NCBI RefSeq assembly: GCF_000521505.1
Contig: NZ_CP003915.1
Coordinates: 4,278,001 to 4,342,000, forward strand
Reading direction: 5' to 3'
Source: Advenella mimigardefordensis DPN7
GTDB taxonomy: Bacteria; Pseudomonadota; Gammaproteobacteria; Burkholderiales; Burkholderiaceae_B
Length of the DNA: 64,000 nucleotides
Shown: positions 1 through 64,000 of the stretch, piece after piece
Layout: each line of letters begins with the position of its first letter
Position numbering within the stretch: the stretch's first letter is position 1
Made by a program: the position numbers and the translations under genes
The notes under the pieces: model-generated
The model's input: the letters and a program-made list of their open reading frames with translations, nothing else
The model's database searches: none
What the model was told of the DNA's origin: nothing

Positions 1-269
1 GCAGTCGCCAGCAACATCTACATCTGCAGACATGGCTGCAAAAAACCAAACGCCCCGTCATTGTTGAACTGGGCGCGGGAACGGCTATTGCCACCGTGCG
101 CTACTTTGGCGAACGCCAAAAGGCACCGATCGTTCGCATTAATATGCACGAAGCTGCCATAAAAAAATCGGCGCGGAACGTGTCGCTGTCCATGGGTGCG
201 CTAGAGGCGCTCAGTCAGATCCAAAGCGCTCTGGACGATATGGGTTATTTTGGCAAAACAAAGCCCTGA
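1..269 (+). CDS. Sir2-family NAD-dependent protein deacetylase, C-terminal part
   Basis: This is an open frame running in from the left edge and stopping with TGA at 267-269; about 88 codons are visible. The residues VIVELGAGTAIATVRYF, then IVRIN, then SMGALEALSQI, match the C-terminal Rossmann strand of Sir2-type deacylases, where this segment contacts the NAD adenine ribose. The Zn ribbon and the catalytic His lie outside the window, so activity cannot be judged. The family removes acyl groups from lysines using NAD. The identification rests on this short tail only. Confidence 0.6.
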   Translation, partial: SRQQHLHLQTWLQKTKRPVIVELGAGTAIATVRYFGERQKAPIVRINMHEAAIKKSARNVSLSMGALEALSQIQSALDDMGYFGKTKP

Positions 270-447
270 TTTTTTCTTATGACCAGACGACGCCGGCATG
301 CATGGCTATAGGCTGGCGCTGTATATGTGGCTCTTTGCCAGCTTACGCGCGTGACATGTCATGCAAGCTGCGTTACATTCAAAGCTGACCTACTCTTGAA
401 GCGATCTATCCTGCTTCCGTCTTCCACTCTTACAGGAGACCAATGCC

Positions 448-987
448 ATGCGATTCTCCCATCAAGTGCTTTATCGTTTTACCCTCAGACAGAGCCCATT
501 GCTGCTGGCCGCTTTAGCTGCGGCCACCCTCCACGCTACAGCACAAGTAAATCCGCCACTCACACTGGCGGCTGCGAACTTTGCCTTCAAAGATACATCC
601 GGCGAGGCCAAAGATCAGACAGCCGATCACGCCCGTCGCCTGCAGGCACTGAACGAGGCCATTCGCCAGGGCCTGGCGCAGAATACAAAAATAAAGACAG
701 CGGCACTGAGCTGTCAGAATGACAAGTGCAATGCAGCCGAACCAGGCCTGGAAGCGTTGGCAGCCGATGCAAAAAAGGCCGGCGCAAATCACCTGCTTTT
801 CGGTGAAGTACACAAGATGAGCACGCTGGTAGGCTGGATCAAATATGCCATGGTAGACCTGAACCAGAACGCCCCCGTATGCGAGCGCACCTTATCCTAT
901 CGCGGCGATAACGATCAGGCCTGGCAGCACGCAGCAAAATTTGCCGTGCGAGATATTGAACGCAACTGTCTTAACAAAGAATCTTAG
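448..987 (+). CDS. DUF2380-family secreted protein
   Basis: A 179-aa protein preceded by AGGAG about 10 bases before the ATG. Residues 1-33 form a signal peptide: a basic N-terminus, the hydrophobic stretch LLLAALAAATLHA, and a probable cut near ATAQ. The mature part has the pattern of DUF2380: a beta strand followed by DTSGE and DHARRL near residues 49-65, two cysteines around CQNDKC, then GANHLLFGEVHKMSTL and a C-terminal RGDNDQAW motif. DUF2380 proteins are small periplasmic proteins of unknown role, often beside sensor or regulatory genes. It stands alone between the Sir2 gene and a convergent GntR gene. Function unknown. Confidence 0.7.
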   Translation: MRFSHQVLYRFTLRQSPLLLAALAAATLHATAQVNPPLTLAAANFAFKDTSGEAKDQTADHARRLQALNEAIRQGLAQNTKIKTAALSCQNDKCNAAEPGLEALAADAKKAGANHLLFGEVHKMSTLVGWIKYAMVDLNQNAPVCERTLSYRGDNDQAWQHAAKFAVRDIERNCLNKES

Positions 988-1136
988 GGACTGCCACAAG
1001 TATTTGTATAAGTGAGCACCAATCTGTGGGTAGCTGTGACTGACGGGACTATCCGCAGACCATGGCCCTGACAGGAACGGCCGTCAACGAGCGCGAACGC
1101 CCTTGAACGCGCACACCCGTCGCTATTTATTCATCC

Positions 1137-1172
1137 GCTACTACTTGATCGCCCACTACTACTTAATCGCCC
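1137..1172. repeat. 18-bp tandem duplication over the end of the GntR gene
   Basis: Two adjacent 18-bp units (1137-1154 and 1155-1172) differ at two positions and share the core CTACTTRATCGCCC. The duplication spans the stop codon of the minus-strand GntR gene, so a second copy of its last codons plus a TAG lies just beyond the real stop. Confidence 0.7.
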
Positions 1173-1944
1173 GCTGAAAATCCTTAACCTGAATATTGTT
1201 CTCCAGTGATGCATCCACCGCAATATCAAACACAACGCGATCAGCCCGATGCCAGGCAGTGAACCACTCCAGCGGTAATCCATGCTGATCGTAATAACAC
1301 GCCTGCAATTGCAGCAGCGCATCGCTTTTCTTCACTTTAAGGTATCCGGCCAGCGTCTTGTCGCAGGGTACCGTCTGAATCTGATTGCGGCCCTGTTGGG
1401 GCTGGCGATTGAAGCGTTCCTGCAATTGGCGGTGCAGTGATTGATCGATCAAATCCTCGCTGCTCAGAGAGGCGAACGCTTTGGGCAGCCAGGTCTTCAC
1501 ATATGAAATAGGCTCGTCGTCAATATACCGTACGCGTTCCAGCAGCAGGCCGTTGATGTCTCCGTAGAACGCCGCCACCTCTGCAGGAAAGGCGGCCGCT
1601 TCCAGCCGGATGACCGAGGTTTGCAGCGGCGTCCCCTCACGTTCAAGCTGCGCATGCAAACTCAACGAGTTTTGCAGATTGCGGCGGTGTTTCATACGGG
1701 GAGCAACCACGGACGCCCGCCCGGCCTGCTTCAGAATGAATCCGTCATCAACCAGCAGCGCCAGAGCCTGGCGCACAACGCTGCGCGCCACATTAAAATG
1801 TGTGCACAGCGCGCTTTCGCTTGGAATCGGACTGCCCGGAGGCAGCCGGCTTTCGGAGATGGCGGTTTTCAGGCTGTCGGCAACCTGTCGGTACAATGCC
1901 TCTTTACCCTTGTTTTTTTCGTCAATTTTTTTCAGATAAAGCAC
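1159..1944 (-). CDS. GntR-family (HutC subfamily) transcriptional regulator
   Basis: A 261-aa protein. The N-terminal winged helix (about residues 15-80) contains YRQVADSLKTAI and the second helix region VARSVVRQALALLVDDG. The remaining C-terminal part is a UTRA effector-binding domain (HAQLEREG, LLLERVRYIDDEPISYVKTWLP, PLEWFTAWHRADRVVF), typical of HutC-type regulators. The start is GTG at 1944, preceded by GGAGG five bases upstream. It is the last gene of the permease-kinase-PdxA2 operon, 21 bp after the dehydrogenase gene, so it probably senses the sugar acid or its phosphate and represses the operon. The twin palindromes near 5338-5362 upstream of the first gene are the likely operator. 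Confidence 0.85.
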   Translation of the reverse strand: MLYLKKIDEKNKGKEALYRQVADSLKTAISESRLPPGSPIPSESALCTHFNVARSVVRQALALLVDDGFILKQAGRASVVAPRMKHRRNLQNSLSLHAQLEREGTPLQTSVIRLEAAAFPAEVAAFYGDINGLLLERVRYIDDEPISYVKTWLPKAFASLSSEDLIDQSLHRQLQERFNRQPQQGRNQIQTVPCDKTLAGYLKVKKSDALLQLQACYYDQHGLPLEWFTAWHRADRVVFDIAVDASLENNIQVKDFQRAIK

Positions 1945-1965
1945 GATACCTCCGCCAAAATAAAA

Positions 1966-3009
1966 CTATACCCCTTCTGATTTTGAAGCTGCTTCCCAAA
2001 CAGAAGCCCAGCCAAGGGAAAGGCTGGCTGCGCGCTCGGCGGCCAGAATCAGGCTTTCTTCACGCGCAATGTTTTTGCCGGCTATGTCGAACGCGGTGCC
2101 ATGATCCACAGAGACGCGCACAACCGGCAAGCCGACAGTGATATTGACACCGTCATCGCCATACACCGCCTTAAATGGGGCATGGCCCTGGTCGTGATAG
2201 CACGCCACCAGAAACTTCCATTTGCCGCGGACGGCCTGGGGCCACAGGGCATCTGCCGGGATAGGCCCGACAGCATTGATACCCGCCGCTTTAGCCCGCT
2301 CGATGGCAGGCGTTAATATAGCACTGTCTTCCGTGCCAAAGATATTGTTCTCGCCTGCATGTGGATTCAAACCGGCGACGGCAATGGGCTCGTCCTGACG
2401 ATTCAGTGCTTTGGAGAACGCGTGAACCAGCTGAAGAATATCGTCCATGCGCTTGGGGTTCACATCGTCAATGGCCTGGCGCAGTGAGACATGCGTTGTC
2501 GCGTGAAATACATACAAATCACCCGCAGACAGCACCAGAGAGTAATTCTTGACGCCAAATTCATGCGCCAGCAGTTCGGTATGACCGGGCCACTTGTGGC
2601 CACCCAGGTGCATGGCGGCTTTGTTCAACGGCGCGGTAACGATGCCGTCTACTTCACCCTTGCGGGCCAGATCACAGGCTTTCATCACAAACAATGCAGA
2701 ACCGGCACCAGCACGTGCATCCAGCTTGCCCAGTTCAACTTCTTCCAGAGAAGGCCCAACCTGGATGACCTCGATGGTGCCCACTTCGTTGCTTGCTTCA
2801 GCAGGTGCCGAAATTTCCCGAACCTTGCTCACGTCGCCGTTCAGGTTTGCCACAGCCTTGCGCAAAGAGGCAACGTCGCCGATCACCACGAATCGGGCCA
2901 TATCGCGCAAACGCGGGTGGTTCAACAGCATTTTGGCTGTAATTTCAGGACCAATCCCGGCTACATCACCAACGGTTACGGCCAATACGGGCAATTTCTT
3001 TGTACTCAT
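1966..3009 (-). CDS. pdxA2: PdxA2-type 4-phospho-threonate/erythronate dehydrogenase
   Basis: A 347-aa member of the PdxA family of metal-dependent oxidative decarboxylases. The fold signatures are VTVGDVAGIGPEITAKML at the N-terminus, GGHKWPGHTELL (substrate and metal His), ACYHDQGHAPFK and VDHGTAFDIAGK. Classical PdxA acts on 4-phospho-threonine in vitamin B6 synthesis. The copy beside a DUF1537 kinase is the PdxA2 type, which oxidises and decarboxylates 4-phospho-D-threonate (or erythronate) to dihydroxyacetone phosphate using NAD. The gene overlaps the kinase stop by 4 bp (ATGA), so the two are translationally coupled. The operon context, not the sequence alone, is why PdxA2 is preferred over B6 biosynthesis. 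Confidence 0.85.
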   Translation of the reverse strand: MSTKKLPVLAVTVGDVAGIGPEITAKMLLNHPRLRDMARFVVIGDVASLRKAVANLNGDVSKVREISAPAEASNEVGTIEVIQVGPSLEEVELGKLDARAGAGSALFVMKACDLARKGEVDGIVTAPLNKAAMHLGGHKWPGHTELLAHEFGVKNYSLVLSAGDLYVFHATTHVSLRQAIDDVNPKRMDDILQLVHAFSKALNRQDEPIAVAGLNPHAGENNIFGTEDSAILTPAIERAKAAGINAVGPIPADALWPQAVRGKWKFLVACYHDQGHAPFKAVYGDDGVNITVGLPVVRVSVDHGTAFDIAGKNIAREESLILAAERAASLSLGWASVWEAASKSEGV

Positions 3010-4220
3010 TTAAATTTCCTTTCCATCAGGGTCTCTGCTGCCTGAATCAAAACATGTTCCGAACCAAAGCCTCCGGCCTTGGTCACAATCGGCATACCGG
3101 TATAGTTGCCGCCAATCAGCGTACCCAAAGGAACCCCTCCGGACACTTCATCAATCAGGCGAATACCGGTAGCCTGCAAAGCCATCATTACTTGTTCCGC
3201 ACCATCGCCTCCCGTGGCGATGAGTCCGCGCACCTTGCCGGTACCCGCAATTGTCAGCGCCAATTGACCCAGGCGACGTGCCACCGTGGCCGAAGTCAGA
3301 CCAGGTACCTGACGGGCCGGCGCCAGCAGCACCAGAATCCGGCTGGCCATATCGCTGCCGCTCACCTGCTCAAGCATCTCCTGCTGCCACGATTGCCATA
3401 AGGCATCGTCCGCCAGCACTTGCGGCTCAGGTGTCTGTACCGTTGCACCCTGCTCCTGCAGTGCCGCTACTTGCGCGCGCGTGGCACTGTGCTGTGAGGT
3501 GACCACAGCCAGAACAATGTCACCTGCAATATGATCACTGGCCCATGCTGCTGCCATCGCCATGGCCAGGCCGCCGGCACCTACCGGCAACGCCCGCTCG
3601 CCAAGCAGCACGATGGCCTGCGCCAGCAGTTTCAGGTCTGCATCTGTGCGGGCGTCAACTACCACTATCGCTCCGGCACCACCGATTTTCTGCGCCAGCG
3701 TGGCGGGCGTATCGTCCTGCGTCGGGCTGACCAGATTGCAGTTGAGTATCGTCGGAACAGAACTTTCAGTAACGGGTGTGACCGGATCGGTGCCCGCAGA
3801 GGTGTCTGTCACCGGTATACCATTCACCAGCAATATACCGTGTTCCAGCGTTCTGCCGGTGGCGGGATAGGCCGGGCAAACTACGGCGATCGCATCGGCA
3901 TGCCATTGCTGACGTGCTGCTTCAATTTCCGCTGCGAACGCGCCACGCAAAGTGGAGTCCACCTTCTTGAACACATGACGAACGTCATGCTTGCGGAAGG
4001 TCTGCATTTCACGGGCCACGGCATCTGCCGCTGCCTGCGGTGCCAGAGCGCGACTGTTGCTGTTGACCGAGACCACTTGCGCCTGCATATCACCCAGCGC
4101 AAAAGCCTCTTCAGAACCACCCACATACAATTGGGTTTCCCAGCCACAGCGAACGAACTGCACGGCCGAATCGCCGGCGCCGGTCAGATCGTCTGCAATG
4201 ATTGCTATCTGCGGTTTCAT
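3006..4220 (-). CDS. dtnK: Four-carbon acid sugar kinase (DUF1537 family), probable D-threonate kinase
   Basis: A 404-aa protein with both DUF1537 domains. The N-terminal substrate domain begins IAIIADDLTGAGDSAVQF and contains FKKVDSTLRG, the diagnostic motif. The C-terminal nucleotide domain has LIATGGDGAEQVM and GNYTGMPIVTKAGGFG near the end. DUF1537 enzymes phosphorylate four-carbon sugar acids at O4 with ATP. Next to PdxA2 the expected substrate is D-threonate (DtnK) or erythronate. It overlaps the permease gene by 4 bp upstream and PdxA2 by 4 bp downstream. Kinase plus PdxA2 is enough to reach dihydroxyacetone phosphate, so the absence of an aldolase is not a gap. Confidence 0.85.
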   Translation of the reverse strand: MKPQIAIIADDLTGAGDSAVQFVRCGWETQLYVGGSEEAFALGDMQAQVVSVNSNSRALAPQAAADAVAREMQTFRKHDVRHVFKKVDSTLRGAFAAEIEAARQQWHADAIAVVCPAYPATGRTLEHGILLVNGIPVTDTSAGTDPVTPVTESSVPTILNCNLVSPTQDDTPATLAQKIGGAGAIVVVDARTDADLKLLAQAIVLLGERALPVGAGGLAMAMAAAWASDHIAGDIVLAVVTSQHSATRAQVAALQEQGATVQTPEPQVLADDALWQSWQQEMLEQVSGSDMASRILVLLAPARQVPGLTSATVARRLGQLALTIAGTGKVRGLIATGGDGAEQVMMALQATGIRLIDEVSGGVPLGTLIGGNYTGMPIVTKAGGFGSEHVLIQAAETLMERKFK

Positions 4221-5242
4221 AGTTTCACAGGTTCCCCGGCACTCGTGTCGATGTCAGAAATACCCGCATCCACGGGTTTCAATTCACCGGCTTTTTTCAG
4301 AAAATAGGAAGCCAGCAAGGGAGCCATGATGGAACTGATCAGTACGCATGCGGCCACCTGAGCGGTTGCTGTTTCCACATAAACCTGGAAGCGCGGATCA
4401 GCCGCCGCCACAATGGCCGGCGTCGCAATGGCATTGCCCGCTGTCGTGCCTGCGGCAAAGCCGATACCGCTTTTACCACCACGGCGCAGAATGATTTTAT
4501 AACCCATATACACCAGGAAGCCGGTAATAGGACTGATCAGGAAGCCAAGGATAATGCCGGTCGTGCCGCCACTGACGATCGCAGACAGATTAATACCCGT
4601 ACCCAGCGCAAAGGCAAAAAACGGAATCACGATATTAGGAACAGGATCCAGCACCTTGCGCCATTGCACGTCCAGATTACCCACCAGAACGCCCAGCAGG
4701 AAAGGCACAAGCGCAGCAACAAGTGCGATGACAGGAATATCACCCAGGCCCGATGCGCCCAGGAACAGCAGACTGAAAAACGGTCCGTCGTTCACCGCAC
4801 TGGCTACATAGGCACCCCGGTCCCGGGCATCGCCATACTGGCCGGTAAACGCCAGCCACAGACCGCCGTTACTGTTATCGAATGCAGCCAGCAACGCCAG
4901 AATAGAGATGCCCCATACGCCGTCAATACCGACAAAGCTCCCCAGCAGCACAATCAGGCTGGCCGGAATAATCGTTTTACAAAACAGAATAGTGCCGGCG
5001 GTTGCCAGGATCGGGCCACCTGTACGCATATTGACCTGCGTACCCGTCGCGAAAATAAGCAAGGCAATCAACGGCAAGGCACTGTTTTTGAATAATGCCG
5101 TGGTAAAGCTGCCAATATCAAGGGCTTCCGGGGCGAAGGTCCCCAGTATCGAGCCCAGAATCAGGGGAATAAGCATCAATCCACCGGGGATTTTCTGCAT
5201 GGTTTGGAACATGGGAAATAGTGAACGTTCTTGTGTCATCAT
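4217..5242 (-). CDS. 2-keto-3-deoxygluconate permease (KdgT) family transporter
   Basis: A 341-aa, very hydrophobic inner-membrane protein with about ten helices. It matches the KdgT family (KIPGGLMLIPLILGSILGTFAP at the N-terminus, GILALLAAFDNSNGGLWLAFTGQYG-like segment, AAGTTAGNAIATPAIVAAADP). KdgT-type carriers import sugar acids by cation symport. As first gene of the operon with a sugar-acid kinase and PdxA2, it is likely the threonate/erythronate importer rather than a ketodeoxygluconate carrier. The start is the ATG at 5242; a second ATG follows immediately. Expression probably depends on the palindromic operator region about 100 bp upstream. Confidence 0.85.
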   Translation of the reverse strand: MMTQERSLFPMFQTMQKIPGGLMLIPLILGSILGTFAPEALDIGSFTTALFKNSALPLIALLIFATGTQVNMRTGGPILATAGTILFCKTIIPASLIVLLGSFVGIDGVWGISILALLAAFDNSNGGLWLAFTGQYGDARDRGAYVASAVNDGPFFSLLFLGASGLGDIPVIALVAALVPFLLGVLVGNLDVQWRKVLDPVPNIVIPFFAFALGTGINLSAIVSGGTTGIILGFLISPITGFLVYMGYKIILRRGGKSGIGFAAGTTAGNAIATPAIVAAADPRFQVYVETATAQVAACVLISSIMAPLLASYFLKKAGELKPVDAGISDIDTSAGEPVKL

Positions 5243-5337
5243 CCGACCCAGCCTTTTTGGTCATAGGGTTGTTTTAAAGGAATTGAATAGTCTCGCGCAT
5301 GGCATTATGAATGTGCTTCTTATCCTCGCCACGACTC

Positions 5338-5362
5338 TGTACGTACAACCTGTACGTACAGG
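5338..5362 (-). promoter_or_regulatory. Twin TGTACGTACA palindromes, probable GntR operator
   Basis: The self-complementary decamer TGTACGTACA occurs twice (5338-5347 and 5351-5360) with 3 bp between. The second copy sits inside the longer perfect palindrome CCTGTACGTACAGG (5349-5362). GntR regulators bind short palindromes with a GT...AC core, which fits. The site lies about 95-125 bp upstream of the KdgT-type permease gene, and the operon encodes a HutC-type GntR protein. Binding is inferred. Confidence 0.6.
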
Positions 5363-5580
5363 TGCGATTATTGTTCTTTCAAACCGAATTGTCAATCCAA
5401 TGCAGATCTGTGCTGTAATTTTTTTGTGCTTTGCCGCGTGCGCAAATGGCCCTTTTTTGCCTAATGCACATGAAATAGGCGACCGGACAGGAGCCAGGCG
5501 CAATTGGCAAATGTGATTTTAGTGATAGCTGATGACCATTCGATGATGCAGCAGAATGGTGGATCCTGCGGCCCTTTAGT

Positions 5581-5679
5581 CCAAGCGTTCAGGTCCAAGC
5601 GTTCAGGTCCAAGCGTTCAGGTCCAAGCGTTCAGGTCCAAGCGTTCAGGTCCAAGCTCTTCAGGTCCAGGCTCTCAGGT
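5581..5679. repeat. 14-bp tandem repeat array, five perfect plus two degenerate units
   Basis: The unit CCAAGCGTTCAGGT is repeated five times without change (5581-5650), followed by a 15-bp variant (5651-5665) and a 14-bp variant (5666-5679). It lies between two minus-strand operons, with no recognisable coding function on either strand. Confidence 0.95.
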
Positions 5680-5710
5680 CTCAACCCATCAAATTGAAAC
5701 CCGCCCGGTC

Positions 5711-5731
5711 CCCGGGCATTCGACGCCCGGG
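5711..5731 (-). terminator. GC-rich stem-loop after the IclR gene
   Basis: CCCGGGC (5711-5717) pairs with GCCCGGG (5725-5731) around a 7-nt loop, 23 bp beyond the stop of the minus-strand IclR gene. No U-run follows on the minus strand, so this may be a 3'-end stabilising structure rather than an intrinsic terminator. Confidence 0.35.
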
Positions 5732-5753
5732 TTAAGCCTGCGCCAGCATGCGC

Positions 5754-6566
5754 TCAGGCGTCTATATCCAGCAGGCGCAACTTCTGCGACAACGCTCTGC
5801 ACGCCGCCATGAGCGGTTCAATATAGGTTTGACGACGGTCGGCCGCGATCCGAAAAAGGGGAATACTGATGCTGATGCATGCGACCGGACGGGCATGCTT
5901 GTCGACGATCGCACAGCCATAACAGAAAATATCGCGCTCATTCTCTTCACGATCTTCCGAGTACCCCTGCCGTTCAATATCCAGCAGTTCCTGCAACAGC
6001 GCATCGGTACCAGGCAGGGTGTTGTCCGTGAATTTTTCAAATGTGATTGCGCTTATAAGCCTGCGCCTTTGCGCATCATCTGTGAGCGCGGCCAGATAGG
6101 CCTTGCCCACAGAACTTGAGTAAAGCGTAACCTGGCTACCCAGCCGTGAATTCATGCGCACTGCCTGCGGGCTTTCGAGTTTGTCGATGTAGGTCATCGC
6201 GCCATTGACGGGTACCGCCAGATGCACGGTTTCGCTGGTCTGATCACGCAGAGCCATCAACTGTTCGCGACACACTTTGCGCAGATCGGAGCTTTCCAGC
6301 GCCTGACTGGCCAGGCTGATGAGGCGTGGCCCCAAACCAAACAGCTGCCCGCCTTTGTTAATAATCAGACCTTCGGCCAGCAGGGCATCCACGATCCGGT
6401 ATAGCGTTGGCTTGGGATAGCCCACCGACACGCTCAGGTCCTGGATCGAAACGCCCGATCCGGAATTCGCAGCGATCGCATCCAGTACGCGCATGAATTT
6501 GGAAAACGAAGCGGTGCCGGCCACGGGCTGGCCGGTTTTGTCCTGCGCAGAAGTTGTTATTGCCAT
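5754..6566 (-). CDS. IclR-family transcriptional regulator
   Basis: About 270 aa. The N-terminal winged helix (about residues 22-85) includes FMRVLDAIAANSG, VSIQDLSVSVGYPKPTLYRI and ALLAEGLI. The C-terminal effector domain has SETVHLAVPVNGAMTYIDKL, VTLYSSSVGKAYLAAL and GYSEDREENERDIFCYGCAIVD. IclR proteins control small-molecule catabolic operons and bind acids in the C-terminal domain. The ATG at 6566 is taken as start; a TTG at 6578 would overlap the SDR stop as TTGA and is also possible. It is the last gene of the operon Bug-cupin-SDR-SDR-IclR and probably controls it. Confidence 0.85.
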   Translation of the reverse strand: MAITTSAQDKTGQPVAGTASFSKFMRVLDAIAANSGSGVSIQDLSVSVGYPKPTLYRIVDALLAEGLIINKGGQLFGLGPRLISLASQALESSDLRKVCREQLMALRDQTSETVHLAVPVNGAMTYIDKLESPQAVRMNSRLGSQVTLYSSSVGKAYLAALTDDAQRRRLISAITFEKFTDNTLPGTDALLQELLDIERQGYSEDREENERDIFCYGCAIVDKHARPVACISISIPLFRIAADRRQTYIEPLMAACRALSQKLRLLDIDA

Positions 6567-6574
6567 GATGAAAT

Positions 6575-7300
6575 TCAAGTTACCATATAGCCACCATCAA
6601 CCGGCATGATAACACCCGTCATGAATGAAGATGCGTCTGAACACAGAAATGTGACCGCGCGCGCCACATCTTCAGGCGTCCCCCAGCGTTTGAGCGGCGT
6701 TCTGTCCAGAATCGGCTTCGCGCGACTTTCATCATTCTGCAATGCTTCGGTCAGCGGGGTCGCGATCCAACCCGGGGCAACCGCATTCACACGAATACCG
6801 TCTGCGGCGTAGGCGATGGCCAGGGATTTGGTGAGTTGCGCAATGCCGCCTTTACTGGCGCTATAACCCGGCACCAGCCCGCCCCCAAAAAAACTGAGCA
6901 TAGAGGCCATATTCACGATGCAACCGTTAGATGTGGCGAGCAAGGGGCGCAAGGCCTCGCACAAACGCATGGTGCCAATCAGATTGACATCAATCACCCG
7001 CTCGAACACGGGCAATTTGAATTCCTCCACCCGCGCGATAATGCCCGCACAATTGATCAGGATGTCTACTTTCTCCAGGGATGCTGCAAGCGCCGCAACC
7101 TCCTTATCACTGGTAACGTCAACAATCACCTCTGTTATTGTTGTGTGACTGTACGCCCCCTCGCTATTCGATGGCAGGCCGGCCGCATACACCTGCGCAC
7201 CCAGCGTCGCGAGCGTCTCTGTGATGGCACGTCCGATACCCTGGGTGCCGCCGGTGACCACGGCGGTTTTTCCCTGAAGCAAATCTTGTCTGAAACTCAT
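6575..7300 (-). CDS. SDR-family NAD(P)-dependent oxidoreductase (classical)
   Basis: A classical short-chain dehydrogenase of 241 aa. The cofactor motif TGGTQGIGRAI sits near residue 14. INCAGII is the NAG-like motif. The catalytic Ser is in NMASML, and the YSASK motif gives the catalytic Tyr and Lys. PGWIATPLT and the C-terminal PVDGGYMVT are typical of the FabG-like group. The ATG at 7300, with GGAAAA just upstream, is chosen over an in-frame TTG at 7321 that would add seven atypical residues and overlap the previous gene. It likely oxidises a hydroxy intermediate in the pathway fed by the neighbouring cupin dioxygenase. The substrate is not predictable. Confidence 0.85.
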   Translation of the reverse strand: MSFRQDLLQGKTAVVTGGTQGIGRAITETLATLGAQVYAAGLPSNSEGAYSHTTITEVIVDVTSDKEVAALAASLEKVDILINCAGIIARVEEFKLPVFERVIDVNLIGTMRLCEALRPLLATSNGCIVNMASMLSFFGGGLVPGYSASKGGIAQLTKSLAIAYAADGIRVNAVAPGWIATPLTEALQNDESRAKPILDRTPLKRWGTPEDVARAVTFLCSDASSFMTGVIMPVDGGYMVT

Positions 7301-7317
7301 GGATTTTCCAAATATTA

Positions 7318-8064
7318 TCAATAGGTGGCGCGACCGCCGGAAAGATCAAACACCGCGCCGGTACTGAACGAGCACGATGCAGACAGCAGCCACAGCGTGA
7401 GTTCGGATACTTCTTCGCACTCGCCCAGCCGCTTCATCGGGCTTTTATCGATCATCGTTTGCACATGCGCCGGCGACATCTGCTGCAATAGCGTGGTATT
7501 AATCGCGGCAGGCGCAATGGCATTTACGCGCATCTGCGTTTGCGCCAGCTCCTTGCCCAGCGATTTGGTGAGCGCCAGCACCCCCGCCTTAGCCGCGCTA
7601 TACGCCGACGCATTTGGCGTACCCTCTTTGCCGGCCAGCGAAGCAATATTCACAATACGAGCGGCCTGCGCCTGCTTCATCACCGGCACCGCGGCGCGGC
7701 AGGTGTTGTACACGCCCAGCAAATTAATGGAGATGACGCGTTGCCATTCCTGCGGATCGGTCTCTTCCAGCGGCAATGTAGAGCCGGCGAACCCGGCACA
7801 ATTGACCAGCATATCGATCTGCCCGCTACGGGCAACCACGGCATCACACGCGTCCTGCACAGAACGGATATCACAAACGTCAACTGATATGAACTGCATG
7901 CCCTGCTGCTGCAACGCTGGCGGCGGTGCCTTCAAATCCCAGACGGTCACGCTGGCCCCGGCAGCCAGCAGGCGCTGAGCGATGTCCAGTCCGATGCCAC
8001 TGCTGCCACCCGTTACCACAGCCGTGCGCTGTGAAAAATCATAATTGGCTTTGCTATTCATCAT
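7318..8064 (-). CDS. SDR-family NAD(P)-dependent oxidoreductase (classical), second copy
   Basis: A 248-aa classical short-chain dehydrogenase. It has TGGSSGIGLDIAQ at about residue 18, VNCAGFAG, the catalytic Ser in NIASLAG, and YSAAK as the catalytic Tyr-Lys pair. The C-terminal FDLSGGRATY replaces the usual VDGG motif. It is only distantly similar to the next SDR, so the pair is not a recent duplication. Its start overlaps the cupin stop codon, giving a tight operon. An Asp after strand 2 (VWDLK) suggests a preference for NAD over NADP. Confidence 0.85.
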   Translation of the reverse strand: MMNSKANYDFSQRTAVVTGGSSGIGLDIAQRLLAAGASVTVWDLKAPPPALQQQGMQFISVDVCDIRSVQDACDAVVARSGQIDMLVNCAGFAGSTLPLEETDPQEWQRVISINLLGVYNTCRAAVPVMKQAQAARIVNIASLAGKEGTPNASAYSAAKAGVLALTKSLGKELAQTQMRVNAIAPAAINTTLLQQMSPAHVQTMIDKSPMKRLGECEEVSELTLWLLSASCSFSTGAVFDLSGGRATY

Positions 8065-8570
8065 CAGCGCACAAACTGGTCAACGTAATCGGCACCCAGG
8101 CCAACGCTTTCATAATGCTTGCGACACATGTCCAGCTTGGTGAACACATCTTCGTAACCCGTATGATTGCCTTCGCTGTCCACGTAATACATAATGCCGT
8201 TCACCTGGAACATGGTGATCATCTCTTCCACATCTTCAGGCACATACAGCGTGTGGGTTTCACCGGGCGGTTCAAAAACATAACTGCCTTCAGTCGCGAC
8301 CCAGTCATGCTCCAGATAGCGCCATGTGCCTTTGATCACATAGCCGTGGACGGGCTGGGGGTGCCGATGACAGCTGAGCACGCCGGATTTTCTGACACGC
8401 AACAGATTCATCCAGTATCCCTGTGATACGTTCAGGCATAGCGGACGAAACCAGACATTCGGCGCCTGCGGAACCCAGACGCGCTCATCGTCGGGAACAG
8501 CGTTGGGCACCACAATATCTTTCAATGCTTCTTTCGGATTAGGATAACGATAGGGAATAGGTTCGGTCAT
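8064..8570 (-). CDS. Cupin protein, 2,4'-dihydroxyacetophenone dioxygenase-like
   Basis: A 168-aa single-domain cupin. The first motif is VLSCHRHPQPVHGYVIKG (two His plus a later His; Fe ligands) and the second is YVFEPPGETHTLYVP (Glu and His). WMNLLRVRKSG and TMFQVNGIMYYVD are typical of the 2,4'-dihydroxyacetophenone dioxygenase/ChrR-type cupin group. Characterised members use Fe(II) and O2 to cleave an aliphatic C-C bond in hydroxy-aryl ketones. The partner genes (Bug receptor, two SDRs, IclR) support uptake and oxidation of a small aromatic or keto compound. The exact substrate is not known. Confidence 0.7.
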   Translation of the reverse strand: MTEPIPYRYPNPKEALKDIVVPNAVPDDERVWVPQAPNVWFRPLCLNVSQGYWMNLLRVRKSGVLSCHRHPQPVHGYVIKGTWRYLEHDWVATEGSYVFEPPGETHTLYVPEDVEEMITMFQVNGIMYYVDSEGNHTGYEDVFTKLDMCRKHYESVGLGADYVDQFVR

Positions 8571-8651
8571 GATTGTTCCTTGGCCCCATTCGAGTGGGGC
8601 GATATGTCAAATGTGAAGTCGATACAAACGGACGGCGTTACTTGGGCGGCG

Positions 8652-9620
8652 TTACTTGATACCGAGCTCTTGCAGTACCTTGCTGTACCCTTCCGTTTCA
8701 TTGGCCATTTTCTGCTCAAATGCTGTGCCGTCTGCATACACATAACCCAGATTCTGCTGCTTGATAGATTTGATCAATTCAGGATCCTGCGCCACTTTTT
8801 CAAATGCAGCTTTCAACACCTGAACGGCTTCGGCCGGCATATTTTTTGGGCCGGCAACACCACGCCAGGTACCGTAAGAAACATCAATACCCGCTTCTTT
8901 TGCGGTAGGCACGTCTTTGAACTCCGGCACACGCTCGTCACTCATGACCACCAGCAGGCGCATCTTGCCGCTGCGCACATATTCGGCTGCTTCAGCGGGA
9001 CTGGTCGCCACCGCATCTACCTGCTTGCCCAGCAAGGCCAGTAGTGATGGACCCGATCCGGGATACGGTACGTGCGTGACCTTGGTGCCGGACTTGACCT
9101 CGAACGCGCTGAGGGCCACATCGTAAACCGCGCCTGTGCCGGGGGTGCCCACGTTCATGCCATCTGGATTCTTTTTGGCTGCAGCGACAAATTCTTCTAC
9201 AGACTTATAGGGCGAATCATTGTGCACCACCAGTGTCGTCGGATCAGCGTTCAATTGAACCAGTGGTGTGAAGTCTTTGTAAGAACGGTCAAACAGATTC
9301 AGCAACGGCAAGGTCACAAACTCGCCGGTCACCACGGCCAGGGTGTAGCCGTCTGGTTTCTGGTTAAGGACATACTTCCACCCCACCGCGCCACCCGCGC
9401 CGGATTTGTTCAGCACGATCATGCCTTTGGGGAAATGCTTTTCTGCAGCTTTGGCGAAACTGCGGGCAACCGCGTCGGTGCCGCCGCCGGGCTGAAAGGG
9501 AACCACTAGTGTAATAGGCTGGGCAGGATAGTTATCTGCCGCGACCGCCAGAGCGGGAATGGTAGCCAGGCCGGCACAGGCAAGAAGTGAGCCCAGCAAG
9601 GCACGACGAGGGTAGATCAT
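8652..9620 (-). CDS. Bug/TctC-family periplasmic substrate-binding protein
   Basis: A 322-aa receptor with a signal peptide MIYPRRALLGSLLACAG...AVAA that starts with a twin-Arg. Then come the Bug signatures YPAQPITLVVPFQPGGGTDAVAR, NKSGAGGAVGW, KPDGYTL, VPYPGSGPSLLALLGKQVDA and VPTAKEAG. Bug proteins bind small carboxylates for tripartite tricarboxylate transporters; here no TctA/TctB genes are adjacent. The ATG at 9620, with GGAG upstream, is the start. A longer reading frame beyond it is made only of the ATCCATAA octamer array and is discarded. It is the first gene of the cupin-SDR-SDR-IclR operon, so it probably delivers that pathway's substrate. Confidence 0.85.
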   Translation of the reverse strand: MIYPRRALLGSLLACAGLATIPALAVAADNYPAQPITLVVPFQPGGGTDAVARSFAKAAEKHFPKGMIVLNKSGAGGAVGWKYVLNQKPDGYTLAVVTGEFVTLPLLNLFDRSYKDFTPLVQLNADPTTLVVHNDSPYKSVEEFVAAAKKNPDGMNVGTPGTGAVYDVALSAFEVKSGTKVTHVPYPGSGPSLLALLGKQVDAVATSPAEAAEYVRSGKMRLLVVMSDERVPEFKDVPTAKEAGIDVSYGTWRGVAGPKNMPAEAVQVLKAAFEKVAQDPELIKSIKQQNLGYVYADGTAFEQKMANETEGYSKVLQELGIK

Positions 9621-9704
9621 GACGGGTTTGTCTCCAGAGAAAGTCAATAGCGAAAAAATGCAAGCTGCGCGTGGTCGCACATATGAACACAAGCGCGTTG
9701 TTAT

Positions 9705-9760
9705 ATCCATAAATCCATAAATCCATAAATCCATAAATCCATAAATCCATAAATCCATAT
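9705..9760. repeat. Octanucleotide tandem repeat ATCCATAA upstream of the Bug gene
   Basis: Six perfect copies of ATCCATAA (9705-9752) plus a seventh with one change (9753-9760). It is followed by an inverted partner: CCATATTATGG (9755-9765) and TATTATGGAT around 9777-9786. The array starts 85 bp upstream of the Bug start codon, in its 5' untranslated or promoter region. Simple repeats in this position can vary in copy number by slippage and alter promoter spacing. Confidence 0.95.
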
Positions 9761-10001
9761 TATGGAATTATTTCTATATTATGGATACAGTGTATAGGCA
9801 TTGCGTTCGCCAGCCATCTGGGGAATACCCTTAATGACAGGTGAAATGATCACAAATGTATTAACAGTTATATCCGTAAGGCTCCGCAACCTAAAGCGAA
9901 CAAGAGCGCCCTGGCACAGAGTAGATTGCCATCTACCAACCGAAAAAGGGGTGTTCCCTGCCGGGAACGGGCCGCGAGCAGTCGACATGATCGCGGCGCA
10001 T

Positions 10002-10047
10002 AAAAAAATCCGGCTGCAGGCTTCCTTCCCGGAACCACGCAGCCGGA
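10002..10047 (-). terminator. Rho-independent terminator of the FetAB-like operon
   Basis: On the minus strand the 9-bp stem TCCGGCTGC/GCAGCCGGA (10039-10047 with 10009-10017) is followed by seven consecutive T. It begins 42 bp after the stop of the permease gene. Confidence 0.85.
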
Positions 10048-10088
10048 CTCACACGATTCCGGATGTGACCGCCACACCACCGCACGCA

Positions 10089-10892
10089 CTATTTAGACGA
10101 TTCGTGCAACTTCCAATACAAAAAATTATACTGAGGACTAAATACGCGCCGATAAACCAGCAACACAGCCAGCACGCACGCAATCGCCGACGAGGCAGTC
10201 AGCAGAAACATCAGCAGGATCTGATAGCGGATGGCCTGCTCGGGATCCTGCCCAGCCAGGATCTGACCGGTCATCATGCCCGGTAGGCTGACCAACCCGA
10301 TCACCATCATGCTGTTAATGGTGGGCATCATCCCTGCCCGCACCGCCGTCTGCGCCGCTTCTCGATAGGCTTCCCAGCCGCTCGCACCCAGCGACAGCAT
10401 CATCTCCACATGATCGCGCCGCTGAGTCAGTTCACTGGTGATGCGATCCAGTCCCAGCGACACGCCGGTCAGGGTATTGCCCATGATCATGCCCAGCACC
10501 GGGATCACATATTGAGGTGAATACCAGGGCTGTATCCGCAGAATCAATACAAGGCCGATGGCCATAGTCAGCCAGGAGGGTATCCAGATCGAAAACAGTG
10601 CATCAAACTGCATGCCACTGTAACGAATACGACTGCGATTTCTGGCGGAAAGCCCGGCTATCAGCGTCATCACAGTCATGATGGCCAGCACGATATACCA
10701 TTTGTCTGCAGCAAAAACCCATTTGAGAATCAGGCCGATGGCAAACAATTGCACCACCATCCGTACAGAGGCAATCAGCAATTGCTTCTCAAGCCTGAGC
10801 CGCAGCAGAATTGAAATCAGCCCATTGGCCAGGATCAGCATTGCCGCCAGGCCGATTTGCCCGATCGATATTTCCATATATTGAAGATTCAT
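10089..10892 (-). CDS. fetB: ABC transporter permease, FetB/UPF0014 family
   Basis: A 267-aa membrane protein with about seven helices matching the UPF0014/FetB family. Features are ILLRLRLEKQLLIASVRMVVQLFAIGLIL near the N-terminus, a central PVLGMIMGNTLTGVSLGLDR, the EAYREAAQTAVRAGMMPTINSMM coupling loop and VSLPGMMTGQILAGQDPEQA. E. coli FetAB is proposed to export iron and to help against peroxide stress. Its start overlaps the ATPase stop by 4 bp, as in E. coli fetA-fetB. The substrate here is inferred from the family only. Confidence 0.85.
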   Translation of the reverse strand: MNLQYMEISIGQIGLAAMLILANGLISILLRLRLEKQLLIASVRMVVQLFAIGLILKWVFAADKWYIVLAIMTVMTLIAGLSARNRSRIRYSGMQFDALFSIWIPSWLTMAIGLVLILRIQPWYSPQYVIPVLGMIMGNTLTGVSLGLDRITSELTQRRDHVEMMLSLGASGWEAYREAAQTAVRAGMMPTINSMMVIGLVSLPGMMTGQILAGQDPEQAIRYQILLMFLLTASSAIACVLAVLLVYRRVFSPQYNFLYWKLHESSK

Positions 10893-11608
10893 TTCTGCCG
10901 TCCTGCTGTTTCATCGGTCGTGAGCTGACCGCTTTTCATTTGCCATACACGATTACCCACCCGGGCTTTTTGCTGTTCGTCGTGGCTGATCCACAGGGTC
11001 GCCGTCTGCTGCTTATTTACCTGCATCCAGTGCTCAATCAGCTTTTCCACCAGTTGCGCAGTGGATTCATCCAGCGCAGAAGTCGGTTCATCCAGCAGCA
11101 ACAAACAGGGATCCAGCTGCAAGACGCGCAACAGACAGACCAGTTGCTTCTCGCCACCGGACAATGTGCTCCCATCCTTGTCCAGAAACGTGTTGGGCCG
11201 ATCGATGGCTTGCAGAAAACGTTCAATTTTCTGCCGGTCATATTTTTTATTTTTGTTCACTGCCAGGCAAAATGGAAAGGTTAGATTACCTTCCACGCTG
11301 GTCTGCATCAATACCGGGCTTTGCCGGATATAGGCAACCTGCGCCCGGTAGCGACAGGCGTCGGCGGGTTGTACCGGCTTGCCGTACAGGATCAGCTCGC
11401 CGGCATCGGGCTGGTCCAGCAGGGCCAGAGTGCGCACGAACACACTTTTGCCGGAACCCGAGGCGCCGGACAGCACGATGCGATCACCGCGCCGGATGTG
11501 ACAGTCTGCCGGATGCAGCAGGAAATGACCATTCAACGGGTCTTTGCGACTGAGATTGCTTGCCTGCAATAAGGCGGGTGCCTTCACTTCTGAATTTTCG
11601 GTTACCAC
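10889..11608 (-). CDS. fetA: ABC transporter ATP-binding protein, FetA-like
   Basis: A 239-aa single nucleotide-binding domain. The Walker A is GASGSGKS near residue 48, the Q-loop is in YIRQSPVLM, the signature is LSGGEKQ, Walker B is CLLLLDEPTSALD and the switch His is in WISHDEQ. It is short compared with most ABC ATPases, as expected for FetA. The start is GTG at 11608, because no ATG is available before the first conserved strand. It forms a two-gene unit with the permease. A His-poor C-terminus gives no extra regulatory domain. Confidence 0.85.
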   Translation of the reverse strand: MVTENSEVKAPALLQASNLSRKDPLNGHFLLHPADCHIRRGDRIVLSGASGSGKSVFVRTLALLDQPDAGELILYGKPVQPADACRYRAQVAYIRQSPVLMQTSVEGNLTFPFCLAVNKNKKYDRQKIERFLQAIDRPNTFLDKDGSTLSGGEKQLVCLLRVLQLDPCLLLLDEPTSALDESTAQLVEKLIEHWMQVNKQQTATLWISHDEQQKARVGNRVWQMKSGQLTTDETAGRQK

Positions 11609-11773
11609 AATGTATGCTTACCATCGTTGACAACGGTGTCGCAGGACAACCGTCAAAAGGCTGCTGCCCATGCAGCGGCGCTGTGGGACCACGGTAGAAC
11701 CGGCCAAATGCCATTCACCGGGAACCCGCACAATATACACCGAAAGCGCCGTTAGAAAGTGGCTCCCGCAGAC

Positions 11774-13552
11774 TCAGGCAGATGGTTTGCCCTGCTTGCC
11801 TGGCTCACCAGAATCACCGGGCCTCCCTGGCTTATCTGGCACCAGGTAAGGAATCCTGAATATGACATCCCGGTCTTTTTGTTTTTCAGGCTCGGAAAGC
11901 GTTGCCCAATCCACCATAGAAGGATGCAGGCGCCGCCGGTCATCTCGTTGCGGACCATAGCGCCAGCCGGCCAGATAACGCTGCGCCACCCAGCGCGCAT
12001 GCTCTACTTGCGCCAGCATTTGCACCTCTTCAGCAGTGAAGGACAGCGCGCCATGCACACCCGCCCCCTGCTCCGGCGTCCCCACCAGTTTGCCGCACAT
12101 CGCCAGTTTGTAGGCAATATGATCGGCCTGCGCACGGTTCGTATCTCTGGCCTGTTCATTCAACATATCCCACGATTGCTTGAAGGCCTCGCTTTCGCTG
12201 ATCGAACCCTGCTGTGGTGCAAGTTGCTGCAGATAGTCTTCGTGAATGCTGCGCGCCGTGATATCCAGGCGTTCCTGGGTAATCAGCTCCACCTGGCAGA
12301 CCGATTCCAGGCTACCGAAAAAAGTCAGGCGGTTTAATCTGCTCTGTCGGGAGCGAAGGAGCGCATTCAGGCCATCATTTTGATAATTCAGCACATACAC
12401 GCGAAATACATCGGCTGGTGTCGCATGTAATATTTCAAGTGACAATTTCAGATTGGCTGAGTCATCGTCAAATGCAACGATCACCACCGGTACAAGATGC
12501 TCCGGTGGATCAATAACAAGCTCATTCAAAATGGGTTCATAAGCGCCGTCAAACGTCATAAATTTGATTGATGACACCATCGCGGCGCCAGGATACTCGG
12601 CGGCCAGTTCGCGGCCCATCTGTTCGGCGTTAGCGCCATACACAATAATGTCGGGCGACGCCGGGTTAAGCGTATGCATCACCTGCAAGGCCTGTACCAG
12701 CAAGGCTCTGGCCGTAGGCCCCGTACCAAAGACAATCAGCCGGAATACCGCCTGCGGGTCCTGCATATTTTGCGCATAATCATAAGGCAGCCGCGCAAAG
12801 AACTGCCGGGCAATCATCTGATGGTGGTTGAAGAACCGCAAGTCAATGCCGTTTTGCTTTTCATCTTCGAAATAGTCCGATTGCTGCAGCATCGCGCTGA
12901 CTTTCGCATTACCGATATGCAGAAAACAGCGTACCTGATATTTCCCGGGGTGCTTTTGCGTGATCTGGTGCAGCGCCTGCACCACATTAATGGTGGTTTG
13001 CTCTTTATCCAGAAAACAAATCATGAAGCGCGCGCTGCGAATACCCGCATCCTGCAGCACAGTGCTTTGCGTCGCATCACCAAAATAAACCAAATGCCCT
13101 TCACGCCGCAGCGCCCCCGCATTCCGGTGTTCAGCGTTCAGTTCAATGGCCACCCCCGTGGTATCGTGGGTATTCTTCAGGTCACCCAGCAATGCGCGAC
13201 CCTTTTGATTGATGCCGATCACCAGTATCTGGTTGCGCCTGAATAGCAGTCGAAATTGGGTGTAGTACTCAACGAAGAGCTTCTGCGCAATCCGGTACAT
13301 CCCGGCCAGCAAGGCCACCGTTACCACGATTTTGACCAATGTCAGTTGCCATGGCAGATTTTCCGGGGGCAAAGAAGACGCCACCGGATCCGAACCCATC
13401 AAGGTCCGCAAGGTACGGTACAGTCGTTCCGGAAGATAGAGCCATTCATTAATCTGTGGGTATTGTTTCCCCAGGCCATTCCAGGTCAGCACGATGACCG
13501 CAAGCCCACCCAGCAAGACCAGAATACTTTTTGTTCGACGCGATAGTTTCAT
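11774..13552 (-). CDS. Two-TM, double TrkA-N (Rossmann) protein with C-terminal RyR domain
   Basis: A 592-aa protein. Helix TM1 spans about residues 9-24 and TM2 about 70-88, with a 45-residue loop lacking a TVGYG potassium filter. A first TrkA-N-like Rossmann domain starts at ILVIGINQKGRALL (about 109) and includes LVYFGDATQSTVLQDAGI. A second starts near FRLIVFGTGPTARALL (about 276). The C-terminal RyR domain has EHARWVAQRYLAGWRYG and RRRLHPSMVDWATLSEPEK (about 508-560). The last 20 residues are a collagen-like Gly-X-Y run. TrkA-N domains bind NAD(H) or nucleotides; bacterial RyR domains are proposed nucleotide sensors. The ATG directly abuts the stop of the upstream TIR gene, so coupling is certain. 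Inference: a nucleotide-gated membrane effector or sensor. Confidence 0.75.
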   Translation of the reverse strand: MKLSRRTKSILVLLGGLAVIVLTWNGLGKQYPQINEWLYLPERLYRTLRTLMGSDPVASSLPPENLPWQLTLVKIVVTVALLAGMYRIAQKLFVEYYTQFRLLFRRNQILVIGINQKGRALLGDLKNTHDTTGVAIELNAEHRNAGALRREGHLVYFGDATQSTVLQDAGIRSARFMICFLDKEQTTINVVQALHQITQKHPGKYQVRCFLHIGNAKVSAMLQQSDYFEDEKQNGIDLRFFNHHQMIARQFFARLPYDYAQNMQDPQAVFRLIVFGTGPTARALLVQALQVMHTLNPASPDIIVYGANAEQMGRELAAEYPGAAMVSSIKFMTFDGAYEPILNELVIDPPEHLVPVVIVAFDDDSANLKLSLEILHATPADVFRVYVLNYQNDGLNALLRSRQSRLNRLTFFGSLESVCQVELITQERLDITARSIHEDYLQQLAPQQGSISESEAFKQSWDMLNEQARDTNRAQADHIAYKLAMCGKLVGTPEQGAGVHGALSFTAEEVQMLAQVEHARWVAQRYLAGWRYGPQRDDRRRLHPSMVDWATLSEPEKQKDRDVIFRIPYLVPDKPGRPGDSGEPGKQGKPSA

Positions 13553-16500
13553 TTATGGATGTTCCTGCATGTTTTTCTGCGCCTGTTCAAGCAGGGCCGT
13601 GGTTTTTTCCCGGACGCCGGCGTCTTTTACGCGGTTCAGTTGCAGGCGAACCATATGGCTCAGGCTGCGCGCAACAAAAGCGGTATCCTTATTCCTACTG
13701 TAATAAACGGCCAGCGCTGCTCTGGCCATCGGATGAAAACGCCAATATCGATCAATCAATCTCAATTGATCATCGTCTCGTACCGGAATGTATTTGTCCA
13801 GATAGGCGGTCAATGGCCGCGAAGAACCCGGCACGGGTGGCCTTACATAGGGATCCTGGAAAAACCACGAATCCGGACGCTGGCTGACGCCCGGCGCGTC
13901 AATCACGGCAGCACTCTCGCTATCATATTTTTTACCAAAATAAATTTCAGTTTGATCCGCCAATTCGTTCGCGGGCGCCAGCAAGGCATTGGGCACCGCC
14001 CATACATTCAACACGACCTGGTCGGCTCTGACATCCAGCGTCAGAATATCCTTGCCATCCGGCATCATCTCAACGTCCGTGATCCTGCTGGTGCCAAAGG
14101 GCATCACAACCGGTACCGCCGTCGTGGTGTCATACATCGCGATACCTTTGTCGCTGCCAAGCGTTTGTGGATCGGTCGTAAACAGATACTTGCTATCGGC
14201 AGAAAAATTCATATAGCCGCCAAGCGCGTCGTTTTTGATTTTCTGCCCTATCGGCCGCTGTTTCTCCAGATTCCACAAACGTATATATCTATTATCTTCG
14301 GCCACTGCCAGCACTTTGCCGTCCGGACTCAGACGCGCCTTTGGCAAATCGCCAGCTGTCGGGAACTTCAGCGGTTTGGTGAAATCGGACAGATCATACA
14401 GTTGCGCCCTGTCATTGAAAAAAGTCAGCAAGTATTGATTATCGGGTGTGAAAAAGGCGCCTTTGATCGGGGTGCTTTCCTGATGCAACTGCTTGCCAGT
14501 TGCAATATCTGTCACCCGCCAATTACCACGTACATCCAAAGACAGCAGCGTTGATAAATCTTCGGATAATTTGTACTTCTCCTTCTTTTTGAGATCGACG
14601 GTTCGCACACGCTCGCCTGACTCTATGTTCCAGATGCCAAGGTGGGTGTCGTCGATTCTTGATGAAAATTGCGTGCCATCATGGCTGAACGACAACAACC
14701 CTTTCACAGACATCGTCTTGCCTATCGGTTTACCGGTACCTGCCCGAAAAAAACGCAATTGGTTAAAACCGTCTTTTTCCGGTGTTGACACAGCATAGAC
14801 AACATCATTTTCAGCCAGCACGCCGAAATAGCTTATGGCAGATGGCGTGTTCACAAAATCACGCACGCCCCCTTTGCCGTTCAGAGCAAGATACTGCAGC
14901 GAGTGGCTGTTTTTCTTAAGAAACAGCACGCCCGAACTGTCAGGTGTGGCATAGAGACTGACCAGCGCAGAATCCAGCACAAATTGCGAACGCAATAATG
15001 ATGGCGCCAGGTCTGTCACCAGATAGTACGAACCTTGCTGATTGACCACTCGCTGCGTCATATCCGGCGATACACCGGATGAGATATCATGAAACAAGCG
15101 CTCCAGATTAATTGCCGATTCACCGGTTAACAACACCTTATCGGTCGCCATTTCATGGACGGTATACTGGCCGCCCCAAAGGGTCGTATACGTTTTTCCA
15201 TCGTCATTGAAATAAACGTCGTCTGGTACGAACTTAGCCGGCACCTTGCTTACCTGACGATCATCGCGTTGCAGATCAATGTGGTACATGCCTTTAACTG
15301 CGCGCGCAAACAGATGTTGAGCGTCAGGGCTGAATCTCACATTCGCAACGCCCCCAGGGACCGGGTAATTCCGAGCCTGCTGCAGTTCTCCTTCAGCATT
15401 GACAGGGTAAACGAGCACGCGACTATTGTTTTCATCGCTGGCATAAAATGCAATCGCCCTGCCTTGCGGTTCGATCACCACGCGCTCCGAACTGGTGCTC
15501 TGGCTGCGCGGAGTCGGCACCTCATCCACAACAATCTGACCAGTACGAAGATTAACGATTTGTGATTTGATGTACTGTGCCTCGCCGTTCGTGCCGGCCC
15601 ACGCCTGTATAACAAGCCAGTTGCCGTTATCGTCAGGCGTAAAACTGGCAAGCCGCAAATCTGAAGGCATCTCGTAAACGATACGGGCGGGCTTGCCCTC
15701 TTCCCATGCCCCTATCTTGCTATCGGCCCTCGTAAAATACAGAACATTGCGATTATCAAATTTCATTTTCGACAACGAGCTGGCATTCACATCGCTCAAA
15801 ATCGTATGCAGTTTCTGACTATAGGCATCCCAGATCTGCACGCCGCGCTTCGCATTGGAAGAGGCATCCACAGCGGCAATCCAATGACCATCCGGACTGA
15901 ATACGGGCGCAGATTCCACCCGGGGCATCAACGTCATGCCGTTCTCGCGCATCAGCATGGATTGCACAAATAAAGCCGTTCGTTCATTGCCGTAGCGAGT
16001 GGCCGCCGCCATGTACGCCGCGCCTTCCCCCACTTCTCTCTGATCAATTCTGTTCAGGCCCGACAAAAACAGCGAACGCGACAGCATGGTTTGCGCGCTG
16101 TTGCGCTCTGTCCAGGCGTATATACCCAGCGCTACCGCCATCAGTGCCAGCACCCCAATCACAACTGCAATCCGCTTGACGATTTTGGTGCGCTGCCTGG
16201 CCTTAACCAGTTGATAGGCCTGATCACGCTGGGTGAGATCGCCCAGCGGCACATCCAGCAACCCGGCAATAATCTTGAGTTTGGCCAGTTCGAGCCGATC
16301 CTTGTAGGCCTGAACACGACGATCCACTTCCTTGCGGGAAAGGGTTTTATCGTCCTGCAATACCTGCCGGTAGGCTTGCGGTGTTGTAAAGCCCTGTTCC
16401 TGCGTACCGGGCAGACGCGCATCGGCAGCAATGGGCTCCTGGCTCACGCTGTGGTCAATATTGCCGGACTCGTCTACACGATAACGCAGCACCTCGGGAA

Positions 16501-16927
16501 AGCACTGCAGCTCAGTTGATTCCGTGCCGTATTCGGGTTCGCCTGCAAGAATCAGCGCAATAATCCGATTACTTTTGCCGGTCCGCTTGAAGTGGCGCAG
16601 TTCTTCCCCAACATAAACAGACCTGGCCGATCGCGGTGAACTCAGATAAACAAGATAAGCGGACGCGTCCAGCGCCGTGGTGAGTGCCGACGTTAAATTC
16701 GAACTGGCTGACAGTTCTTTTTCATCCTGAAAAACGGGATAGATGTTCGCCGGGATCGGCTTGCCGGCACGATTGGGTTTGCCCACCAGATCGGCGGGCA
16801 CCTCGTACGTCTCCAGTTCGTGATGCAGCCAGTCTGCCCATTTGCGCCCTTCCTCCCGGTTATCAGCATGGCTGTAACTGATGAACGCCGCGTAGGTCTG
16901 CCGGCTGTCTGCCGCTTCTTCAGTCAT
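13553..16927 (-). CDS. TIR-domain, single-TM, beta-propeller protein
   Basis: An 1124-aa protein. The TIR domain is at about residues 10-150: AAFISYSHAD as first strand, VFQDEKELSASS as BB-loop region, and SVYVGEELRHF carrying the likely catalytic Glu around 108-109. A charged linker follows, then one TM helix at about 252-271 (AVVIGVLALMAVALGIYAW). About 800 residues of WD40-like or YVTN-like blades come next (repeated FSPD, LSPDG and IWN/LWN motifs), and the C-terminus is helical. TIR enzymes hydrolyse or cyclise NAD. This TIR plus TM plus propeller layout is common but little studied in proteobacteria. The propeller would face the periplasm if the TIR is cytoplasmic. No ribosome site is obvious before the ATG. 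It is operonic with the RyR protein. Confidence 0.8.
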   Translation of the reverse strand: MTEEAADSRQTYAAFISYSHADNREEGRKWADWLHHELETYEVPADLVGKPNRAGKPIPANIYPVFQDEKELSASSNLTSALTTALDASAYLVYLSSPRSARSVYVGEELRHFKRTGKSNRIIALILAGEPEYGTESTELQCFPEVLRYRVDESGNIDHSVSQEPIAADARLPGTQEQGFTTPQAYRQVLQDDKTLSRKEVDRRVQAYKDRLELAKLKIIAGLLDVPLGDLTQRDQAYQLVKARQRTKIVKRIAVVIGVLALMAVALGIYAWTERNSAQTMLSRSLFLSGLNRIDQREVGEGAAYMAAATRYGNERTALFVQSMLMRENGMTLMPRVESAPVFSPDGHWIAAVDASSNAKRGVQIWDAYSQKLHTILSDVNASSLSKMKFDNRNVLYFTRADSKIGAWEEGKPARIVYEMPSDLRLASFTPDDNGNWLVIQAWAGTNGEAQYIKSQIVNLRTGQIVVDEVPTPRSQSTSSERVVIEPQGRAIAFYASDENNSRVLVYPVNAEGELQQARNYPVPGGVANVRFSPDAQHLFARAVKGMYHIDLQRDDRQVSKVPAKFVPDDVYFNDDGKTYTTLWGGQYTVHEMATDKVLLTGESAINLERLFHDISSGVSPDMTQRVVNQQGSYYLVTDLAPSLLRSQFVLDSALVSLYATPDSSGVLFLKKNSHSLQYLALNGKGGVRDFVNTPSAISYFGVLAENDVVYAVSTPEKDGFNQLRFFRAGTGKPIGKTMSVKGLLSFSHDGTQFSSRIDDTHLGIWNIESGERVRTVDLKKKEKYKLSEDLSTLLSLDVRGNWRVTDIATGKQLHQESTPIKGAFFTPDNQYLLTFFNDRAQLYDLSDFTKPLKFPTAGDLPKARLSPDGKVLAVAEDNRYIRLWNLEKQRPIGQKIKNDALGGYMNFSADSKYLFTTDPQTLGSDKGIAMYDTTTAVPVVMPFGTSRITDVEMMPDGKDILTLDVRADQVVLNVWAVPNALLAPANELADQTEIYFGKKYDSESAAVIDAPGVSQRPDSWFFQDPYVRPPVPGSSRPLTAYLDKYIPVRDDDQLRLIDRYWRFHPMARAALAVYYSRNKDTAFVARSLSHMVRLQLNRVKDAGVREKTTALLEQAQKNMQEHP

Positions 16928-17115
16928 ATTTATTTATCTATGCAGACAGGTTCAGAGTCACCCTTTTACCCGAGAAGTGCTGCACAGACAATATGTCCGC
17001 TCCCTTTTCCGTGAGAAATGATGTATCGGATTGTGAATGCGGTTGTATTTGCATTTGAAACACCCGGCACAATTGGCCGACACAACCGGCAAATCTGGCG
17101 CAGAACAGTACTCGT

Positions 17116-17514
17116 TTATTCGCTCCAGTCCTCAACCACCATGTGAGGCAACTGCATAAATGCCCGGTCATTGGTTACCAATACAGCTTGCTCACTGACT
17201 GCATGTGCAGCAATAAGCATGTCCAGCGCACCCAGACTCCTGCCCTGTTTTTCCAGCGTTGCGTGCAATTTTCCATAACTCGCGGCCGAATCACTACGCC
17301 AGTGAAGTACCTCAATATGCGTTAAAAACGCATGTATCAGCGTATGCAGCGATTTCGATTGCGGTCGTTTAGCAAGACCAAACAATAATTCCGCTTGCGT
17401 GATGACCGAGATGCACAAAGATGCCATCGGAACGGTGGTTAACCTGGACACGACTAAAGGATGATTCTTCAATGCCAGGCTCACCATATTGGTATCTAAC
17501 ATGTAACGTTTCAT
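17116..17514 (-). CDS. vapC: VapC-type PIN-domain toxin
   Basis: A 132-aa PIN domain. The acidic catalytic set is present: Asp in MLDTNMVS (residue 7), Glu in TQAELLFG (about 42), Asp in LGALDMLIAAHA (about 99) and Asp in VTNDRAF (about 117). VapC toxins are Mg-dependent ribonucleases that cut tRNA or rRNA and are neutralised by VapB. It lies 5 bp after the VapB gene on the same strand, with AAGAGA before the ATG. Length and motifs are complete, so it should be active. Confidence 0.9.
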   Translation of the reverse strand: MKRYMLDTNMVSLALKNHPLVVSRLTTVPMASLCISVITQAELLFGLAKRPQSKSLHTLIHAFLTHIEVLHWRSDSAASYGKLHATLEKQGRSLGALDMLIAAHAVSEQAVLVTNDRAFMQLPHMVVEDWSE

Positions 17515-17519
17515 TCTCT

Positions 17520-17774
17520 TTACTCGGCAAAGGGGTCACGATCCTGCTGCTCACTGGCACCACGCTCGTCTTTTGAGAGAAAGTCCTGGGGGGCCGGATG
17601 TTTACCCACCAACTGTACAAATGCATCCCATGTGGGTGGCCTCTGAGACAAAATCACGTCCCCCGTTCTTTCATCTTTCCGAATAAAGACTTCCGTTCCT
17701 TCGAACCGGAAGGCGGCAGGCAGCCGCACCGCCTGACTGCGGCCATTGGCAAATAATTTGGCAATTTGCGTCAT
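17520..17774 (-). CDS. vapB: VapB-type antitoxin (AbrB/SpoVT fold)
   Basis: An 84-aa protein. The N-terminal swapped-hairpin DNA-binding domain reads AKLFANGRSQAVRLPAAFRF, then EVFIRKDERTGDVILSQRP. The C-terminal tail is acidic and should wrap the toxin. The final residues QDRDPFAE are typical of VapB. It comes first in the pair, has GGAG before the ATG, and has a perfect inverted repeat 15-42 bp upstream that is the likely autorepression site. Confidence 0.9.
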   Translation of the reverse strand: MTQIAKLFANGRSQAVRLPAAFRFEGTEVFIRKDERTGDVILSQRPPTWDAFVQLVGKHPAPQDFLSKDERGASEQQDRDPFAE

Positions 17775-17788
17775 GATTCATTCTCCAT

Positions 17789-17816
17789 TTTGATATATAC
17801 CACAATATATATCAAA
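17789..17816 (-). promoter_or_regulatory. Palindromic operator of vapBC
   Basis: A perfect 11-bp inverted repeat TTTGATATATA / TATATATCAAA with a 6-bp spacer, starting 15 bp upstream of the vapB start codon. The AT-rich arms overlap the expected -10 region. VapBC complexes usually bind such palindromes to repress their own operon. Confidence 0.8.
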
Positions 17817-17867
17817 TGATGGCCGAGGAGACTGAACGCCGACAGCAAACCGAGGCTTGGCCGGGAA

Positions 17868-18296
17868 TCAGCCGGCCAGCCACGGATCATAACTGGTGAA
17901 ATTCCACACATTGCCTTCAATATCACAGGCGTCGTAAGACCGTCCCGGGTAACCGGGGTTATCGTAAGGTGGTTTGATAATGGTGGCGCCGTGCTTGCCT
18001 GCATGGTCGGCATGAGCGTCAGGGTCATCCACCAGCATGCAGATGCACATGGTGATACCGCGCGCCTCGTCCGGGGTCAGCCAATGGTAAAGGTCTTTGG
18101 AATCCGATTCGCGGTCGCTGCCCAGCATGATCATATTATTGCCAACGACCAGTTGGGCGTGGTGAATAATACCGGGATCCTTGTCGTCCGCGTATACCGC
18201 ATGACGGGTAAAGCCGAAAGCCTCGCACAGAAAGCGGATAGCCGCCGGCGCGTCTTTGTACCGAAGACAGGGAATAATTGCACTTTTCTCCAACAT
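17868..18296 (-). CDS. VOC-superfamily (glyoxalase/bleomycin resistance-like) protein
   Basis: A 142-aa protein. It has the VOC beta-alpha-beta-beta-beta layout: IPCLRYKDAPAAIRFLCEAFGF at the start, HAQLVVGNNMIMLGS in the middle, and a C-terminal SYDACDIEGNVWNFTSYDPW in place of the usual D-P-x-G-N-x-W. It resembles PhnB-like or YdeF-type VOC proteins of unknown substrate. GGAGG precedes the ATG. It stands alone between maeB and vapBC. No pathway can be assigned. Confidence 0.8.
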   Translation of the reverse strand: MLEKSAIIPCLRYKDAPAAIRFLCEAFGFTRHAVYADDKDPGIIHHAQLVVGNNMIMLGSDRESDSKDLYHWLTPDEARGITMCICMLVDDPDAHADHAGKHGATIIKPPYDNPGYPGRSYDACDIEGNVWNFTSYDPWLAG

Positions 18297-18386
18297 GATG
18301 AACCTCCTAATCCATTCAGGAAGGGAAGAACATCCAGCTTATGCCTTTGTGTCGGAACTTGCAAATCTGCCCAATGCGCTACGCGT

Positions 18387-18422
18387 TCTGTGTACCCGCC
18401 CCTACCAGGGTGAGTACACAGA
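18387..18422. other. Inverted repeat TCTGTGTAC-N18-GTACACAGA
   Basis: A perfect 9-bp inverted repeat with an 18-nt loop (18387-18395 and 18414-18422), 40 bp downstream of the maeB stop and about 90 bp upstream of the VOC gene start. No T-run follows on either strand. It could be an operator for the VOC gene or an RNA 3'-end structure. Confidence 0.4.
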
Positions 18423-18462
18423 TGTGATACTGCTGCAAACACTCGCAGCAGGCTTGCGCGCT

Positions 18463-20754
18463 TTAGCTTTCGACGCGATTGGCGTCAATCACCGTTAGCG
18501 CCGCCATGTTAACGATACGGCGAACAGTAGAGCTGGAGGTCAGAATATGCACAGGAGCATTGGCGCCCAGCAGGAACGGTCCAACAGCGACATTACCGCC
18601 AGCCACGGTTTTCAGCAGGTTGTAGGCGATATTGCCTGAGTCCACATTGGGGCAGACCAGCAGATTAGCCGAACCTTTCAGTGTAGATGAAGGCAGAATG
18701 CGCTGACGCAGCACTTCGTTCAGAGCGCAGTCGCCATGCATTTCACCGTCAATTTCCAGTTCCGGATCCTGCTCCCGCACCAGTTGCAGCGCACGGCGCA
18801 TTTTCTCGCCGGAAGCAGAGCTGCCGGAACCGAAATTCGAGCGCGACAGCAACGCCACCTTGGGCACCACGTCCAATTGCGACAATACCTTCGCCGCGGC
18901 CAGCGTGTACTCGGCAATCTGTTCCGCTGTCGGATCGTCATTGATGTGCGTATCGACCAGCGCCACCATGCGCTCATCCAGCAGCAGAATATTCATGGCT
19001 GCGTAGGCGGATGTGCCGGGTTTCTTGCCGATCATCTGGTCTACAAAACGCAAATGTTCGTGGTAGGAACCCACGGTACCGCAGATCATGCCATCGGCAT
19101 CACCCACATGAACCATCATGGCGCCGATCAGTGTAAGGCGACGGCGCATTTCCACGCGTGCCATTTCCTTTGTGATACCGCTGCGGCACATGACTTCCCA
19201 GTAATTGGTCCAGTACTGATGAAAGCGTGAGTCAAATTCCGGATTGGTTACCTCCACGTCTTCGCCCAGTTTCAGGCGCAGACCGTATTTTTCAATACGG
19301 GCCAGCAGGACGGAAGGACGCCCTACCAGGATCGGACGGGCCAGTTTCTCATCCACGATGACCTGTACCGCACGCAGGACGCGCTCATCTTCGCCCTCGG
19401 TAAAGACAATGCGCGCCTTGCCACCGTCGCGAACAATCTGTTTAGCCGATGCAAACAGCGGCTTCATGAAAGCGCCTGAATGATAGACAAACTGTTGCAG
19501 TTTGGCTGCATAGGCTTCCATATCATCGATTGGGCGCGTTGCCACACCGCTTTCCATGGCCGCTTTGGCCACAGCTGGTGCGACACGAACGATCAGGCGT
19601 GGGTCGAACGGCTTTGGAATCAGATATTCAGGGCCGAATGACAGGTCGTAGCCACCGTAAGCGGTGGCCACCACATCGCTGATTTCTTCTTTGGCCAGCC
19701 CGGCAATCGCATACACCGCGGCTTTTTCCATTTCACGCGTGATGGTGGTGGCGCCCACATCGAGTGCGCCACGGAAAATGTACGGGAAGCACAATACGTT
19801 ATTGACCTGATTGGGGAAGTCGGAACGGCCGGTAGCCATGACGACGTCATCACGCACCGCCTGTGCCACTTCCGGCATGATCTCCGGATTCGGGTTGGCC
19901 AGCGCAAGAATCAGCGGACGCGCTGCCATGGTTTTGACCATTTCCGGCTTGAGTACGCCACCAGCAGACAACCCCAGGAACACATCGGCGCCATCAATCA
20001 CTTCGGCCAGCGTACGATGCTCGGTTTTTTGCGCAAAACGCTGCATTTCAGGTGTCATAGGGGTATTGCGCCCCTCATAGACCACGCCATCGATATCGGT
20101 CACAAATACATTTTCCAACGGCAGACCCAGGTCGACCATCAGATCCAGACAGGCCAGCGCTGCCGCACCCGCACCGGATGACACCACTTTCACATCTGCA
20201 ATTTTTTTGCCTACCACGGTCAGACCGTTGATAAAGGCCGCCGCAACGGTAATCGCGGTACCGTGCTGGTCATCATGGAATACAGGGATACTCATGCGCT
20301 CGCGCAATTTGCGCTCCACTTCGAAACACTCAGGCGCCTTGATATCTTCCAGGTTAATGCCGCCAAATGTGGCTTCAAGCCCGGCAATGATTTCCACCAG
20401 CTTGTCCGGATCAGTCTCGTTGATCTCAATATCAAATACGTCCAGGCCGGCAAATTTCTTGAACAGGACGGCTTTACCTTCCATCACCGGCTTGGAAGCC
20501 AGTGCGCCGATATTGCCCAGACCCAGCACAGCCGTGCCGTTACTGATCACACCGACCAGATTGCCACGGGCAGTGTAGCGGAACGCATTTAACGGATCGG
20601 TCACAATCTCTTCGCAGGCTGCGGCGACGCCGGGCGTATAGGCCAGCCCCAGGTCGCGCTGGGTAACCAGCGGCTTGGTAGCGGTAATGGAAATTTTGCC
20701 GGGCACGGGAAATTCGTGATAATTCAGCGCTGATTGGCGATCGATGGTACTCAT
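18463..20754 (-). CDS. maeB: NADP-dependent malic enzyme with phosphotransacetylase domain
   Basis: A 763-aa fusion. The N-terminal malic enzyme (about 1-430) includes [12 protein letters not shown], the substrate loop around [15 protein letters not shown], and the dinucleotide site [17 protein letters not shown]. The C-terminal phosphate acetyltransferase-like domain (about 440-763) has [29 protein letters not shown] and [16 protein letters not shown]. MaeB converts malate to pyruvate and CO2 with NADP reduction; the PTA-like part mainly regulates it by acetyl-CoA. The ATG at 20754 is chosen because CAGGAGG stands 10 bases upstream; an upstream in-frame start lacks a site. A LysR gene is divergent. 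Confidence 0.92.
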
Positions 20755-20826
20755 GAGCGGTATCCTCCTGAAGAATTGATTTTGCATCAGTTTAGGCGTT
20801 ATTCATAAGTAAATTATTTTGAATTG

Positions 20827-20842
20827 TGATAGTGTTATATCA
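20827..20842. promoter_or_regulatory. Candidate LysR box between maeB and the divergent regulator
   Basis: TGATA-N6-TATCA is a short interrupted palindrome of the LysR type (ATA-N6-TAT core) placed between the divergent starts. It is 24 bp before the LysR gene start and 73 bp before the maeB start. Confidence 0.4.
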
Positions 20843-20865
20843 ATTACCTTATATCTGATTAAAAA

Positions 20866-21852
20866 TTGAACACCCCTTCTGCCGATACGCTTGAACACAG
20901 ACTCGCCGGTCGCCTGAAAATGCGCCACCTCACCCTGTTGCTGCATATCGGTGAACTGGGGGCACTCACCCGTGTTGCCCAGCAAATGGGCACCAGCCAG
21001 CCCGCGGTCACCCATGCACTGGCAGAACTGGAAGATATGTTTGGCGTGCCCCTTTTTGATCGCACCGGACGGGGCATGACGCCGACCGCTGCCGGCAAGG
21101 TATTACTCACGCGCGCCCGGCGCATGTTGCACGACGTTAGCGCACTTTCACGGGAAATGACGGCCGTTAATGCCGGCCGGGTCGCGCACCTGCATGTGGG
21201 TGCCATCCCTTTCATCCCCGGACAAATGTTGTCTGCGGCCCTGGAGCGTACCCTGCCCGTCAGGGAGCGTATGACCGTGACCATACATGACGGCACCAGC
21301 CGCAGCCTGATGACAATGCTCAGGGAACATGCGCTGGATTTTGTAATCGGGCGGGCCTCGTCGTCACTGGATATGACCGGGCTGCAGCAGGAAGTGCTTT
21401 ATTACCAGTCACCGCGCCTGATTACCAATCGTGAACTGGCCGCACGACTTGGCCAGCGCCGGGCCGACTGGCACCATCTGGCGGAACTGGACTGGATTCT
21501 TGAACCGGCCCCCGCGCCCTTACGTGAGCAGGTGGCCGATATGTTTCTAAGCGCCGGTGTGGTCCCGCCGCAGCCACTCATAGAAAGCCTGTCGGCCAAA
21601 CTTACCGGCGAGATTATTGCCGCGCGTGATCATGTGGTTTCAATCGTGCCTAATGATATTGCCGAAGAACTGGTGCGGATTGCAGGTGTCGCCGTGGTCC
21701 CCTGGTCGCTGCAATGGGCACTGTCACCCATTGCCCTGTTCAGCCTGAAGGACAGACACAAACGTGATGTGGATACCCGGTTTATCCAGTCACTGAAGGA
21801 ATATTGCGAGAAACACCGCTCTGCTTATTCGCACGACCGGTATCTGTACTGA
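20866..21852 (+). CDS. LysR-family transcriptional regulator
   Basis: A 328-aa protein. The winged helix (about 17-76) contains KMRHLTLLLHIGELGALTRVAQQMGTSQPAVTHALAELE, and the rest is a periplasmic-binding-like effector domain (HLHVGAIPFIPGQMLSAAL, ALDFVIGRAS, VVSIVPNDIAEELV). It resembles the GbpR/PcaQ group of LysR proteins. The start is TTG at 20866: an in-frame TAA lies just upstream and the conserved helix begins soon after. It is divergent from maeB, so it may control maeB, though that is not certain. Confidence 0.85.
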   Translation: MNTPSADTLEHRLAGRLKMRHLTLLLHIGELGALTRVAQQMGTSQPAVTHALAELEDMFGVPLFDRTGRGMTPTAAGKVLLTRARRMLHDVSALSREMTAVNAGRVAHLHVGAIPFIPGQMLSAALERTLPVRERMTVTIHDGTSRSLMTMLREHALDFVIGRASSSLDMTGLQQEVLYYQSPRLITNRELAARLGQRRADWHHLAELDWILEPAPAPLREQVADMFLSAGVVPPQPLIESLSAKLTGEIIAARDHVVSIVPNDIAEELVRIAGVAVVPWSLQWALSPIALFSLKDRHKRDVDTRFIQSLKEYCEKHRSAYSHDRYLY

Positions 21853-21990
21853 TCAGCAGCGGTATTGAACAACACAGCAAGCGGACCAATCCTTAAGCCT
21901 ACCACCATCCAGCAAAGCACTAAGCAGCCTGACCGCGCCCGAGAACCTGAACCTGACGCTGACAGTCTCCGATTCACATCACAGTTGTGG

Positions 21991-22323
21991 TTATTTTGCC
22001 TGAGGATCCCGATGCGGGGCCGGCCGCAATGCCAGTAACTCGGATTCCAGCGCATCGACCCGGCGCAGTAAATTGAGCACCAGCGCGACGCCATCGGCAT
22101 TCAGATCGAAATCATCGCGCAACCGTCGTGCCTTGCGCGCCACCACAATACATTCGGAATAAAACATGCCCGAGCTGGCTTGTCCGCTCACGGGCGACAA
22201 GACACCGGTCTCGACCAGATCCAGTATATCGGCCTCGCTCAGGCCCGAAACGGCCGCCACATGCTGCAACGAACACACTTCGTCCTGGTTCAGCCAGATC
22301 GTTTCCGTCATCTGCACATTCAT
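21991..22323 (-). CDS. cbpM: Chaperone modulator CbpM
   Basis: A 110-aa MerR-like protein. It has the CbpM pattern: [32 protein letters not shown] (helix-turn-helix-like), then a middle segment, then [26 protein letters not shown]. CbpM binds the J domain of CbpA and blocks its cochaperone and DNA-binding activities. Its start overlaps the end of cbpA by 4 bp, the usual arrangement. Confidence 0.88.
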
Positions 22324-23270
22324 GATTGGCCTCCTGCAAAACGCTGCCGGCGCGGCGCAAACGCCTGCGACGCAGCAGCCAGTTCGGTGTACAACGCTTT
22401 CTCACGATCGCTCACCGACTTGGGAACTTCAATTGTAATAACGGCATACAGGTCGCCCTGACTACTGCCACTGCCCGGCAGACCTCGTTTGGACAGGCGC
22501 ATTTTGCGACCTGCAACCGTACCGGGCGGGATGGTGAGTTCCACCGGGCCGCCCAGCGTCGGGATCTCCACGCTCGCCCCCAGCACGGCTTCCCAGGGCG
22601 CCAGCGGCACATCAAGCGTCAGATCGTTGCCGTTTACCTGAAAATATCGATGCGGCTGCACTTTCATGATCACGAACAGGTCGCCGGGCTGGCCGCCGTT
22701 CATACCCTGTCCGCCCTTGCCCGCCAGGCGCAGGCGCTGGCCATCGGCTGCGCCCTTCGGAATACGAATCCGAAAAGTCTTGGGTACACGATGCAACAGG
22801 CCCTGGCTGTCATAATCTGGAACGGCAACAGAAATCTCGGTTTCAGCGCCGTTATAGATTTGCTCCAGCGTGATCGGCATGGTGAATTCGAAGGTTTCAC
22901 CATGGCGCGGCCGACTGGCATACTGTGCTGCCCCTTCACGCTGCGCTTCGGCAAATGCCTTCAGCAGATCGGACAGGTCCACATCTGAAAAATCATCTGT
23001 CGACTCATGAAAATGCTGTTGCCACTGATGCGGCGGCACGAAATCATCGCCCTGACGGTGCTGCCCAAGATTATCGTAAGCGGCGCGCTTTTCCGGATCT
23101 TTCAGCGTGGCGTAGGCTTCAGCCACTTCCTTGAATTTATTTTCGGCGTCAGGCTCTTTGGAGACATCGGGATGATACTTGTGAGCCAGGCTGCGATAGG
23201 CCTTCTTTATATCTGCCTCGGTCGCATTGCGCTCTACACCAAGGGTCTTGTAATAATCAACGTATTTCAT
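22320..23270 (-). CDS. cbpA: Curved DNA-binding protein CbpA (DnaJ-type cochaperone)
   Basis: A 316-aa protein with an N-terminal J domain (residues 1-68: [21 protein letters not shown], then [10 protein letters not shown] with the HPD motif). A Gly/Phe-poor linker and two C-terminal beta-sandwich domains follow ([41 protein letters not shown]). The cysteine-rich zinc domain of DnaJ is absent, which marks it as CbpA. It acts with DnaK and binds curved DNA in stationary phase. The ATG at 23270 with AGGTG close upstream is preferred to a GTG two codons earlier. Confidence 0.9.
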
Positions 23271-23344
23271 TTGCACCTGCCGGTATCAATGTTATTACGG
23301 ATTTCTCAGGATTGATTTTAGCAAGTTTCCGGCAGACAAGAGGA

Positions 23345-24277
23345 TTACAGAAACGACTGTTCCCGAAACGAGGCCTTCAGATAATCCACCAGCAGGCGAA
23401 TAATGCCCGGCACATGTGGACTGTACGGGCGCAGCGCATAAATATGATCCCCGAAAACACTGACCGATTGCCATTGCGGCAGCAGTTCAACCAGTGTGCC
23501 CCGATCCAGTTCTCGAGCCACGGAAAAATCGGGCACCAGCGCAATACCCTGATGTGCCAGCAGCATTTCCCTGAGGGTTTCACTATTATTGGCAGCAAAT
23601 GATCCTTTAACCTGCACGCTTAGCCGGCGCGATGAGGATCGGCGGCTCTCGAAATGCCAGGCGGGCTGCCCACCGGAGCGCAAATAGGTTAGACAGTTGT
23701 GATCAACCAGATCCTGCGGTCGCATTGGCCGTGGATGTGTTTTCAGATACTCGCGGCTTGCCAGCAGTAGCGTTCTGGTGGTGCACAGCTTCCAGGCCAC
23801 ATAGGTTTCGGGTACCGTAGATGAATGTCGGATGGCAAGATCAAAGCCCTCCTGAGCCAGCGGGCTGATATGGTCAGACAGTTCAATTTCGATGCGGATT
23901 TGCGGGTACTGTTTCATAAACGCCGGCAGGCGCGGAATGATTTGCTGGCGGGCCAGCGCCACCGGCGCCGTCAGGCGAATAATGCCCTGAGGCGTATCGG
24001 CCAGTTCACGGATACGGGCGCAGCCGGTTTCGATGCTGCTGAATGCCGGTCTGGTTTCGGCCACCAGCTCGCGCCCGGCTTCCGTCAGCCGTACGCTGCG
24101 CGTGGTGCGCTGAACCAACGCAATCCCCAGGGCGCTCTCCAGTTCCTGTATGCGCTGGCTCATGGCCGCCTTGCTCACGCCCAGCCGCTGGGCCGCCGCA
24201 GTATAACTGCCTGCGACCTCCAGCACGCCAAGCCAGTAGATATGGGACCACAAGGGTTCTATTTTCAGATTTTTCAT
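23345..24277 (-). CDS. LysR-family transcriptional regulator
   Basis: About 310 aa. The DNA-binding helix region is HIYWLGVLEVAGSYTAAAQRLGVSKAAMSQRIQELESALG. RLTAPVALARQQIIPRLPAFMKQYPQ opens the effector domain, as in the CrgA-like subgroup. It is divergent from the mmsA gene with only about 100 bp between, so mmsA is the likely target. Three starts are possible (TTG 24304, ATG 24292, ATG 24277); the last gives the usual N-terminal length. Confidence 0.85.
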   Translation of the reverse strand: MKNLKIEPLWSHIYWLGVLEVAGSYTAAAQRLGVSKAAMSQRIQELESALGIALVQRTTRSVRLTEAGRELVAETRPAFSSIETGCARIRELADTPQGIIRLTAPVALARQQIIPRLPAFMKQYPQIRIEIELSDHISPLAQEGFDLAIRHSSTVPETYVAWKLCTTRTLLLASREYLKTHPRPMRPQDLVDHNCLTYLRSGGQPAWHFESRRSSSRRLSVQVKGSFAANNSETLREMLLAHQGIALVPDFSVARELDRGTLVELLPQWQSVSVFGDHIYALRPYSPHVPGIIRLLVDYLKASFREQSFL

Positions 24278-24381
24278 ACCTGCATTGTCCATTATTTTGA
24301 ACAATTAATCCACAGGCAGCCTCTTGATCGCACACTGTGGAGGTGTCTATACTGATGCCATCATCAGCAAGGAGACATTCC

Positions 24382-25902
24382 ATGAGTTCCACCGCAGCAT
24401 TCACAGACAACGCCGATGTTGTCAACTATATCAATGGCAGCATTGTTACACCTGAATCCACGGAAAAACAGGCTGTGTTCAATCCTGCTACCGGCCAGAC
24501 GGCACGCCACGTTGTGCTGTCGGGTGCAAACGAGGTTAATCTCGCGGTCAGCGCCGCCAAGGCAGCCGCTGAAGATTGGGCCAATGTTCCGCCCATTCGC
24601 CGGGCGCGCATCATGAACCGCTTTCTTGCCTTAATGCATGAACACACCGATACGCTGGCAGCCATTATTACGGCCGAACACGGCAAGGTGTTCAGCGATG
24701 CCCAGGGTGAAGTGGCCCGTGGTATTGATGTAATCGAATTTGCCTGCGGCATTCCTCAATTGCTCAAGGGAGACTACACCGACCAGGTATCTACAGGCAT
24801 CGACAACTGGACCATGCGTCAACCTTTGGGCGTTGTTGCCGGCATTACGCCCTTCAACTTTCCCTGCATGGTACCGTGCTGGATGTTTCCGGTAGCGATT
24901 GCTGCGGGTAACACATTTGTGCTTAAACCCAGCGAGCGCGACCCCAGTGCGTCTCTGTTCATGGCACGCCTGTTCAAGGAAGCCGGCCTGCCAGATGGTG
25001 TCTTCAACGTGGTTCAGGGCGGCAAGCCAGCCGTGGATGCCATTCTGGAGCATCCCGATGTTGCTGCAGTGAGTTTTGTTGGTTCTACTCCGATTGCACA
25101 TTACATCAGCGAACGTGCTGCGCACTTCGGCAAACGCGTTCAGGCACTGGGCGGCGCCAAAAACCACATGGTGGTCATGCCCGATGCCGATATCGACCGC
25201 ACTGTTGATGCCCTGATCGGTGCCGCATACGGCTCTGCAGGTGAACGCTGCATGGCGATCTCGGTCGCCGTGCTGGTTGGCGATATTGCCGATACGATTA
25301 TCGAACGGGTTGCCGAAAGAGCCAAACAGCTTGTTATTGCAGATGGCATGAACCCGAAAGCAGAAATGGGTCCTATCGTTACCCGCCAGTCTCTGGAAAA
25401 AATCGAATCGTACATTGATATCGGCGTGAAAGAAGGCGCCACACTGGTGGTAGACGGACGCGGCCACAAGGTTGCCGGCAACGAAGAAGGCTTTTTCACC
25501 GGAGGCACACTGTTTGACAATGTCACGCCAGACATGCGGATTTACAAAGAGGAAATCTTTGGTCCGGTACTTGCATGCATCCGCGTCAAAGACCTGGGTG
25601 AAGCGATCAATCTGATCAATGCCCACGAGTTCGGCAATGGCGTATCGTGCTTTACCAGCGATGGACATACTGCCAGAGAGTTTTCACGTCGTATTCTGGT
25701 GGGCATGGTTGGTATCAACGTACCGATTCCCGTACCCATGGCATGGCACGGTTTCGGTGGCTGGAAAAAAAGCCTGTTCGGCGACATGCATGCCTACGGC
25801 GAGGAAGGCGTACGCTTTTACACACGCCAGAAATCCATTATGCAGCGCTGGCCGCAAAGCATAGACAAAGGCGCGGAATTTGCCATGCCAACGGCAAAAT
25901 AA
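24382..25902 (+). CDS. mmsA: CoA-acylating methylmalonate-semialdehyde dehydrogenase
   Basis: A 506-aa aldehyde dehydrogenase of the MmsA/IolA type. Motifs are [10 protein letters not shown] at the N-terminus, [21 protein letters not shown] (cofactor pocket), [10 protein letters not shown], the catalytic Cys in [12 protein letters not shown], and [14 protein letters not shown]. It converts (methyl)malonate semialdehyde to propionyl-CoA or acetyl-CoA with NAD and CoA, in valine, beta-alanine or inositol catabolism. The ATG at 24382 has AAGGAGA eight bases upstream; an upstream in-frame ATG at 24337 has none. No hydroxyisobutyrate dehydrogenase gene is adjacent, so the upstream pathway is open. 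Confidence 0.92.
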
Positions 25903-25938
25903 TGTCGCCCAGGGTAACGGGCCGGTAAACTGGCGTTC

Positions 25939-26691
25939 ATGCATACGCCCACCCAACCCGGTATCCCTCGCTTTCTGCAGGATGGTGTTTTCTATCAGGA
26001 ACACCGTCCTGATCCCGCATTCAGGGAACAAATATATTGCCTCTGGCAATTGCACACACGCTATACATTACCCGGCAATTGCCATTACCTCGTCGTACCG
26101 GACGCATGTATAGACCTGGTCTTCGACCTATCCGAACACATAGCCCCCCACGTTCTGGTGATGACACCTGGCATACAGGCGCTTGAGCTGAATCTGGGAA
26201 AGCATTTTCGTTACTGCGGCATCCGGCTGTATCCCGGCGTCTGGCGCGACTCGCAGCACATTATCGCGCAGTCGCAAAGCTTTTCTACGCTTGGCGGCGT
26301 CAACCTTCGCTCCGTCATGCATCAGTTGGCGACCAGTTCAGCAACTGCACAGCAACAGCAGCTGCAACATTTCGTGCAGCAACTCACTACGCAGGGCATC
26401 GTGAACGAGCGGGCCTGGATGCATCAATTGCTGGCACAAGCGGACCGCTTAACAAGTGTGGACGACCTGGTCCGGCTCTCCGGCTACAGCCGCAGGCACC
26501 TACAGCGTCTTTTCCCTGAAAAAACCGGGTTCTCGGCCCACGATTTTCTGAAAATCCTGCGCTTTCAGCAGGTGCTGGCTACGCAGCGTATTGATGCCTA
26601 TACCGATCAATCGCATTACATCCGCGAATTCAAACGCATCACCGGTATTACGCCCGTGGTATTTCAGCAGCAATATCCTCAGCAGCAATAG
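25939..26691 (+). CDS. AraC-family transcriptional regulator with N-terminal DUF6597-like domain
   Basis: A 250-aa protein. The N-terminal half (FREQIYCLWQLHTRYTLP, VVPDACIDLVFDL, RYCGIRLYPGVWRD) matches the sensor domain found in short AraC proteins. The C-terminal two helix-turn-helix units include SVDDLVRLSGYSRRHLQRLF and the FLKILRFQQVL plus DQSHYIREFKRITGITPVVFQQQ motif of the second. The 3' end carries Gln codons in a 15-bp periodic stretch that runs beyond the stop. Target unknown; the following VOC gene is a possible partner. Confidence 0.8.
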   Translation: MHTPTQPGIPRFLQDGVFYQEHRPDPAFREQIYCLWQLHTRYTLPGNCHYLVVPDACIDLVFDLSEHIAPHVLVMTPGIQALELNLGKHFRYCGIRLYPGVWRDSQHIIAQSQSFSTLGGVNLRSVMHQLATSSATAQQQQLQHFVQQLTTQGIVNERAWMHQLLAQADRLTSVDDLVRLSGYSRRHLQRLFPEKTGFSAHDFLKILRFQQVLATQRIDAYTDQSHYIREFKRITGITPVVFQQQYPQQQ

Positions 26692-26751
26692 CCTCAGCGG
26701 CCACCCCCTCAGAGGCGATTCCCTCAGCGAAAACTCCCTTAAGCACAGCAT
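26677..26751. repeat. Degenerate 15-bp tandem repeat
   Basis: CCTCAG recurs at exact 15-bp spacing (26677, 26692, 26707, 26722) with a weaker fifth unit at 26737 (CCTTAA). It covers the last codons and the 3' flank of the AraC gene. Confidence 0.75.
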
Positions 26752-26922
26752 ACAAGATGCGTGACGTTAGCGAGCCACCGCGCCGAAAGCCCGACCACCA
26801 CTGTCTGCCAGCAGAACAGCACTTGCGTCACAGGCAGCGCAGGTGCTCCGCCGATGGCCGAAATATACAATACCCGCGCCGCCAGAGCGCCTATGATCAT
26901 GGCTCTGATCCAGGAGCCCATG

Positions 26923-27309
26923 ATGAAAAAAGTTTATTCAATTGTGATTACCGACAAACTGCAGGCTTGTGCTGATTTCTACACACGCCTTTTCGCGTTC
27001 AGCCTTGTCTTCCAGGAAGACTGGTATATCCACCTTGTGCATGAACAAAGCGGCGCGGAACTGGCCTTCATGGCACCGAACAGCGCCAACCAGCCGCCAC
27101 AACTGCAGGCCCCTTACCAGGGCGCCGGTGTGGTCCTGAGTATTGAAGTGGACGATGCCGAGCAGGAGTATCGCAGGCTCACACAAGGCGAAGCGTGCAA
27201 CATTTTCCTGCCGCTGAAGGATGAATCCTGGGGCCAGCGCCATTTCATGCTGACCGACCCGGCAGGCGTTTGCGTAGACGTGGTGGAACAGCGCGCTGTC
27301 AGCGGGTAA
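26923..27309 (+). CDS. VOC-superfamily (glyoxalase-like) protein
   Basis: A 128-aa protein with the VOC fold: KVYSIVITDKLQACADFYTRLF, then LVHEQSGAELAFMAPN, a middle strand VVLSIEVDDAEQEYRRL, and the end FMLTDPAGVCVDVVEQ. The D-P-x-G-x-x-V-D motif is intact, and potential metal ligands are an early position and the final Glu/Asp. CAGGAG lies 6 bp before the second of two adjacent ATGs. Its substrate is unknown; it follows the AraC gene by about 230 bp. Confidence 0.8.
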   Translation: MKKVYSIVITDKLQACADFYTRLFAFSLVFQEDWYIHLVHEQSGAELAFMAPNSANQPPQLQAPYQGAGVVLSIEVDDAEQEYRRLTQGEACNIFLPLKDESWGQRHFMLTDPAGVCVDVVEQRAVSG

Positions 27310-27407
27310 GCGGCTTAAGCGACATAATGGGCGTGAAGAGCGGGTGCTAATGTGTTATTGGGGTTATCGGTGCCATGGGCAAGATGCGCATGATGGCATG
27401 GCATGAA

Positions 27408-27515
27408 CGCTATCGGCGTTATCGACGTTATCGACATTAGAGGCATCAGTGGCATCAGTGGCATTAGAGGCATTAGAGGCGTTAGTGGCATTATCGGCGT
27501 TAGTGGCGTTAATGA
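27408..27515. repeat. 9-bp imperfect tandem repeat, 12 units
   Basis: Twelve consecutive 9-bp units of the type CRTTAGWGG or CGTTATCGR (e.g. CATTAGAGG, CATCAGTGG, CGTTATCGA) fill the space between two convergent genes. Several neighbouring units are identical, which points to slippage or unequal crossing-over. The minus strand reads as Met-Pro-Leu repeats but lacks coding support. Confidence 0.9.
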
Positions 27516-27539
27516 CACTATGAACGCGGCGAGCTCAAT

Positions 27540-27989
27540 CTAAGCGCCGGCACCACCAGATTCAGGCAACAGCACAATCGTGCCCTGCGCAGTGGCACAC
27601 AGTTTCTCTTCGCCATCCTTCTCAACGAATAAGTCGCAGCGTGTCACGGCCTGACTGCGTCCCTTATACACCACCGATCCTCTGGCGATCAGCGCCTGTC
27701 CGACCACAGGCCGCAAGAAATTTATCTTAAATTCAGATGTGATAACCGGCGCAGCATACACAATGCCAGCCGCAAAGGTAAGCCCCGTATCGGCAGCATA
27801 GCCGAGCACGCCACCATGCACCATATTCATATGCTGCATGAGGTTGTTGTCGATGGAAATACGGAACTCGCAAGTGCCATCGGCCAACGCTTGCGTGGCC
27901 TCGGTTTTCAAAAGTGCACTAAACGGCTGACGGGACAGGATGCCGCGTACCCGTTTCAACACCTCTTCATTACTCACAGCATGATTCAT
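27540..27989 (-). CDS. PaaI-family hotdog thioesterase
   Basis: A 149-aa single hotdog domain. NLMQHMNMVHGGVLGYAADTGLTFA carries the conserved HGG...AD motif with the catalytic Asp, and FKINFLRPVVGQALIARGSVVYKGRSQAVTRCDLF gives the later strands. The family hydrolyses acyl-CoA, often aryl-CoA such as phenylacetyl or hydroxyphenylacetyl-CoA. It stands alone, convergent to the VOC gene. Substrate unknown. Confidence 0.85.
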   Translation of the reverse strand: MNHAVSNEEVLKRVRGILSRQPFSALLKTEATQALADGTCEFRISIDNNLMQHMNMVHGGVLGYAADTGLTFAAGIVYAAPVITSEFKINFLRPVVGQALIARGSVVYKGRSQAVTRCDLFVEKDGEEKLCATAQGTIVLLPESGGAGA

Positions 27990-28082
27990 GATCTATATCC
28001 AATGTTAGGTAACCTTAGGCAACAATACCGGCACTGGCATCCCGCATCTGCGGCGGCAATATCAGCCCTGATGCTGTCCTTT

Positions 28083-29468
28083 TTACGGCCGGGGCTGTTG
28101 CTCCATCTGACGTACATAATAATAAAAACGTCGCCACAGCAACAGCGCCGTAGCACTTAAGCCGATGAAAAACCCAAGCCAGATGCCATTGACACCCAGA
28201 TGCAGCACATAGGTGAACACCAGCACAACCGGCACACCAATCAACCAATACCCCACCATGGTCAGCACAAAGGTATCGCGGGCCTTGAGAATACCGCGCA
28301 TGGCGCCTACTGCCAGATTCTGCTGGCAATCGGCAAATTGCAGCAGCGCGGCCAGTGCCAGCAAGGGCACGGCAATCTGTAGAACCTCTTCGACATTTTC
28401 CGTATTTTTCTTAAGAATCAGACCGATCAGGGTTTCGGGCAAGGTCACGTAAATAATCGCAACAATGCCCATCGCCACAAAACCCATCCATATAATCGCC
28501 CGTGCCAGCAAACGCAGGCGTGATGTATCGCGCTCTGGCAAGGCATGACTCATATGAATGGATACGGCATGGGACAAGCCGATGGCAACCATGAATGCAA
28601 TATTCACGTACTGAAAAGCGAGGGTATGAGCGGCCAGGCTGGCAGCACCAAGCGTACCGGCAACCAGCGTGAGCACCGAGACAAATCCCGCCTCGCTGGC
28701 ATAGGCCGCGCCGGTAGGCAGCCCCAGCCGGGCGACCTCACGTATAAACAGCCTGGATCTGGTCGAACGCAAGGACACGGTGCCGGGTGTGGGCAGCCGC
28801 AGCACCGGCGCCAGCAGACTGTCGCGCCGAACCAGCACATAAAATCCTACCGCCATCAGGGTTTGAGTAAACAGCGTGGCCAGACCCACCCCCGGGAGGC
28901 CGAGCCCTGTCCAGGAGCCCACGCCAAATACAAACAGCAGATTCAAGCCGATATTGATCGCAACAGCGATCAGCGTAATCAACATTAAAGGGCCCGGGCG
29001 TTTAAGCGCCACTGTTGCATTGCGCAATACCTGCAACCAAAGCAGCGGAATCAGACTGGGCGCCAGAAAAATCAGGAGAGAATAACCCAGTGACAGCAAT
29101 TGCGGGTCCTGTCCGAGATAGCGCAGCAAAGGAAACACGATAAGCATCACGGCTGCCATCAGTGCGCCACAGGCCGTTGCCAGCAGCAGGCACAACCGCA
29201 CCTGGGAAGCCAGGCGCGCCGTGGCACTAACACCACCCCGGGCCCATGTCTGCGCAAAAAGATTCGCTGCTGGGGTGACCAGACCAACGCTGGATGTTCT
29301 AAGCAGTCCGAACAGGGTAATGGCAATGCCGCCAGCGGCGATCTCTGTCGGGCCGAGCATGCCCATCATTATCAGATCGGTGGTTGTCAGGGCGATCGAA
29401 GCCAGTTGCATCAGGACCAGCGGCCAGGCAAGAAAAGCAATCTCTTTAACAGTCGTACCAACTTTCAC
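28083..29468 (-). CDS. MATE-family multidrug efflux transporter
   Basis: About 461 aa with twelve predicted helices in two six-helix bundles, each with MATE-type motifs: VLMQLASIALTTTDLIMMGMLGPTEIAAGGIA in the first bundle and GLPTGAAYASEAGFVSVLTLVAGTLGAASLAAHTLAFQ in the second. It is a NorM-like cation or proton antiporter exporting drugs or metabolites. The GTG at 29468 (reading VKVGTTVKEIAFLAWP) gives the normal length; a longer frame from a TTG at 29522 adds residues unlike a MATE N-terminus. A LysR gene lies upstream on the same strand. Confidence 0.85.
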   Translation of the reverse strand: MKVGTTVKEIAFLAWPLVLMQLASIALTTTDLIMMGMLGPTEIAAGGIAITLFGLLRTSSVGLVTPAANLFAQTWARGGVSATARLASQVRLCLLLATACGALMAAVMLIVFPLLRYLGQDPQLLSLGYSLLIFLAPSLIPLLWLQVLRNATVALKRPGPLMLITLIAVAINIGLNLLFVFGVGSWTGLGLPGVGLATLFTQTLMAVGFYVLVRRDSLLAPVLRLPTPGTVSLRSTRSRLFIREVARLGLPTGAAYASEAGFVSVLTLVAGTLGAASLAAHTLAFQYVNIAFMVAIGLSHAVSIHMSHALPERDTSRLRLLARAIIWMGFVAMGIVAIIYVTLPETLIGLILKKNTENVEEVLQIAVPLLALAALLQFADCQQNLAVGAMRGILKARDTFVLTMVGYWLIGVPVVLVFTYVLHLGVNGIWLGFFIGLSATALLLWRRFYYYVRQMEQQPRP

Positions 29469-29581
29469 AACACACCAAATGCACGCAGTGCAAAAAATTC
29501 GAATCCGTACATGATATCTCAAATCACTTTTGTTCAGCCGTCGGGGCTGCAGGACAGCAGGCAGTAACCTGCCCCTGCATC

Positions 29582-30442
29582 CTAATCGTCAATATATTCG
29601 AACTGAGCGCGCAGCATTTCATAGATATGAAGTGTGAGCGGGCTGATCGTGTCCTTGCGCGTGAGCAGACGATACGTCACGAAAGGTAATGGCGGCAAGC
29701 CTTCAGCTTCGCCCAGCACACGCATATCCGGCCCCAGGAACTCAACGCTTCTCACTGTCACCCCCAGCCCTGCTCGCACCGCTGCCTTTATGCCCACCAG
29801 CGATGGTGCCAGATAATTGATATGCCACTTTATCTGCGTGCCTTCCAGTGCGCTGAGGGCCAGACGACGAAATATACTGGGTTCATCGGCCAGGATCAGC
29901 GGCAACGGTGCGCGACGATTGTACGGAAAATCGGCGGCGCACACCCATGCTGTTGGCGATGTACGCAATACAAATCCATTTAAGGCCGGATCATCGCGGG
30001 TGGAAATGGTCAAATCAATATCGCCGGCCTCCAGTGACACCATGAGCGACGGGCTGCGATCAACCTGGATCTCCAGTTTCACCCTCGGCGCTTGCCGGGC
30101 AATGTAGGTCAGCATCAGCGGCAAAATAGTGTCTGCCACATCCAGCGTGGCGCCCAGGCGAATATGCCCTTCCATTTGCTGCTGACCAACGGTGCGCAGC
30201 ACTTCGTCATTAATTGCCAGCAACCGTCTCCCATACTCAGCCAATTGCTTGCCCTGCATGGTCAGCACCAGCCGTCGTCCTTTTTTCTGGAACAAGGGAT
30301 AGCCCATTTGCTGTTCCAGCTTTTGCATTTGTTGACTGATGGCCGACTGGGTTTTGAACAGCACTTCCGCGGCACCGGAGAATGTATTAGTTTTTTCTAC
30401 AGTTACCAATGTTCTGAGCAAACCAAGATCCAGATTATTCAT
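29582..30442 (-). CDS. LysR-family transcriptional regulator of the organosulfur cluster
   Basis: A 286-aa protein with an N-terminal helix-turn-helix (LDLGLLRTLVTVEKTNTFSGAAEVLFKTQSAISQQMQKLEQQMG) and an effector domain with LGATLDVADTILPLMLTYI and GDIDLTISTRDD. ATG 30442 is preceded by AAGGG. It is divergent from the dioxygenase-like gene at 30585, with an interrupted palindrome between, so it probably regulates the plus-strand sulfur cluster. Confidence 0.85.
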   Translation of the reverse strand: MNNLDLGLLRTLVTVEKTNTFSGAAEVLFKTQSAISQQMQKLEQQMGYPLFQKKGRRLVLTMQGKQLAEYGRRLLAINDEVLRTVGQQQMEGHIRLGATLDVADTILPLMLTYIARQAPRVKLEIQVDRSPSLMVSLEAGDIDLTISTRDDPALNGFVLRTSPTAWVCAADFPYNRRAPLPLILADEPSIFRRLALSALEGTQIKWHINYLAPSLVGIKAAVRAGLGVTVRSVEFLGPDMRVLGEAEGLPPLPFVTYRLLTRKDTISPLTLHIYEMLRAQFEYIDD

Positions 30443-30495
30443 AGGGAATACCCTTAAAAACAAGCTCTTAAAAGCGTACCACTCATAGAGAACAT

Positions 30496-30531
30496 ATTAG
30501 CACTACTTATATGTTTTCAATTAATGCTAAT
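30496..30531. promoter_or_regulatory. Interrupted palindrome ATTAGCA-N22-TGCTAAT, candidate LysR site
   Basis: A 7-bp inverted repeat with a 22-bp AT-rich spacer between the divergent LysR and dioxygenase-like genes. A second small palindrome CTAATTAG overlaps its right arm. Its position is suitable for a LysR tetramer site; binding is inferred. Confidence 0.45.
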
Positions 30532-30584
30532 TAGTAAATACAGGACGAACTATCTATACTTTGAAAAAATCACAGGAGAAATAA

Positions 30585-31175
30585 ATGACTTCAAAGCAAG
30601 ACAAGCAGGTTGCCATCCGGCAATTTATCGATATCACAAAAGACATAGACAGTGCCCAGCTGGATCGCGAAAAACTCGCCAAAATACGCGATGCACTGGT
30701 TGGCATTGCTGCGCATAAAGAGTGGTGGGGCCAGGACCTCTACCCTGCACCCACCGGCGATGAATTGCAGGCTCGCTATCTTATCCATGCAGAGCCCGAT
30801 AACAGCTATGCGCTTTATCTGAACGTCATGAAGCCAGGGAAAAAAATTGTTCCGCACAATCACACCACCTGGGCCTGTATCGCTGCCGTCGAAGGCGTGG
30901 AAAGCAACTATCTTTATGAACGCACCGACGATGGCAGCGTGCCAGGCCATGCAACCGTTGTACAAACCGGCATGCAGGCCGTGGAACCCGGTCATGGCAT
31001 TGCACTGATGCCCGACGATATTCACGCCGTGCGTATCGAAGACGACAATATCCGCCATTTGCATATGTATGGACGCGCGCTGGAAACCCTGACCGAACGC
31101 ATGGCCTTCGATACTAGCAATAACACCTGCAAGATCATGGATGTTGGTGTCAAAACCCAGCGGAGCAAGGGCTGA
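30585..31175 (+). CDS. Cysteine dioxygenase-family cupin (thiol dioxygenase)
   Basis: A 196-aa protein of the type I cysteine dioxygenase family. The first cupin motif is [19 protein letters not shown] (His, His of the Fe triad) and the third His lies in [13 protein letters not shown] followed by [10 protein letters not shown]. The family oxidises thiols (cysteine, 3-mercaptopropionate, mercaptosuccinate) to sulfinates using Fe(II) and O2. ACAGGAGA precedes the ATG. Its stop overlaps the next gene (TGATG), giving tight coupling with a C-S lyase, which suggests that an organic thiol is the substrate. The exact thiol is not predictable. Confidence 0.8.
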
Positions 31176-32335
31176 TGTCATCTGTCTCGCGAGCCACCCA
31201 ACTGGCCTCGTTGGGAAGGCCTGAATCCGGATGGGCCAACACGCCTATCATCAAAGGCAGCACCTATCTTTTTGACAGCCTGGCGCAATGGCGCGCGGCG
31301 CGTGCGCAACGCGACACCGATAGAGTGCTTTCATACGGTGCCCGTGGTAACGAAACCGTTTATGCACTGGAAGATGCCATTACCGCCATAGAGGGCGGGT
31401 ACCGCAGCAAACTGTTTCCAACAGGCCTCGCAGCGATTGCCACTACCCTGCTTGCCTACTTGAAAGCAGGAGATCATCTGCTGATTTCAACTGGCATTTA
31501 CGAACCCATGCGCATCCTGTGCGAAACACAGCTGACCAGGTTCGGTATCACATACAGTGAGTTTTCACCAACGGATCCGCATTGGGAATGTCAACTGCAA
31601 CCCGCAACCAGAATGGTTTACGTTGAGTCTCCGGGGTCATTGCTCTATGACATGCTCGATTTACCGGCGCTATCACAGATATGCAAACAACGGGATATCC
31701 TGCTTTGTGCAGACAACACCTGGGGGTCTGGCATTAACTACCAGCCGCTTAATCTTGGTTGTGATATTTCAATCGTAGCAGCAACCAAATACTTTGGCGG
31801 CCATTCAGATGTAATGATGGGTTCTGTCACAACCGGTCAGGACTGCTTCGCCCAATTGGAACAGGCCAGCATCAACCTTGGCCAGACGGTACCCGCTGAA
31901 GATGCGTTTCTGGTGCTGCGTGGGCTTCGGACGCTGGAACTGCGCCTGCAACGTCATGCCAGTAGCGCCTTGCGCATTGCCCAGTGGCTGGACACCCATC
32001 ACGCAGTAAAAACCGTATTTCACCCCGCTTTGCCGGGAGATCCGAACCATGCGCTGTGGCAACGGGATGCCACGGGCTCCAATGGGCTGGTGACGATTGA
32101 GTTTGACCCCGACCTTTCCTCGAAAAAAATCGAAGACGCGATAGATGGTCTCCATCTGTTCGGTATCGGCTCATCGTGGGGTGGCTATGAAAGCCTGGCT
32201 CTTCCCGCCGATCCGCAACGCACGAGGCTGCGAAACAGCGAACAGCTTGGCTACCTGCTGCGCCTGCATATCGGTCTGGAAGACCCTGCAGACCTTATGC
32301 GTGATCTGGACACCATGTTCAACAGCATCACATAA
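31175..32335 (+). CDS. metC: Cystathionine beta-lyase (PLP-dependent C-S lyase)
   Basis: A 386-aa Cys/Met-metabolism PLP enzyme. The cofactor region includes FPTGLAAIATTLLAYLKAGDHLL, ESPGSLLYDMLDLPAL and DNTWGSG, and the Schiff-base lysine is in SIVAATKYFGGHSDVMMGSV (the Lys after AAT). GSSWGGYESLALPA near the end is the MetC-type signature. It splits cystathionine or related thioethers into a thiol, pyruvate and ammonia. Between a thiol dioxygenase and a multi-rhodanese it probably works in catabolism of a sulfur amino acid rather than methionine synthesis. Confidence 0.88.
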   Translation: MSSVSRATQLASLGRPESGWANTPIIKGSTYLFDSLAQWRAARAQRDTDRVLSYGARGNETVYALEDAITAIEGGYRSKLFPTGLAAIATTLLAYLKAGDHLLISTGIYEPMRILCETQLTRFGITYSEFSPTDPHWECQLQPATRMVYVESPGSLLYDMLDLPALSQICKQRDILLCADNTWGSGINYQPLNLGCDISIVAATKYFGGHSDVMMGSVTTGQDCFAQLEQASINLGQTVPAEDAFLVLRGLRTLELRLQRHASSALRIAQWLDTHHAVKTVFHPALPGDPNHALWQRDATGSNGLVTIEFDPDLSSKKIEDAIDGLHLFGIGSSWGGYESLALPADPQRTRLRNSEQLGYLLRLHIGLEDPADLMRDLDTMFNSIT

Positions 32336-32401
32336 GCCGGCAGGCACCTATACAACCTCAATATTTATCACGCTTCTTCGAGCAAGGCAAAAGAATTGAC
32401 A

Positions 32402-33988
32402 ATGAAATATATCAACGCCCACGCGCTGAAACAGCAAATCCATGACACCGATGAAATTGCAGTACTGGACATCCGGGAGCATGGCCAGTATGGAGAGAAT
32501 CATCTTTTTTTTGCAGTCTCCGTGCCCTATAGTGCACTGGAACTCAACATAGAAAGACTGGTCCCCAGAAAAAACACCCGTATCGTGATGTATGGCAATC
32601 AGCACGAGAATGACGTGGCCGAACGCGCCTGCCTTGCCGCTACCGCGCTGGGCTACACCAACATCAGCATCCTGCAGGACGGTGTACAGGGATGGCAAGC
32701 CGCAGGTTATGCGACATTTGCCGGGGTCAATCTGCCGAGCAAAACCTTTGGCGAACTGGCCGAACACGTTTATGACACGCCAAGAATATCTGCACAGCAG
32801 TTGCAGGCGTTACTGAGGGACGATAGCAATAACATTGTTGTACTTGATGGCCGCCCGGTACCCGAATACAAAAAAATGAATATTCCAGGTTCCGTATGCT
32901 GTCCAAATGGCGAACTGGCCCTGCGTGCAGGAGAACTCGCACCGGATCCGGCAACAACAATCGTCATCAATTGCGCTGGCCGTACACGCAGCATCGTAGG
33001 AGCGCAAACGCTGATCAATCTGGGTGTCCCCAACAAGGTGTATGCACTGGAAAACGGGACGCAAGGCTGGTATCTGGCTGATCTGCCGCTGGAGCATCAG
33101 TCGGACAGGCTCTATCCCCGATCAGTACAAGACCATAATCTGCCGACATTGCAACGGCGCTCGGCCACCCTCGCTGCTCGTCATAACGTGCAGGCGGTCG
33201 ATGCGGCGCAGGTACAACAATGGCTGGCTCAATCAGATCGCACAACATTCCTGTGTGATGTCAGAACGCCAGAGGAGTTTGGTCAGGACAAGCTTCCGGC
33301 GGGTGTTCAGCACACGCCTGGAGGCCAACTTATCCAGGCGACCGACGAATTTATCGGCGTAAGAAAATCGCGGCTGGTACTACTGGACTTTGACAAAGTG
33401 CGAGCGCCGGTGATCGCTAGCTGGCTCAGGCAATTGGGCTGGGAAGCCTATCTTCTGCAGCATCCAGGCCAATTACAAATAACCGCAGCGACTGACACAC
33501 ATCATCAGGCCCTGCGCAACACGACGGTGCTTACCAGCGATCAGATTGCCTCCTTTATCAGCGCTCATCCCGAAGCAATGTTGATCGACACACGACCCAG
33601 CATGCAGTTTCGCAGACTGCGGCTGCAAGGAGCAATATGGGCCATTCGGCCGACAGTGACATCGGTTGTTCCCAAAGATAAAGACAAGGCGATCCTGCTG
33701 ATAGGCGAACACGCCGATAAACTGCACTTGGTTGCAGCCGATCTGGAACGCGCCGGGCACACCCGAATATATATGGCCTGCCTGGACAGTGAACAAATCA
33801 GTCGTAGCGGCCTTGCTTTGGACACGGACGAGGCCGTGCTGCCCGACGAACAATGTATTGATTTCTTATTCTTTGTTCACGATCGTCATCAGGGGAATAA
33901 GGAAGCCGCAAGAAAATATCTCGAATGGGAAACCAACCTCATATCGCAGATCGACGACCTGGAACGCCAGACGTTCTCATTTGATTGA
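32402..33988 (+). CDS. Four-module rhodanese-like sulfurtransferase
   Basis: A 528-aa protein of four rhodanese modules: about residues 1-110, 125-240, 260-360 and 380-475. Only module 2 has an active-site cysteine loop (IVINCAGRTRS, Cys 191). Module 1 has MYGNQHEND, module 3 LLDFDKVRAP and module 4 LLIGEHADK in the equivalent place, so they lack the persulfide Cys. The active loop CAGRTR is like that of thiosulfate or mercaptopyruvate acceptors. ATG 32402 is preferred over a TTG two codons before. It sits between the C-S lyase and the ABC importer, so it may carry or transfer sulfane sulfur released by the lyase. Confidence 0.85.
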   Translation: MKYINAHALKQQIHDTDEIAVLDIREHGQYGENHLFFAVSVPYSALELNIERLVPRKNTRIVMYGNQHENDVAERACLAATALGYTNISILQDGVQGWQAAGYATFAGVNLPSKTFGELAEHVYDTPRISAQQLQALLRDDSNNIVVLDGRPVPEYKKMNIPGSVCCPNGELALRAGELAPDPATTIVINCAGRTRSIVGAQTLINLGVPNKVYALENGTQGWYLADLPLEHQSDRLYPRSVQDHNLPTLQRRSATLAARHNVQAVDAAQVQQWLAQSDRTTFLCDVRTPEEFGQDKLPAGVQHTPGGQLIQATDEFIGVRKSRLVLLDFDKVRAPVIASWLRQLGWEAYLLQHPGQLQITAATDTHHQALRNTTVLTSDQIASFISAHPEAMLIDTRPSMQFRRLRLQGAIWAIRPTVTSVVPKDKDKAILLIGEHADKLHLVAADLERAGHTRIYMACLDSEQISRSGLALDTDEAVLPDEQCIDFLFFVHDRHQGNKEAARKYLEWETNLISQIDDLERQTFSFD

Positions 33989-34007
33989 AACACAACCGGA
34001 GCGAACG

Positions 34008-34889
34008 ATGAAGAGCAGAAACCACAGCCCCCGAACCAATCCCGCTTTCAGCCGTAAGAGTGCATGGCTGCTTGTTGCCCTGCTTGCCTCCTCATGGAGC
34101 GCTGGCGCAAATGCAAACCGCCTTGCCGATATCAAGGAGCGCGGCACCCTGATTTGCGGCACGCAAAATGCCAGCTCCCCGTACGGCTATCAGGATCCCA
34201 GGCAACGCAAGTATGTCGGATACGATGTAGACATCTGTCAGGCCCTGGCCAGCGAGCTGGGCGTCAAACTGCAGCACAAGCCGTTGTCCACCGAAGCCCG
34301 TATCCCCGAAGTGAAGATGGGGCGGGTGGACATTGTGGCGGGATCGGTAGCCTGGCTGCCAAAGCGGGCCGAAGAAGTCGATTTCAGCTTGCAGTATCTG
34401 CAGGGAAATATCAAGGTACTGGTTAAGAAAGATGCTGGTATCAAAACGCTGGCTGATCTGGCAGGAAAAAAAGTCTGTGCTTCATCGGGGTCCAGCTCTG
34501 CTGCCATCGCGCAAAAAACGTTACCCAAGGCAGAGGTGCTTACTTACCAGAATATCTCTCAATGTTACCTGGGCTTGCAAAATGACAAAGTGCAGGCAAT
34601 GAGCGCCGGAGAACTGGTGTTGCTGCGATTTGCCAATGACTCCCAGAAAACCGAAACGCCCGCGGTTCTGCTGGATGAACCCACTGCCACAGAGCATATC
34701 GGCATTATCATGAACAAAGGCGAACCCGAACTGAAAGCCGCTGTGGACAATGCGCTGACCTCCATCGAAAAATCTGGCGAGCTGGATAAAATATTTAATA
34801 AATGGCTTGGCGACGACTCAATATACAAACTGAAGCGCACCTTCAAGGTGGAGCCGGTTGCCCAACTGGATAGCAGCACGAAAAATTAG
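34008..34889 (+). CDS. Polar amino-acid ABC transporter substrate-binding protein
   Basis: A 293-aa periplasmic binding protein. The signal peptide is about residues 1-33 (AWLLVALLASSWSAGANA). Then come RLADIKERGTLICGTQNASSPYGYQD, YVGYDVDICQALASELGV and VDIVAGSVAWLPKRAEEVDFS, the usual family 3 signatures. Two Cys in the mature part may form a disulfide. CCGGAGC precedes the ATG. It heads a complete importer (two permeases and an ATPase follow) whose cargo, by context, is likely a sulfur-containing amino acid such as cystine, cystathionine or a thioether. Confidence 0.88.
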   Translation: MKSRNHSPRTNPAFSRKSAWLLVALLASSWSAGANANRLADIKERGTLICGTQNASSPYGYQDPRQRKYVGYDVDICQALASELGVKLQHKPLSTEARIPEVKMGRVDIVAGSVAWLPKRAEEVDFSLQYLQGNIKVLVKKDAGIKTLADLAGKKVCASSGSSSAAIAQKTLPKAEVLTYQNISQCYLGLQNDKVQAMSAGELVLLRFANDSQKTETPAVLLDEPTATEHIGIIMNKGEPELKAAVDNALTSIEKSGELDKIFNKWLGDDSIYKLKRTFKVEPVAQLDSSTKN

Positions 34890-34988
34890 TATCTATTTGA
34901 TGCTCCCCGCAAGACTGCCGCGTGGCATGGTCCACGCAGGCGACCTTATCTACAGGAGAATAAGGGAACAAACATTCCCTGGCTTACC

Positions 34989-35684
34989 ATGAATTTTTCG
35001 CTTTCCCTGCTCTCGGATCCTGAAACCGTCCATTTATTGCTAACAGGGCTGTCGGTCACGTTGCGTCTCTTTTTGGGAGCACTGGTCTGCGGTTTTGCTA
35101 TCGCCTTGCTGCTAACCGCCATCCATCTCATTCCATCGCGTATCGTGCGGGCAATGATTGGTCTATACGTGGAATATCACAGAAATGTGCCTACCGTTGT
35201 GCAAATCATGGTCTGGTATTTCGGCATGCCCGAGGTGTTGCCCAAAGCGCTGAAAATGTGGATCAACCAGGGAAATTCAGAATTTTCCTTTGCCCTGATT
35301 GCTTTATCTCTGAATGTCAGTGCCTACTATTACGAAGACATCCGCTCAGGCATCAAGGCGATCGCCGGCACGCAACTTGAAGCAGCCCGCGCCGTGGGAC
35401 TGAGTTCGGTGCAGGCGTTGCGGTTTGTCGTGTTGCCACAGGCGGTTCGCATTGCGGTCCCGCCTATCATCAACCGATCGCTGATCCTGTTCAAGGACAC
35501 TAGCCTGGCCATGGTAATCGGCGTGACCGAACTGACCTATCAAGTCAAGCGCATAGAGAATATTACCTTCCAGACCTTCCAGATTTTCATGATTTCCACC
35601 GCACTCTATCTGACCATTTCCCTGCTGATTGCCCTGCTGGGCGCACACATCGCCCGCCGCTATCCAGCGAACTTCAAAAGATAG
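34989..35684 (+). CDS. Amino-acid ABC transporter permease (HisM/HisQ type)
   Basis: A 231-aa inner-membrane protein with about five helices. It has the polar-amino-acid permease pattern: VEYHRNVPTVVQIMVWYFGMP near residue 57, and the EAA loop EAARAVGLSSVQALRFVVLPQAVRIAVPPI near 133. No clear ribosome site stands right before the ATG; GGAG occurs about 30 bases upstream. It pairs with the next permease to form the membrane channel. Confidence 0.88.
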   Translation: MNFSLSLLSDPETVHLLLTGLSVTLRLFLGALVCGFAIALLLTAIHLIPSRIVRAMIGLYVEYHRNVPTVVQIMVWYFGMPEVLPKALKMWINQGNSEFSFALIALSLNVSAYYYEDIRSGIKAIAGTQLEAARAVGLSSVQALRFVVLPQAVRIAVPPIINRSLILFKDTSLAMVIGVTELTYQVKRIENITFQTFQIFMISTALYLTISLLIALLGAHIARRYPANFKR

Positions 35685-35696
35685 GAGCACGTTCAC

Positions 35697-36392
35697 ATGT
35701 ATGATTTTATTGATACCTACGGCATGATGTTTTTGGTGGGGTCCTGGCCTGCGGGTCCCATTGGCGGCTTTGCCGGAACGCTCATTCTTGCGGCACTCAG
35801 TCTTGCCGCCGCATTTCCGATTGCGCTACTGATTGGTACAGGAAGGACCTGCGACATCAAGTTCATTCGCGTCCTCTCCACGATATGGGTTTACGTATTT
35901 CGGTCCATTCCCCTGATCATGATCATTTTCTGGGCCTATTTTCTGCTGCCCACCCTCATGAAGACGGAAATCCCACCCTTCTGGACTGCAGTATCGGCCA
36001 TTGTTATTTATGAATCAGCGTTTCTGGCCGAAATCATCCGGGGAGGATTACAGGCGCTTCCGGCTGGTCAGGTAGAAGCGGCCAGGGCCATGGGCCTGGG
36101 TTATTTTCAGACGCTGTTTACCATACAGATTCCGCAGGCTTTAACCAATATGATTCCTTCCCTTTTGAATCAGTTCGTTTCAACGATCAAAGCCACCTCT
36201 ATCGTTTATATCATCGGCGTCAATGAGGCCGCGTTTTCGGCGCAACAGATCAACAGCATTGAATTGACCGGAACGCTACGTACCTATCTTGTACTGGCGC
36301 TGTTTTACTTTCTTATATGCGCGCTGCTATCCAGACTTGCAAAAATGCTGGAGGCTCATTTGAACACCAAGCGCCTGGGCTCAGCCACCTGA
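35697..36392 (+). CDS. Amino-acid ABC transporter permease, second subunit
   Basis: A 231-aa inner-membrane protein. It carries YVFRSIPLIMIIFWAYFLLP and the ATPase-coupling EAA loop VEAARAMGLGYFQTLFTIQIPQALTNMIPSL. GGAG precedes the ATG by 10 bases. It follows the first permease by 12 bp and the two are distant homologues of each other, as normal in heterodimeric importers. Confidence 0.88.
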   Translation: MYDFIDTYGMMFLVGSWPAGPIGGFAGTLILAALSLAAAFPIALLIGTGRTCDIKFIRVLSTIWVYVFRSIPLIMIIFWAYFLLPTLMKTEIPPFWTAVSAIVIYESAFLAEIIRGGLQALPAGQVEAARAMGLGYFQTLFTIQIPQALTNMIPSLLNQFVSTIKATSIVYIIGVNEAAFSAQQINSIELTGTLRTYLVLALFYFLICALLSRLAKMLEAHLNTKRLGSAT

Positions 36393-36414
36393 TTCATACT
36401 TACGGAGACCAATT

Positions 36415-37140
36415 ATGATCAAGTTTGAAAACGTCAACAAATGGTATAAAAATTATCATGCATTGCGCGACATCAACGGACAAATAAACGCAGGAGAAGT
36501 CGTGGTCGTTTGCGGCCCATCCGGTTCCGGAAAATCGACCATGATCCGTACGATCAACAAGCTGGAAGACATTGCCAGCGGATCTATCAGCATCGATGGC
36601 CAATGCATCAACGACCGGAACGTGAACATTAATCAGTTACGCGCCAAGATCGGTTTTGTATTTCAGCATTTCAACCTGTTCCCGCATTTGTCTGTGAAGG
36701 ACAACGTGGCCCTGTCACCCATCAAAGTCGCGGGCCATTCCAGACAACAGGCTTATGAGACAGCCGAAGCATTGCTGGACAAAGTGGGGTTATATGCCAA
36801 GAAAGATGAAATGCCCGCCAACCTGTCAGGCGGACAACAACAGCGCGTAGCCATTGCCCGGGCACTCGCACAACAGCCACCGGTCATTTTATTTGACGAA
36901 CCCACCAGTGCACTTGATCCCGAAATGGTCGGCGAAGTATTGGGAGTGATGAAGAAACTGGCTGCCGACGGTATGACCATGGTCTGTGTTACCCACGAAA
37001 TGAATTTCGCACGCGAAGTGGCCGATCGCATCTGGTTTATGGATCAGGGACAACTTCTGGAAGATGCAACTTCGAATACTTTTTTCTCTCAAGCTACCCA
37101 TGAACGTGCCCGCAAGTTCATGGCCGATATTCTGCATTGA
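36415..37140 (+). CDS. Amino-acid ABC transporter ATP-binding protein (GlnQ/HisP type)
   Basis: A 241-aa ATPase with Walker A GPSGSGKST at about residue 31, Q-loop in FVFQHFNLFPHLSV, signature LSGGQQQR, Walker B VILFDEPTSALDPEM and switch His in CVTHEMNFAREVADR. The sequence is a typical polar amino acid importer ATPase. It ends the importer operon and is followed by the terminator at 37153-37200. Confidence 0.92.
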   Translation: MIKFENVNKWYKNYHALRDINGQINAGEVVVVCGPSGSGKSTMIRTINKLEDIASGSISIDGQCINDRNVNINQLRAKIGFVFQHFNLFPHLSVKDNVALSPIKVAGHSRQQAYETAEALLDKVGLYAKKDEMPANLSGGQQQRVAIARALAQQPPVILFDEPTSALDPEMVGEVLGVMKKLAADGMTMVCVTHEMNFAREVADRIWFMDQGQLLEDATSNTFFSQATHERARKFMADILH

Positions 37141-37152
37141 GTCCCTTTATTT

Positions 37153-37200
37153 GCGTGGTGTATACCCATAACACCACGCACCATCCCGCCCGCTTGCGGG
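37153..37200. terminator. Stem-loops between convergent operons
   Basis: A perfect 9-bp stem GCGTGGTGT/ACACCACGC (37153-37161 and 37171-37179) with a 9-nt loop, then a second short stem CCCGC/GCGGG (37185-37200), lie 12 bp after the importer stop and next to the convergent LysR stop. U-runs are weak, so termination efficiency is uncertain. Confidence 0.6.
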
Positions 37201-37203
37201 CTT

Positions 37204-38091
37204 CTATCCCTGCCGATTCAACACCTGATACGCCATCAGCGCCGCTTCGCGAAAAGCCTGCACCAGCCGGATACGCGTTGATTTGCGTGACCAGACCAGC
37301 CCGAAGCGACGCGGCGCACTCACTTCCGGCAAGGGTAATTTAATAATTTTCAGATCCCGTTTATACAGATTGGCTGAGTCCGGAATGATGGCAACACCCA
37401 GATTCTGATTAACCATCAGGGCGATCGATTCAATCGCATTCAGCTCAAAGCGCTCCACCGGCACAATCGCCATTGCGCGCAAGTACTGTTCAATCAGCTT
37501 GCCGCTCCAGCTGTTATGATCGTAGCGAATGAAAGGCTGGGCGCGCAGCAACTGCTCGGGGTTTTTTCCACTGTGCACTTCGGATGCAAGCAATACAAAC
37601 GGCTCTTCGCGTAGCAATAGCCATTCCTGGGTTTTAGGTAAGGTATAAGGTGGTTCGATGGCAATGGCAGCATCCAGATCGCCGTTCTCAATGTCGCGGT
37701 AAAAGTCCGGTGACACACCTGGCTGCACCACCACATGCACTTCCGGATAGCGTCGCACCAGCAGACTCAGAATATCCGGCAAAATGCTGTTAAGCACGCT
37801 ATTGCCTGCGCCGATTCTGAGTTCTCCGCGTATTTCATTTGAATTAGCCACGCCCGGCAATGCATCTATTTCATTGATGATCAGCATCAACTTGTCCAGC
37901 AGGCGCAAGCCTGCTTCGGTCACATGCACCGTTTTCCCGGCACGCGCCACGAGCGTCACGCCAATCTCCTTTTCCAGCGAGGCAATTTGCTGCGCCACCG
38001 TGCCATGTGTCACATTCAGCTTTCTGGCCGCCTGAGCCATAGAGCCAAGCTGATGAACCAGCAGAAAGGTGCGGATAAAGTTTGTGTTCAT
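37204..38091 (-). CDS. LysR-family transcriptional regulator
   Basis: A 295-aa protein. The DNA-binding region is FIRTFLLVHQLGSMAQAARKLNVTHGTVAQQIASLEKEIG, and the effector domain has RIGAGNSVLNSILPDILSLL and GDLDAAIAIEPPYTL. It is convergent to the importer operon and about 100 bp upstream of the copper-type genes on the same strand, so its target cannot be read from context. Confidence 0.85.
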   Translation of the reverse strand: MNTNFIRTFLLVHQLGSMAQAARKLNVTHGTVAQQIASLEKEIGVTLVARAGKTVHVTEAGLRLLDKLMLIINEIDALPGVANSNEIRGELRIGAGNSVLNSILPDILSLLVRRYPEVHVVVQPGVSPDFYRDIENGDLDAAIAIEPPYTLPKTQEWLLLREEPFVLLASEVHSGKNPEQLLRAQPFIRYDHNSWSGKLIEQYLRAMAIVPVERFELNAIESIALMVNQNLGVAIIPDSANLYKRDLKIIKLPLPEVSAPRRFGLVWSRKSTRIRLVQAFREAALMAYQVLNRQG

Positions 38092-38189
38092 GACTGTTCA
38101 ACGCGCTATTTCACGCATTCTTCCACGCGTGGTTACGCGACCGGAGATTGATGCCGAAGAACAAGGTTCGCGACTCACCGTTCACCCGA

Positions 38190-38606
38190 TCAATCCCGGG
38201 AAAACGGTTGTCCGGAAAAATCCACGGTTACCAGATTACCGTCCATGGGCCCCATACCGGGCGAGTTGGCGGGCATGCCGGGTGCAGCCACACCTGTGAC
38301 AGACCGCTTCGTAATCAACTTATCCACCACAGAGGCCGGCACATGCCCCTCAACAATTTGCCCCGTGTCGTCTACAACCGCCGTGTGGCAGGATGCCAGC
38401 GCTGCCGGTACCTTAAGTTTCTGCTTGATCGCAGACATATCTGCGGTCCTGATTGCATTTACACTGTATCCGGCATCGCGCATATGCTGCACCCAGCCCG
38501 TACAGCATCCACAATTGGGATCGTGATACACCGTGACGGATTTTTCCGCTGCATAGACGCCGGAAGCGGCCGTTAACAGTGCCATTGAAAATATTAGCGT
38601 TTTCAT
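38190..38606 (-). CDS. DUF411 metal-binding periplasmic protein
   Basis: A 138-aa protein with a signal peptide MKTLIFSMALLTAASGVYA (cut after AYA/YAA). The DUF411 core is VTVYHDPNCGCCTGWVQHM, a thioredoxin-like CxCC metal site, then PAALASCHTAVVDD and VEGHVPASVVDKLI. DUF411 proteins are found with copper and silver resistance genes and probably bind Cu(I) in the periplasm. The ATG at 38606 gives a clean signal peptide; a longer frame upstream does not. A CopZ-like gene lies about 80 bp upstream on the same strand. Confidence 0.85.
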   Translation of the reverse strand: MKTLIFSMALLTAASGVYAAEKSVTVYHDPNCGCCTGWVQHMRDAGYSVNAIRTADMSAIKQKLKVPAALASCHTAVVDDTGQIVEGHVPASVVDKLITKRSVTGVAAPGMPANSPGMGPMDGNLVTVDFSGQPFSRD

Positions 38607-38685
38607 AAAAAACCTGCAAAAGTGGATGCCTTGTGGTGAATGCATGGCAATGAATGCATAGTTCGCCGAACGACGGCGCTGCCGC

Positions 38686-38883
38686 TTATACCACCGGTCG
38701 TGCCGGATAGCCGGCCGTTTCCAGCGCATCCATAAGCGCCTGCTGAGTACTGGTGGACTGAATGTCTACACTGTGCTCGCCCACATTGGCGGAAACGGTT
38801 GCGGATGCGTCAACCGCCTGGACAGCTGCAGTTACCCGGCGTACACATCCACCGCAAGTCATGTTTTCGATTTGGAATTTCAT
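38686..38883 (-). CDS. copZ: Heavy-metal-associated domain protein, copper chaperone CopZ-like
   Basis: A 65-aa HMA domain with the MTCGGC metal site (CxxC) near residue 8 and the beta-alpha-beta pattern to GYPARPVV. Such chaperones deliver Cu(I) to P-type ATPases. ATG 38883 with GGGAG eight bases upstream is chosen over ATG 38898, which would add five residues. The gene lies behind a promoter with the long spacer typical of MerR-type control. No CopA ATPase is in the window. Confidence 0.88.
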   Translation of the reverse strand: MKFQIENMTCGGCVRRVTAAVQAVDASATVSANVGEHSVDIQSTSTQQALMDALETAGYPARPVV

Positions 38884-38916
38884 GTGATTCACTCCCATGT
38901 GATTGATAGTGATTAA

Positions 38917-38947
38917 AGCTTAAACATTGACACGATGGGAAGGTCAA
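38917..38947 (-). promoter_or_regulatory. MerR/CueR-type promoter of the copper genes
   Basis: On the minus strand: -35 TTGACC (38942-38947), a 19-bp spacer, -10 TAAGCT (38917-38922). The -35 runs into ACCTTCC, the left half of a CueR-like dyad; the right half is poor. A 19-bp spacer is the hallmark of MerR-family activation. It lies 34-64 bp before the copZ-like start. Confidence 0.55.
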
Positions 38948-39004
38948 GTACTATTTCAAACACCATTGCAGAGCACGCTGTCATCATGCTAATTGGTAAC
39001 GCAA

Positions 39005-39056
39005 TTTCATAACACTACTTCATAACGCTGCTTCATAACGCCATTTCATTCGTCAT
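39005..39056. repeat. 13-bp tandem repeat
   Basis: Three 13-bp units with the core TTCATAACRC (39005-39017, 39018-39030, 39031-39043) and a degenerate fourth. They lie about 115-165 bp upstream of the CitE-like gene and between divergent operons. Confidence 0.8.
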
Positions 39057-39060
39057 AGCC

Positions 39061-39109
39061 TTGGTCTGGTGCCGCCTCAAAAGATATAATTCTTATCTTT
39101 TTAAGATAA
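39061..39109 (+). promoter_or_regulatory. Promoter and palindromic operator of the CitE-like operon
   Basis: A -35-like TTGGTC (39061-39066), 18-bp spacer and consensus -10 TATAAT (39085-39090). A 7-bp palindrome TTATCTT-N3-AAGATAA (39093-39109) directly follows the -10, covering the expected transcription start. This is a typical repressor position. The gene for its regulator is not evident. Confidence 0.55.
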
Positions 39110-39171
39110 AAATACAAGCACTTTTTCTATCTTTTCTCCCTTATGATCTGCGCATATAAAAGGAGGAGAAG

Positions 39172-40008
39172 ATGAAAAGCAAATTATTCGTGCCGGCATC
39201 ACGACCGGAATTATTCGAAAAAGCCCTCAACAGCCAGGCCGATGCCCTTTCCTTTGACCTGGAAGATGCCGTTCTGGAGATGCACAAGGATCAGGCACGC
39301 CAGCAGTTGAATGATTTCCTGCAATCACTGCAACCAGAGTCACAAAAAAAGACCATTATCGTCCGTATCAACGATATGGGGACCGCCTGGTTTGAAGACG
39401 ATCTGCAGGCGTGCATGGTTGACGCCGTGGACATGATCAATATCCCGAAAATCGAATCATCCGAACAGATGAAGGATTTTTTCGTGGCCTTCGACAAGGC
39501 CGCCAGCGCACTGGACAAACCACCGGCCATTCTGGTCAACATTGAAACGGCGCTGGCCCTGATCAACGCAGCCGCTATTGCTGCAACAGACAGGCGCATC
39601 GCCGGCCTGCAACTGGGCCTGGGTGATTTGTTTGAACCGCTGGGCATCCGGCGTTACGAGCCCGCGACCGTCCATCATGTCATGCTGAATCTGCGACTGG
39701 CTGCAGGCAGCGCAGGTATCTACGCCTATGACAGCGCCTATGCCAATATCGGCAACAGCGAAGGCTTTCGGCAGGAAGCCATGCTGGCCAAATCACTTGG
39801 TTTCCTGGGCAAAACCTGCATTCACCCATCCCAGATTGCGATTGCAAATGAAGTATTCGCACCAAGCCAGGAAGAAATTGACTGGGCACGCAAAATTGTG
39901 GAGTCGGCCGATCAGGCCAGCCACGGTGCCTACGTTCTTGACGGCCAGATGATCGATGTCCCATTTATTAACAAAGCAAAAATGATTCTGCGCCAGATCG
40001 GCCAGTAA
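39172..40008 (+). CDS. CitE/HpcH-type lyase (citrate lyase beta-like)
   Basis: A 278-aa TIM-barrel enzyme of the HpcH/HpaI and CitE family. It has KLFVPASRPELFEKAL, the metal-site motif LSFDLEDAVLEMHKD, and later IVRINDMGTAWFEDDL, VNIETALALINAAAIA and LGLGDLFEPLG with a conserved Asp. Such enzymes cleave malyl-CoA, citramalyl-CoA or similar CoA esters. AAAAGGAGGAG precedes the ATG. It is the first gene of an operon with a CoA-transferase, so cleavage of a CoA thioester made by that enzyme is the likely role. Confidence 0.85.
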   Translation: MKSKLFVPASRPELFEKALNSQADALSFDLEDAVLEMHKDQARQQLNDFLQSLQPESQKKTIIVRINDMGTAWFEDDLQACMVDAVDMINIPKIESSEQMKDFFVAFDKAASALDKPPAILVNIETALALINAAAIAATDRRIAGLQLGLGDLFEPLGIRRYEPATVHHVMLNLRLAAGSAGIYAYDSAYANIGNSEGFRQEAMLAKSLGFLGKTCIHPSQIAIANEVFAPSQEEIDWARKIVESADQASHGAYVLDGQMIDVPFINKAKMILRQIGQ

Positions 40009-40033
40009 TTGATCGTTCCAGGAGGAGATACCT

Positions 40034-41044
40034 ATGAAAAAAAATGCATTGAACCATCAGTCTGTTTTGAAAGCCGCGTGCAGCGCCCTGCTCGCGTCTG
40101 TGATTGCATTACCCGTGAGTGCAATGGCTGCCGACGCCGCCGCCAGCTTTCCGGGTGATCGGCCCATCACCCTGGTCGTGCCTTACCCACCGGGTGGCTC
40201 GAATGACACATTCGCCCGCGCCGTGGGCATGAAACTGGGCACGCTGCTTAAAACCACGGTCGTGATTGAAAACAAAGGTGGTGCCGGCGGCTCTATCGGC
40301 ACCATGCAGGTGGCGCGCGCCAAGCCGGACGGCTATACGCTGGCGGCCGTCTCATCCAGCTTCACCACCAATGCCGCGATCCAGCCTTCACTGCCCTTTG
40401 ACCCGATCGCCGACCTGCGCGGAGTGGGTCTGATGGCCGAAGGCCCGTTTATTCTGGCCGTGCGCAAAACGCTGGGGTTCACCAAGGTGAGCGAACTGCT
40501 TGACTACGCCAAAGCCAATCCCGGCAAGCTGAATTACTCCTCGTCCGGCCCGGGCAGCAGCAACCAATTTGCAACTGAAATGATGAACTCGCTGGCCAAA
40601 ATCAATATGACACATGTGCCGTTCAAAGGCATGGGACCGGCAACCAACGCACTGATCGGCGATCAGGTGGATGTGTTGATTGCCAGCGGACCATCACTGT
40701 TGCCGGCAGTCGGCACCGGCAAAGCCACGGCCCTGGCCGTGACCAGCAGCCAGAAAAGCCAGGTGGCACCTGATCTGCCAACCATCGCGGCCGATGTACC
40801 CAACTACAATTTCAAAATCTGGTGGGGCATTCTGGCGCCCAAAGGCACGCCCGATGCCGTTGTCACAAAACTGAATGACGCGCTCAAACAGGTCACGGCG
40901 GATGAGGAACTGAAAAAATTCTTCATTAAGGAAGGCGCCGAAGCGGCCTATATGACGCCCGCCGATTTCGACAAGGAAATCAGCGACAACATCAACCTGT
41001 GGAAAAAAGTCGCCAGGGACAGCGATATTCACGTACAGAAATAA
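40034..41044 (+). CDS. Bug/TctC-family periplasmic substrate-binding protein
   Basis: A 336-aa receptor. The signal peptide includes AACSALLASVIALPVSAMA. The mature part opens with FPGDRPITLVVPYPPGGSNDTFARA, then ENKGGAGGSIGTMQVARAKPDGYTLA and VPFKGMGPATNALIGDQVDV. It begins 25 bp after the CitE-like gene with AGGAGGAG upstream. It should supply the substrate of the operon; no TctAB membrane genes are nearby. Confidence 0.88.
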   Translation: MKKNALNHQSVLKAACSALLASVIALPVSAMAADAAASFPGDRPITLVVPYPPGGSNDTFARAVGMKLGTLLKTTVVIENKGGAGGSIGTMQVARAKPDGYTLAAVSSSFTTNAAIQPSLPFDPIADLRGVGLMAEGPFILAVRKTLGFTKVSELLDYAKANPGKLNYSSSGPGSSNQFATEMMNSLAKINMTHVPFKGMGPATNALIGDQVDVLIASGPSLLPAVGTGKATALAVTSSQKSQVAPDLPTIAADVPNYNFKIWWGILAPKGTPDAVVTKLNDALKQVTADEELKKFFIKEGAEAAYMTPADFDKEISDNINLWKKVARDSDIHVQK

Positions 41045-41059
41045 ACACGGATCAGCCTT

Positions 41060-42256
41060 ATGACATCAACAACTTCAGGAAACACTGCATTGCCCCTGGC
41101 CGGTATCCAGGTGCTGGATCTGAGCGCCTATATTGCCGGGCCTTACGGTTGCACGCTGCTGGCCGACCTGGGCGCAGAAGTGATCAAAATCGAACCGCCC
41201 GAGGGTGATAATCTGCGCAAGTATCCATCTACACTGGAAGCAGAGAGCCGTGCCTTTATCGGCGTTAACCGGGGCAAGCGCGGCATCAGCCTGGATCTGA
41301 AAAGCGCCGAGGGCTATGACATATTCCTGACACTGCTGCATAAGGCTGATGTGCTGGTCCACAATTTTCGCCCTACCGTCCCGCCGCGCCTGAAAATTGA
41401 TTTCCAGACATTATCGCAACTGAATCCAAGGCTGGTGTACTGCGCCATGACCGGCTATGGCTCGACCGGCCCGATGGCCAATAACGCCGGCTATGACCAG
41501 GTGCTGCAAGCCATGTCTGGCATTTGTGATTCACAGGGCATGGGCAAGGCCGAACCGGAAATTGTCTATGGCTCTGTCGTTGATTTTTACGCCAGTGCGA
41601 TGATCGCCAATAGTGTTAATGCCGCGCTCTTCAAACGGGAGCGCACCGGGGAAGGCTCCTATGTGGAAGTCTCGCTGCTGGCCAGTGCACTCACCATGCA
41701 GTCTACACGTCTGGTCTGGGCAGAAGGAGAGCCTAAAAACATTGAACGGGATATGCGCTCTGGCGGTATTACCGGCATCCACCCAACAAAAGATGGATTT
41801 ATCTACCTGTCGGCCAATACCCCCCACTTCTGGGAAGCGCTCTGCTCGTTGCTGGGACTGGCGTCTCTGGCCAGCGACGAACGATACGACACGGTGCGCA
41901 AGCGCGCGGAACAGGCCAGCGTTATCGTACCCATTATCCGTGACGCCTTGCAGCAACGCAGCGCAGCAGAGTGGGAAACGCATTTTGGGACCCGTGTGCC
42001 CTGCGCCATGGTTCGACCGGTACATGAGATGTTCGATCATCCGCAAGTGCAGGCCGAAGGGATGGTACGCGAATTTTCGCACAGCAAAATCGGCAAGTAC
42101 AAGAGTATTACAGGCCTGATTAAAATGAATCAGGCGCCCTGTGCGACGGCACGGGCGGCGCCGGACTTTGGGCAACACACGAGCGAGCTGCTTGCCGAAT
42201 ATGGTTACAGCGAACAGGAAATAGACCTGTTCAGAGCGCGCGGCATTGTACGTTAA
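41060..42256 (+). CDS. CoA-transferase of the CaiB/BaiF family
   Basis: A 398-aa class III CoA-transferase. Motifs are GIQVLDLSAYIAGPYGCTLLADLGAEVIKIEPPEGD at the N-terminus, NRGKRGISLDLKS, the catalytic Asp region around GYDQVLQAMSG, and the closing LLAEYGYSEQEIDLFRARGIV. These enzymes move CoA between carboxylic acids. It lies between a Bug gene and the cyclase gene; with the CitE-like lyase it suggests activation of a di- or tricarboxylate followed by C-C cleavage. Confidence 0.9.
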   Translation: MTSTTSGNTALPLAGIQVLDLSAYIAGPYGCTLLADLGAEVIKIEPPEGDNLRKYPSTLEAESRAFIGVNRGKRGISLDLKSAEGYDIFLTLLHKADVLVHNFRPTVPPRLKIDFQTLSQLNPRLVYCAMTGYGSTGPMANNAGYDQVLQAMSGICDSQGMGKAEPEIVYGSVVDFYASAMIANSVNAALFKRERTGEGSYVEVSLLASALTMQSTRLVWAEGEPKNIERDMRSGGITGIHPTKDGFIYLSANTPHFWEALCSLLGLASLASDERYDTVRKRAEQASVIVPIIRDALQQRSAAEWETHFGTRVPCAMVRPVHEMFDHPQVQAEGMVREFSHSKIGKYKSITGLIKMNQAPCATARAAPDFGQHTSELLAEYGYSEQEIDLFRARGIVR

Positions 42257-42268
42257 CAAGGAATAAAT

Positions 42269-43291
42269 ATGAGCACAAACGCCCACTGGAAACAGCGCCC
42301 GGCAGGGGCCAACTGGGGAGACTTCGGCGCCGATGACCAACTGGGCCGCCTGAACTGGATTGACGCCGCGGCCCGCGTACGGGCTGCCCGCGAAATACAG
42401 CAGGGACTCAGCTTTTCATTAAGCCTGCCGCTGGATGTGCCCAGACAGCCTGTGTTAAACCCGCGCCGCGCCGGTCCGGTGATCCGCCCTTCCATGAAAA
42501 ACGGCGTGCCGATTTTCAATTTCCCCCTGGGCACGGATACACCCGGCGCCACCGATGTGGTGAGCGATGACGTGGTTACTATGTCACCTCAGTATTCAAC
42601 ACAATGGGATGCACTCGGGCATGTCTGTTCCTGTTTTGATGCACAGGGGTCAGGCACTGCAGCGCCAGTAGGCTATAACGGCTTTCGTGTGGTTGCGCAT
42701 CAACACAGCAACGGCAACAGCGACACTTTCAATGGCGCGGCCGCGCTATCTATCGACCCCATGGCGCAACACGGCATTCAGGGACGCGGCGTACTCATCG
42801 ATTTGCGCCATCACTTTGGTGACGAAGCCAGGCTGATCCGTTTTGCCGACATCGAAGCGGTGATGAAAGCCGACAGTATTGAGCTGCACAAAGGGGACAT
42901 CATATGCTTTCACACCGGCCTTGCCGATATTGCGCTGAACCTGCGTGCCGATGACGATCACGAGATTCTGAAAACCAGCTGCTGCGCGCTGGACGGCAAC
43001 GATCCACAACTGCTTGAATGGATCACGGAATCACAGGTGTCGGCACTCGCTGCCGATAACCATGCTGTAGAAAAACGCAATTACGCGCTAAGCAAAGAAC
43101 AGGGGCCATTGTTGCCGCTGCACGAGCACTGCCTGGTAAAACTGGGCATGCCCTTGGGAGAGTTATGGCATTTGTCTTACCTGGCCAAATGGCTGCGAGA
43201 CAACAAACGCCATGCCTTCTTTCTGACTGCGCCGCCCATCTATTTGCGCGGCATGGTGGGCGCACCCGTTAACCCCGTTGCAACCGTATAG
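42269..43291 (+). CDS. Cyclase-family protein (kynurenine formamidase-like fold)
   Basis: A 340-aa protein of the cyclase/Kyn-formamidase superfamily. The usual HxGTHxDxxxH metal loop is replaced by TQWDALGHVCSCF, which marks a variant subfamily. VLIDLRHHFGDEARL, KGDIICFHTGLADI and ALAADNHAVEKR complete the fold. It may hydrolyse a lactone or amide in the same pathway as the lyase and CoA-transferase. AAGGA precedes the ATG. Whether it binds metal is open. Confidence 0.8.
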   Translation: MSTNAHWKQRPAGANWGDFGADDQLGRLNWIDAAARVRAAREIQQGLSFSLSLPLDVPRQPVLNPRRAGPVIRPSMKNGVPIFNFPLGTDTPGATDVVSDDVVTMSPQYSTQWDALGHVCSCFDAQGSGTAAPVGYNGFRVVAHQHSNGNSDTFNGAAALSIDPMAQHGIQGRGVLIDLRHHFGDEARLIRFADIEAVMKADSIELHKGDIICFHTGLADIALNLRADDDHEILKTSCCALDGNDPQLLEWITESQVSALAADNHAVEKRNYALSKEQGPLLPLHEHCLVKLGMPLGELWHLSYLAKWLRDNKRHAFFLTAPPIYLRGMVGAPVNPVATV

Positions 43292-43363
43292 CTGAACGTC
43301 CTGCCATCGCATCACCATCACCCTGACACATTAATCATAATTATCACGGAGGACATATTACAT

Positions 43364-44329
43364 ATGTCATTAAATAAAACACTTATCGCCTTCTCTCTGG
43401 GCTGCAGTGTGCTGGCCGGCAGCACAGCCTGGGCTGCCGACTATCCCAGCAAGGCCATTCGCATGATCGTGCCCTACTCGGCTGGCGGTGGCGCGGACAA
43501 TGCCGCACGCATTATTGCCAAAGCGCTGGGCGATACGCTTAAGCAGCCGATTGTGATCGAGAACAAGGCCGGCGCCAGTGGTTCTATCGGTGCAACCCAG
43601 GTTGCGCGTGCCCCTGCCGATGGCTACACCCTGCTGTACGATGCATCGTCCTTTTCCATCAACCCCGTGCTGCGCAAACTACCCTACGATCCACTAAAGG
43701 ATTTTGTGGGCATCGCCAAGGTGGTGAGCTCGCCCTATCTGATGGTCGTGCCGGCCAACTCGCCCTATGACAGCGTTAAAGCCTATGTGGATGCCGCCAA
43801 AGCCGCGCCTGGTAAGCTGACTTTCGCCTCTTACGGCATTGGCAGCCCGGTACATATTGTGGGCGAATTGCTTAAGCAGGAAACCGGTGTTGATATCGTA
43901 CACGTTCCCTATAAGGGCGGTGCACCAGCACTGGTGGATGTCATGAGTGGTGTTGTGGACACCTATTTTGCCAATGCGGCCTCGGCCATGTCGTATATTC
44001 GCGGCGGCAAACTGAAAGCACTGGCCACCACGGCATCCAAACGCAGCAGCGACCTGCCTGATGTGCCGACCATGGAAGAACAGGGTGTGAAAATGGACGT
44101 GAGCGAGTGGAAAGGCATTTTCGCACCTGCCGGCACACCTGAACCGGTTATCAGCAAACTGTCCGAGGCCATCAACACCGCGCTTAAAGACCCCGCGACT
44201 ATCAAGCAATTGAACAATCTGGGGATGCAGGTGGAAGAAAGCTCGCCCGAGTCTTTCAAAGCATTTATTACAGATGAATTGAGCAAATGGGATGCCGTGG
44301 CTAAAAAGAATGATATCAAGCTCGATTAA
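43364..44329 (+). CDS. Bug/TctC-family periplasmic substrate-binding protein
   Basis: A 321-aa receptor with a clean signal peptide (TLIAFSLGCSVLAGSTAWAA). It carries YPSKAIRMIVPYSAGGGADNAAR, ENKAGASGSIGATQVARAPADGYTLLY and VPYKGGAPALVDVMSGVVD. GGAGGA precedes the ATG. It is the second Bug protein of this operon and is only moderately similar to the first, so the two probably bind different ligands or stereoisomers. Confidence 0.88.
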   Translation: MSLNKTLIAFSLGCSVLAGSTAWAADYPSKAIRMIVPYSAGGGADNAARIIAKALGDTLKQPIVIENKAGASGSIGATQVARAPADGYTLLYDASSFSINPVLRKLPYDPLKDFVGIAKVVSSPYLMVVPANSPYDSVKAYVDAAKAAPGKLTFASYGIGSPVHIVGELLKQETGVDIVHVPYKGGAPALVDVMSGVVDTYFANAASAMSYIRGGKLKALATTASKRSSDLPDVPTMEEQGVKMDVSEWKGIFAPAGTPEPVISKLSEAINTALKDPATIKQLNNLGMQVEESSPESFKAFITDELSKWDAVAKKNDIKLD

Positions 44330-44364
44330 ACTTCACCATACCATTACGAGCCGTACGCGTTCAT

Positions 44365-44392
44365 AAAAAACTGCCGGGGTCATCCCGGCAGT
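44365..44392. terminator. Bidirectional rho-independent terminator
   Basis: A 9-bp stem ACTGCCGGG/CCCGGCAGT (44370-44378 and 44384-44392) with a 5-nt loop lies between convergent Bug genes. A run of A (44365-44370) gives a U-run for the minus-strand transcript; on the plus strand a short GCTTTC follows. Confidence 0.8.
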
Positions 44393-44476
44393 CGTGCTTT
44401 CTCATGTTCTTATACACTGCGGCGATGCTCTTCTCAGCACCGCAGTGCAGCACACTATCATCATCCACTCAGACAC

Positions 44477-45472
44477 TCAATTAATTTTAATATTCGCCTC
44501 TTTGGCCAGCGTCTTCCAGGCGGGGATTTCCTTTTTCACCACGGCATCAAGCGCCTCTGGTGTCCCGCCTACCACAACCGCACCCTGCGCAAGGAATGCA
44601 TCCTGTATCGCCTTATCGCCGGCGGCCTGGGCCAGTACTTTCTGAATTTTGTCGATGATGGGGCGCGGGGTACCGGCAGGCGCGAACATGGCGTACCAGG
44701 AATCCACATTGAAACCATCAAGAGTCTCGGCCACCGATGGTACATCCGGGAGCACTGGCGTGCGCTCTTTCGTGGAGACGGCAAGCGCCTTGAGTTTGCC
44801 ATTGCGAATATACTGAGTCACCGCAGGCAACGATACCCAAAGCAAGGGGATCTGTCCGCCCAGCACATCTACCGTTGCAGGACCACCGCCGCGATACGGC
44901 GCATGCGTTAACTGAACCTGCCCCAGCTTCTTGAATAATTCACCTGCAATATGACTGGGCGAGCCGACACCCGCAGAACCATAAATGACCGGCGTGTCTG
45001 CTGCCTTGGCGTATGCAATAAGTTCCGGAATCGTTGACGGCTTGAAAGACGGATGCGCCACCAGCACCTGAGGCGCGGATGCAACCATGGATACGGGATC
45101 CAGATCTTTCTCCGTATCAAATGGCAATTGCGCATAAATGGCGGGGTTGATCGTGTGCGACGACAAGGTCAACAATAGCGTATAACCATCGGGCGCGGCC
45201 TTGGCCACCTGTGCCGTACCAATGGTGCCACCCGCACCGCCCTTGTTTTCAATGACCACGCTTTGCCCCAACCCTTTGCTTAGCGGCTCCTGCAAAATGC
45301 GTGCGGCCACGTCAACACTACCGCCCGCCGGGTAGGACACGATCAAACGAATCGGCTTATTGGGGAAATTCTGGTCAGCAGTGGCAGCAACGCTCACTGC
45401 CGCGAAGGTCAATGCGCCAACAGCTAGGAAAATATTCAGCCAGCGCACAGTAGCATTTCTAAATAGGGTCAT
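44477..45472 (-). CDS. Bug/TctC-family periplasmic substrate-binding protein, stand-alone
   Basis: A 331-aa receptor. The signal peptide includes IFLAVGALTFAAVSVAATA. Signatures are FPNKPIRLIVSYPAGGSVDVAAR, ENKGGAGGTIGTAQVAKAAPDGYTLL, APYRGGGPATVDVLGGQI and VPSVAETLDGF. AGAGA precedes the ATG. It is convergent to the CitE-like operon and has no enzyme genes beside it, so the ligand is unknown. The region upstream is a long gap. Confidence 0.88.
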   Translation of the reverse strand: MTLFRNATVRWLNIFLAVGALTFAAVSVAATADQNFPNKPIRLIVSYPAGGSVDVAARILQEPLSKGLGQSVVIENKGGAGGTIGTAQVAKAAPDGYTLLLTLSSHTINPAIYAQLPFDTEKDLDPVSMVASAPQVLVAHPSFKPSTIPELIAYAKAADTPVIYGSAGVGSPSHIAGELFKKLGQVQLTHAPYRGGGPATVDVLGGQIPLLWVSLPAVTQYIRNGKLKALAVSTKERTPVLPDVPSVAETLDGFNVDSWYAMFAPAGTPRPIIDKIQKVLAQAAGDKAIQDAFLAQGAVVVGGTPEALDAVVKKEIPAWKTLAKEANIKIN

Positions 45473-46433
45473 GGCAGTCTCTCTTAATTGGAATAAAGTT
45501 TATACAGACAAACAGCCACTTAATAAAATAGCTTTTAGCTCTATTCTTATTGCTACTGATGCGGGCAGACTGGCCGCGCGTCGTTATTGCGCATCGTTAT
45601 TGCACCACTTTACTGCACATCTGCCCTGACTGGAAAATCGATTTCAAAACAGGTGCAAGAGCACCGACGGCGCAACTCCGGTCAACCGTCGGCCCATCGC
45701 CATTAAATAAATGAGTGGCATTCGGGTTCATTGATTCGCAAATCGAAGATTCCAGGACGCGAACATATGCCACTGCAGCAGCGTCACTCAGACAAGATCA
45801 AATATTTTTTTCTGAAAGCATTTTGCTATTTATTACTTGTCATTTGGCAGCCCCAACGCGCAAGTTTGCGGATACGTGCCAAACCTTTCAGAACCTGCGT
45901 GCGCATTGAACCAAAAAAATACCCTGGCTCAGACGAGCCAGGGTGCAAAAGTACGATGGATAGGTGAATATCATTCGTACGGGGCGTATTCTATATAAAA
46001 CATTGCCTATTGCCTGCTTCCTGTAACACATGTTTTGTATTATTTGTAAATAAAAAACTCAGAATGTGGCGCTAACGCCTCGCGGGTCATGTTTTGAAAT
46101 GAGTTCAGGGAAAAAAGTACCGCTGCGGCGTGTTTGTTTGCCTGTCAATTGACTCAATACAACGTGCTGTGCAGCCGCAAACCTGTTTATTAACTGAATT
46201 TAACGCGCCCCTAACTCGATGCAAATGAGGCACGTACGTATGTTCTCGCCACCAATCGATTATCTTTAGGTGCATAAAGACAGCGATATTTTATAGACAG
46301 CGACATTCTATTCCTGTTCTGCCAAGCAGAATGAGAGACAAAAAGGTATTTGTACCGAAGATCCGTTCCGCAGCATCAACCCACATGCACGAGATCGCAC
46401 CCATCATCGCCCGCAACAGTTTTGCGTATCCAG
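45473..46433. other. 961-bp gap without a convincing gene
   Basis: Lies between the start of a minus-strand Bug gene and the end of a minus-strand GntR gene. It contains a 13-bp direct repeat of GCRTCGTTATTGC (45578-45603), a 7-bp stem CCGACGG/CCGTCGG (45664-45692) and a strong minus-strand terminator (45911-45944). Short open frames here lack ribosome sites and family likeness. The right half is AT-rich and featureless. Confidence 0.7.
45911..45944 (-). terminator. Strong terminator far from any gene
   Basis: A 10-bp perfect stem ACCCTGGCTC/GAGCCAGGGT (45921-45930 and 45935-45944) with a 4-nt loop; on the minus strand it is followed by a run of seven T. The nearest upstream minus-strand gene ends 490 bp away. 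Confidence 0.8.
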
Positions 46434-47165
46434 TCAGTCTTTGGCGATATATTCGTATTTCGCAGTATTGGCGCGTGTTTGCCGCCACTCCACCGGGCGA
46501 TCCTGATACGTATACGCGGTGCGATCAATCAATAGCAAAGGCGTGGCTTCGGCGATATCCAGCCAACCGGCCACGGCGCTGTCGGCCTGGCAAACGCTCA
46601 ACTTTTCGCGCGTATCAACAATATTGATGCCGAAATTATTCTGATAAAAATTGTATAGCGTGCTCGAGCGCTCGCCCAGGCTCTGCTCATTCAGCGTGGC
46701 AAAAAGCACTTCCGGCACCTGGATTTCATCCACCATCACCAGATCATTATTCAGGCTCAGCAGATTAAAAAAATGAAATACGCTGGCATCTTTGGGCAAC
46801 TGCAAACGCTCGCAGGCCTCGCGCGTCGCTTTCCGACGACGAAATTTCAGCAGACGCGTTGTTGGATACGTCTTGTAGCCATCCCGACGCTGGATCCGGA
46901 AAAACTTGAAAAAATGCTGATCGCTTTCGTGCGTGGCAACAAAGGTACCCCGCCCCTGATGACGAATCAGGATATGTTCGCTCACCAGCTCATCCACCGC
47001 CTTGCGCAGGGTCCCGATGGATACCCCGAATTTTTCGGCCAGTTGATTCTCGGGTGGAATCGCCTGGCCGCGCACCCACTCGCCACTTGCAAGCGCCGCC
47101 AGCAAGGATTGCTTGACTGCAAAATAAAGAGGCGTGCCCGGTAAAAAGAATTCTTTCTTGTTCAT
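46434..47165 (-). CDS. GntR-family (HutC subfamily) transcriptional regulator
   Basis: A 243-aa protein. The winged helix includes LAALASGEWVRGQAIPPENQLAEKFGVSIGTLRKAVDELVSEHIL, and the UTRA domain has VFHFFNLLSLNNDLVMVDEIQVP, NNFGINIVDTREKLSV and PLLLIDRTAYTYQDRPVEWRQT. It is divergent from the SuyAB-like genes with 195 bp between, so it is their likely regulator, responding to a hydroxy or sulfo acid. Confidence 0.88.
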   Translation of the reverse strand: MNKKEFFLPGTPLYFAVKQSLLAALASGEWVRGQAIPPENQLAEKFGVSIGTLRKAVDELVSEHILIRHQGRGTFVATHESDQHFFKFFRIQRRDGYKTYPTTRLLKFRRRKATREACERLQLPKDASVFHFFNLLSLNNDLVMVDEIQVPEVLFATLNEQSLGERSSTLYNFYQNNFGINIVDTREKLSVCQADSAVAGWLDIAEATPLLLIDRTAYTYQDRPVEWRQTRANTAKYEYIAKD

Positions 47166-47257
47166 AGATGGCAGATTTTAAATGACTTGCCGCCATGATG
47201 CCACGGCTTGCATCCCCAACGCCAGCAGAATTCAAATGTGAAGCTTTTTTGACAAAT

Positions 47258-47303
47258 TCATATATATGATCTAGTTGACTTGGATGAATATTGCAATTAT
47301 GAT
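47258..47303 (+). promoter_or_regulatory. Promoter of the SuyAB-like operon with a palindrome
   Basis: -35 TTGACT (47275-47280), 17-bp spacer, -10 TATGAT (47298-47303), 58 bp before the first gene. The perfect 12-bp palindrome TCATATATATGA (47258-47269) ends 5 bp upstream of the -35. It is a candidate site for the divergent GntR protein. Confidence 0.5.
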
Positions 47304-47360
47304 GAATCAAATTTTCTATGCAATGAAACACACTCAAATTACCAATCAAAGGAGAAAACG

Positions 47361-47642
47361 ATGATCCATGCCGTATTGCATGATTCAAAGGACACCGTTG
47401 CCGTTGCCGTCGTCGAAGGGATTACGGCCGGAATGGAACTGGCCTGCTGGAATATGGAAGAAGACAAAATCATTACTGTGAAAGCCACCCAGGACATTCC
47501 CATCGGCCACAAGGTCGCCCTGGTAGACATGAAAGATGGCGATACCGTCTTCAAATACAGTGTCGATATCGGCAAAGTGGTTGCGCCCATCAAGGCAGGC
47601 GACCATGCCCACGTGCACAACATCAAAACCAAGCGCTGGTAA
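47361..47642 (+). CDS. suyA: UxaA-family small subunit (SAF domain), probable sulfolactate sulfo-lyase alpha
   Basis: A 93-aa protein: one SAF domain with HDSKDTVAVAVVEGITAG, ATQDIPIGHKVALVDMKDGD and the final DHAHVHNIKTKRW. Stand-alone SAF subunits occur in altronate/galactarate dehydratases and in (R)-sulfolactate sulfo-lyase, whose alpha subunit has this size. AAAGGAGA precedes ATG 47361; an upstream extension in the same frame has no support. The next gene is the large subunit. A following hydroxyacid dehydrogenase and Bug receptor favour the sulfolactate reading, but a sugar-acid dehydratase is possible. Confidence 0.7.
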   Translation: MIHAVLHDSKDTVAVAVVEGITAGMELACWNMEEDKIITVKATQDIPIGHKVALVDMKDGDTVFKYSVDIGKVVAPIKAGDHAHVHNIKTKRW

Positions 47643-47702
47643 GCACTGCGCCCGCACTGCCACAACCGCTATCGACAGCTATTCAAAGCAAGGATTTTAC
47701 TC

Positions 47703-48878
47703 ATGGCCATTATTGATTCAAACACCACCTTCCGCGGCTACAGAAGAGACAACGGGCGCGTTGGCATACGCAACCACGTTGTGATTCTGCCTGTAGACGA
47801 TATTTCAAATGCAGCCGTTGAAGCGGTTGCCAACAACATCAAAGGCACTATCGGCATTCCCCATCCATACGGACGCCTGCAATTTGGCGCCGATCTTGAT
47901 CTGCACTTTCGCACGCTGATTGGAACAGGCTGCAATCCCAACGTTGCCGCCGTCGTCGTCATCGGCATTGAAGAAGGCTGGACCAAAAAAGTAGTCGATG
48001 CCATCGCCCAAACCGGCAAGCCGGTAGCAGGCTTTTCCATCGAACTGCACGGCGATCACGACACGATTATGCGTGCCTCCAAAAAGGCCAAGGAATTCGT
48101 GCATTACGCCACGGCGCTGGAACGTGTTGAATGCCCTATTGCAGATCTGTGGGTCTCTACCAAATGCGGCGAATCGGACACCACATCAGGTTGCGGTGCT
48201 AACCCAACTGTAGGCGACGCCTTTGACAAACTCTACGCTACCGGCAATACACTTGTGTTTGGGGAAACCTCGGAGCTGACCGGCGGCGAACAAATCGTGG
48301 CGGCCCGTTGCGCCAACGACAAAGTACGCGAAGATTTCATGTTCATGTTCAATCGCTATCAGGACATGATCAATCGCTGGAAAACCTCGGATCTGTCAGA
48401 ATCGCAGCCAACCAAAGGCAATATTGCCGGCGGCCTGACCACAATTGAAGAAAAAGCCCTGGGCAACATCCAGAAAATCGGTAAAAAATGCAAGGTAGAC
48501 GGCGTGCTGGACAAAGCCGAAATGCCCACCGGCAAAGGCCTTTGGTTTATGGACTCGTCTTCTGCCGCGGCCGAAATGGTGACGCTGTGCGCGGCTTCTG
48601 GCTATGCGGTGCATTTTTTCCCCACCGGCCAGGGCAACGTGATTGGCAATCCGATTCTGCCTGTCATCAAAATCTGCGCCAATCCGCGTACCGTCAGAAC
48701 CATGGCCGAACACATTGACGTGGACACCTCTGGTCTGTTGCAACGCGAAATCAATCTGGACCAGGCAGGAGATAAACTGCTTGAATGCATGCTGGCCACA
48801 GCCAATGGTCGCTGGACATCCGCCGAAGCACTGGGCCACCGCGAATTTGTCCTGACCCGACTATTCGAAAGCGCCTGA
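47703..48878 (+). CDS. suyB: UxaA-family large subunit, probable sulfolactate sulfo-lyase beta
   Basis: A 391-aa catalytic subunit of the UxaA/GarD hydro-lyase family: [49 protein letters not shown], then [17 protein letters not shown] and [16 protein letters not shown] with the Cys-rich metal site. It is shorter than altronate dehydratase (about 490 aa) and matches the length of SuyB, which splits (R)-sulfolactate into pyruvate and sulfite. AAGGA precedes the ATG. The SuyB reading rests on subunit split, length and neighbours. Confidence 0.7.
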
Positions 48879-48882
48879 TCCC

Positions 48883-48916
48883 TGGCGGCCGGTATAAAAA
48901 ACCAGGCCGGCCGCCA
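48883..48916 (+). other. GC-rich stem-loop between suyB-like and Bug genes
   Basis: A 10-bp stem TGGCGGCCGG/CCGGCCGCCA with a 14-nt loop, 4 bp after the lyase stop. No U-run follows, so this probably protects or separates parts of an operon mRNA rather than ending it. Confidence 0.6.
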
Positions 48917-48941
48917 ATCACAATCGTGGAGGAGACACCCC

Positions 48942-49940
48942 ATGAAACATCGTCACACCGCAACAAAACGCAGCATACTCAAATTCGGACTGTTGTCATT
49001 GTTCTGTGCAAGCACCGCGATTGTGGCTCCCGCGGCGCAGGCTGACTGGAAACCGGATCAATACATCACCTATATTGTTCCCTTTGCTCCCGGCGGCCTC
49101 ACCGATGTTGCCGCCCGCATGGTCGCCAAAGGCGTGGGCGACAAAACCGGGTGGAATATCGTCGTAAACAACAAGGCCGGTGCCAACGGTAACCTTGGGC
49201 CTGCCGAAGCGGCCCGCGCTAAACCGGATGGCAATACCTGGCTGGCCATAACCATGACCCATGCAGTCAATAAAACCCTGTTCGGACAAAAAGCCGGCTA
49301 TGACATAGAAAAAGACTTTGTACCCGTAGCCAAGATCGCCTCGTCGGCCATCATGGTTGTCGTACCACAAAACAGCCCTATCAAAACCCTGCAGGACCTG
49401 ATTGACACCGCCAAAAAGAAAACCTTGAACGTGGGCAGCAGCGGTACCGGTACGCCTCCGCATATTGCGGCGGCGTTGTTTCAGGAACTGACCAAAACCA
49501 AAATGACGCACGTTCCCTATAAAGGCGGCGCACCTTCCATGGTGGACCTGATCGGGGGGCAGATAGATGTGGTTTTCTCCAATTATCCTGAATCCCTGTC
49601 CTATGTTCAGCAAGGCAAATTGCGGGCACTGGCCATCACATCTGAAAAACGCGCCGCTGCCGTACCCGACGTGCCCACCACCGCAGAAGCCGGCTTACCC
49701 AGGCTGATGGTAGACAACTTCACCGGCCTGATGGCGCCCAAAGGCACCGACCCCGCCCTGGTAAAGGAAATCAGCGACAAGGTGACGGCCGTGGTTGGTG
49801 AAAAAGCCATGGGCGAACAACTGATCAAGCTGGGGTTCATCCCCGACCCAATGGGGCCAGACCAGTTCAAAACCTATCTGCATGACCAGATTGAAAAACT
49901 GGCCAAAACCATCAAAGACGCCGACATCAAAGTCAACTAA
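48942..49940 (+). CDS. Bug/TctC-family periplasmic substrate-binding protein
   Basis: A 332-aa receptor. The signal peptide includes GLLSLFCASTAIVAPAAQA. It has DQYITYIVPFAPGGLTDVAARM, NNKAGANGNLGPAEAARAKPDGNTW, VPYKGGAPSMVDLIGGQIDV and VPTTAEAGLPRL. GGAGGAG precedes the ATG. It follows the SuyAB-like genes and precedes a hydroxyacid dehydrogenase, so it likely binds a sulfonated or hydroxy acid. TctAB genes are missing here. Confidence 0.88.
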   Translation: MKHRHTATKRSILKFGLLSLFCASTAIVAPAAQADWKPDQYITYIVPFAPGGLTDVAARMVAKGVGDKTGWNIVVNNKAGANGNLGPAEAARAKPDGNTWLAITMTHAVNKTLFGQKAGYDIEKDFVPVAKIASSAIMVVVPQNSPIKTLQDLIDTAKKKTLNVGSSGTGTPPHIAAALFQELTKTKMTHVPYKGGAPSMVDLIGGQIDVVFSNYPESLSYVQQGKLRALAITSEKRAAAVPDVPTTAEAGLPRLMVDNFTGLMAPKGTDPALVKEISDKVTAVVGEKAMGEQLIKLGFIPDPMGPDQFKTYLHDQIEKLAKTIKDADIKVN

Positions 49941-49981
49941 ATCACACCTGTCTGAATCACACCTGGAACCTGACATTTAAC

Positions 49982-50917
49982 ATGACCAACACCATTGTCA
50001 TCTCTGAGTTTATGGACGAACCGGCAGTAGACCGCCTGCGCCAGATCGCGCAGGTGGACTACCGGCCGGACCTTGTCGATCAACAGGAAGCCCTATATGA
50101 AGCAGTGAGCGCAGCCAATGCCCTGATCGTACGCAACCGCACCCAGGTCAACGCCCAATTACTGGCACACGCACCCCATTTGAAGGTTGTGGGCAGACTG
50201 GGCGTTGGCCTGGACAATATAGACATGGACCTGTGCGCAAGCAAAGACATTACCGTATACCCAGCAGTGGGCGCCAATGCCCAGGCTGTGGCCGAATATG
50301 TGATTGCAAGCACATTTGTGTTGCTGCGTGGCGCTTATCTGGCGAGCGACCAGGTGACAGCAGGGCAATGGCCGCGCGCCCAGCTTGGCAATGGACTGGA
50401 AGTAGCCGGACGTACGCTAGGCCTGGTGGGTTTTGGCGGCATAGGCAGACTCACTGCAAGGCTGGCCAGCGCCCTGGGCATGAACATCGCAGCTTACGAC
50501 CCTATGATCAAATCGGACAGCACCGTCTGGGCCGAAACCGGTGCAATGCAAATGTCATTGGAAGAACTGCTGCAACACGCCGATGTTGTGAGCATGCACA
50601 CCCCGCTCACGAAGGAAACCCGCCATTTAATCGATGCCAGGCGCATCGCACTGATGAAAAAAGAAAGCATATTGATTAATACCTCACGAGGCGGTATTGT
50701 GGATGAACTGGCGCTGGTGGCTGCGCTGCAGGCAGGCAAACTGCGCGGTGCAGCGCTGGATGTGTTTGAGGATGAGCCGGTGAAGACCGGCAATACGCTG
50801 CCGGATATGCCGAATCTGATATTGACGCCGCATATTGCCGGGCTGACGCAGGAGGCGAATGAAAGGGTGTCGGGGGTGATTGCGGAGAAGGTGATGGGGT
50901 ATTTGCTGGGGGAGTGA
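49982..50917 (+). CDS. D-2-hydroxyacid dehydrogenase, possible (S)-sulfolactate dehydrogenase
   Basis: A 311-aa NAD-dependent 2-hydroxyacid dehydrogenase of the SerA/SlcC group. It has RLGVGLDNIDMDLC, the nucleotide site VGFGGIGRLTARLASALG, the catalytic Arg in NTSRGGIVDE, Glu in FEDEPV and His in TPHIAG. No ACT domain follows, so it is not a standard biosynthetic SerA. Near a SuyAB-like lyase it may be SlcC, which oxidises (S)-sulfolactate to sulfopyruvate. ComC, the partner reductase, is not in the window. The ribosome site before the ATG is weak. Confidence 0.75.
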   Translation: MTNTIVISEFMDEPAVDRLRQIAQVDYRPDLVDQQEALYEAVSAANALIVRNRTQVNAQLLAHAPHLKVVGRLGVGLDNIDMDLCASKDITVYPAVGANAQAVAEYVIASTFVLLRGAYLASDQVTAGQWPRAQLGNGLEVAGRTLGLVGFGGIGRLTARLASALGMNIAAYDPMIKSDSTVWAETGAMQMSLEELLQHADVVSMHTPLTKETRHLIDARRIALMKKESILINTSRGGIVDELALVAALQAGKLRGAALDVFEDEPVKTGNTLPDMPNLILTPHIAGLTQEANERVSGVIAEKVMGYLLGE

Positions 50918-51090
50918 TGGGCCGAATGATGGGAACGGTTGTATTTACAGTCTGCTGTATTATCCACGCCCGGCAGTATAGCAGACCTGGCAACCACAAA
51001 TAACAGCAAAAACACTAATAACCCAATTGTCATTCCTGCCGCTATAATGACAGAAATACTAAAAATACAATAAGTTATAACGGAGGCGAT

Positions 51091-51318
51091 ATGAAAATGT
51101 TTTCTATCTATTCAGGGCAGGAACCCGAGGACCTCAATGCGGTGCACACGAATGTCCTTGTGTGCAACGCCTGTGCAGCTTCCGAGATGGGCGCGTTCGA
51201 AGATGCCGACGAAATCATCGAAGTATCCTGCGATCCCAGTTATGAGGATCGCTGCAAACTCTGCGGCAAAACCTTCGAGCAGGAAATAGAAGAACACTCG
51301 GCTGTGCGAGTTCTCTAG
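51091..51318 (+). CDS. Small cysteine-rich protein of unknown function
   Basis: A 75-aa acidic protein with two cysteine pairs: VCNACAASE near residues 25-31 and CDPSYEDRCKLCGKTF near 48-63, which looks like a zinc-ribbon of four or five cysteines. AACGGAGG stands 6 bp before the ATG. It has no signal peptide and no helix-turn-helix. It is a stand-alone gene between the hydroxyacid dehydrogenase and the capsule genes. I do not recognise the family. Confidence 0.7.
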   Translation: MKMFSIYSGQEPEDLNAVHTNVLVCNACAASEMGAFEDADEIIEVSCDPSYEDRCKLCGKTFEQEIEEHSAVRVL

Positions 51319-51406
51319 CGCGCTGGCTTCTGCCATTACGCTGTGATGGAGCCCTGCTGTCTGAAAACCGACTTAGGTCCCTGGCTCGCCTGAGTGCCTT
51401 CCCCCG

Positions 51407-53431
51407 TCAGCGCTTGCCGCGAAGTCTTGCGATCCATCCCAGCACAGGGCGTACTGCCTTACGCCAAGGGGGCATGGCACTTACACCTGCTGCTTTCCAA
51501 TCCAGTAGCTCATCCAGGGCACTTTCCGGTGTCGTATAACGGCCGGAACGCCGGCTTACATAAGACGGATACAGAATCAGCACACCGGCAACCAATTCAT
51601 CCAGAGACAACGTCCGATCACGCCGTGCAACTGGGTTCATGTCTTGCGTCAGCCCCCAGCCGGCATAAAAAGGCTGCCCCAGCGTAACCACCTTGCGGCC
51701 ACGCAACAGCGCCTCAAAGCCGGCCAGCGACGTCAATACATGCACCTCATCCACCACGGCAAACAGTTCGCCTATCGGATAATCCACCACCACTTCATTA
51801 CACCAGTCCAATGCCTGCTGCTCATTTTTTCCCGCATCGCGCAAGCCAGCCACCACATCGGGGTGCGGCTTATAAACGACATAGGCATCCGGATTGGCCT
51901 TGCGTACCGCCCGGAGCAACTCCATATTACGCGGAACCACCGGTGAACCGTACTTGATGGACGCGTCCGTTTCCACTTGTCCCGGCACCAGGATCACGCG
52001 CGCCGCCCCGGCAGGACGCTGCCAGCGCCCCGAACCGACGTTGTATTTGGTGAGGTTCGCGGCTACGATACGCTCGCGTAGCACCGCGGCACGCTGGCGC
52101 AATGCATCGTCAAACACAGCCGTTTGCAAAATCGTTTCCAAATCCGAGGCACGGCTGGAATCGTAATAAATACCGGTACGGTCGATGACCCAGGACAAAG
52201 GCTGCACCAGATCCGCACCCAGGCCCACCGAACGCAGAAAACCGTCTTCCAGAAACACACGTTTATCGGCAAATTGCGACAGATCCGCAGGTCGCCCCCA
52301 TACCGCGAGGGTACCCTCGCCCGGAAAATCTCCGGCTTTCTCCAGAAATCGAACCTCTGAGCCCTGGAAAAACCGTTGCACGATGGGTTTTTTCCAGCGA
52401 GAAAAGTTTGGCGCATAAACAGGCGAGACAAAGCGGTTGCGCATACGGCGTTGCAGCCCCATCCACTCCATCAGCCGCTCTGGCTCACAGAGTGAACCGG
52501 TTTCCGGATCCAGGTAGCGCGCATAGCCGACCAGCGCCGCGTGCACCAATTGCTCCAGCGACACCGGCTGTCGACGCGGCGGGGCAGGCTGTGCATCGGT
52601 GGTCAATCCATATCCCGCGTAAAATGGCATGCCAAATGTGAACACAGGCTTGCCCCACAGCAGCGCTTCAAAACCGATCTGAGACGTAACCGTATACACG
52701 GCCTGGGCCTGTTCAATAAGGCGTACCGGGTGCACATTATCTGCAATAATCCGGACTCGCGGATTATCCTGCAGCGCAGCCAGATCAAAGTGGCCTTTTT
52801 TGTGGCCGGCAAATACGTCCGGGTGAATCTTGATCAAGACCGTGCAGTCAGCATGCTGCCGCAACGCACATTCCAGCATAACGACAAAATCCGCTGGCGA
52901 TGCCTGGCCGTAACGCAGGGATGCGTCACCAAATGTCTGGTCGGCCAGCAGCACATATCGGGCAGGCAACGAACCGGCAAATTCGGGCAAATGGTTATAT
53001 TTGGAAACGCGTTGCTCGCGCCATAGCGAAATAAGCGCTTGTGCGCGGATCGTTTCGTCAGCATCCAGTTGTTGCGCAATCAGATACTCAAGCCAGGATG
53101 GACTGCTGGCGTCATAATAAATGCCTTGATGATCAAACAGCACGGATAAGGGCGGCTCATCTACCCCCAGGCCAACGGATCGTAAAAACCCATCTTCCAG
53201 CAAACAAAATCGCTCGCCAGCCGAAGCGGCTAATCGAACCGCCCGCAAGCCGCTTTTTTTGCGGCCCCAGCCCAAACGAATGGCGTCGCCCGGCGTGCCG
53301 AGGGCACTTATTTTTAGGGGCGCATCCAGAAATGCCGGCAATGAACGGTTGCGCCAAAGACCAATATCCATAGGGCTAACAACATACGATGTAACCTTCC
53401 GATCAACCATCGCCTGCGGCCTGCCTGTCAT
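51407..53431 (-). CDS. kpsC: KpsC-type capsule beta-Kdo transferase
   Basis: A 674-aa protein made of two copies of the Kdo-transferase module. Each has a FLEDGFLRSVGLG motif (about residues 78 and 398), a GIYYDxS motif soon after, and a later VSRRSGRY- or YLDPETGS-like segment with a KxHPDV motif (IKIHPDVFAGH, YKPHPDVVAGL). KpsC builds the poly-Kdo linker on the lipid acceptor of group 2 capsules, one module for each linkage type. Both modules keep these motifs. The ATG overlaps the stop of the upstream glycosyltransferase as ATGA. No KpsS or export genes are visible. Confidence 0.85.
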   Translation of the reverse strand: MTGRPQAMVDRKVTSYVVSPMDIGLWRNRSLPAFLDAPLKISALGTPGDAIRLGWGRKKSGLRAVRLAASAGERFCLLEDGFLRSVGLGVDEPPLSVLFDHQGIYYDASSPSWLEYLIAQQLDADETIRAQALISLWREQRVSKYNHLPEFAGSLPARYVLLADQTFGDASLRYGQASPADFVVMLECALRQHADCTVLIKIHPDVFAGHKKGHFDLAALQDNPRVRIIADNVHPVRLIEQAQAVYTVTSQIGFEALLWGKPVFTFGMPFYAGYGLTTDAQPAPPRRQPVSLEQLVHAALVGYARYLDPETGSLCEPERLMEWMGLQRRMRNRFVSPVYAPNFSRWKKPIVQRFFQGSEVRFLEKAGDFPGEGTLAVWGRPADLSQFADKRVFLEDGFLRSVGLGADLVQPLSWVIDRTGIYYDSSRASDLETILQTAVFDDALRQRAAVLRERIVAANLTKYNVGSGRWQRPAGAARVILVPGQVETDASIKYGSPVVPRNMELLRAVRKANPDAYVVYKPHPDVVAGLRDAGKNEQQALDWCNEVVVDYPIGELFAVVDEVHVLTSLAGFEALLRGRKVVTLGQPFYAGWGLTQDMNPVARRDRTLSLDELVAGVLILYPSYVSRRSGRYTTPESALDELLDWKAAGVSAMPPWRKAVRPVLGWIARLRGKR

Positions 53432-54492
53432 GCATGCAATCCCAACGTCTCAACCAGCAACAGCAGACGATCTTCCCACGTGTGGTTAGATAAAACAAAT
53501 TCCGCACCCGCGCGGGCGCGCTCCAGATCATCATTTGCGGGACCGTGCTTGAGCCGTTCGAATATTGCCATCATTTCTTCCCGATTACTAACCACATGAC
53601 AAAACTGGCTGAACATATGTTTCATTGAAAGACTCGGATTGGACACAATAATCGCGCCACAGGCCAGCGCCTCTATAAGCCGGCGCGAATACATGCTGGG
53701 CGAATCGGTAATCGTATTAACGTTCAGCGTAACCAGGTTATCTTTATACACCTTTGCCGTGGCCTCATGCTTGATCACATGACGTACCTGCACCGAAGGT
53801 AATGCCGGATAACGATAATGGGCCGCCTTCCTATCGGAATTACGATCGTAAACAATCAAACCCAGGCCAGAATCTGAACAGGCCTGGAAAGCGGCATCCT
53901 GCCAGTACCGGCGAACATCGTGCATGTGCCGACTGTAGCTGCCCACAAAATTGGCTGTATGATACTTGAAGTCAAAACCGGTAAAACGATGAAATAGCGG
54001 CTGCACCGGAAACGGCAATGTTCCTACATATACATTTTCAGCGACATGCTCGCGATAACGGGGAATGCAGGTTTCATCAACGGTAAAAATGTAATCAAAC
54101 AGGCGCGCCGAATCAATAAACCGCTCAAAATGCACACCATCTTCCTTATTCCAGAAAACGGTTGGAATACCCAACTTCCTGGCATATTTCACCAGCTTTT
54201 TCAAAGACTTATTATTTCTATCAGGGTGATCCGGGTAAGCGGCAATCTGAAATTTCCAGGACTCGTCAATGCCCTTCCAGGCCGACTCTACAAAAACCAG
54301 GTCTGGTTTCCAGAACTTGAGTATATGCTTGTAGTTCAGGGGGGACAGATTTTTAACCCTGGCATTCTGGCTAATACAGACTCGCGTGAATTCATCAGAG
54401 ATTAACGCGATTTTTAAATGGGCAAAACCACCGCCCGGAAGGATTGATGTACCTCCCAAAGGGGATTTCAGAGAGTTAAGAAAGCTAATCAC
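53428..54492 (-). CDS. CgeB-family glycosyltransferase
   Basis: A 354-aa protein of the spore-maturation CgeB/GT-B type. It has KPDLVFVESAWKG, then GIPTVFWNKEDGVHFERFIDSARLFDYIFTVDETC, ANFVGSYSRHMHDV and a C-terminal SPSMYSRRLIEALACGAIIVSNPSLSM (donor-sugar site). Such proteins often decorate surface glycans or proteins. The start is GTG at 54492 because no ATG occurs before the conserved part. It is coupled to the kpsC-like gene by a 4-bp overlap. Acceptor unknown. Confidence 0.8.
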   Translation of the reverse strand: MISFLNSLKSPLGGTSILPGGGFAHLKIALISDEFTRVCISQNARVKNLSPLNYKHILKFWKPDLVFVESAWKGIDESWKFQIAAYPDHPDRNNKSLKKLVKYARKLGIPTVFWNKEDGVHFERFIDSARLFDYIFTVDETCIPRYREHVAENVYVGTLPFPVQPLFHRFTGFDFKYHTANFVGSYSRHMHDVRRYWQDAAFQACSDSGLGLIVYDRNSDRKAAHYRYPALPSVQVRHVIKHEATAKVYKDNLVTLNVNTITDSPSMYSRRLIEALACGAIIVSNPSLSMKHMFSQFCHVVSNREEMMAIFERLKHGPANDDLERARAGAEFVLSNHTWEDRLLLLVETLGLHA

Positions 54493-54635
54493 GAATTATT
54501 GTGTTTAAAAGACCATGCTATTTATAAGGCGAAACGCCCGTTCCACCGGTTATTATGCGTGTCATAATTGTAACGCTTATTGAGGGCAAAGCGAGACAAA
54601 CAATGCAAAGCACGCCCATGGCGCAACACAAAAGC

Positions 54636-54669
54636 AAATGGGTAAGCAGACAAATCTGCTTACCCATTT
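54636..54669. terminator. Bidirectional terminator after the Hint-domain gene
   Basis: A perfect 15-bp stem AAATGGGTAAGCAGA/TCTGCTTACCCATTT with a 4-nt loop (54636-54650, 54655-54669). T-rich stretches lie on both sides. It ends the minus-strand Hint gene and separates it from the downstream glycosyltransferase gene. Confidence 0.85.
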
Positions 54670-54739
54670 TTCTAAATACCAACAGCAGGCCTGGCCTTAA
54701 TGAAGCAAACCCACTTATTGGTCACACACTGTTCTGCAA

Positions 54740-56371
54740 TTAAGCAGCTTTAACAGCGGCCTGCTCAGAAGCGGAATCGAGCCAGTACGTGTAAGTACGC
54801 AGTACAGTCAGCTCCAGTGTTGCTTTACCAGAAGCCTGGATAGCAGCGGCAGGAATAACAGCAGAGCCGTTAGTCCAGCGCATTGCTGTGCCCTTGACGT
54901 CCTGAGGCTGGTTCAGACCGCTGATACGGCTGTCCATCAGGTCGATGTCGTGGCGGCCATTGCTGTCTGTGAAAGCAATAGCAGACAAACCAACACCCAC
55001 GCGACGAATATCGCGACGCGCCAGATACGTTACATCACGTACCAGTGAAGAGCGAGAAACGATACGTACATCGCCAGCATTTGCAGGCAATTCAAAGCGG
55101 TATACACCTTCTTTAACAAACTCTGGCGTTGCCTGAATAACACGACCGTTCACTTCTACGCACAGGGCTGCGTCTTGTGTACGTTTAGCACCTGTCAGCA
55201 GTTCTACACGAGCCAGCAATTGCTTGCGAATGGCTTCAACAACAGCACCTTCACGTGCAACAACAAGGCCTTCAACGTTAGGACGGCCTTCTGCAGGACC
55301 AAAATCCGGATTCATGGCAACTTCGTCTGCATTCTGGAACATAGAACGGTTACCCGTATCTACGTAAGACTCTGCAGGCACGCCTTCGGCCAGGATAATA
55401 TCAAATTGTTCCAGTTCAACGTGGAAGTATTCGAATGAACGACGGTCAAACTGCTGAACGATTGTCTGGCCATTGACCAGCATCATTGCAGGAACCAGGG
55501 CGCCGTTGAACTCCAGGTGGTGACCAGGAGACACGATCAGATCAGTGTGAGGCACATTGGCTGCAATGGCGTCTTTTTTGATCAGGATAGGAAATGCGCG
55601 TACAGCATCTTTGGCGGGAATACGGTTTTTGTACAGAGTACGATGACCCAGCCATTTAACTGTAGCTACACCGCCGCTGGCAGTGATCACTTTGTCGCCG
55701 GCTACCAGAGACTCAACTGTTTTCTCGCCTTCTGGTGTAGCGATATGCGTGCCTTTGAGGAAGCAAGCATATATCATGGAACCGCCTTCAAAAGTAACTT
55801 GAGTGGGGTCCAGACCGTCTGCATTGAAACGACCAACAGTAATACCCAGGTCATTTTTGAAGATCAGATCGCCGTTAACATACTCGCCACTAGTCGCGCC
55901 AACAACCTGAATCTGGTCACCAGCAGTTACACCAGTCAGATTAGGATAACCGGACAGTTCGACATTGATACCAGTGGGGTCGTAGATGAATGTTGAAGTA
56001 GCATCAGCACCCAAGTCTACATTGACTGTATTGCCCAATCCCAATGACAAAAAGTTCGATGTCATTTCGAGGGTAGAGCCATCGGAAAGATTGTAATTGA
56101 ACGTAGATCCCGCATTAACACCTGCCAGGCCTGTCAATTTTACGTTTGCATTTTCCCCTAAATTGACTGTGCTGGTAGAAAGTAGCCCAATGGAGATTGT
56201 CTGTTGCAATTCCAGGACATCAGGACTGTCAGTTGTATTGGTAATATTCAGTGTCGTATTACCGGTTAATGCCCTTGCATTAAGTATGGTATCGCCGTCA
56301 TAAGAACTTTGGTCAACGGTTTTCTCGGGATCATTGAGTAATCCACCAAGGTCTAAGTTTACTGTAGCCAT
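54740..56371 (-). CDS. Secreted-type protein with a Hint (Hedgehog/intein, Hint_2) domain
   Basis: A 543-aa protein. Residues 1-200 are a repetitive, Asn/Thr/Gly-rich beta domain (TLNITNTTDSP, VNLGENANVKL, VNVDLGADATS), as in adhesins. The Hint_2 domain starts at Cys 203 (ACFLKGTHIATPEGEKTVESLVAGDKV), followed by DLIVSPGHHLEFNGALVPAMMLVNG and EYFHVELEQFDIILAEGVPAESYVDTGNR. About 180 C-terminal residues have no known family. Hint domains can cleave themselves; the Cys and the HH pair are present. There is no classical signal peptide, so type I secretion may apply. AGGTGA precedes the ATG. It has its own terminator. Confidence 0.8.
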   Translation of the reverse strand: MATVNLDLGGLLNDPEKTVDQSSYDGDTILNARALTGNTTLNITNTTDSPDVLELQQTISIGLLSTSTVNLGENANVKLTGLAGVNAGSTFNYNLSDGSTLEMTSNFLSLGLGNTVNVDLGADATSTFIYDPTGINVELSGYPNLTGVTAGDQIQVVGATSGEYVNGDLIFKNDLGITVGRFNADGLDPTQVTFEGGSMIYACFLKGTHIATPEGEKTVESLVAGDKVITASGGVATVKWLGHRTLYKNRIPAKDAVRAFPILIKKDAIAANVPHTDLIVSPGHHLEFNGALVPAMMLVNGQTIVQQFDRRSFEYFHVELEQFDIILAEGVPAESYVDTGNRSMFQNADEVAMNPDFGPAEGRPNVEGLVVAREGAVVEAIRKQLLARVELLTGAKRTQDAALCVEVNGRVIQATPEFVKEGVYRFELPANAGDVRIVSRSSLVRDVTYLARRDIRRVGVGLSAIAFTDSNGRHDIDLMDSRISGLNQPQDVKGTAMRWTNGSAVIPAAAIQASGKATLELTVLRTYTYWLDSASEQAAVKAA

Positions 56372-56840
56372 TATTCACCTATCCATAAAAGTTGAATTTA
56401 TTTAATTTTGGTTGCATGAGTTGCAACTCGAAGCACATCAACTAACGTAAACAGATATATCTCGACACAACCACATGAAAACATACGCGAAAATGCATTC
56501 AATCTTCAACATGTCGATAACACCAGAAACATTTCACGGGTAGTCTCCCATTCATTTGAAATATTTCGTATGTGATTATTACACGGGAAATCTAATGAAA
56601 CAAGTTCGCAAAGTCTTTAATTATTGCTTCCGGCGACAATTAACCGTGTTTCATTGAAATTCAAGGGTAAACCCCTAAATAAAATGTCACTAATTATTTA
56701 AAATAATGACTATTAAACACGTTCAGACACTGTCTTTGTCCAAATTACGAGCACAGAGAATCGAAAATATGTACTTATGTAAACCAACGCAACCAAACAA
56801 TTGCAACGCCTACGTCGTTACAAAAAGTGCATATATTCGA
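56372..56840. other. AT-rich intergenic region upstream of the Hint-domain gene
   Basis: 469 bp, visibly AT-richer than most of the window. A GTTGCA-N5-TGCAAC palindrome (56411-56427) lies 40-56 bp before the Hint gene start and may be a regulatory site or a 5' leader hairpin. No gene with coding support is seen. Confidence 0.6.
56411..56427 (-). promoter_or_regulatory. Palindrome upstream of the Hint-domain gene
   Basis: A 6-bp inverted repeat GTTGCA / TGCAAC with a 5-nt spacer, 40 bp before the start codon, in an AT-rich leader. It could be an operator or an mRNA hairpin. Confidence 0.35.
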
Positions 56841-58700
56841 TTATGTATATTTTCGTTGATTGGCGCTTTGCGCGTAGGCATAAACACATCGACACAGTGC
56901 GCCAATTTTTTCCCTGTACAGTTCTGTATCAGAAATGACATCCTCACCACCAGCCGGCCATACAAACACTTTTTCAGCCGCAATGCCAACCGCCATCAAG
57001 CTGGCCCGCTCCACATCAGCGGATACAATAACCGCATCGGCATCAAGCATACATTGGTAGTCTCGCGTAGCCCTCAGTTGGGCCAATGTTTGATGAGATA
57101 AAGAACCATCAGCAGGTAGCACAAAAGGGCTGGATTTCTGGTAAACCAAAGGAAGATGCATAGACTTGGACAATGCCAAAGCAACCAGCGCCAAATCATA
57201 GCCGCGCTCTCCTTCCTGCACATGGAGCAGGTCTGCCTGCTCTCTGTTCAGCACATCGCCAGCCACTACTGCCATAAAATTCAACTGAGAGGTAACGGGG
57301 ATCGCCTCAAGCTGCTCCAAAGACAGGCAATTAAGGTAATAGCATGCAATTTCGCCCACTTCGTGCCGCTCCCACGGCAAGCCGCGTTCGCCCTTATGAG
57401 GAAAACCTAAAGGCAATATGGCAAATGGCATTCCTCCAGAGAGCGTCTTTTGGGCGCACATGGCATCCCAACCCAACGCCGTGACCCAGTCATTGTCAAC
57501 ATCGACGTTTCTGAGAAAGTACCCGACTTTTAAGGGTGGCCCACTCTTTTCAGTAGCCGCCGGCTTAACATTCAACCCTGCCACGCTCGGACGCCACGAT
57601 GGCATGCACTCATTTACCAATGCCAATGCCCGACGAGCCTTGGCACACACACTCCCATCCTGGAAGCGATTCAGAATGGTGTTGGCAGTTGCAATCATCT
57701 TCTTAGCATTTCCAGACGCTACATAATATTCAAGAATGCCATCAAAGACGGACACATCGTCAGGACGCTTTTCCGCTAATTTCGTAAAGGACAGTTGCGC
57801 CAGGTCGGCAGGCAGTTTTACCGCTCTCGAGATGAAAGTTCCTGCATCTGCAGAAAGACGCGACTCGATCAACGTTTCAAAAGCAAAAATGCGCTGCGCT
57901 ACCCTTACAGAGTAGCTCTCGTTCTGATTGCTTACCGTCACAATAGCAGTCAAAGCTGTACTGGGAGGCGTTATTTGAGCAAGCGCGATCAAGCGTTCAT
58001 AGCCCTCGTATTCGCATTTCTGTGCGACGGGCGTTACGACCAATTCGTCGCTTTCCAGCGCATGGGTCGTACCCATCACGGGGCTTATAACAGCCGTCTT
58101 CACCGGTGTAAGACTGCCATCGACTCCCACAAACTTGATATTTATGAGGATGTCATTCAAGGCTGCATTTGCTTTTCTTAATATATCGAACGAGAACAAG
58201 CTGCGCCAAAACGGCAGCACTTCATAGGTTTCCGATTTTGCTTCACTGGCTCCTAAATTCCAGCTGATCTCATCCGTAGGAATACGTCGGATATCCAGGC
58301 ATTCCACCTCCCCTGTTATCTTTATCTCAGGCGACGTTTTCCAGGGGAATAGTTTCACCTCTAGCAAATGGGCACCCGCAGGCGCAACAATCACTTGCTT
58401 GATCCAGGATGCCACTTCGCCCTCTTTTTTCGATTCAACGTATACGTAACTGCCGTACACGGAGGAAACAGCAGTGCCATCGTATGCCTGCTCAATATGA
58501 CCACCCTGCAGATCAAAGAAGCGGATCGCGCAGACCAGCGCTCGCTCGCTCACAGAATCAGCGATATCAATGGCCGTCGCTCGGAGCTTCAGCAGGTCTC
58601 CTTCGCGCACAGAGAACGTTGCTGTCTTGAGACTATCCGGTGGCTCTTTTTTTTCAACTGGCACTTTGTTTTCTTGGGGTAACGATTGCGTCTCAGTCAT
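56841..58700 (-). CDS. Unrecognised 619-aa protein, possibly glycosyltransferase-related
   Basis: I do not recognise the family. The N-terminal 25 residues are charged and polar, without a signal peptide. The next about 300 residues look like two beta-rich domains (GDLLKLRATAIDIADSV; AHLLEVKLFPWKTSPEIKITG). The middle is helical and repeat-like (ILEYYVASGNAKKMIATANTILNRF). The last about 230 residues (LKVGYFLRNVDVDNDWVTALGWDAMC, then CMLDADAVIVSADVERASLMAVGI, KVFVWPAGGEDV) resemble a Rossmann GT-B half. It overlaps the upstream glycosyltransferase stop by 8 bp, so a role in the same glycosylation pathway is probable. Confidence 0.6.
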   Translation of the reverse strand: MTETQSLPQENKVPVEKKEPPDSLKTATFSVREGDLLKLRATAIDIADSVSERALVCAIRFFDLQGGHIEQAYDGTAVSSVYGSYVYVESKKEGEVASWIKQVIVAPAGAHLLEVKLFPWKTSPEIKITGEVECLDIRRIPTDEISWNLGASEAKSETYEVLPFWRSLFSFDILRKANAALNDILINIKFVGVDGSLTPVKTAVISPVMGTTHALESDELVVTPVAQKCEYEGYERLIALAQITPPSTALTAIVTVSNQNESYSVRVAQRIFAFETLIESRLSADAGTFISRAVKLPADLAQLSFTKLAEKRPDDVSVFDGILEYYVASGNAKKMIATANTILNRFQDGSVCAKARRALALVNECMPSWRPSVAGLNVKPAATEKSGPPLKVGYFLRNVDVDNDWVTALGWDAMCAQKTLSGGMPFAILPLGFPHKGERGLPWERHEVGEIACYYLNCLSLEQLEAIPVTSQLNFMAVVAGDVLNREQADLLHVQEGERGYDLALVALALSKSMHLPLVYQKSSPFVLPADGSLSHQTLAQLRATRDYQCMLDADAVIVSADVERASLMAVGIAAEKVFVWPAGGEDVISDTELYREKIGALCRCVYAYAQSANQRKYT

Positions 58701-59883
58701 GATGCGTAGCCTCAGGACTTTCCAACTGACAAGTAAATAATTTCTGAGTTAACGCCTCAAAAAAAAGAGCAGAAATTCGCGCTGGTCTATAGTCATTCAA
58801 TATCTGATCAAATACCGAATCATCAATACGATAGGTCAGCGACCGCTCCATAGCATCAAGCAGATGATCACCCTTGCTGTCGGAGTACAGCAACCCGCCG
58901 TCATTCGCGAATGTCTGAGCAACGCCAGCCACATTTGGTGCAACCAGCGGCTTCCTGAACGTTGCTGCCAGCAAGGATACTCCGGAATTGAGCGTCTTAA
59001 TATAGGGCGCAACCAGCACATCTGCAGCATTAAATAGCGTCTGAATTTCTTTTTCCTGCATGACGCTTTGAATAACGCGGATTTCAGGAACATCGGCCAC
59101 GGCATGAAGAATCTTACCCACATACTCTTTATCGGCAGGGTTTCCCGCAATAATCAAGCGAAAACGCTTCAGCGGATATCGTTGCTTGAGCGCCTGAAAC
59201 GCCTCTACCAATCGCAGCACACCTTTGTATGGTTGCAAGGCACCAAAATTCAAGAATGTAAAATCATGTGGCTCTATGCCCAAATCCAGCCGTGCCGCCG
59301 AGACATCGCCAACATTCGAATACCAACCTTCGTAGGTTGGGTGAGGAACAAAAAAGACCTTTTCGTCCGGCACATCATAATATTTGCGCGCCTCTTCAAC
59401 CGACTGATCCGATAGAATATGGATTGCATCGGAATGGGCTACCAGCAAACGGCGCAAGGCAATTTCGGCCTCGGGAAACCGGGTGTTATGGGGCAATACA
59501 TTATGAAGCGTCCACAGAATTTTGTGCCCAGCGTGATGCCACCGGACTAATTCCTGCTCAAATGCGCTCAGCCTCTCGTGAGTTTCTTCCTGGGTCTCAC
59601 TACCTGCCAGTACCGATGCAAGCCAATGTAAATGGATGACAGACCTGCCTTGCCAGTTCACGCTGGCTAGGTCGGCAAAATGGACTGCTGGCACGATCGC
59701 ATAACCTGCCTGCGCAGCACGACAATATAACAAACGCTGAAAAGGGTTGATCTGTGCCAGAGGCGCATAAGTCAGGGCGTAGGGTAGACCGGAACCGGAA
59801 CCTGACTTTGCCTGTTCGCAGACGGCGTTAATAAATAATTCTGCAGGGCTTTGCGCCCCGCTCACCAAATCCTGGATCCTCAT
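58693..59883 (-). CDS. Glycosyltransferase, GT-B type (family 4-like)
   Basis: A 396-aa protein. The N-terminal acceptor domain has VIHLHWLASVLAGS and HKILWTLHNVLPHNTRFPEAE. The C-terminal donor domain has FTFLNFGALQPYKGVLRLVEAFQAL, RLIIAGNPADKEYV and ADVLVAPYIKTLNSGVSLLAATFRKPLVAPNVAG. It is a retaining GT4-like enzyme that moves a sugar from a nucleotide donor. It is first in a two-gene unit with the 619-aa protein. Donor and acceptor unknown. Confidence 0.85.
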   Translation of the reverse strand: MRIQDLVSGAQSPAELFINAVCEQAKSGSGSGLPYALTYAPLAQINPFQRLLYCRAAQAGYAIVPAVHFADLASVNWQGRSVIHLHWLASVLAGSETQEETHERLSAFEQELVRWHHAGHKILWTLHNVLPHNTRFPEAEIALRRLLVAHSDAIHILSDQSVEEARKYYDVPDEKVFFVPHPTYEGWYSNVGDVSAARLDLGIEPHDFTFLNFGALQPYKGVLRLVEAFQALKQRYPLKRFRLIIAGNPADKEYVGKILHAVADVPEIRVIQSVMQEKEIQTLFNAADVLVAPYIKTLNSGVSLLAATFRKPLVAPNVAGVAQTFANDGGLLYSDSKGDHLLDAMERSLTYRIDDSVFDQILNDYRPARISALFFEALTQKLFTCQLESPEATHHD

Positions 59884-60112
59884 GCAGCGGAATCCAATGC
59901 ACTATTGAAAAACCTCATACAGCCAGCATGCCCCCGTTTATAAGTCAATCTCGCTATTATGTAATCTGAATATATAACAAAATAGCTGAGAATCGTACTT
60001 AATATTACGGTGTATAAGTTTTATTGTCTATATGTAAAACAGTCCTCCGAGGAAAATCTTGATTTTGCTCGAGCAATTTCCTGTTTAACCACTATGAAAG
60101 CAGCATTGCAGC

Positions 60113-62335
60113 CTAAGATAAAGAACGATTATTAAACTCCGCTAACTGCCTGTTCAAATCTTCCAACGCCGCTTTTTTATCCTGAATTTGCTCTACGCCT
60201 TGCGTACCCTGCAAATTATTTAGCAAAGGCGTGCGCTCAGCATATATTTTTTCGATATCGTTACGATACTCAATGAGTTTGTCAAGTTTTTCCTGGTTCG
60301 CTTGCAACGGCGCCAAACTTTCCATTTTTTTCTGTATCAGGAACTGCATCTGCTGTTCATTATCGCGTTGCTGCTGTTCATGCAGCAGCCTCATCCCTTC
60401 AATATATTGCTGATGTTGGGATTTCAGCGACACGATTGCTTCAGCATAATCATCACGCTGCCGCTCTAAAGCCGCATTGATACGTTCCATCTCCGGAATG
60501 CGCTCCACTTCCTTACGGTAAGAATCCAATTCCGACGTCAACCGTGACAGTTGTTCGTTACTCTTCTCCGCCTTGACCTTATAATCCTCTTGTCTTTGCG
60601 CTAAATCTCTCACACCCATTACCTCATTTTCCGCAGCCGTCAACGCTTGATTCAGTTGCTGAATTTCAGACTGCAATCGCTCATTATCCTCCATAGCTTG
60701 GGAATGCCGATTTTTGTGATCTAACAAAGTCAGTTCCAGTTCTTCTACCTTGCCAGAATCAACGTGAGAAGATTCCAACAATGTAGACAGATCCGCATTT
60801 TCCGACTGCAAACGTGAAGTTTCTGTGCTCAACTGCTGTATTTGCACTTCTAGCTCTTTAACCAGGGCAGCTTGCTTCTCCATTGCAGTCAACTGTTCTG
60901 CCTGCGATTGCAATTGAAGTTTTTGCTCGTTGTCCTTCTTCTCTTGCACTGCCAACTGCTCGGCCTGCTTGGTTAACTCAGCTTGCAGTCCTTGCTGTTT
61001 GATCTGCATTTGCTTAATTTGCTCTTGCAGCTTCAGTACCTGCGTCCGATCTTCGTCTATTTCCTTGATTTTGGCAAGTAATTTACTTCTCTCTGCTTGC
61101 AATTGCGCTACTTCAGCATTGGCATTCTCCAAAATGAAGGCCATGTCTGCGCATTTCTTTTTGCTTTCATCCAGTGCCGTTTTCAACGCTTGCTGACCCT
61201 CCAGCAATGCACTCAGGCTCCGATTCTCTGCTGTCAAGCGCTCGACTTCGGCAGTCAACTTCCCCTGCAGCGCAGCGTCCAACCTATCGGCAACATTCTG
61301 TTGGGAAAATTGCTGGATTTGACACTCTTTCTCCCTGCGCTCCCTGAACACGTCCTCTCTCAACCTCTCAATCTGCAGCCGGGCATCTGCTAATTCTTTC
61401 TCAGCCTGATCGAGTTCTATACGTAAGCGCTCATCATCCGCACTTACAGGAGTCTCCGCATTTAAGCGAGCCTGCTCCTGTAACCGTTCATTTTCCAACT
61501 TCAAGCTGCTATTCAAATGCGAAATATCACGATATTTCATTTGACAATCTACCAGATCTTTTTTTATCTTTTTGTTAGCCGTTAGCAGATCGTATTCATA
61601 TTCAACACGACTTAAGGATGATTTCGCTATACTGCCTTCATCTTGCAATTTGGTCTTATGTATAAACAAGTGCGTGGGTGTAGCGTTAAACGTGTCGCGA
61701 TAGACATAGCCGAACTCTCTAAGATATGCTGATATCTCTAGGAAACTGTCTTTTGTTTGAGCCTCTATGTACAGCATCGGTAGATGAGCACCAATGAGCT
61801 TGCTGCCTCCTTTCAACACATCCAGCTCCATTCCTTCTACATCAATCTTAATAGCAGAAATGGGTGCTGAAATACCAAAAGAATCCAGAGTCCTAACCTT
61901 GATCCTTCCAGTTCCCTTTTTCAAGGCCTGGCCACCCAGATTCTCCGGCATGGCTTGTTCGAATGCGGCAAAACCTGGCTTGTCCCCCAAGGCGAAGGCG
62001 TGAACAGTTATGCGCTCCTCTAACCCCGCTTCACTGGTTGTCATATCCATTGCATGAGCTAACTCGTCGTTAGCCTCAAATGCGATCACCTGGCAACGTA
62101 AAACCTGCGCCAGATAGAATGTATGATTTCCAATGTTGGCTCCGATATCCAGAACTGTACTTTCCGGCTGCAGGCGTGCCTTCATATCAGTCAGCATAGG
62201 CAACTCATAGGGAATCCCAGTTGTCGCCAAGTTCTTTTGTATATAATCCTGATTCGGAGAGGTCAAATAGATAGGGTACTCTACCCCGTCTGCCTTGACA
62301 GTTGCAAAGCGCGGCTCATTGGTATGTTGGTTCAC
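60113..62335 (-). CDS. FkbM-type methyltransferase fused to a long coiled coil
   Basis: A 740-aa protein. Residues about 35-210 form an FkbM SAM-dependent methyltransferase: STVLDIGANIGNHTFYLAQVL, VIAFEANDELAHAM, LGDKPGFAAFEQAM, and the motif KIDVEGMELDVLKGGS. Residues about 235-740 are almost pure coiled coil, rich in Gln, Glu, Leu and Lys, with Gln-rich blocks (QIKQMQIKQQGLQAEL, LLHEQQQRDNEQQMQFLIQKK). FkbM enzymes O-methylate sugars or polyketides. The start is GTG at 62335. The long rod suggests anchoring or chain-length sensing, as proposed for capsule or O-antigen terminating enzymes. This is inference. Confidence 0.8.
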   Translation of the reverse strand: MNQHTNEPRFATVKADGVEYPIYLTSPNQDYIQKNLATTGIPYELPMLTDMKARLQPESTVLDIGANIGNHTFYLAQVLRCQVIAFEANDELAHAMDMTTSEAGLEERITVHAFALGDKPGFAAFEQAMPENLGGQALKKGTGRIKVRTLDSFGISAPISAIKIDVEGMELDVLKGGSKLIGAHLPMLYIEAQTKDSFLEISAYLREFGYVYRDTFNATPTHLFIHKTKLQDEGSIAKSSLSRVEYEYDLLTANKKIKKDLVDCQMKYRDISHLNSSLKLENERLQEQARLNAETPVSADDERLRIELDQAEKELADARLQIERLREDVFRERREKECQIQQFSQQNVADRLDAALQGKLTAEVERLTAENRSLSALLEGQQALKTALDESKKKCADMAFILENANAEVAQLQAERSKLLAKIKEIDEDRTQVLKLQEQIKQMQIKQQGLQAELTKQAEQLAVQEKKDNEQKLQLQSQAEQLTAMEKQAALVKELEVQIQQLSTETSRLQSENADLSTLLESSHVDSGKVEELELTLLDHKNRHSQAMEDNERLQSEIQQLNQALTAAENEVMGVRDLAQRQEDYKVKAEKSNEQLSRLTSELDSYRKEVERIPEMERINAALERQRDDYAEAIVSLKSQHQQYIEGMRLLHEQQQRDNEQQMQFLIQKKMESLAPLQANQEKLDKLIEYRNDIEKIYAERTPLLNNLQGTQGVEQIQDKKAALEDLNRQLAEFNNRSLS

Positions 62336-62640
62336 AGTCGGGAATTCTCAGGCAAAGTTAATGAAACCGGCAATGCGGCAGACTACTCTTCCGTTAACAT
62401 CATATTGGCAGAGTGAACAGTATAGACAATCAATATTATAGCTTTGAGAAGATCGAGAACCAGTCTGAAAATGTAAAAACCCCGATACGTCGTTAGTCAC
62501 GACGAAAGACGTAAAAAAATTTGAAAAAAAACGTTACTTGAGTTTCACTATCTTCTCCGTCCGACATCTGATAGATGACTTCAAGGTACAGGCCAAGCTT
62601 GTATTAAGCCTAATTTCACTTGGAGAATATTGTAAAAGCA
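62336..62640. other. AT-rich gap between the FkbM gene and the IS remnant
   Basis: 305 bp. A minus-strand TATAAT (62435-62440) is a possible -10 for the FkbM gene, but no good -35 is seen. A small stem CGTCGT/ACGACG (62488-62504) is present. No gene. Confidence 0.5.
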
Positions 62641-63044
62641 TGTAATGACCGAGCATTTCCTGCTCAACTTAAGCGGCTAAAGCAAATGCTTCGGCAGGGT
62701 TTTCATATTCAACGCCTGATGTGGATGCCGATGGTTGATCGCTTCACCATAGGCCTGCTGTAAGTCTTTGATTTGACTTTCATATTGTCCTTTTATATCC
62801 AGCGGATTGGCCCGCAGAGCATTTTCCATGCCTCGCTTTGCCTCATCCACCCGGTTCTCCACCTCAGAGGGTGACAGATCATAGGTACTTCTGCCACGGT
62901 GGTTTTACCCTGAATAATGTCCAACACTAGTGCGCTTTTGCGCTTGGCCGTCCAGCGCTTGATTTCATCTTCCATGATAATACTCATTTGTGATTTACCC
63001 TAATATCACATATCACATGAGCAATTTTTCACTGGGTCATTACA
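62641..63044 (-). mobile_element. Internally deleted IS3-family-like element with intact ends
   Basis: The ends carry a perfect 10-bp terminal inverted repeat TGTAATGACC (62641-62650) / GGTCATTACA (63035-63044), with TG...CA tips as in IS3 elements. The 4-bp sequence AGCA directly flanks both ends (62637-62640 and 63045-63048), a target duplication. Inside, the minus strand holds a frameshifted OrfA start (EIKRWTAKRKSALVLDIIQG) joined to the last residues of OrfB (INHRHPHQAL). Only 404 bp remain of an element normally over 1.2 kb. Confidence 0.85.
62669..62987 (-). pseudogene. Fused transposase remnant (OrfA start joined to OrfB end)
   Basis: Reading the minus strand from 62987, EIKRWTAKRKSALVLDIIQGKTTVAE is intact OrfA. 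A small deletion then shifts the frame; TYDLSPSEVENRVDEAKRG continues in another frame, followed by QIKDLQQAYGEA. The sequence then jumps to NHRHPHQALNMKT, the tail of an OrfB transposase, where another shift leads to NPAEAFALAA and a stop at 62669. Two frameshifts and a large deletion make it inactive. Confidence 0.85.
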
Positions 63045-63253
63045 AGCATTACCCATCTAAGTCACAATGGAATTTATTTGAATATTCAACGAATAGCGCT
63101 CTAAATACTAAGCAGTAGTGACTGGATCAGCATAAAGTGTTTTTAACTCGAACTTGTGTCTGTTTCTAATCTTTAAGCTAACTATTAGGAAAGCAGGCGT
63201 ACTCTATAGCTTTTACTATCCCCGCTATCACTTATTAACCCAGTTATATATAT

Positions 63254-64000
63254 ATGACTTCTTACTTCAAAAAACTTCAGTTTCGGCAGTTATGGAAGAA
63301 AATTTTCCTCCGTTATACCGCGCCAGTTGCATATTTACCATTCGCCCTAGCGTGTGCTTCAGATGGTATATGGCCAACTCCAACGTATATTGAATATGAT
63401 AGTTCAAAAAAAACACTATCAACAACGTCACCGGTATCGCCAGACAAGATAGTTCGATTTAAATTTCAACCCAATGGATACAACAATTTGCCCAATCCGC
63501 GCGGCTTAAGTGTCGCAAATTTTGGAGAACCACATAATGCACATTATGAAGAATTTAATGTCGCCGATTCCGAATGGTTTGGAGTAATGTTGATTAATGC
63601 GAAGCATAATGGAGATGGGAAAACCAATATTGCTACCGGAGGGAATCACGGATCAAGCGGCGGAGCAGGGGGCGCTAAAACTGCGCGCAATATTAAGTAC
63701 GATGTATATTCGAATAACAAGATACTTGATACGGACTATGCTGGTTATGTAGATGGCCTTACCATTAATGTAGTCAATGAACTGATGGCATCTGACACAA
63801 TTTCGTTAGGTCGGTTTGTGCTGAGACAAGAGTACTGGATAAGCATTTCAGGCAATGCTATTGGCGTCCACGCAAAATATACTGCGCTCGAAGATATAGT
63901 AATAAAGCGCGATAGAGCTTTACAACTCAACACTCAAGGCTACCGAGATTCGGCGTTGTTTTTGGACGGAAATGTTAGGGGGCGCACCCGTTGGGACTCA
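63254..64000 (+). CDS. Unrecognised probably exported protein, N-terminal part
   Basis: An open frame from ATG 63254 runs through the right edge (249 codons visible, no stop). Residues 1-37 have basic residues and then a hydrophobic stretch (YTAPVAYLPFALACAS) consistent with a signal peptide. The mature part is rich in Asn, Ser, Gly and Tyr, with a Gly/Ser loop (NHGSSGGAGG) and beta-type sequence (YWISISGNAIGVHAKYTALED). No family is recognised. No clear ribosome site precedes the ATG. It could be a secreted glycan-active or cell-surface protein; its function is unknown. Confidence 0.6.
   Translation, partial: MTSYFKKLQFRQLWKKIFLRYTAPVAYLPFALACASDGIWPTPTYIEYDSSKKTLSTTSPVSPDKIVRFKFQPNGYNNLPNPRGLSVANFGEPHNAHYEEFNVADSEWFGVMLINAKHNGDGKTNIATGGNHGSSGGAGGAKTARNIKYDVYSNNKILDTDYAGYVDGLTINVVNELMASDTISLGRFVLRQEYWISISGNAIGVHAKYTALEDIVIKRDRALQLNTQGYRDSALFLDGNVRGRTRWDS

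What the first reader, a model, noticed from the sequence alone, without database searches (positions are those of the whole stretch)
11774..16927. TIR/beta-propeller protein coupled to a TrkA-N/RyR membrane protein
The stop TAA of a 1124-aa TIR-TM-propeller gene directly abuts the ATG of a 592-aa protein with two TM helices, two TrkA-N-like Rossmann domains and a C-terminal RyR domain. TIR domains can turn NAD into signalling nucleotides; TrkA-N domains bind NAD-like ligands; bacterial RyR domains are proposed nucleotide sensors. The natural reading is a two-protein circuit in which a propeller senses an envelope or infection cue, the TIR makes a nucleotide, and the RyR/TrkA-N protein responds at the membrane, perhaps as a channel. 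The separate parts are known families; the two-gene unit as a system is, to my knowledge, not experimentally described.
Basis: partly seen in the sequence, partly recalled or inferred. Interest (0 to 1): 0.8.

Follow-up and report, generated by a model that had tools for sequence, protein, structure and literature searches.

The report
TIR receptor paired with RyR channel
A relative of the bacterium Advenella carries two abutting genes, one for a TIR protein with a twin beta-propeller predicted to lie outside the cell membrane and one for a predicted channel-like membrane protein ending in a ryanodine-receptor domain, and together they likely form an immune-type circuit in which the first would turn NAD into a messenger that would open the second.

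Summary
A 1124-aa TIR-TM-double-propeller gene ends in a TAA that abuts the ATG of a 592-aa gene (2TM, two Rossmann/RCK domains, RyR domain). In the genus, 6 of 10 genomes carry the RyR gene and all 6 have the TIR gene directly upstream. E109, at the TIR catalytic Glu position, is invariant in 48 of 48. Topology is predicted TIR-in, propeller-out. Protein 2 models as TM1-pore helix-TM2 plus a tandem-RCK unit (GsuK, CASTOR/DMI1) without a K+ filter. Its RyR domain keeps all four ligand residues of phage RyDEP, which binds and cleaves 2'/3'cADPR (2026 preprint). Outside Advenella, such RyR genes, picked without regard to neighbours, lie near TIR or DUF4062 genes in 3 of 11 genomes (0.2 expected within 10 kb; driven by DUF4062, one below cut-off) and in one plasmid; others adjoin patatin, caspase or STAND genes. 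Best reading: a Thoeris-like NAD-signal circuit with a new sensor and a new channel-type effector. Signal, binding, conductance and phage defence are untested. A 2025 preprint surveying TIR systems could not be read, so priority is open.

The parts
13553..16927 (-). Gene 1: TIR - TM - twin beta-propeller protein, 1124 aa
   Evidence: ORF; Pfam TIR_2 and WD40-type propellers; AF2 model mean pLDDT 83.9
16541..16885 (-). TIR_2 domain, residues 15-129
   Evidence: 38.7 bits, cut-off 28
16601..16603 (-). Codon of E109, expected catalytic Glu of the TIR domain
   Evidence: invariant in 48 of 48 TIR-propeller proteins; position checked. Catalytic role by analogy, recalled
16115..16171 (-). Single TM helix, residues 253-271, predicted N-in/C-out
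   Evidence: hydropathy; N flank more positive than C flank in 48 of 48 rows
13985..15937 (-). Two tandem beta-propellers, about residues 331-642 and 643-981, predicted outside the cytoplasm; no Cys in residues 276-1124
13556..13975 (-). C-terminal mostly helical tail, residues 985-1124
   Evidence: AF2 secondary structure
13550..13555 (-). Abutting TAA/ATG junction
   Evidence: same in 5 of 5 Advenella loci read
13563..13566 (-). AGGA, Shine-Dalgarno-like, inside the end of gene 1, 10 bases before the ATG
   Evidence: sequence read
11774..13552 (-). Gene 2: 2TM - tandem Rossmann/RCK - RyR protein, 592 aa
   Evidence: ORF; Pfam; AF2 model mean pLDDT 83.1, pTM 0.77
13463..13540 (-). TM1, residues 5-30
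13397..13444 (-). Pore-helix-like element, residues 37-52; no K+ filter motif
   Evidence: AF2; motif in 0 of 19 rows
13241..13351 (-). TM2, residues 68-104
12773..13237 (-). First Rossmann/RCK domain (TrkA_N), about residues 106-260
   Evidence: Pfam TrkA_N 52.4 bits; GsuK, TrkA, MthK
12263..12760 (-). Second Rossmann/RCK domain, about residues 265-430
   Evidence: AF2 model and tandem-RCK fold matches; no Pfam hit
11864..12025 (-). RyR domain, residues 510-563 (helices to about 570)
   Evidence: Pfam 44.2 bits; profile matches animal ryanodine-receptor repeats and a bacterial 'putative ryanodine receptor'
11999..12001 (-). H518 codon, equals RyDEP H75; W521, H543, D560 equal W78, H100, D117
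   Evidence: alignment with gp78 of phage DyoEdafos

Best explanation
The two abutting genes encode a TIR protein with a predicted twin beta-propeller and a predicted 2TM, tandem-RCK protein with a RyR domain, and they likely work as one membrane signalling circuit: the propeller, predicted to face the periplasm, would sense an envelope or infection cue, the TIR domain, predicted to be cytosolic, would convert NAD into an ADP-ribose-type messenger, and the RyR domain would bind that messenger and open the channel-like protein, likely depolarising or arresting the cell. Shown here: gene order, junction, conservation, domain content, the TIR Glu and the RyR ligand residues. Predicted: topology and channel fold. 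Inferred: signal chemistry, direction of signalling, gating and a defence role.
Against: No biochemistry. No PADLOC hit. In 9 of 13 loci outside Advenella no TIR or DUF4062 gene was seen beside the RyR/RCK gene; neighbours there are patatin, caspase, STAND, PrsW or unrecognised. The enrichment rests on DUF4062 (2 near, 0.017 expected), one of the two below cut-off; TIR alone (1 near, 0.19 expected) is not significant. Conflict genes cluster, so proximity may be a shared-island effect. No viral-contig relatives confirmed, and the Advenella locus is fixed and vertically inherited. No K+ filter (0 of 19), so conductance is unsure. H543 is Ser or Asn in 7 of 19 family members and D560 is Asn in 2. 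P0082 may be a deletion or an assembly error.
Confidence: 0.47

Rival explanations
1. Roles reversed: the RyR/RCK membrane protein is the sensor or gatekeeper, reading NAD(H), ADP-ribose or ion state, and the TIR protein is the killer that drains NAD. The neighbouring enzyme is swapped between systems as a lethal effector.
For: The RyR/RCK protein is the constant part while neighbours vary: TIR, DUF4062, patatin, caspase. DUF4062 proteins are reported to defend by draining NAD (abstract). RCK domains bind nucleotides (GsuK entries with ADP and NAD).
Against: In Advenella the sensor-like twin propeller belongs to the TIR protein. The pore region is the most conserved part of gene 2. RyR ligand residues match a cADPR-binding domain.
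Confidence: 0.24
2. Envelope or ion homeostasis, not immunity: the pair couples an envelope cue to membrane potential or NAD status as a housekeeping stress response.
For: Fixed locus and vertical inheritance beside fetAB-like genes; purifying selection throughout, dN/dS 0.03-0.15; no PADLOC hit.
Against: RyR in 1 of 43 genera sampled in the family. Relatives sit with conflict-type genes: caspase, patatin, nSTAND, and DUF4062 with a type I restriction gene and recombinases nearby. Four other Advenella genomes keep fetAB-like genes without the pair.
Confidence: 0.17
3. The RyR domain is a brake: like RyDEP it hydrolyses or soaks up the TIR product and keeps the TIR protein safe until overwhelmed.
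For: The RyDEP catalytic dyad H75/D117 is retained as H518/D560.
Against: A brake needs neither a pore-like TM unit nor a tandem gating ring. The eight tested phage homologs did not cleave; six bound.
Confidence: 0.1

Closest known systems
Thoeris anti-phage systems (type II: TIR + ThsA with macro domain)
   Same: A TIR enzyme next to a protein with an ADP-ribose-type ligand domain; type II ThsA binds His-ADPR and disrupts the membrane (passage in PMC12948488)
   Different: The TIR here is predicted to be membrane-anchored with a twin propeller. The partner has RCK and RyR domains, not macro, SLOG or SIR2. PADLOC finds nothing
Phage RyDEP RyR-domain proteins
   Same: RyR domain with all four ligand residues
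   Different: RyDEP is a stand-alone counter-defence enzyme or sponge; here the domain sits on a 2TM-RCK protein beside a TIR gene
Tandem-RCK channels: GsuK, Slo1, plant CASTOR/DMI1
   Same: 2TM-pore unit plus two RCK domains as a gating-ring-like unit (model)
   Different: No K+ filter motif, and an added RyR domain
Swarozyc / DUF4062 TIR-like NADases
   Same: DUF4062 genes lie beside RyR/RCK genes in L069, L103 and, below cut-off, L080
   Different: No DUF4062 in the window genome
Animal Toll-like receptors
   Same: Predicted outside sensor, one TM, cytosolic TIR
   Different: Propeller not LRR; reversed order with TIR at the N-terminus; likely enzymatic. Analogy only (recalled)

Membership tests
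Thoeris | TIR protein with catalytic Glu | tested here: met
   TIR_2 over cut-off; E109 invariant 48 of 48; that E109 is catalytic is by analogy
Thoeris | ThsA-type effector with SIR2-SLOG or macro domain | tested here: not met
   Pfam finds only TrkA_N and RyR in gene 2 at E<=1
Thoeris | Effector gated by a TIR-made ADP-ribose signal | not testable with these tools
   needs biochemistry
Thoeris | Protects against phage | not testable with these tools
   needs plaque assays
RyR/R12 domain (PF02026) | Score over the curated cut-off | tested here: met
   44.2 bits against 27.4
RyR/R12 domain (PF02026) | Ligand residues H75, W78, H100, D117 of RyDEP | tested here: met
   H518, W521, H543, D560
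Tandem-RCK channel | TM1-pore helix-TM2 plus two RCK domains | tested here: met
   AF2 model and fold matches; a model, not a solved structure
Tandem-RCK K+ channel | T[VIL]G[YFL]G selectivity filter | tested here: not met
   0 of 19 aligned proteins, first 140 residues
Swarozyc | DUF4062 domain | tested here: not met
   no match in the window genome G000
PADLOC-listed defence systems | Match to a PADLOC model | tested here: not met
   0 families for genes 1, 2 and VapC at E<=1

The most novel reading that the evidence does not exclude
A bacterial outside-in immune receptor whose TIR domain makes a cyclic ADP-ribose that directly gates a RyR-domain tandem-RCK channel: a two-gene bacterial counterpart of the cADPR-ryanodine-receptor axis, and a new Thoeris-like type with a channel effector.
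Probability: 0.32. Interest if true: 0.92.

Novelty: new variant of a known kind. Interest (0 to 1): 0.73.

Why it matters
Whether cyclic ADP-ribose acts on ryanodine receptors directly is a long-standing question (recalled). A compact bacterial pair in which a candidate cADPR maker abuts a candidate RyR-gated channel would make that testable with two genes in E. coli. It would add a RyR-gated, pore-type effector to TIR immunity and would suggest why many phages carry RyR-domain proteins (152 of 50,697 phage records match the window RyR region at E<=0.01). The swap of partners around the same RyR/RCK protein points to a wider family of RyR-linked conflict systems.

Tried and rejected
Chance abutment of two unrelated genes: rejected by 6 of 6 genus loci. 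Recent mobile insertion in Advenella: rejected; fetA/fetB-like genes lie directly downstream in 6 of 6, and malE upstream in 5 of 5 that have upstream sequence (G003 has about 5.8 kb extra between malE and VOC, and G007 lacks a VOC match). Four Advenella genomes of a separate group (FetB 69-72% identical) have fetAB-like genes without the pair. Classical Thoeris or a PADLOC-listed system: not met. K+-selective channel by motif: not met. fetAB as part of the unit: not adopted, because it occurs without the pair. Phage-borne copies: none confirmed in viral contigs. Plasmids: no record covers 80% of either window protein. The TIR domain alone finds no PDB chain by sequence, and the listed fold matches of the whole gene-1 model were propellers, so the TIR fold was not tested by structure. 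The wide protein searches scored only the best 7,997, 7,994 and 7,997 candidates, and 120 of 446 TIR hits were listed. Contig lengths suggest co-location with a listed TIR hit for 6 of the 13 closest RyR proteins; this is indirect, and 7 show no such match.

Neighbour survey: 13 loci or lineages with a RyR/RCK protein outside Advenella, the RCK part judged by BLAST or Pfam. They are 11 genome loci (L055, L056, L057, L058, L060, L078, L079, L080, L081, L082 by PF02026; L103 by the gene-2 alignment, whose other matches are mostly TM/RCK only), the Arcobacter plasmid L069, and Sinorhizobium plasmids L070/L104 (RyR there below cut-off; L105 fetched, not examined). TIR or DUF4062 neighbour: 4 of 13 (L055, L069, L103, and L080 below cut-off). 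Patatin: 4 (L057, L060 by Pfam; L058, L081 by similarity). Caspase: 2 (L055, which also has the TIR, and L078). STAND without TIR/DUF4062: 2 (Sinorhizobium; L056 by similarity). PrsW protease: 1 (L082). None recognised: 1 (L079, with a piece similar to the SLATT-like protein of the patatin loci). Absence of TIR_2 and DUF4062 near the RyR gene was checked for the 11 genomes, not for all plasmid stretches. Dropped before the count: L054 (RelA/SpoT-RyR) and L059 (phage gp49-RyR), in which no RCK domain was found. In the rate comparison FetB, malE and VOC of L106 were left out because they read in broken frames; malE of L107 and VOC of L109 were not in hand.

Literature: searches listed no paper that I recognised as describing this pair or a RyR-gated TIR effector; PMC10907252 and PMC7159879 hold neither 'RyR' nor 'TrkA'. 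Papers under 10.1093/nar/gkv1267, PMC7685563 and Yirmiya 2025 are not held, so absence from print is not claimed.

Full report
WHAT IS THERE. The window lies in a 4.76-Mb assembly of 2 contigs, estimated 100% complete; the named genome hits of gene 2 are Advenella species. On the minus strand, gene 1 (13553-16927, 1124 aa) ends in TAA directly before the ATG of gene 2 (11774-13552, 592 aa). An AGGA inside gene 1 ends 10 bases before that ATG, and five of five Advenella loci read have the same TAAATG junction, so translational coupling is likely. Gene 1 has one match in its own genome.

THE LIGAND CLUE. PMC13232231 (parts 1 and 2 of 6 of the text, and passages) reports that the phage protein RyDEP is a RyR-domain enzyme that cleaves 2' and 3' cyclic ADP-ribose, and that six of eight tested homologs form stable complexes with these signals while none of the eight cleaved them. 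RyDEP contacts the ligand with H75, W78, H100 and D117. I fetched gp78 and aligned it with 19 other RyR domains: the window domain has H518, W521, H543 and D560 in those columns. Of the 20 rows, H75 and W78 are kept in 20, H100 in 18 and D117 in 14. In the 19-protein alignment of the gene-2 family, the H518 column is His in 19, W521 is Trp in 18, H543 is His in 12 (Ser or Asn in 7) and D560 is Asp in 17, so distant relatives may bind something else.

CONSERVATION AND LINKAGE. In the genus, 6 of 10 genomes carry gene 2 and all 6 carry gene 1 directly upstream. fetA/fetB-like genes follow directly in 6 of 6, and malE lies upstream in the 5 with upstream sequence, with two local differences. The other four genomes are a more distant group and have fetAB-like genes without the pair. 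In the family, RyR occurs in 6 of 200 sampled genomes and 1 of 43 genera. Over five Advenella orthologs mean identity is 88.1% for the TIR domain, 65.8% and 71.3% for the two propeller halves, 93.5% for the pore region and 78.1% for the RyR domain; FetB is 92.6% and malE 93.5% over fewer genomes. The presumed sensor changes fastest, but dN/dS stays at or below 0.15 and dS is near or above 1 with some saturated pairs, so this is relaxed or diversifying change at most, not proof of an arms race.

NEIGHBOURS ELSEWHERE. In 398 sampled genomes of the phylum RyR occurs in 8, the window's own included; in the family of one of them in 8 of 149; the gene-2 alignment added G256. I examined 11 genome loci with a RyR/RCK protein, chosen without regard to neighbours. 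TIR or DUF4062 genes lie close by in three: L055 (TIR-nSTAND1-WD40, gene edge about 2.2 kb away, convergent, the only TIR_2 match in that 78%-complete genome), L103 (DUF4062-STAND-WD40, about 0.5 kb away, convergent, the only DUF4062 match there, though that genome has 16 TIR_2 matches elsewhere) and L080 (DUF4062-nSTAND1, next gene, 20.8-23.9 bits against a cut-off of 24.7). These 11 genomes hold 45 TIR_2 and DUF4062 matches in all, so 0.20 would be expected within 10 kb (Poisson p for 3 or more = 1.2e-3). The excess comes from DUF4062 (2 near, 0.017 expected, p = 1.4e-4); TIR alone (1 near, 0.19 expected) is not significant. Conflict genes cluster, so these p-values overstate functional linkage. 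An Arcobacter plasmid, found with the gene-2 protein, carries TrkA-N, RyR and DUF4062 genes in a row, with a type I restriction gene and recombinases nearby. DUF4062 is reported as a family of TIR-like NADases with an anti-phage role (PMC13174449, abstract and passages). Other partners are patatin (4 loci), caspase (2, one of them L055), STAND NTPases and a PrsW protease. One metagenome-type protein, P0082, joins a TIR-propeller to the RyR tail of gene 2; it may be a real fusion, a deletion between the neighbours or an assembly error.

MECHANISM. Cue outside -> propeller -> TIR activation -> NAD to ADP-ribose-type signal -> RyR domain on the gating ring -> pore opens -> arrest or death. Only the parts list is shown; every arrow is inferred. 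The main alternative is that the constant RyR/RCK protein is the sensor and the swapped enzyme the killer. The Advenella architecture, with the sensor-like twin propeller on the TIR protein, favours the first; the partner swaps favour the second. I put 0.47 on the first and 0.24 on the second.

NOVELTY. It would work like Thoeris type II (TIR plus a membrane-acting ADP-ribose reader; passage in PMC12948488) but fails the ThsA domain test, so I do not file it as Thoeris. I recognised no paper describing the pair among the listings of nine searches. Three likely sources are not held, and one of them, a 2025 survey of TIR systems, could already include it.

Noticed in passing
window 9705-9759: Perfect 8-base tandem repeat ATCCATAA, 6.9 copies, at the start of the ORF 9758..8652 (TctC-like by eye). 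The unit is not a multiple of three, so the start may be phase-variable.
   Followed up: no
window 5579-5680: 14-base tandem repeat, 7.2 copies, 93% matches.
   Followed up: no
window 17116-17774: VapC-like toxin gene (17116-17514) with an 84-aa VapB-like ORF (17520-17774, by eye) lies between the VOC gene and gene 1; VapC had no match in the other Advenella loci compared.
   Followed up: partly
L106 (G004): fetA, fetB, VOC, malE and the LysR gene all match in two or more pieces that look like broken frames, as from sequencing errors or decay in that assembly; genes 1 and 2 read through there.
   Followed up: no
L055: Caspase, RyR/RCK and caspase-FGE genes in a row, with a convergent TIR-nSTAND1-WD40 gene.
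   Followed up: partly
L054 6041-8560: RelA/SpoT - TPR - RyR protein of 840 aa: a RyR domain on a candidate alarmone enzyme.
   Followed up: no
L056: Reverse transcriptase and FGE-type ORF beside a RyR/RCK gene, resembling a diversity-generating retroelement.
   Followed up: no
L059 7734-8672: Phage gp49-type domain joined to a RyR domain; 152 of 50,697 phage records match the window RyR region, perhaps sponges or hydrolases like RyDEP.
   Followed up: no
L063: A relative of the SLATT-like protein of the patatin-RyR loci lies next to a TIR gene; no relative of gene 2 was seen by BLAST in that stretch.
   Followed up: no
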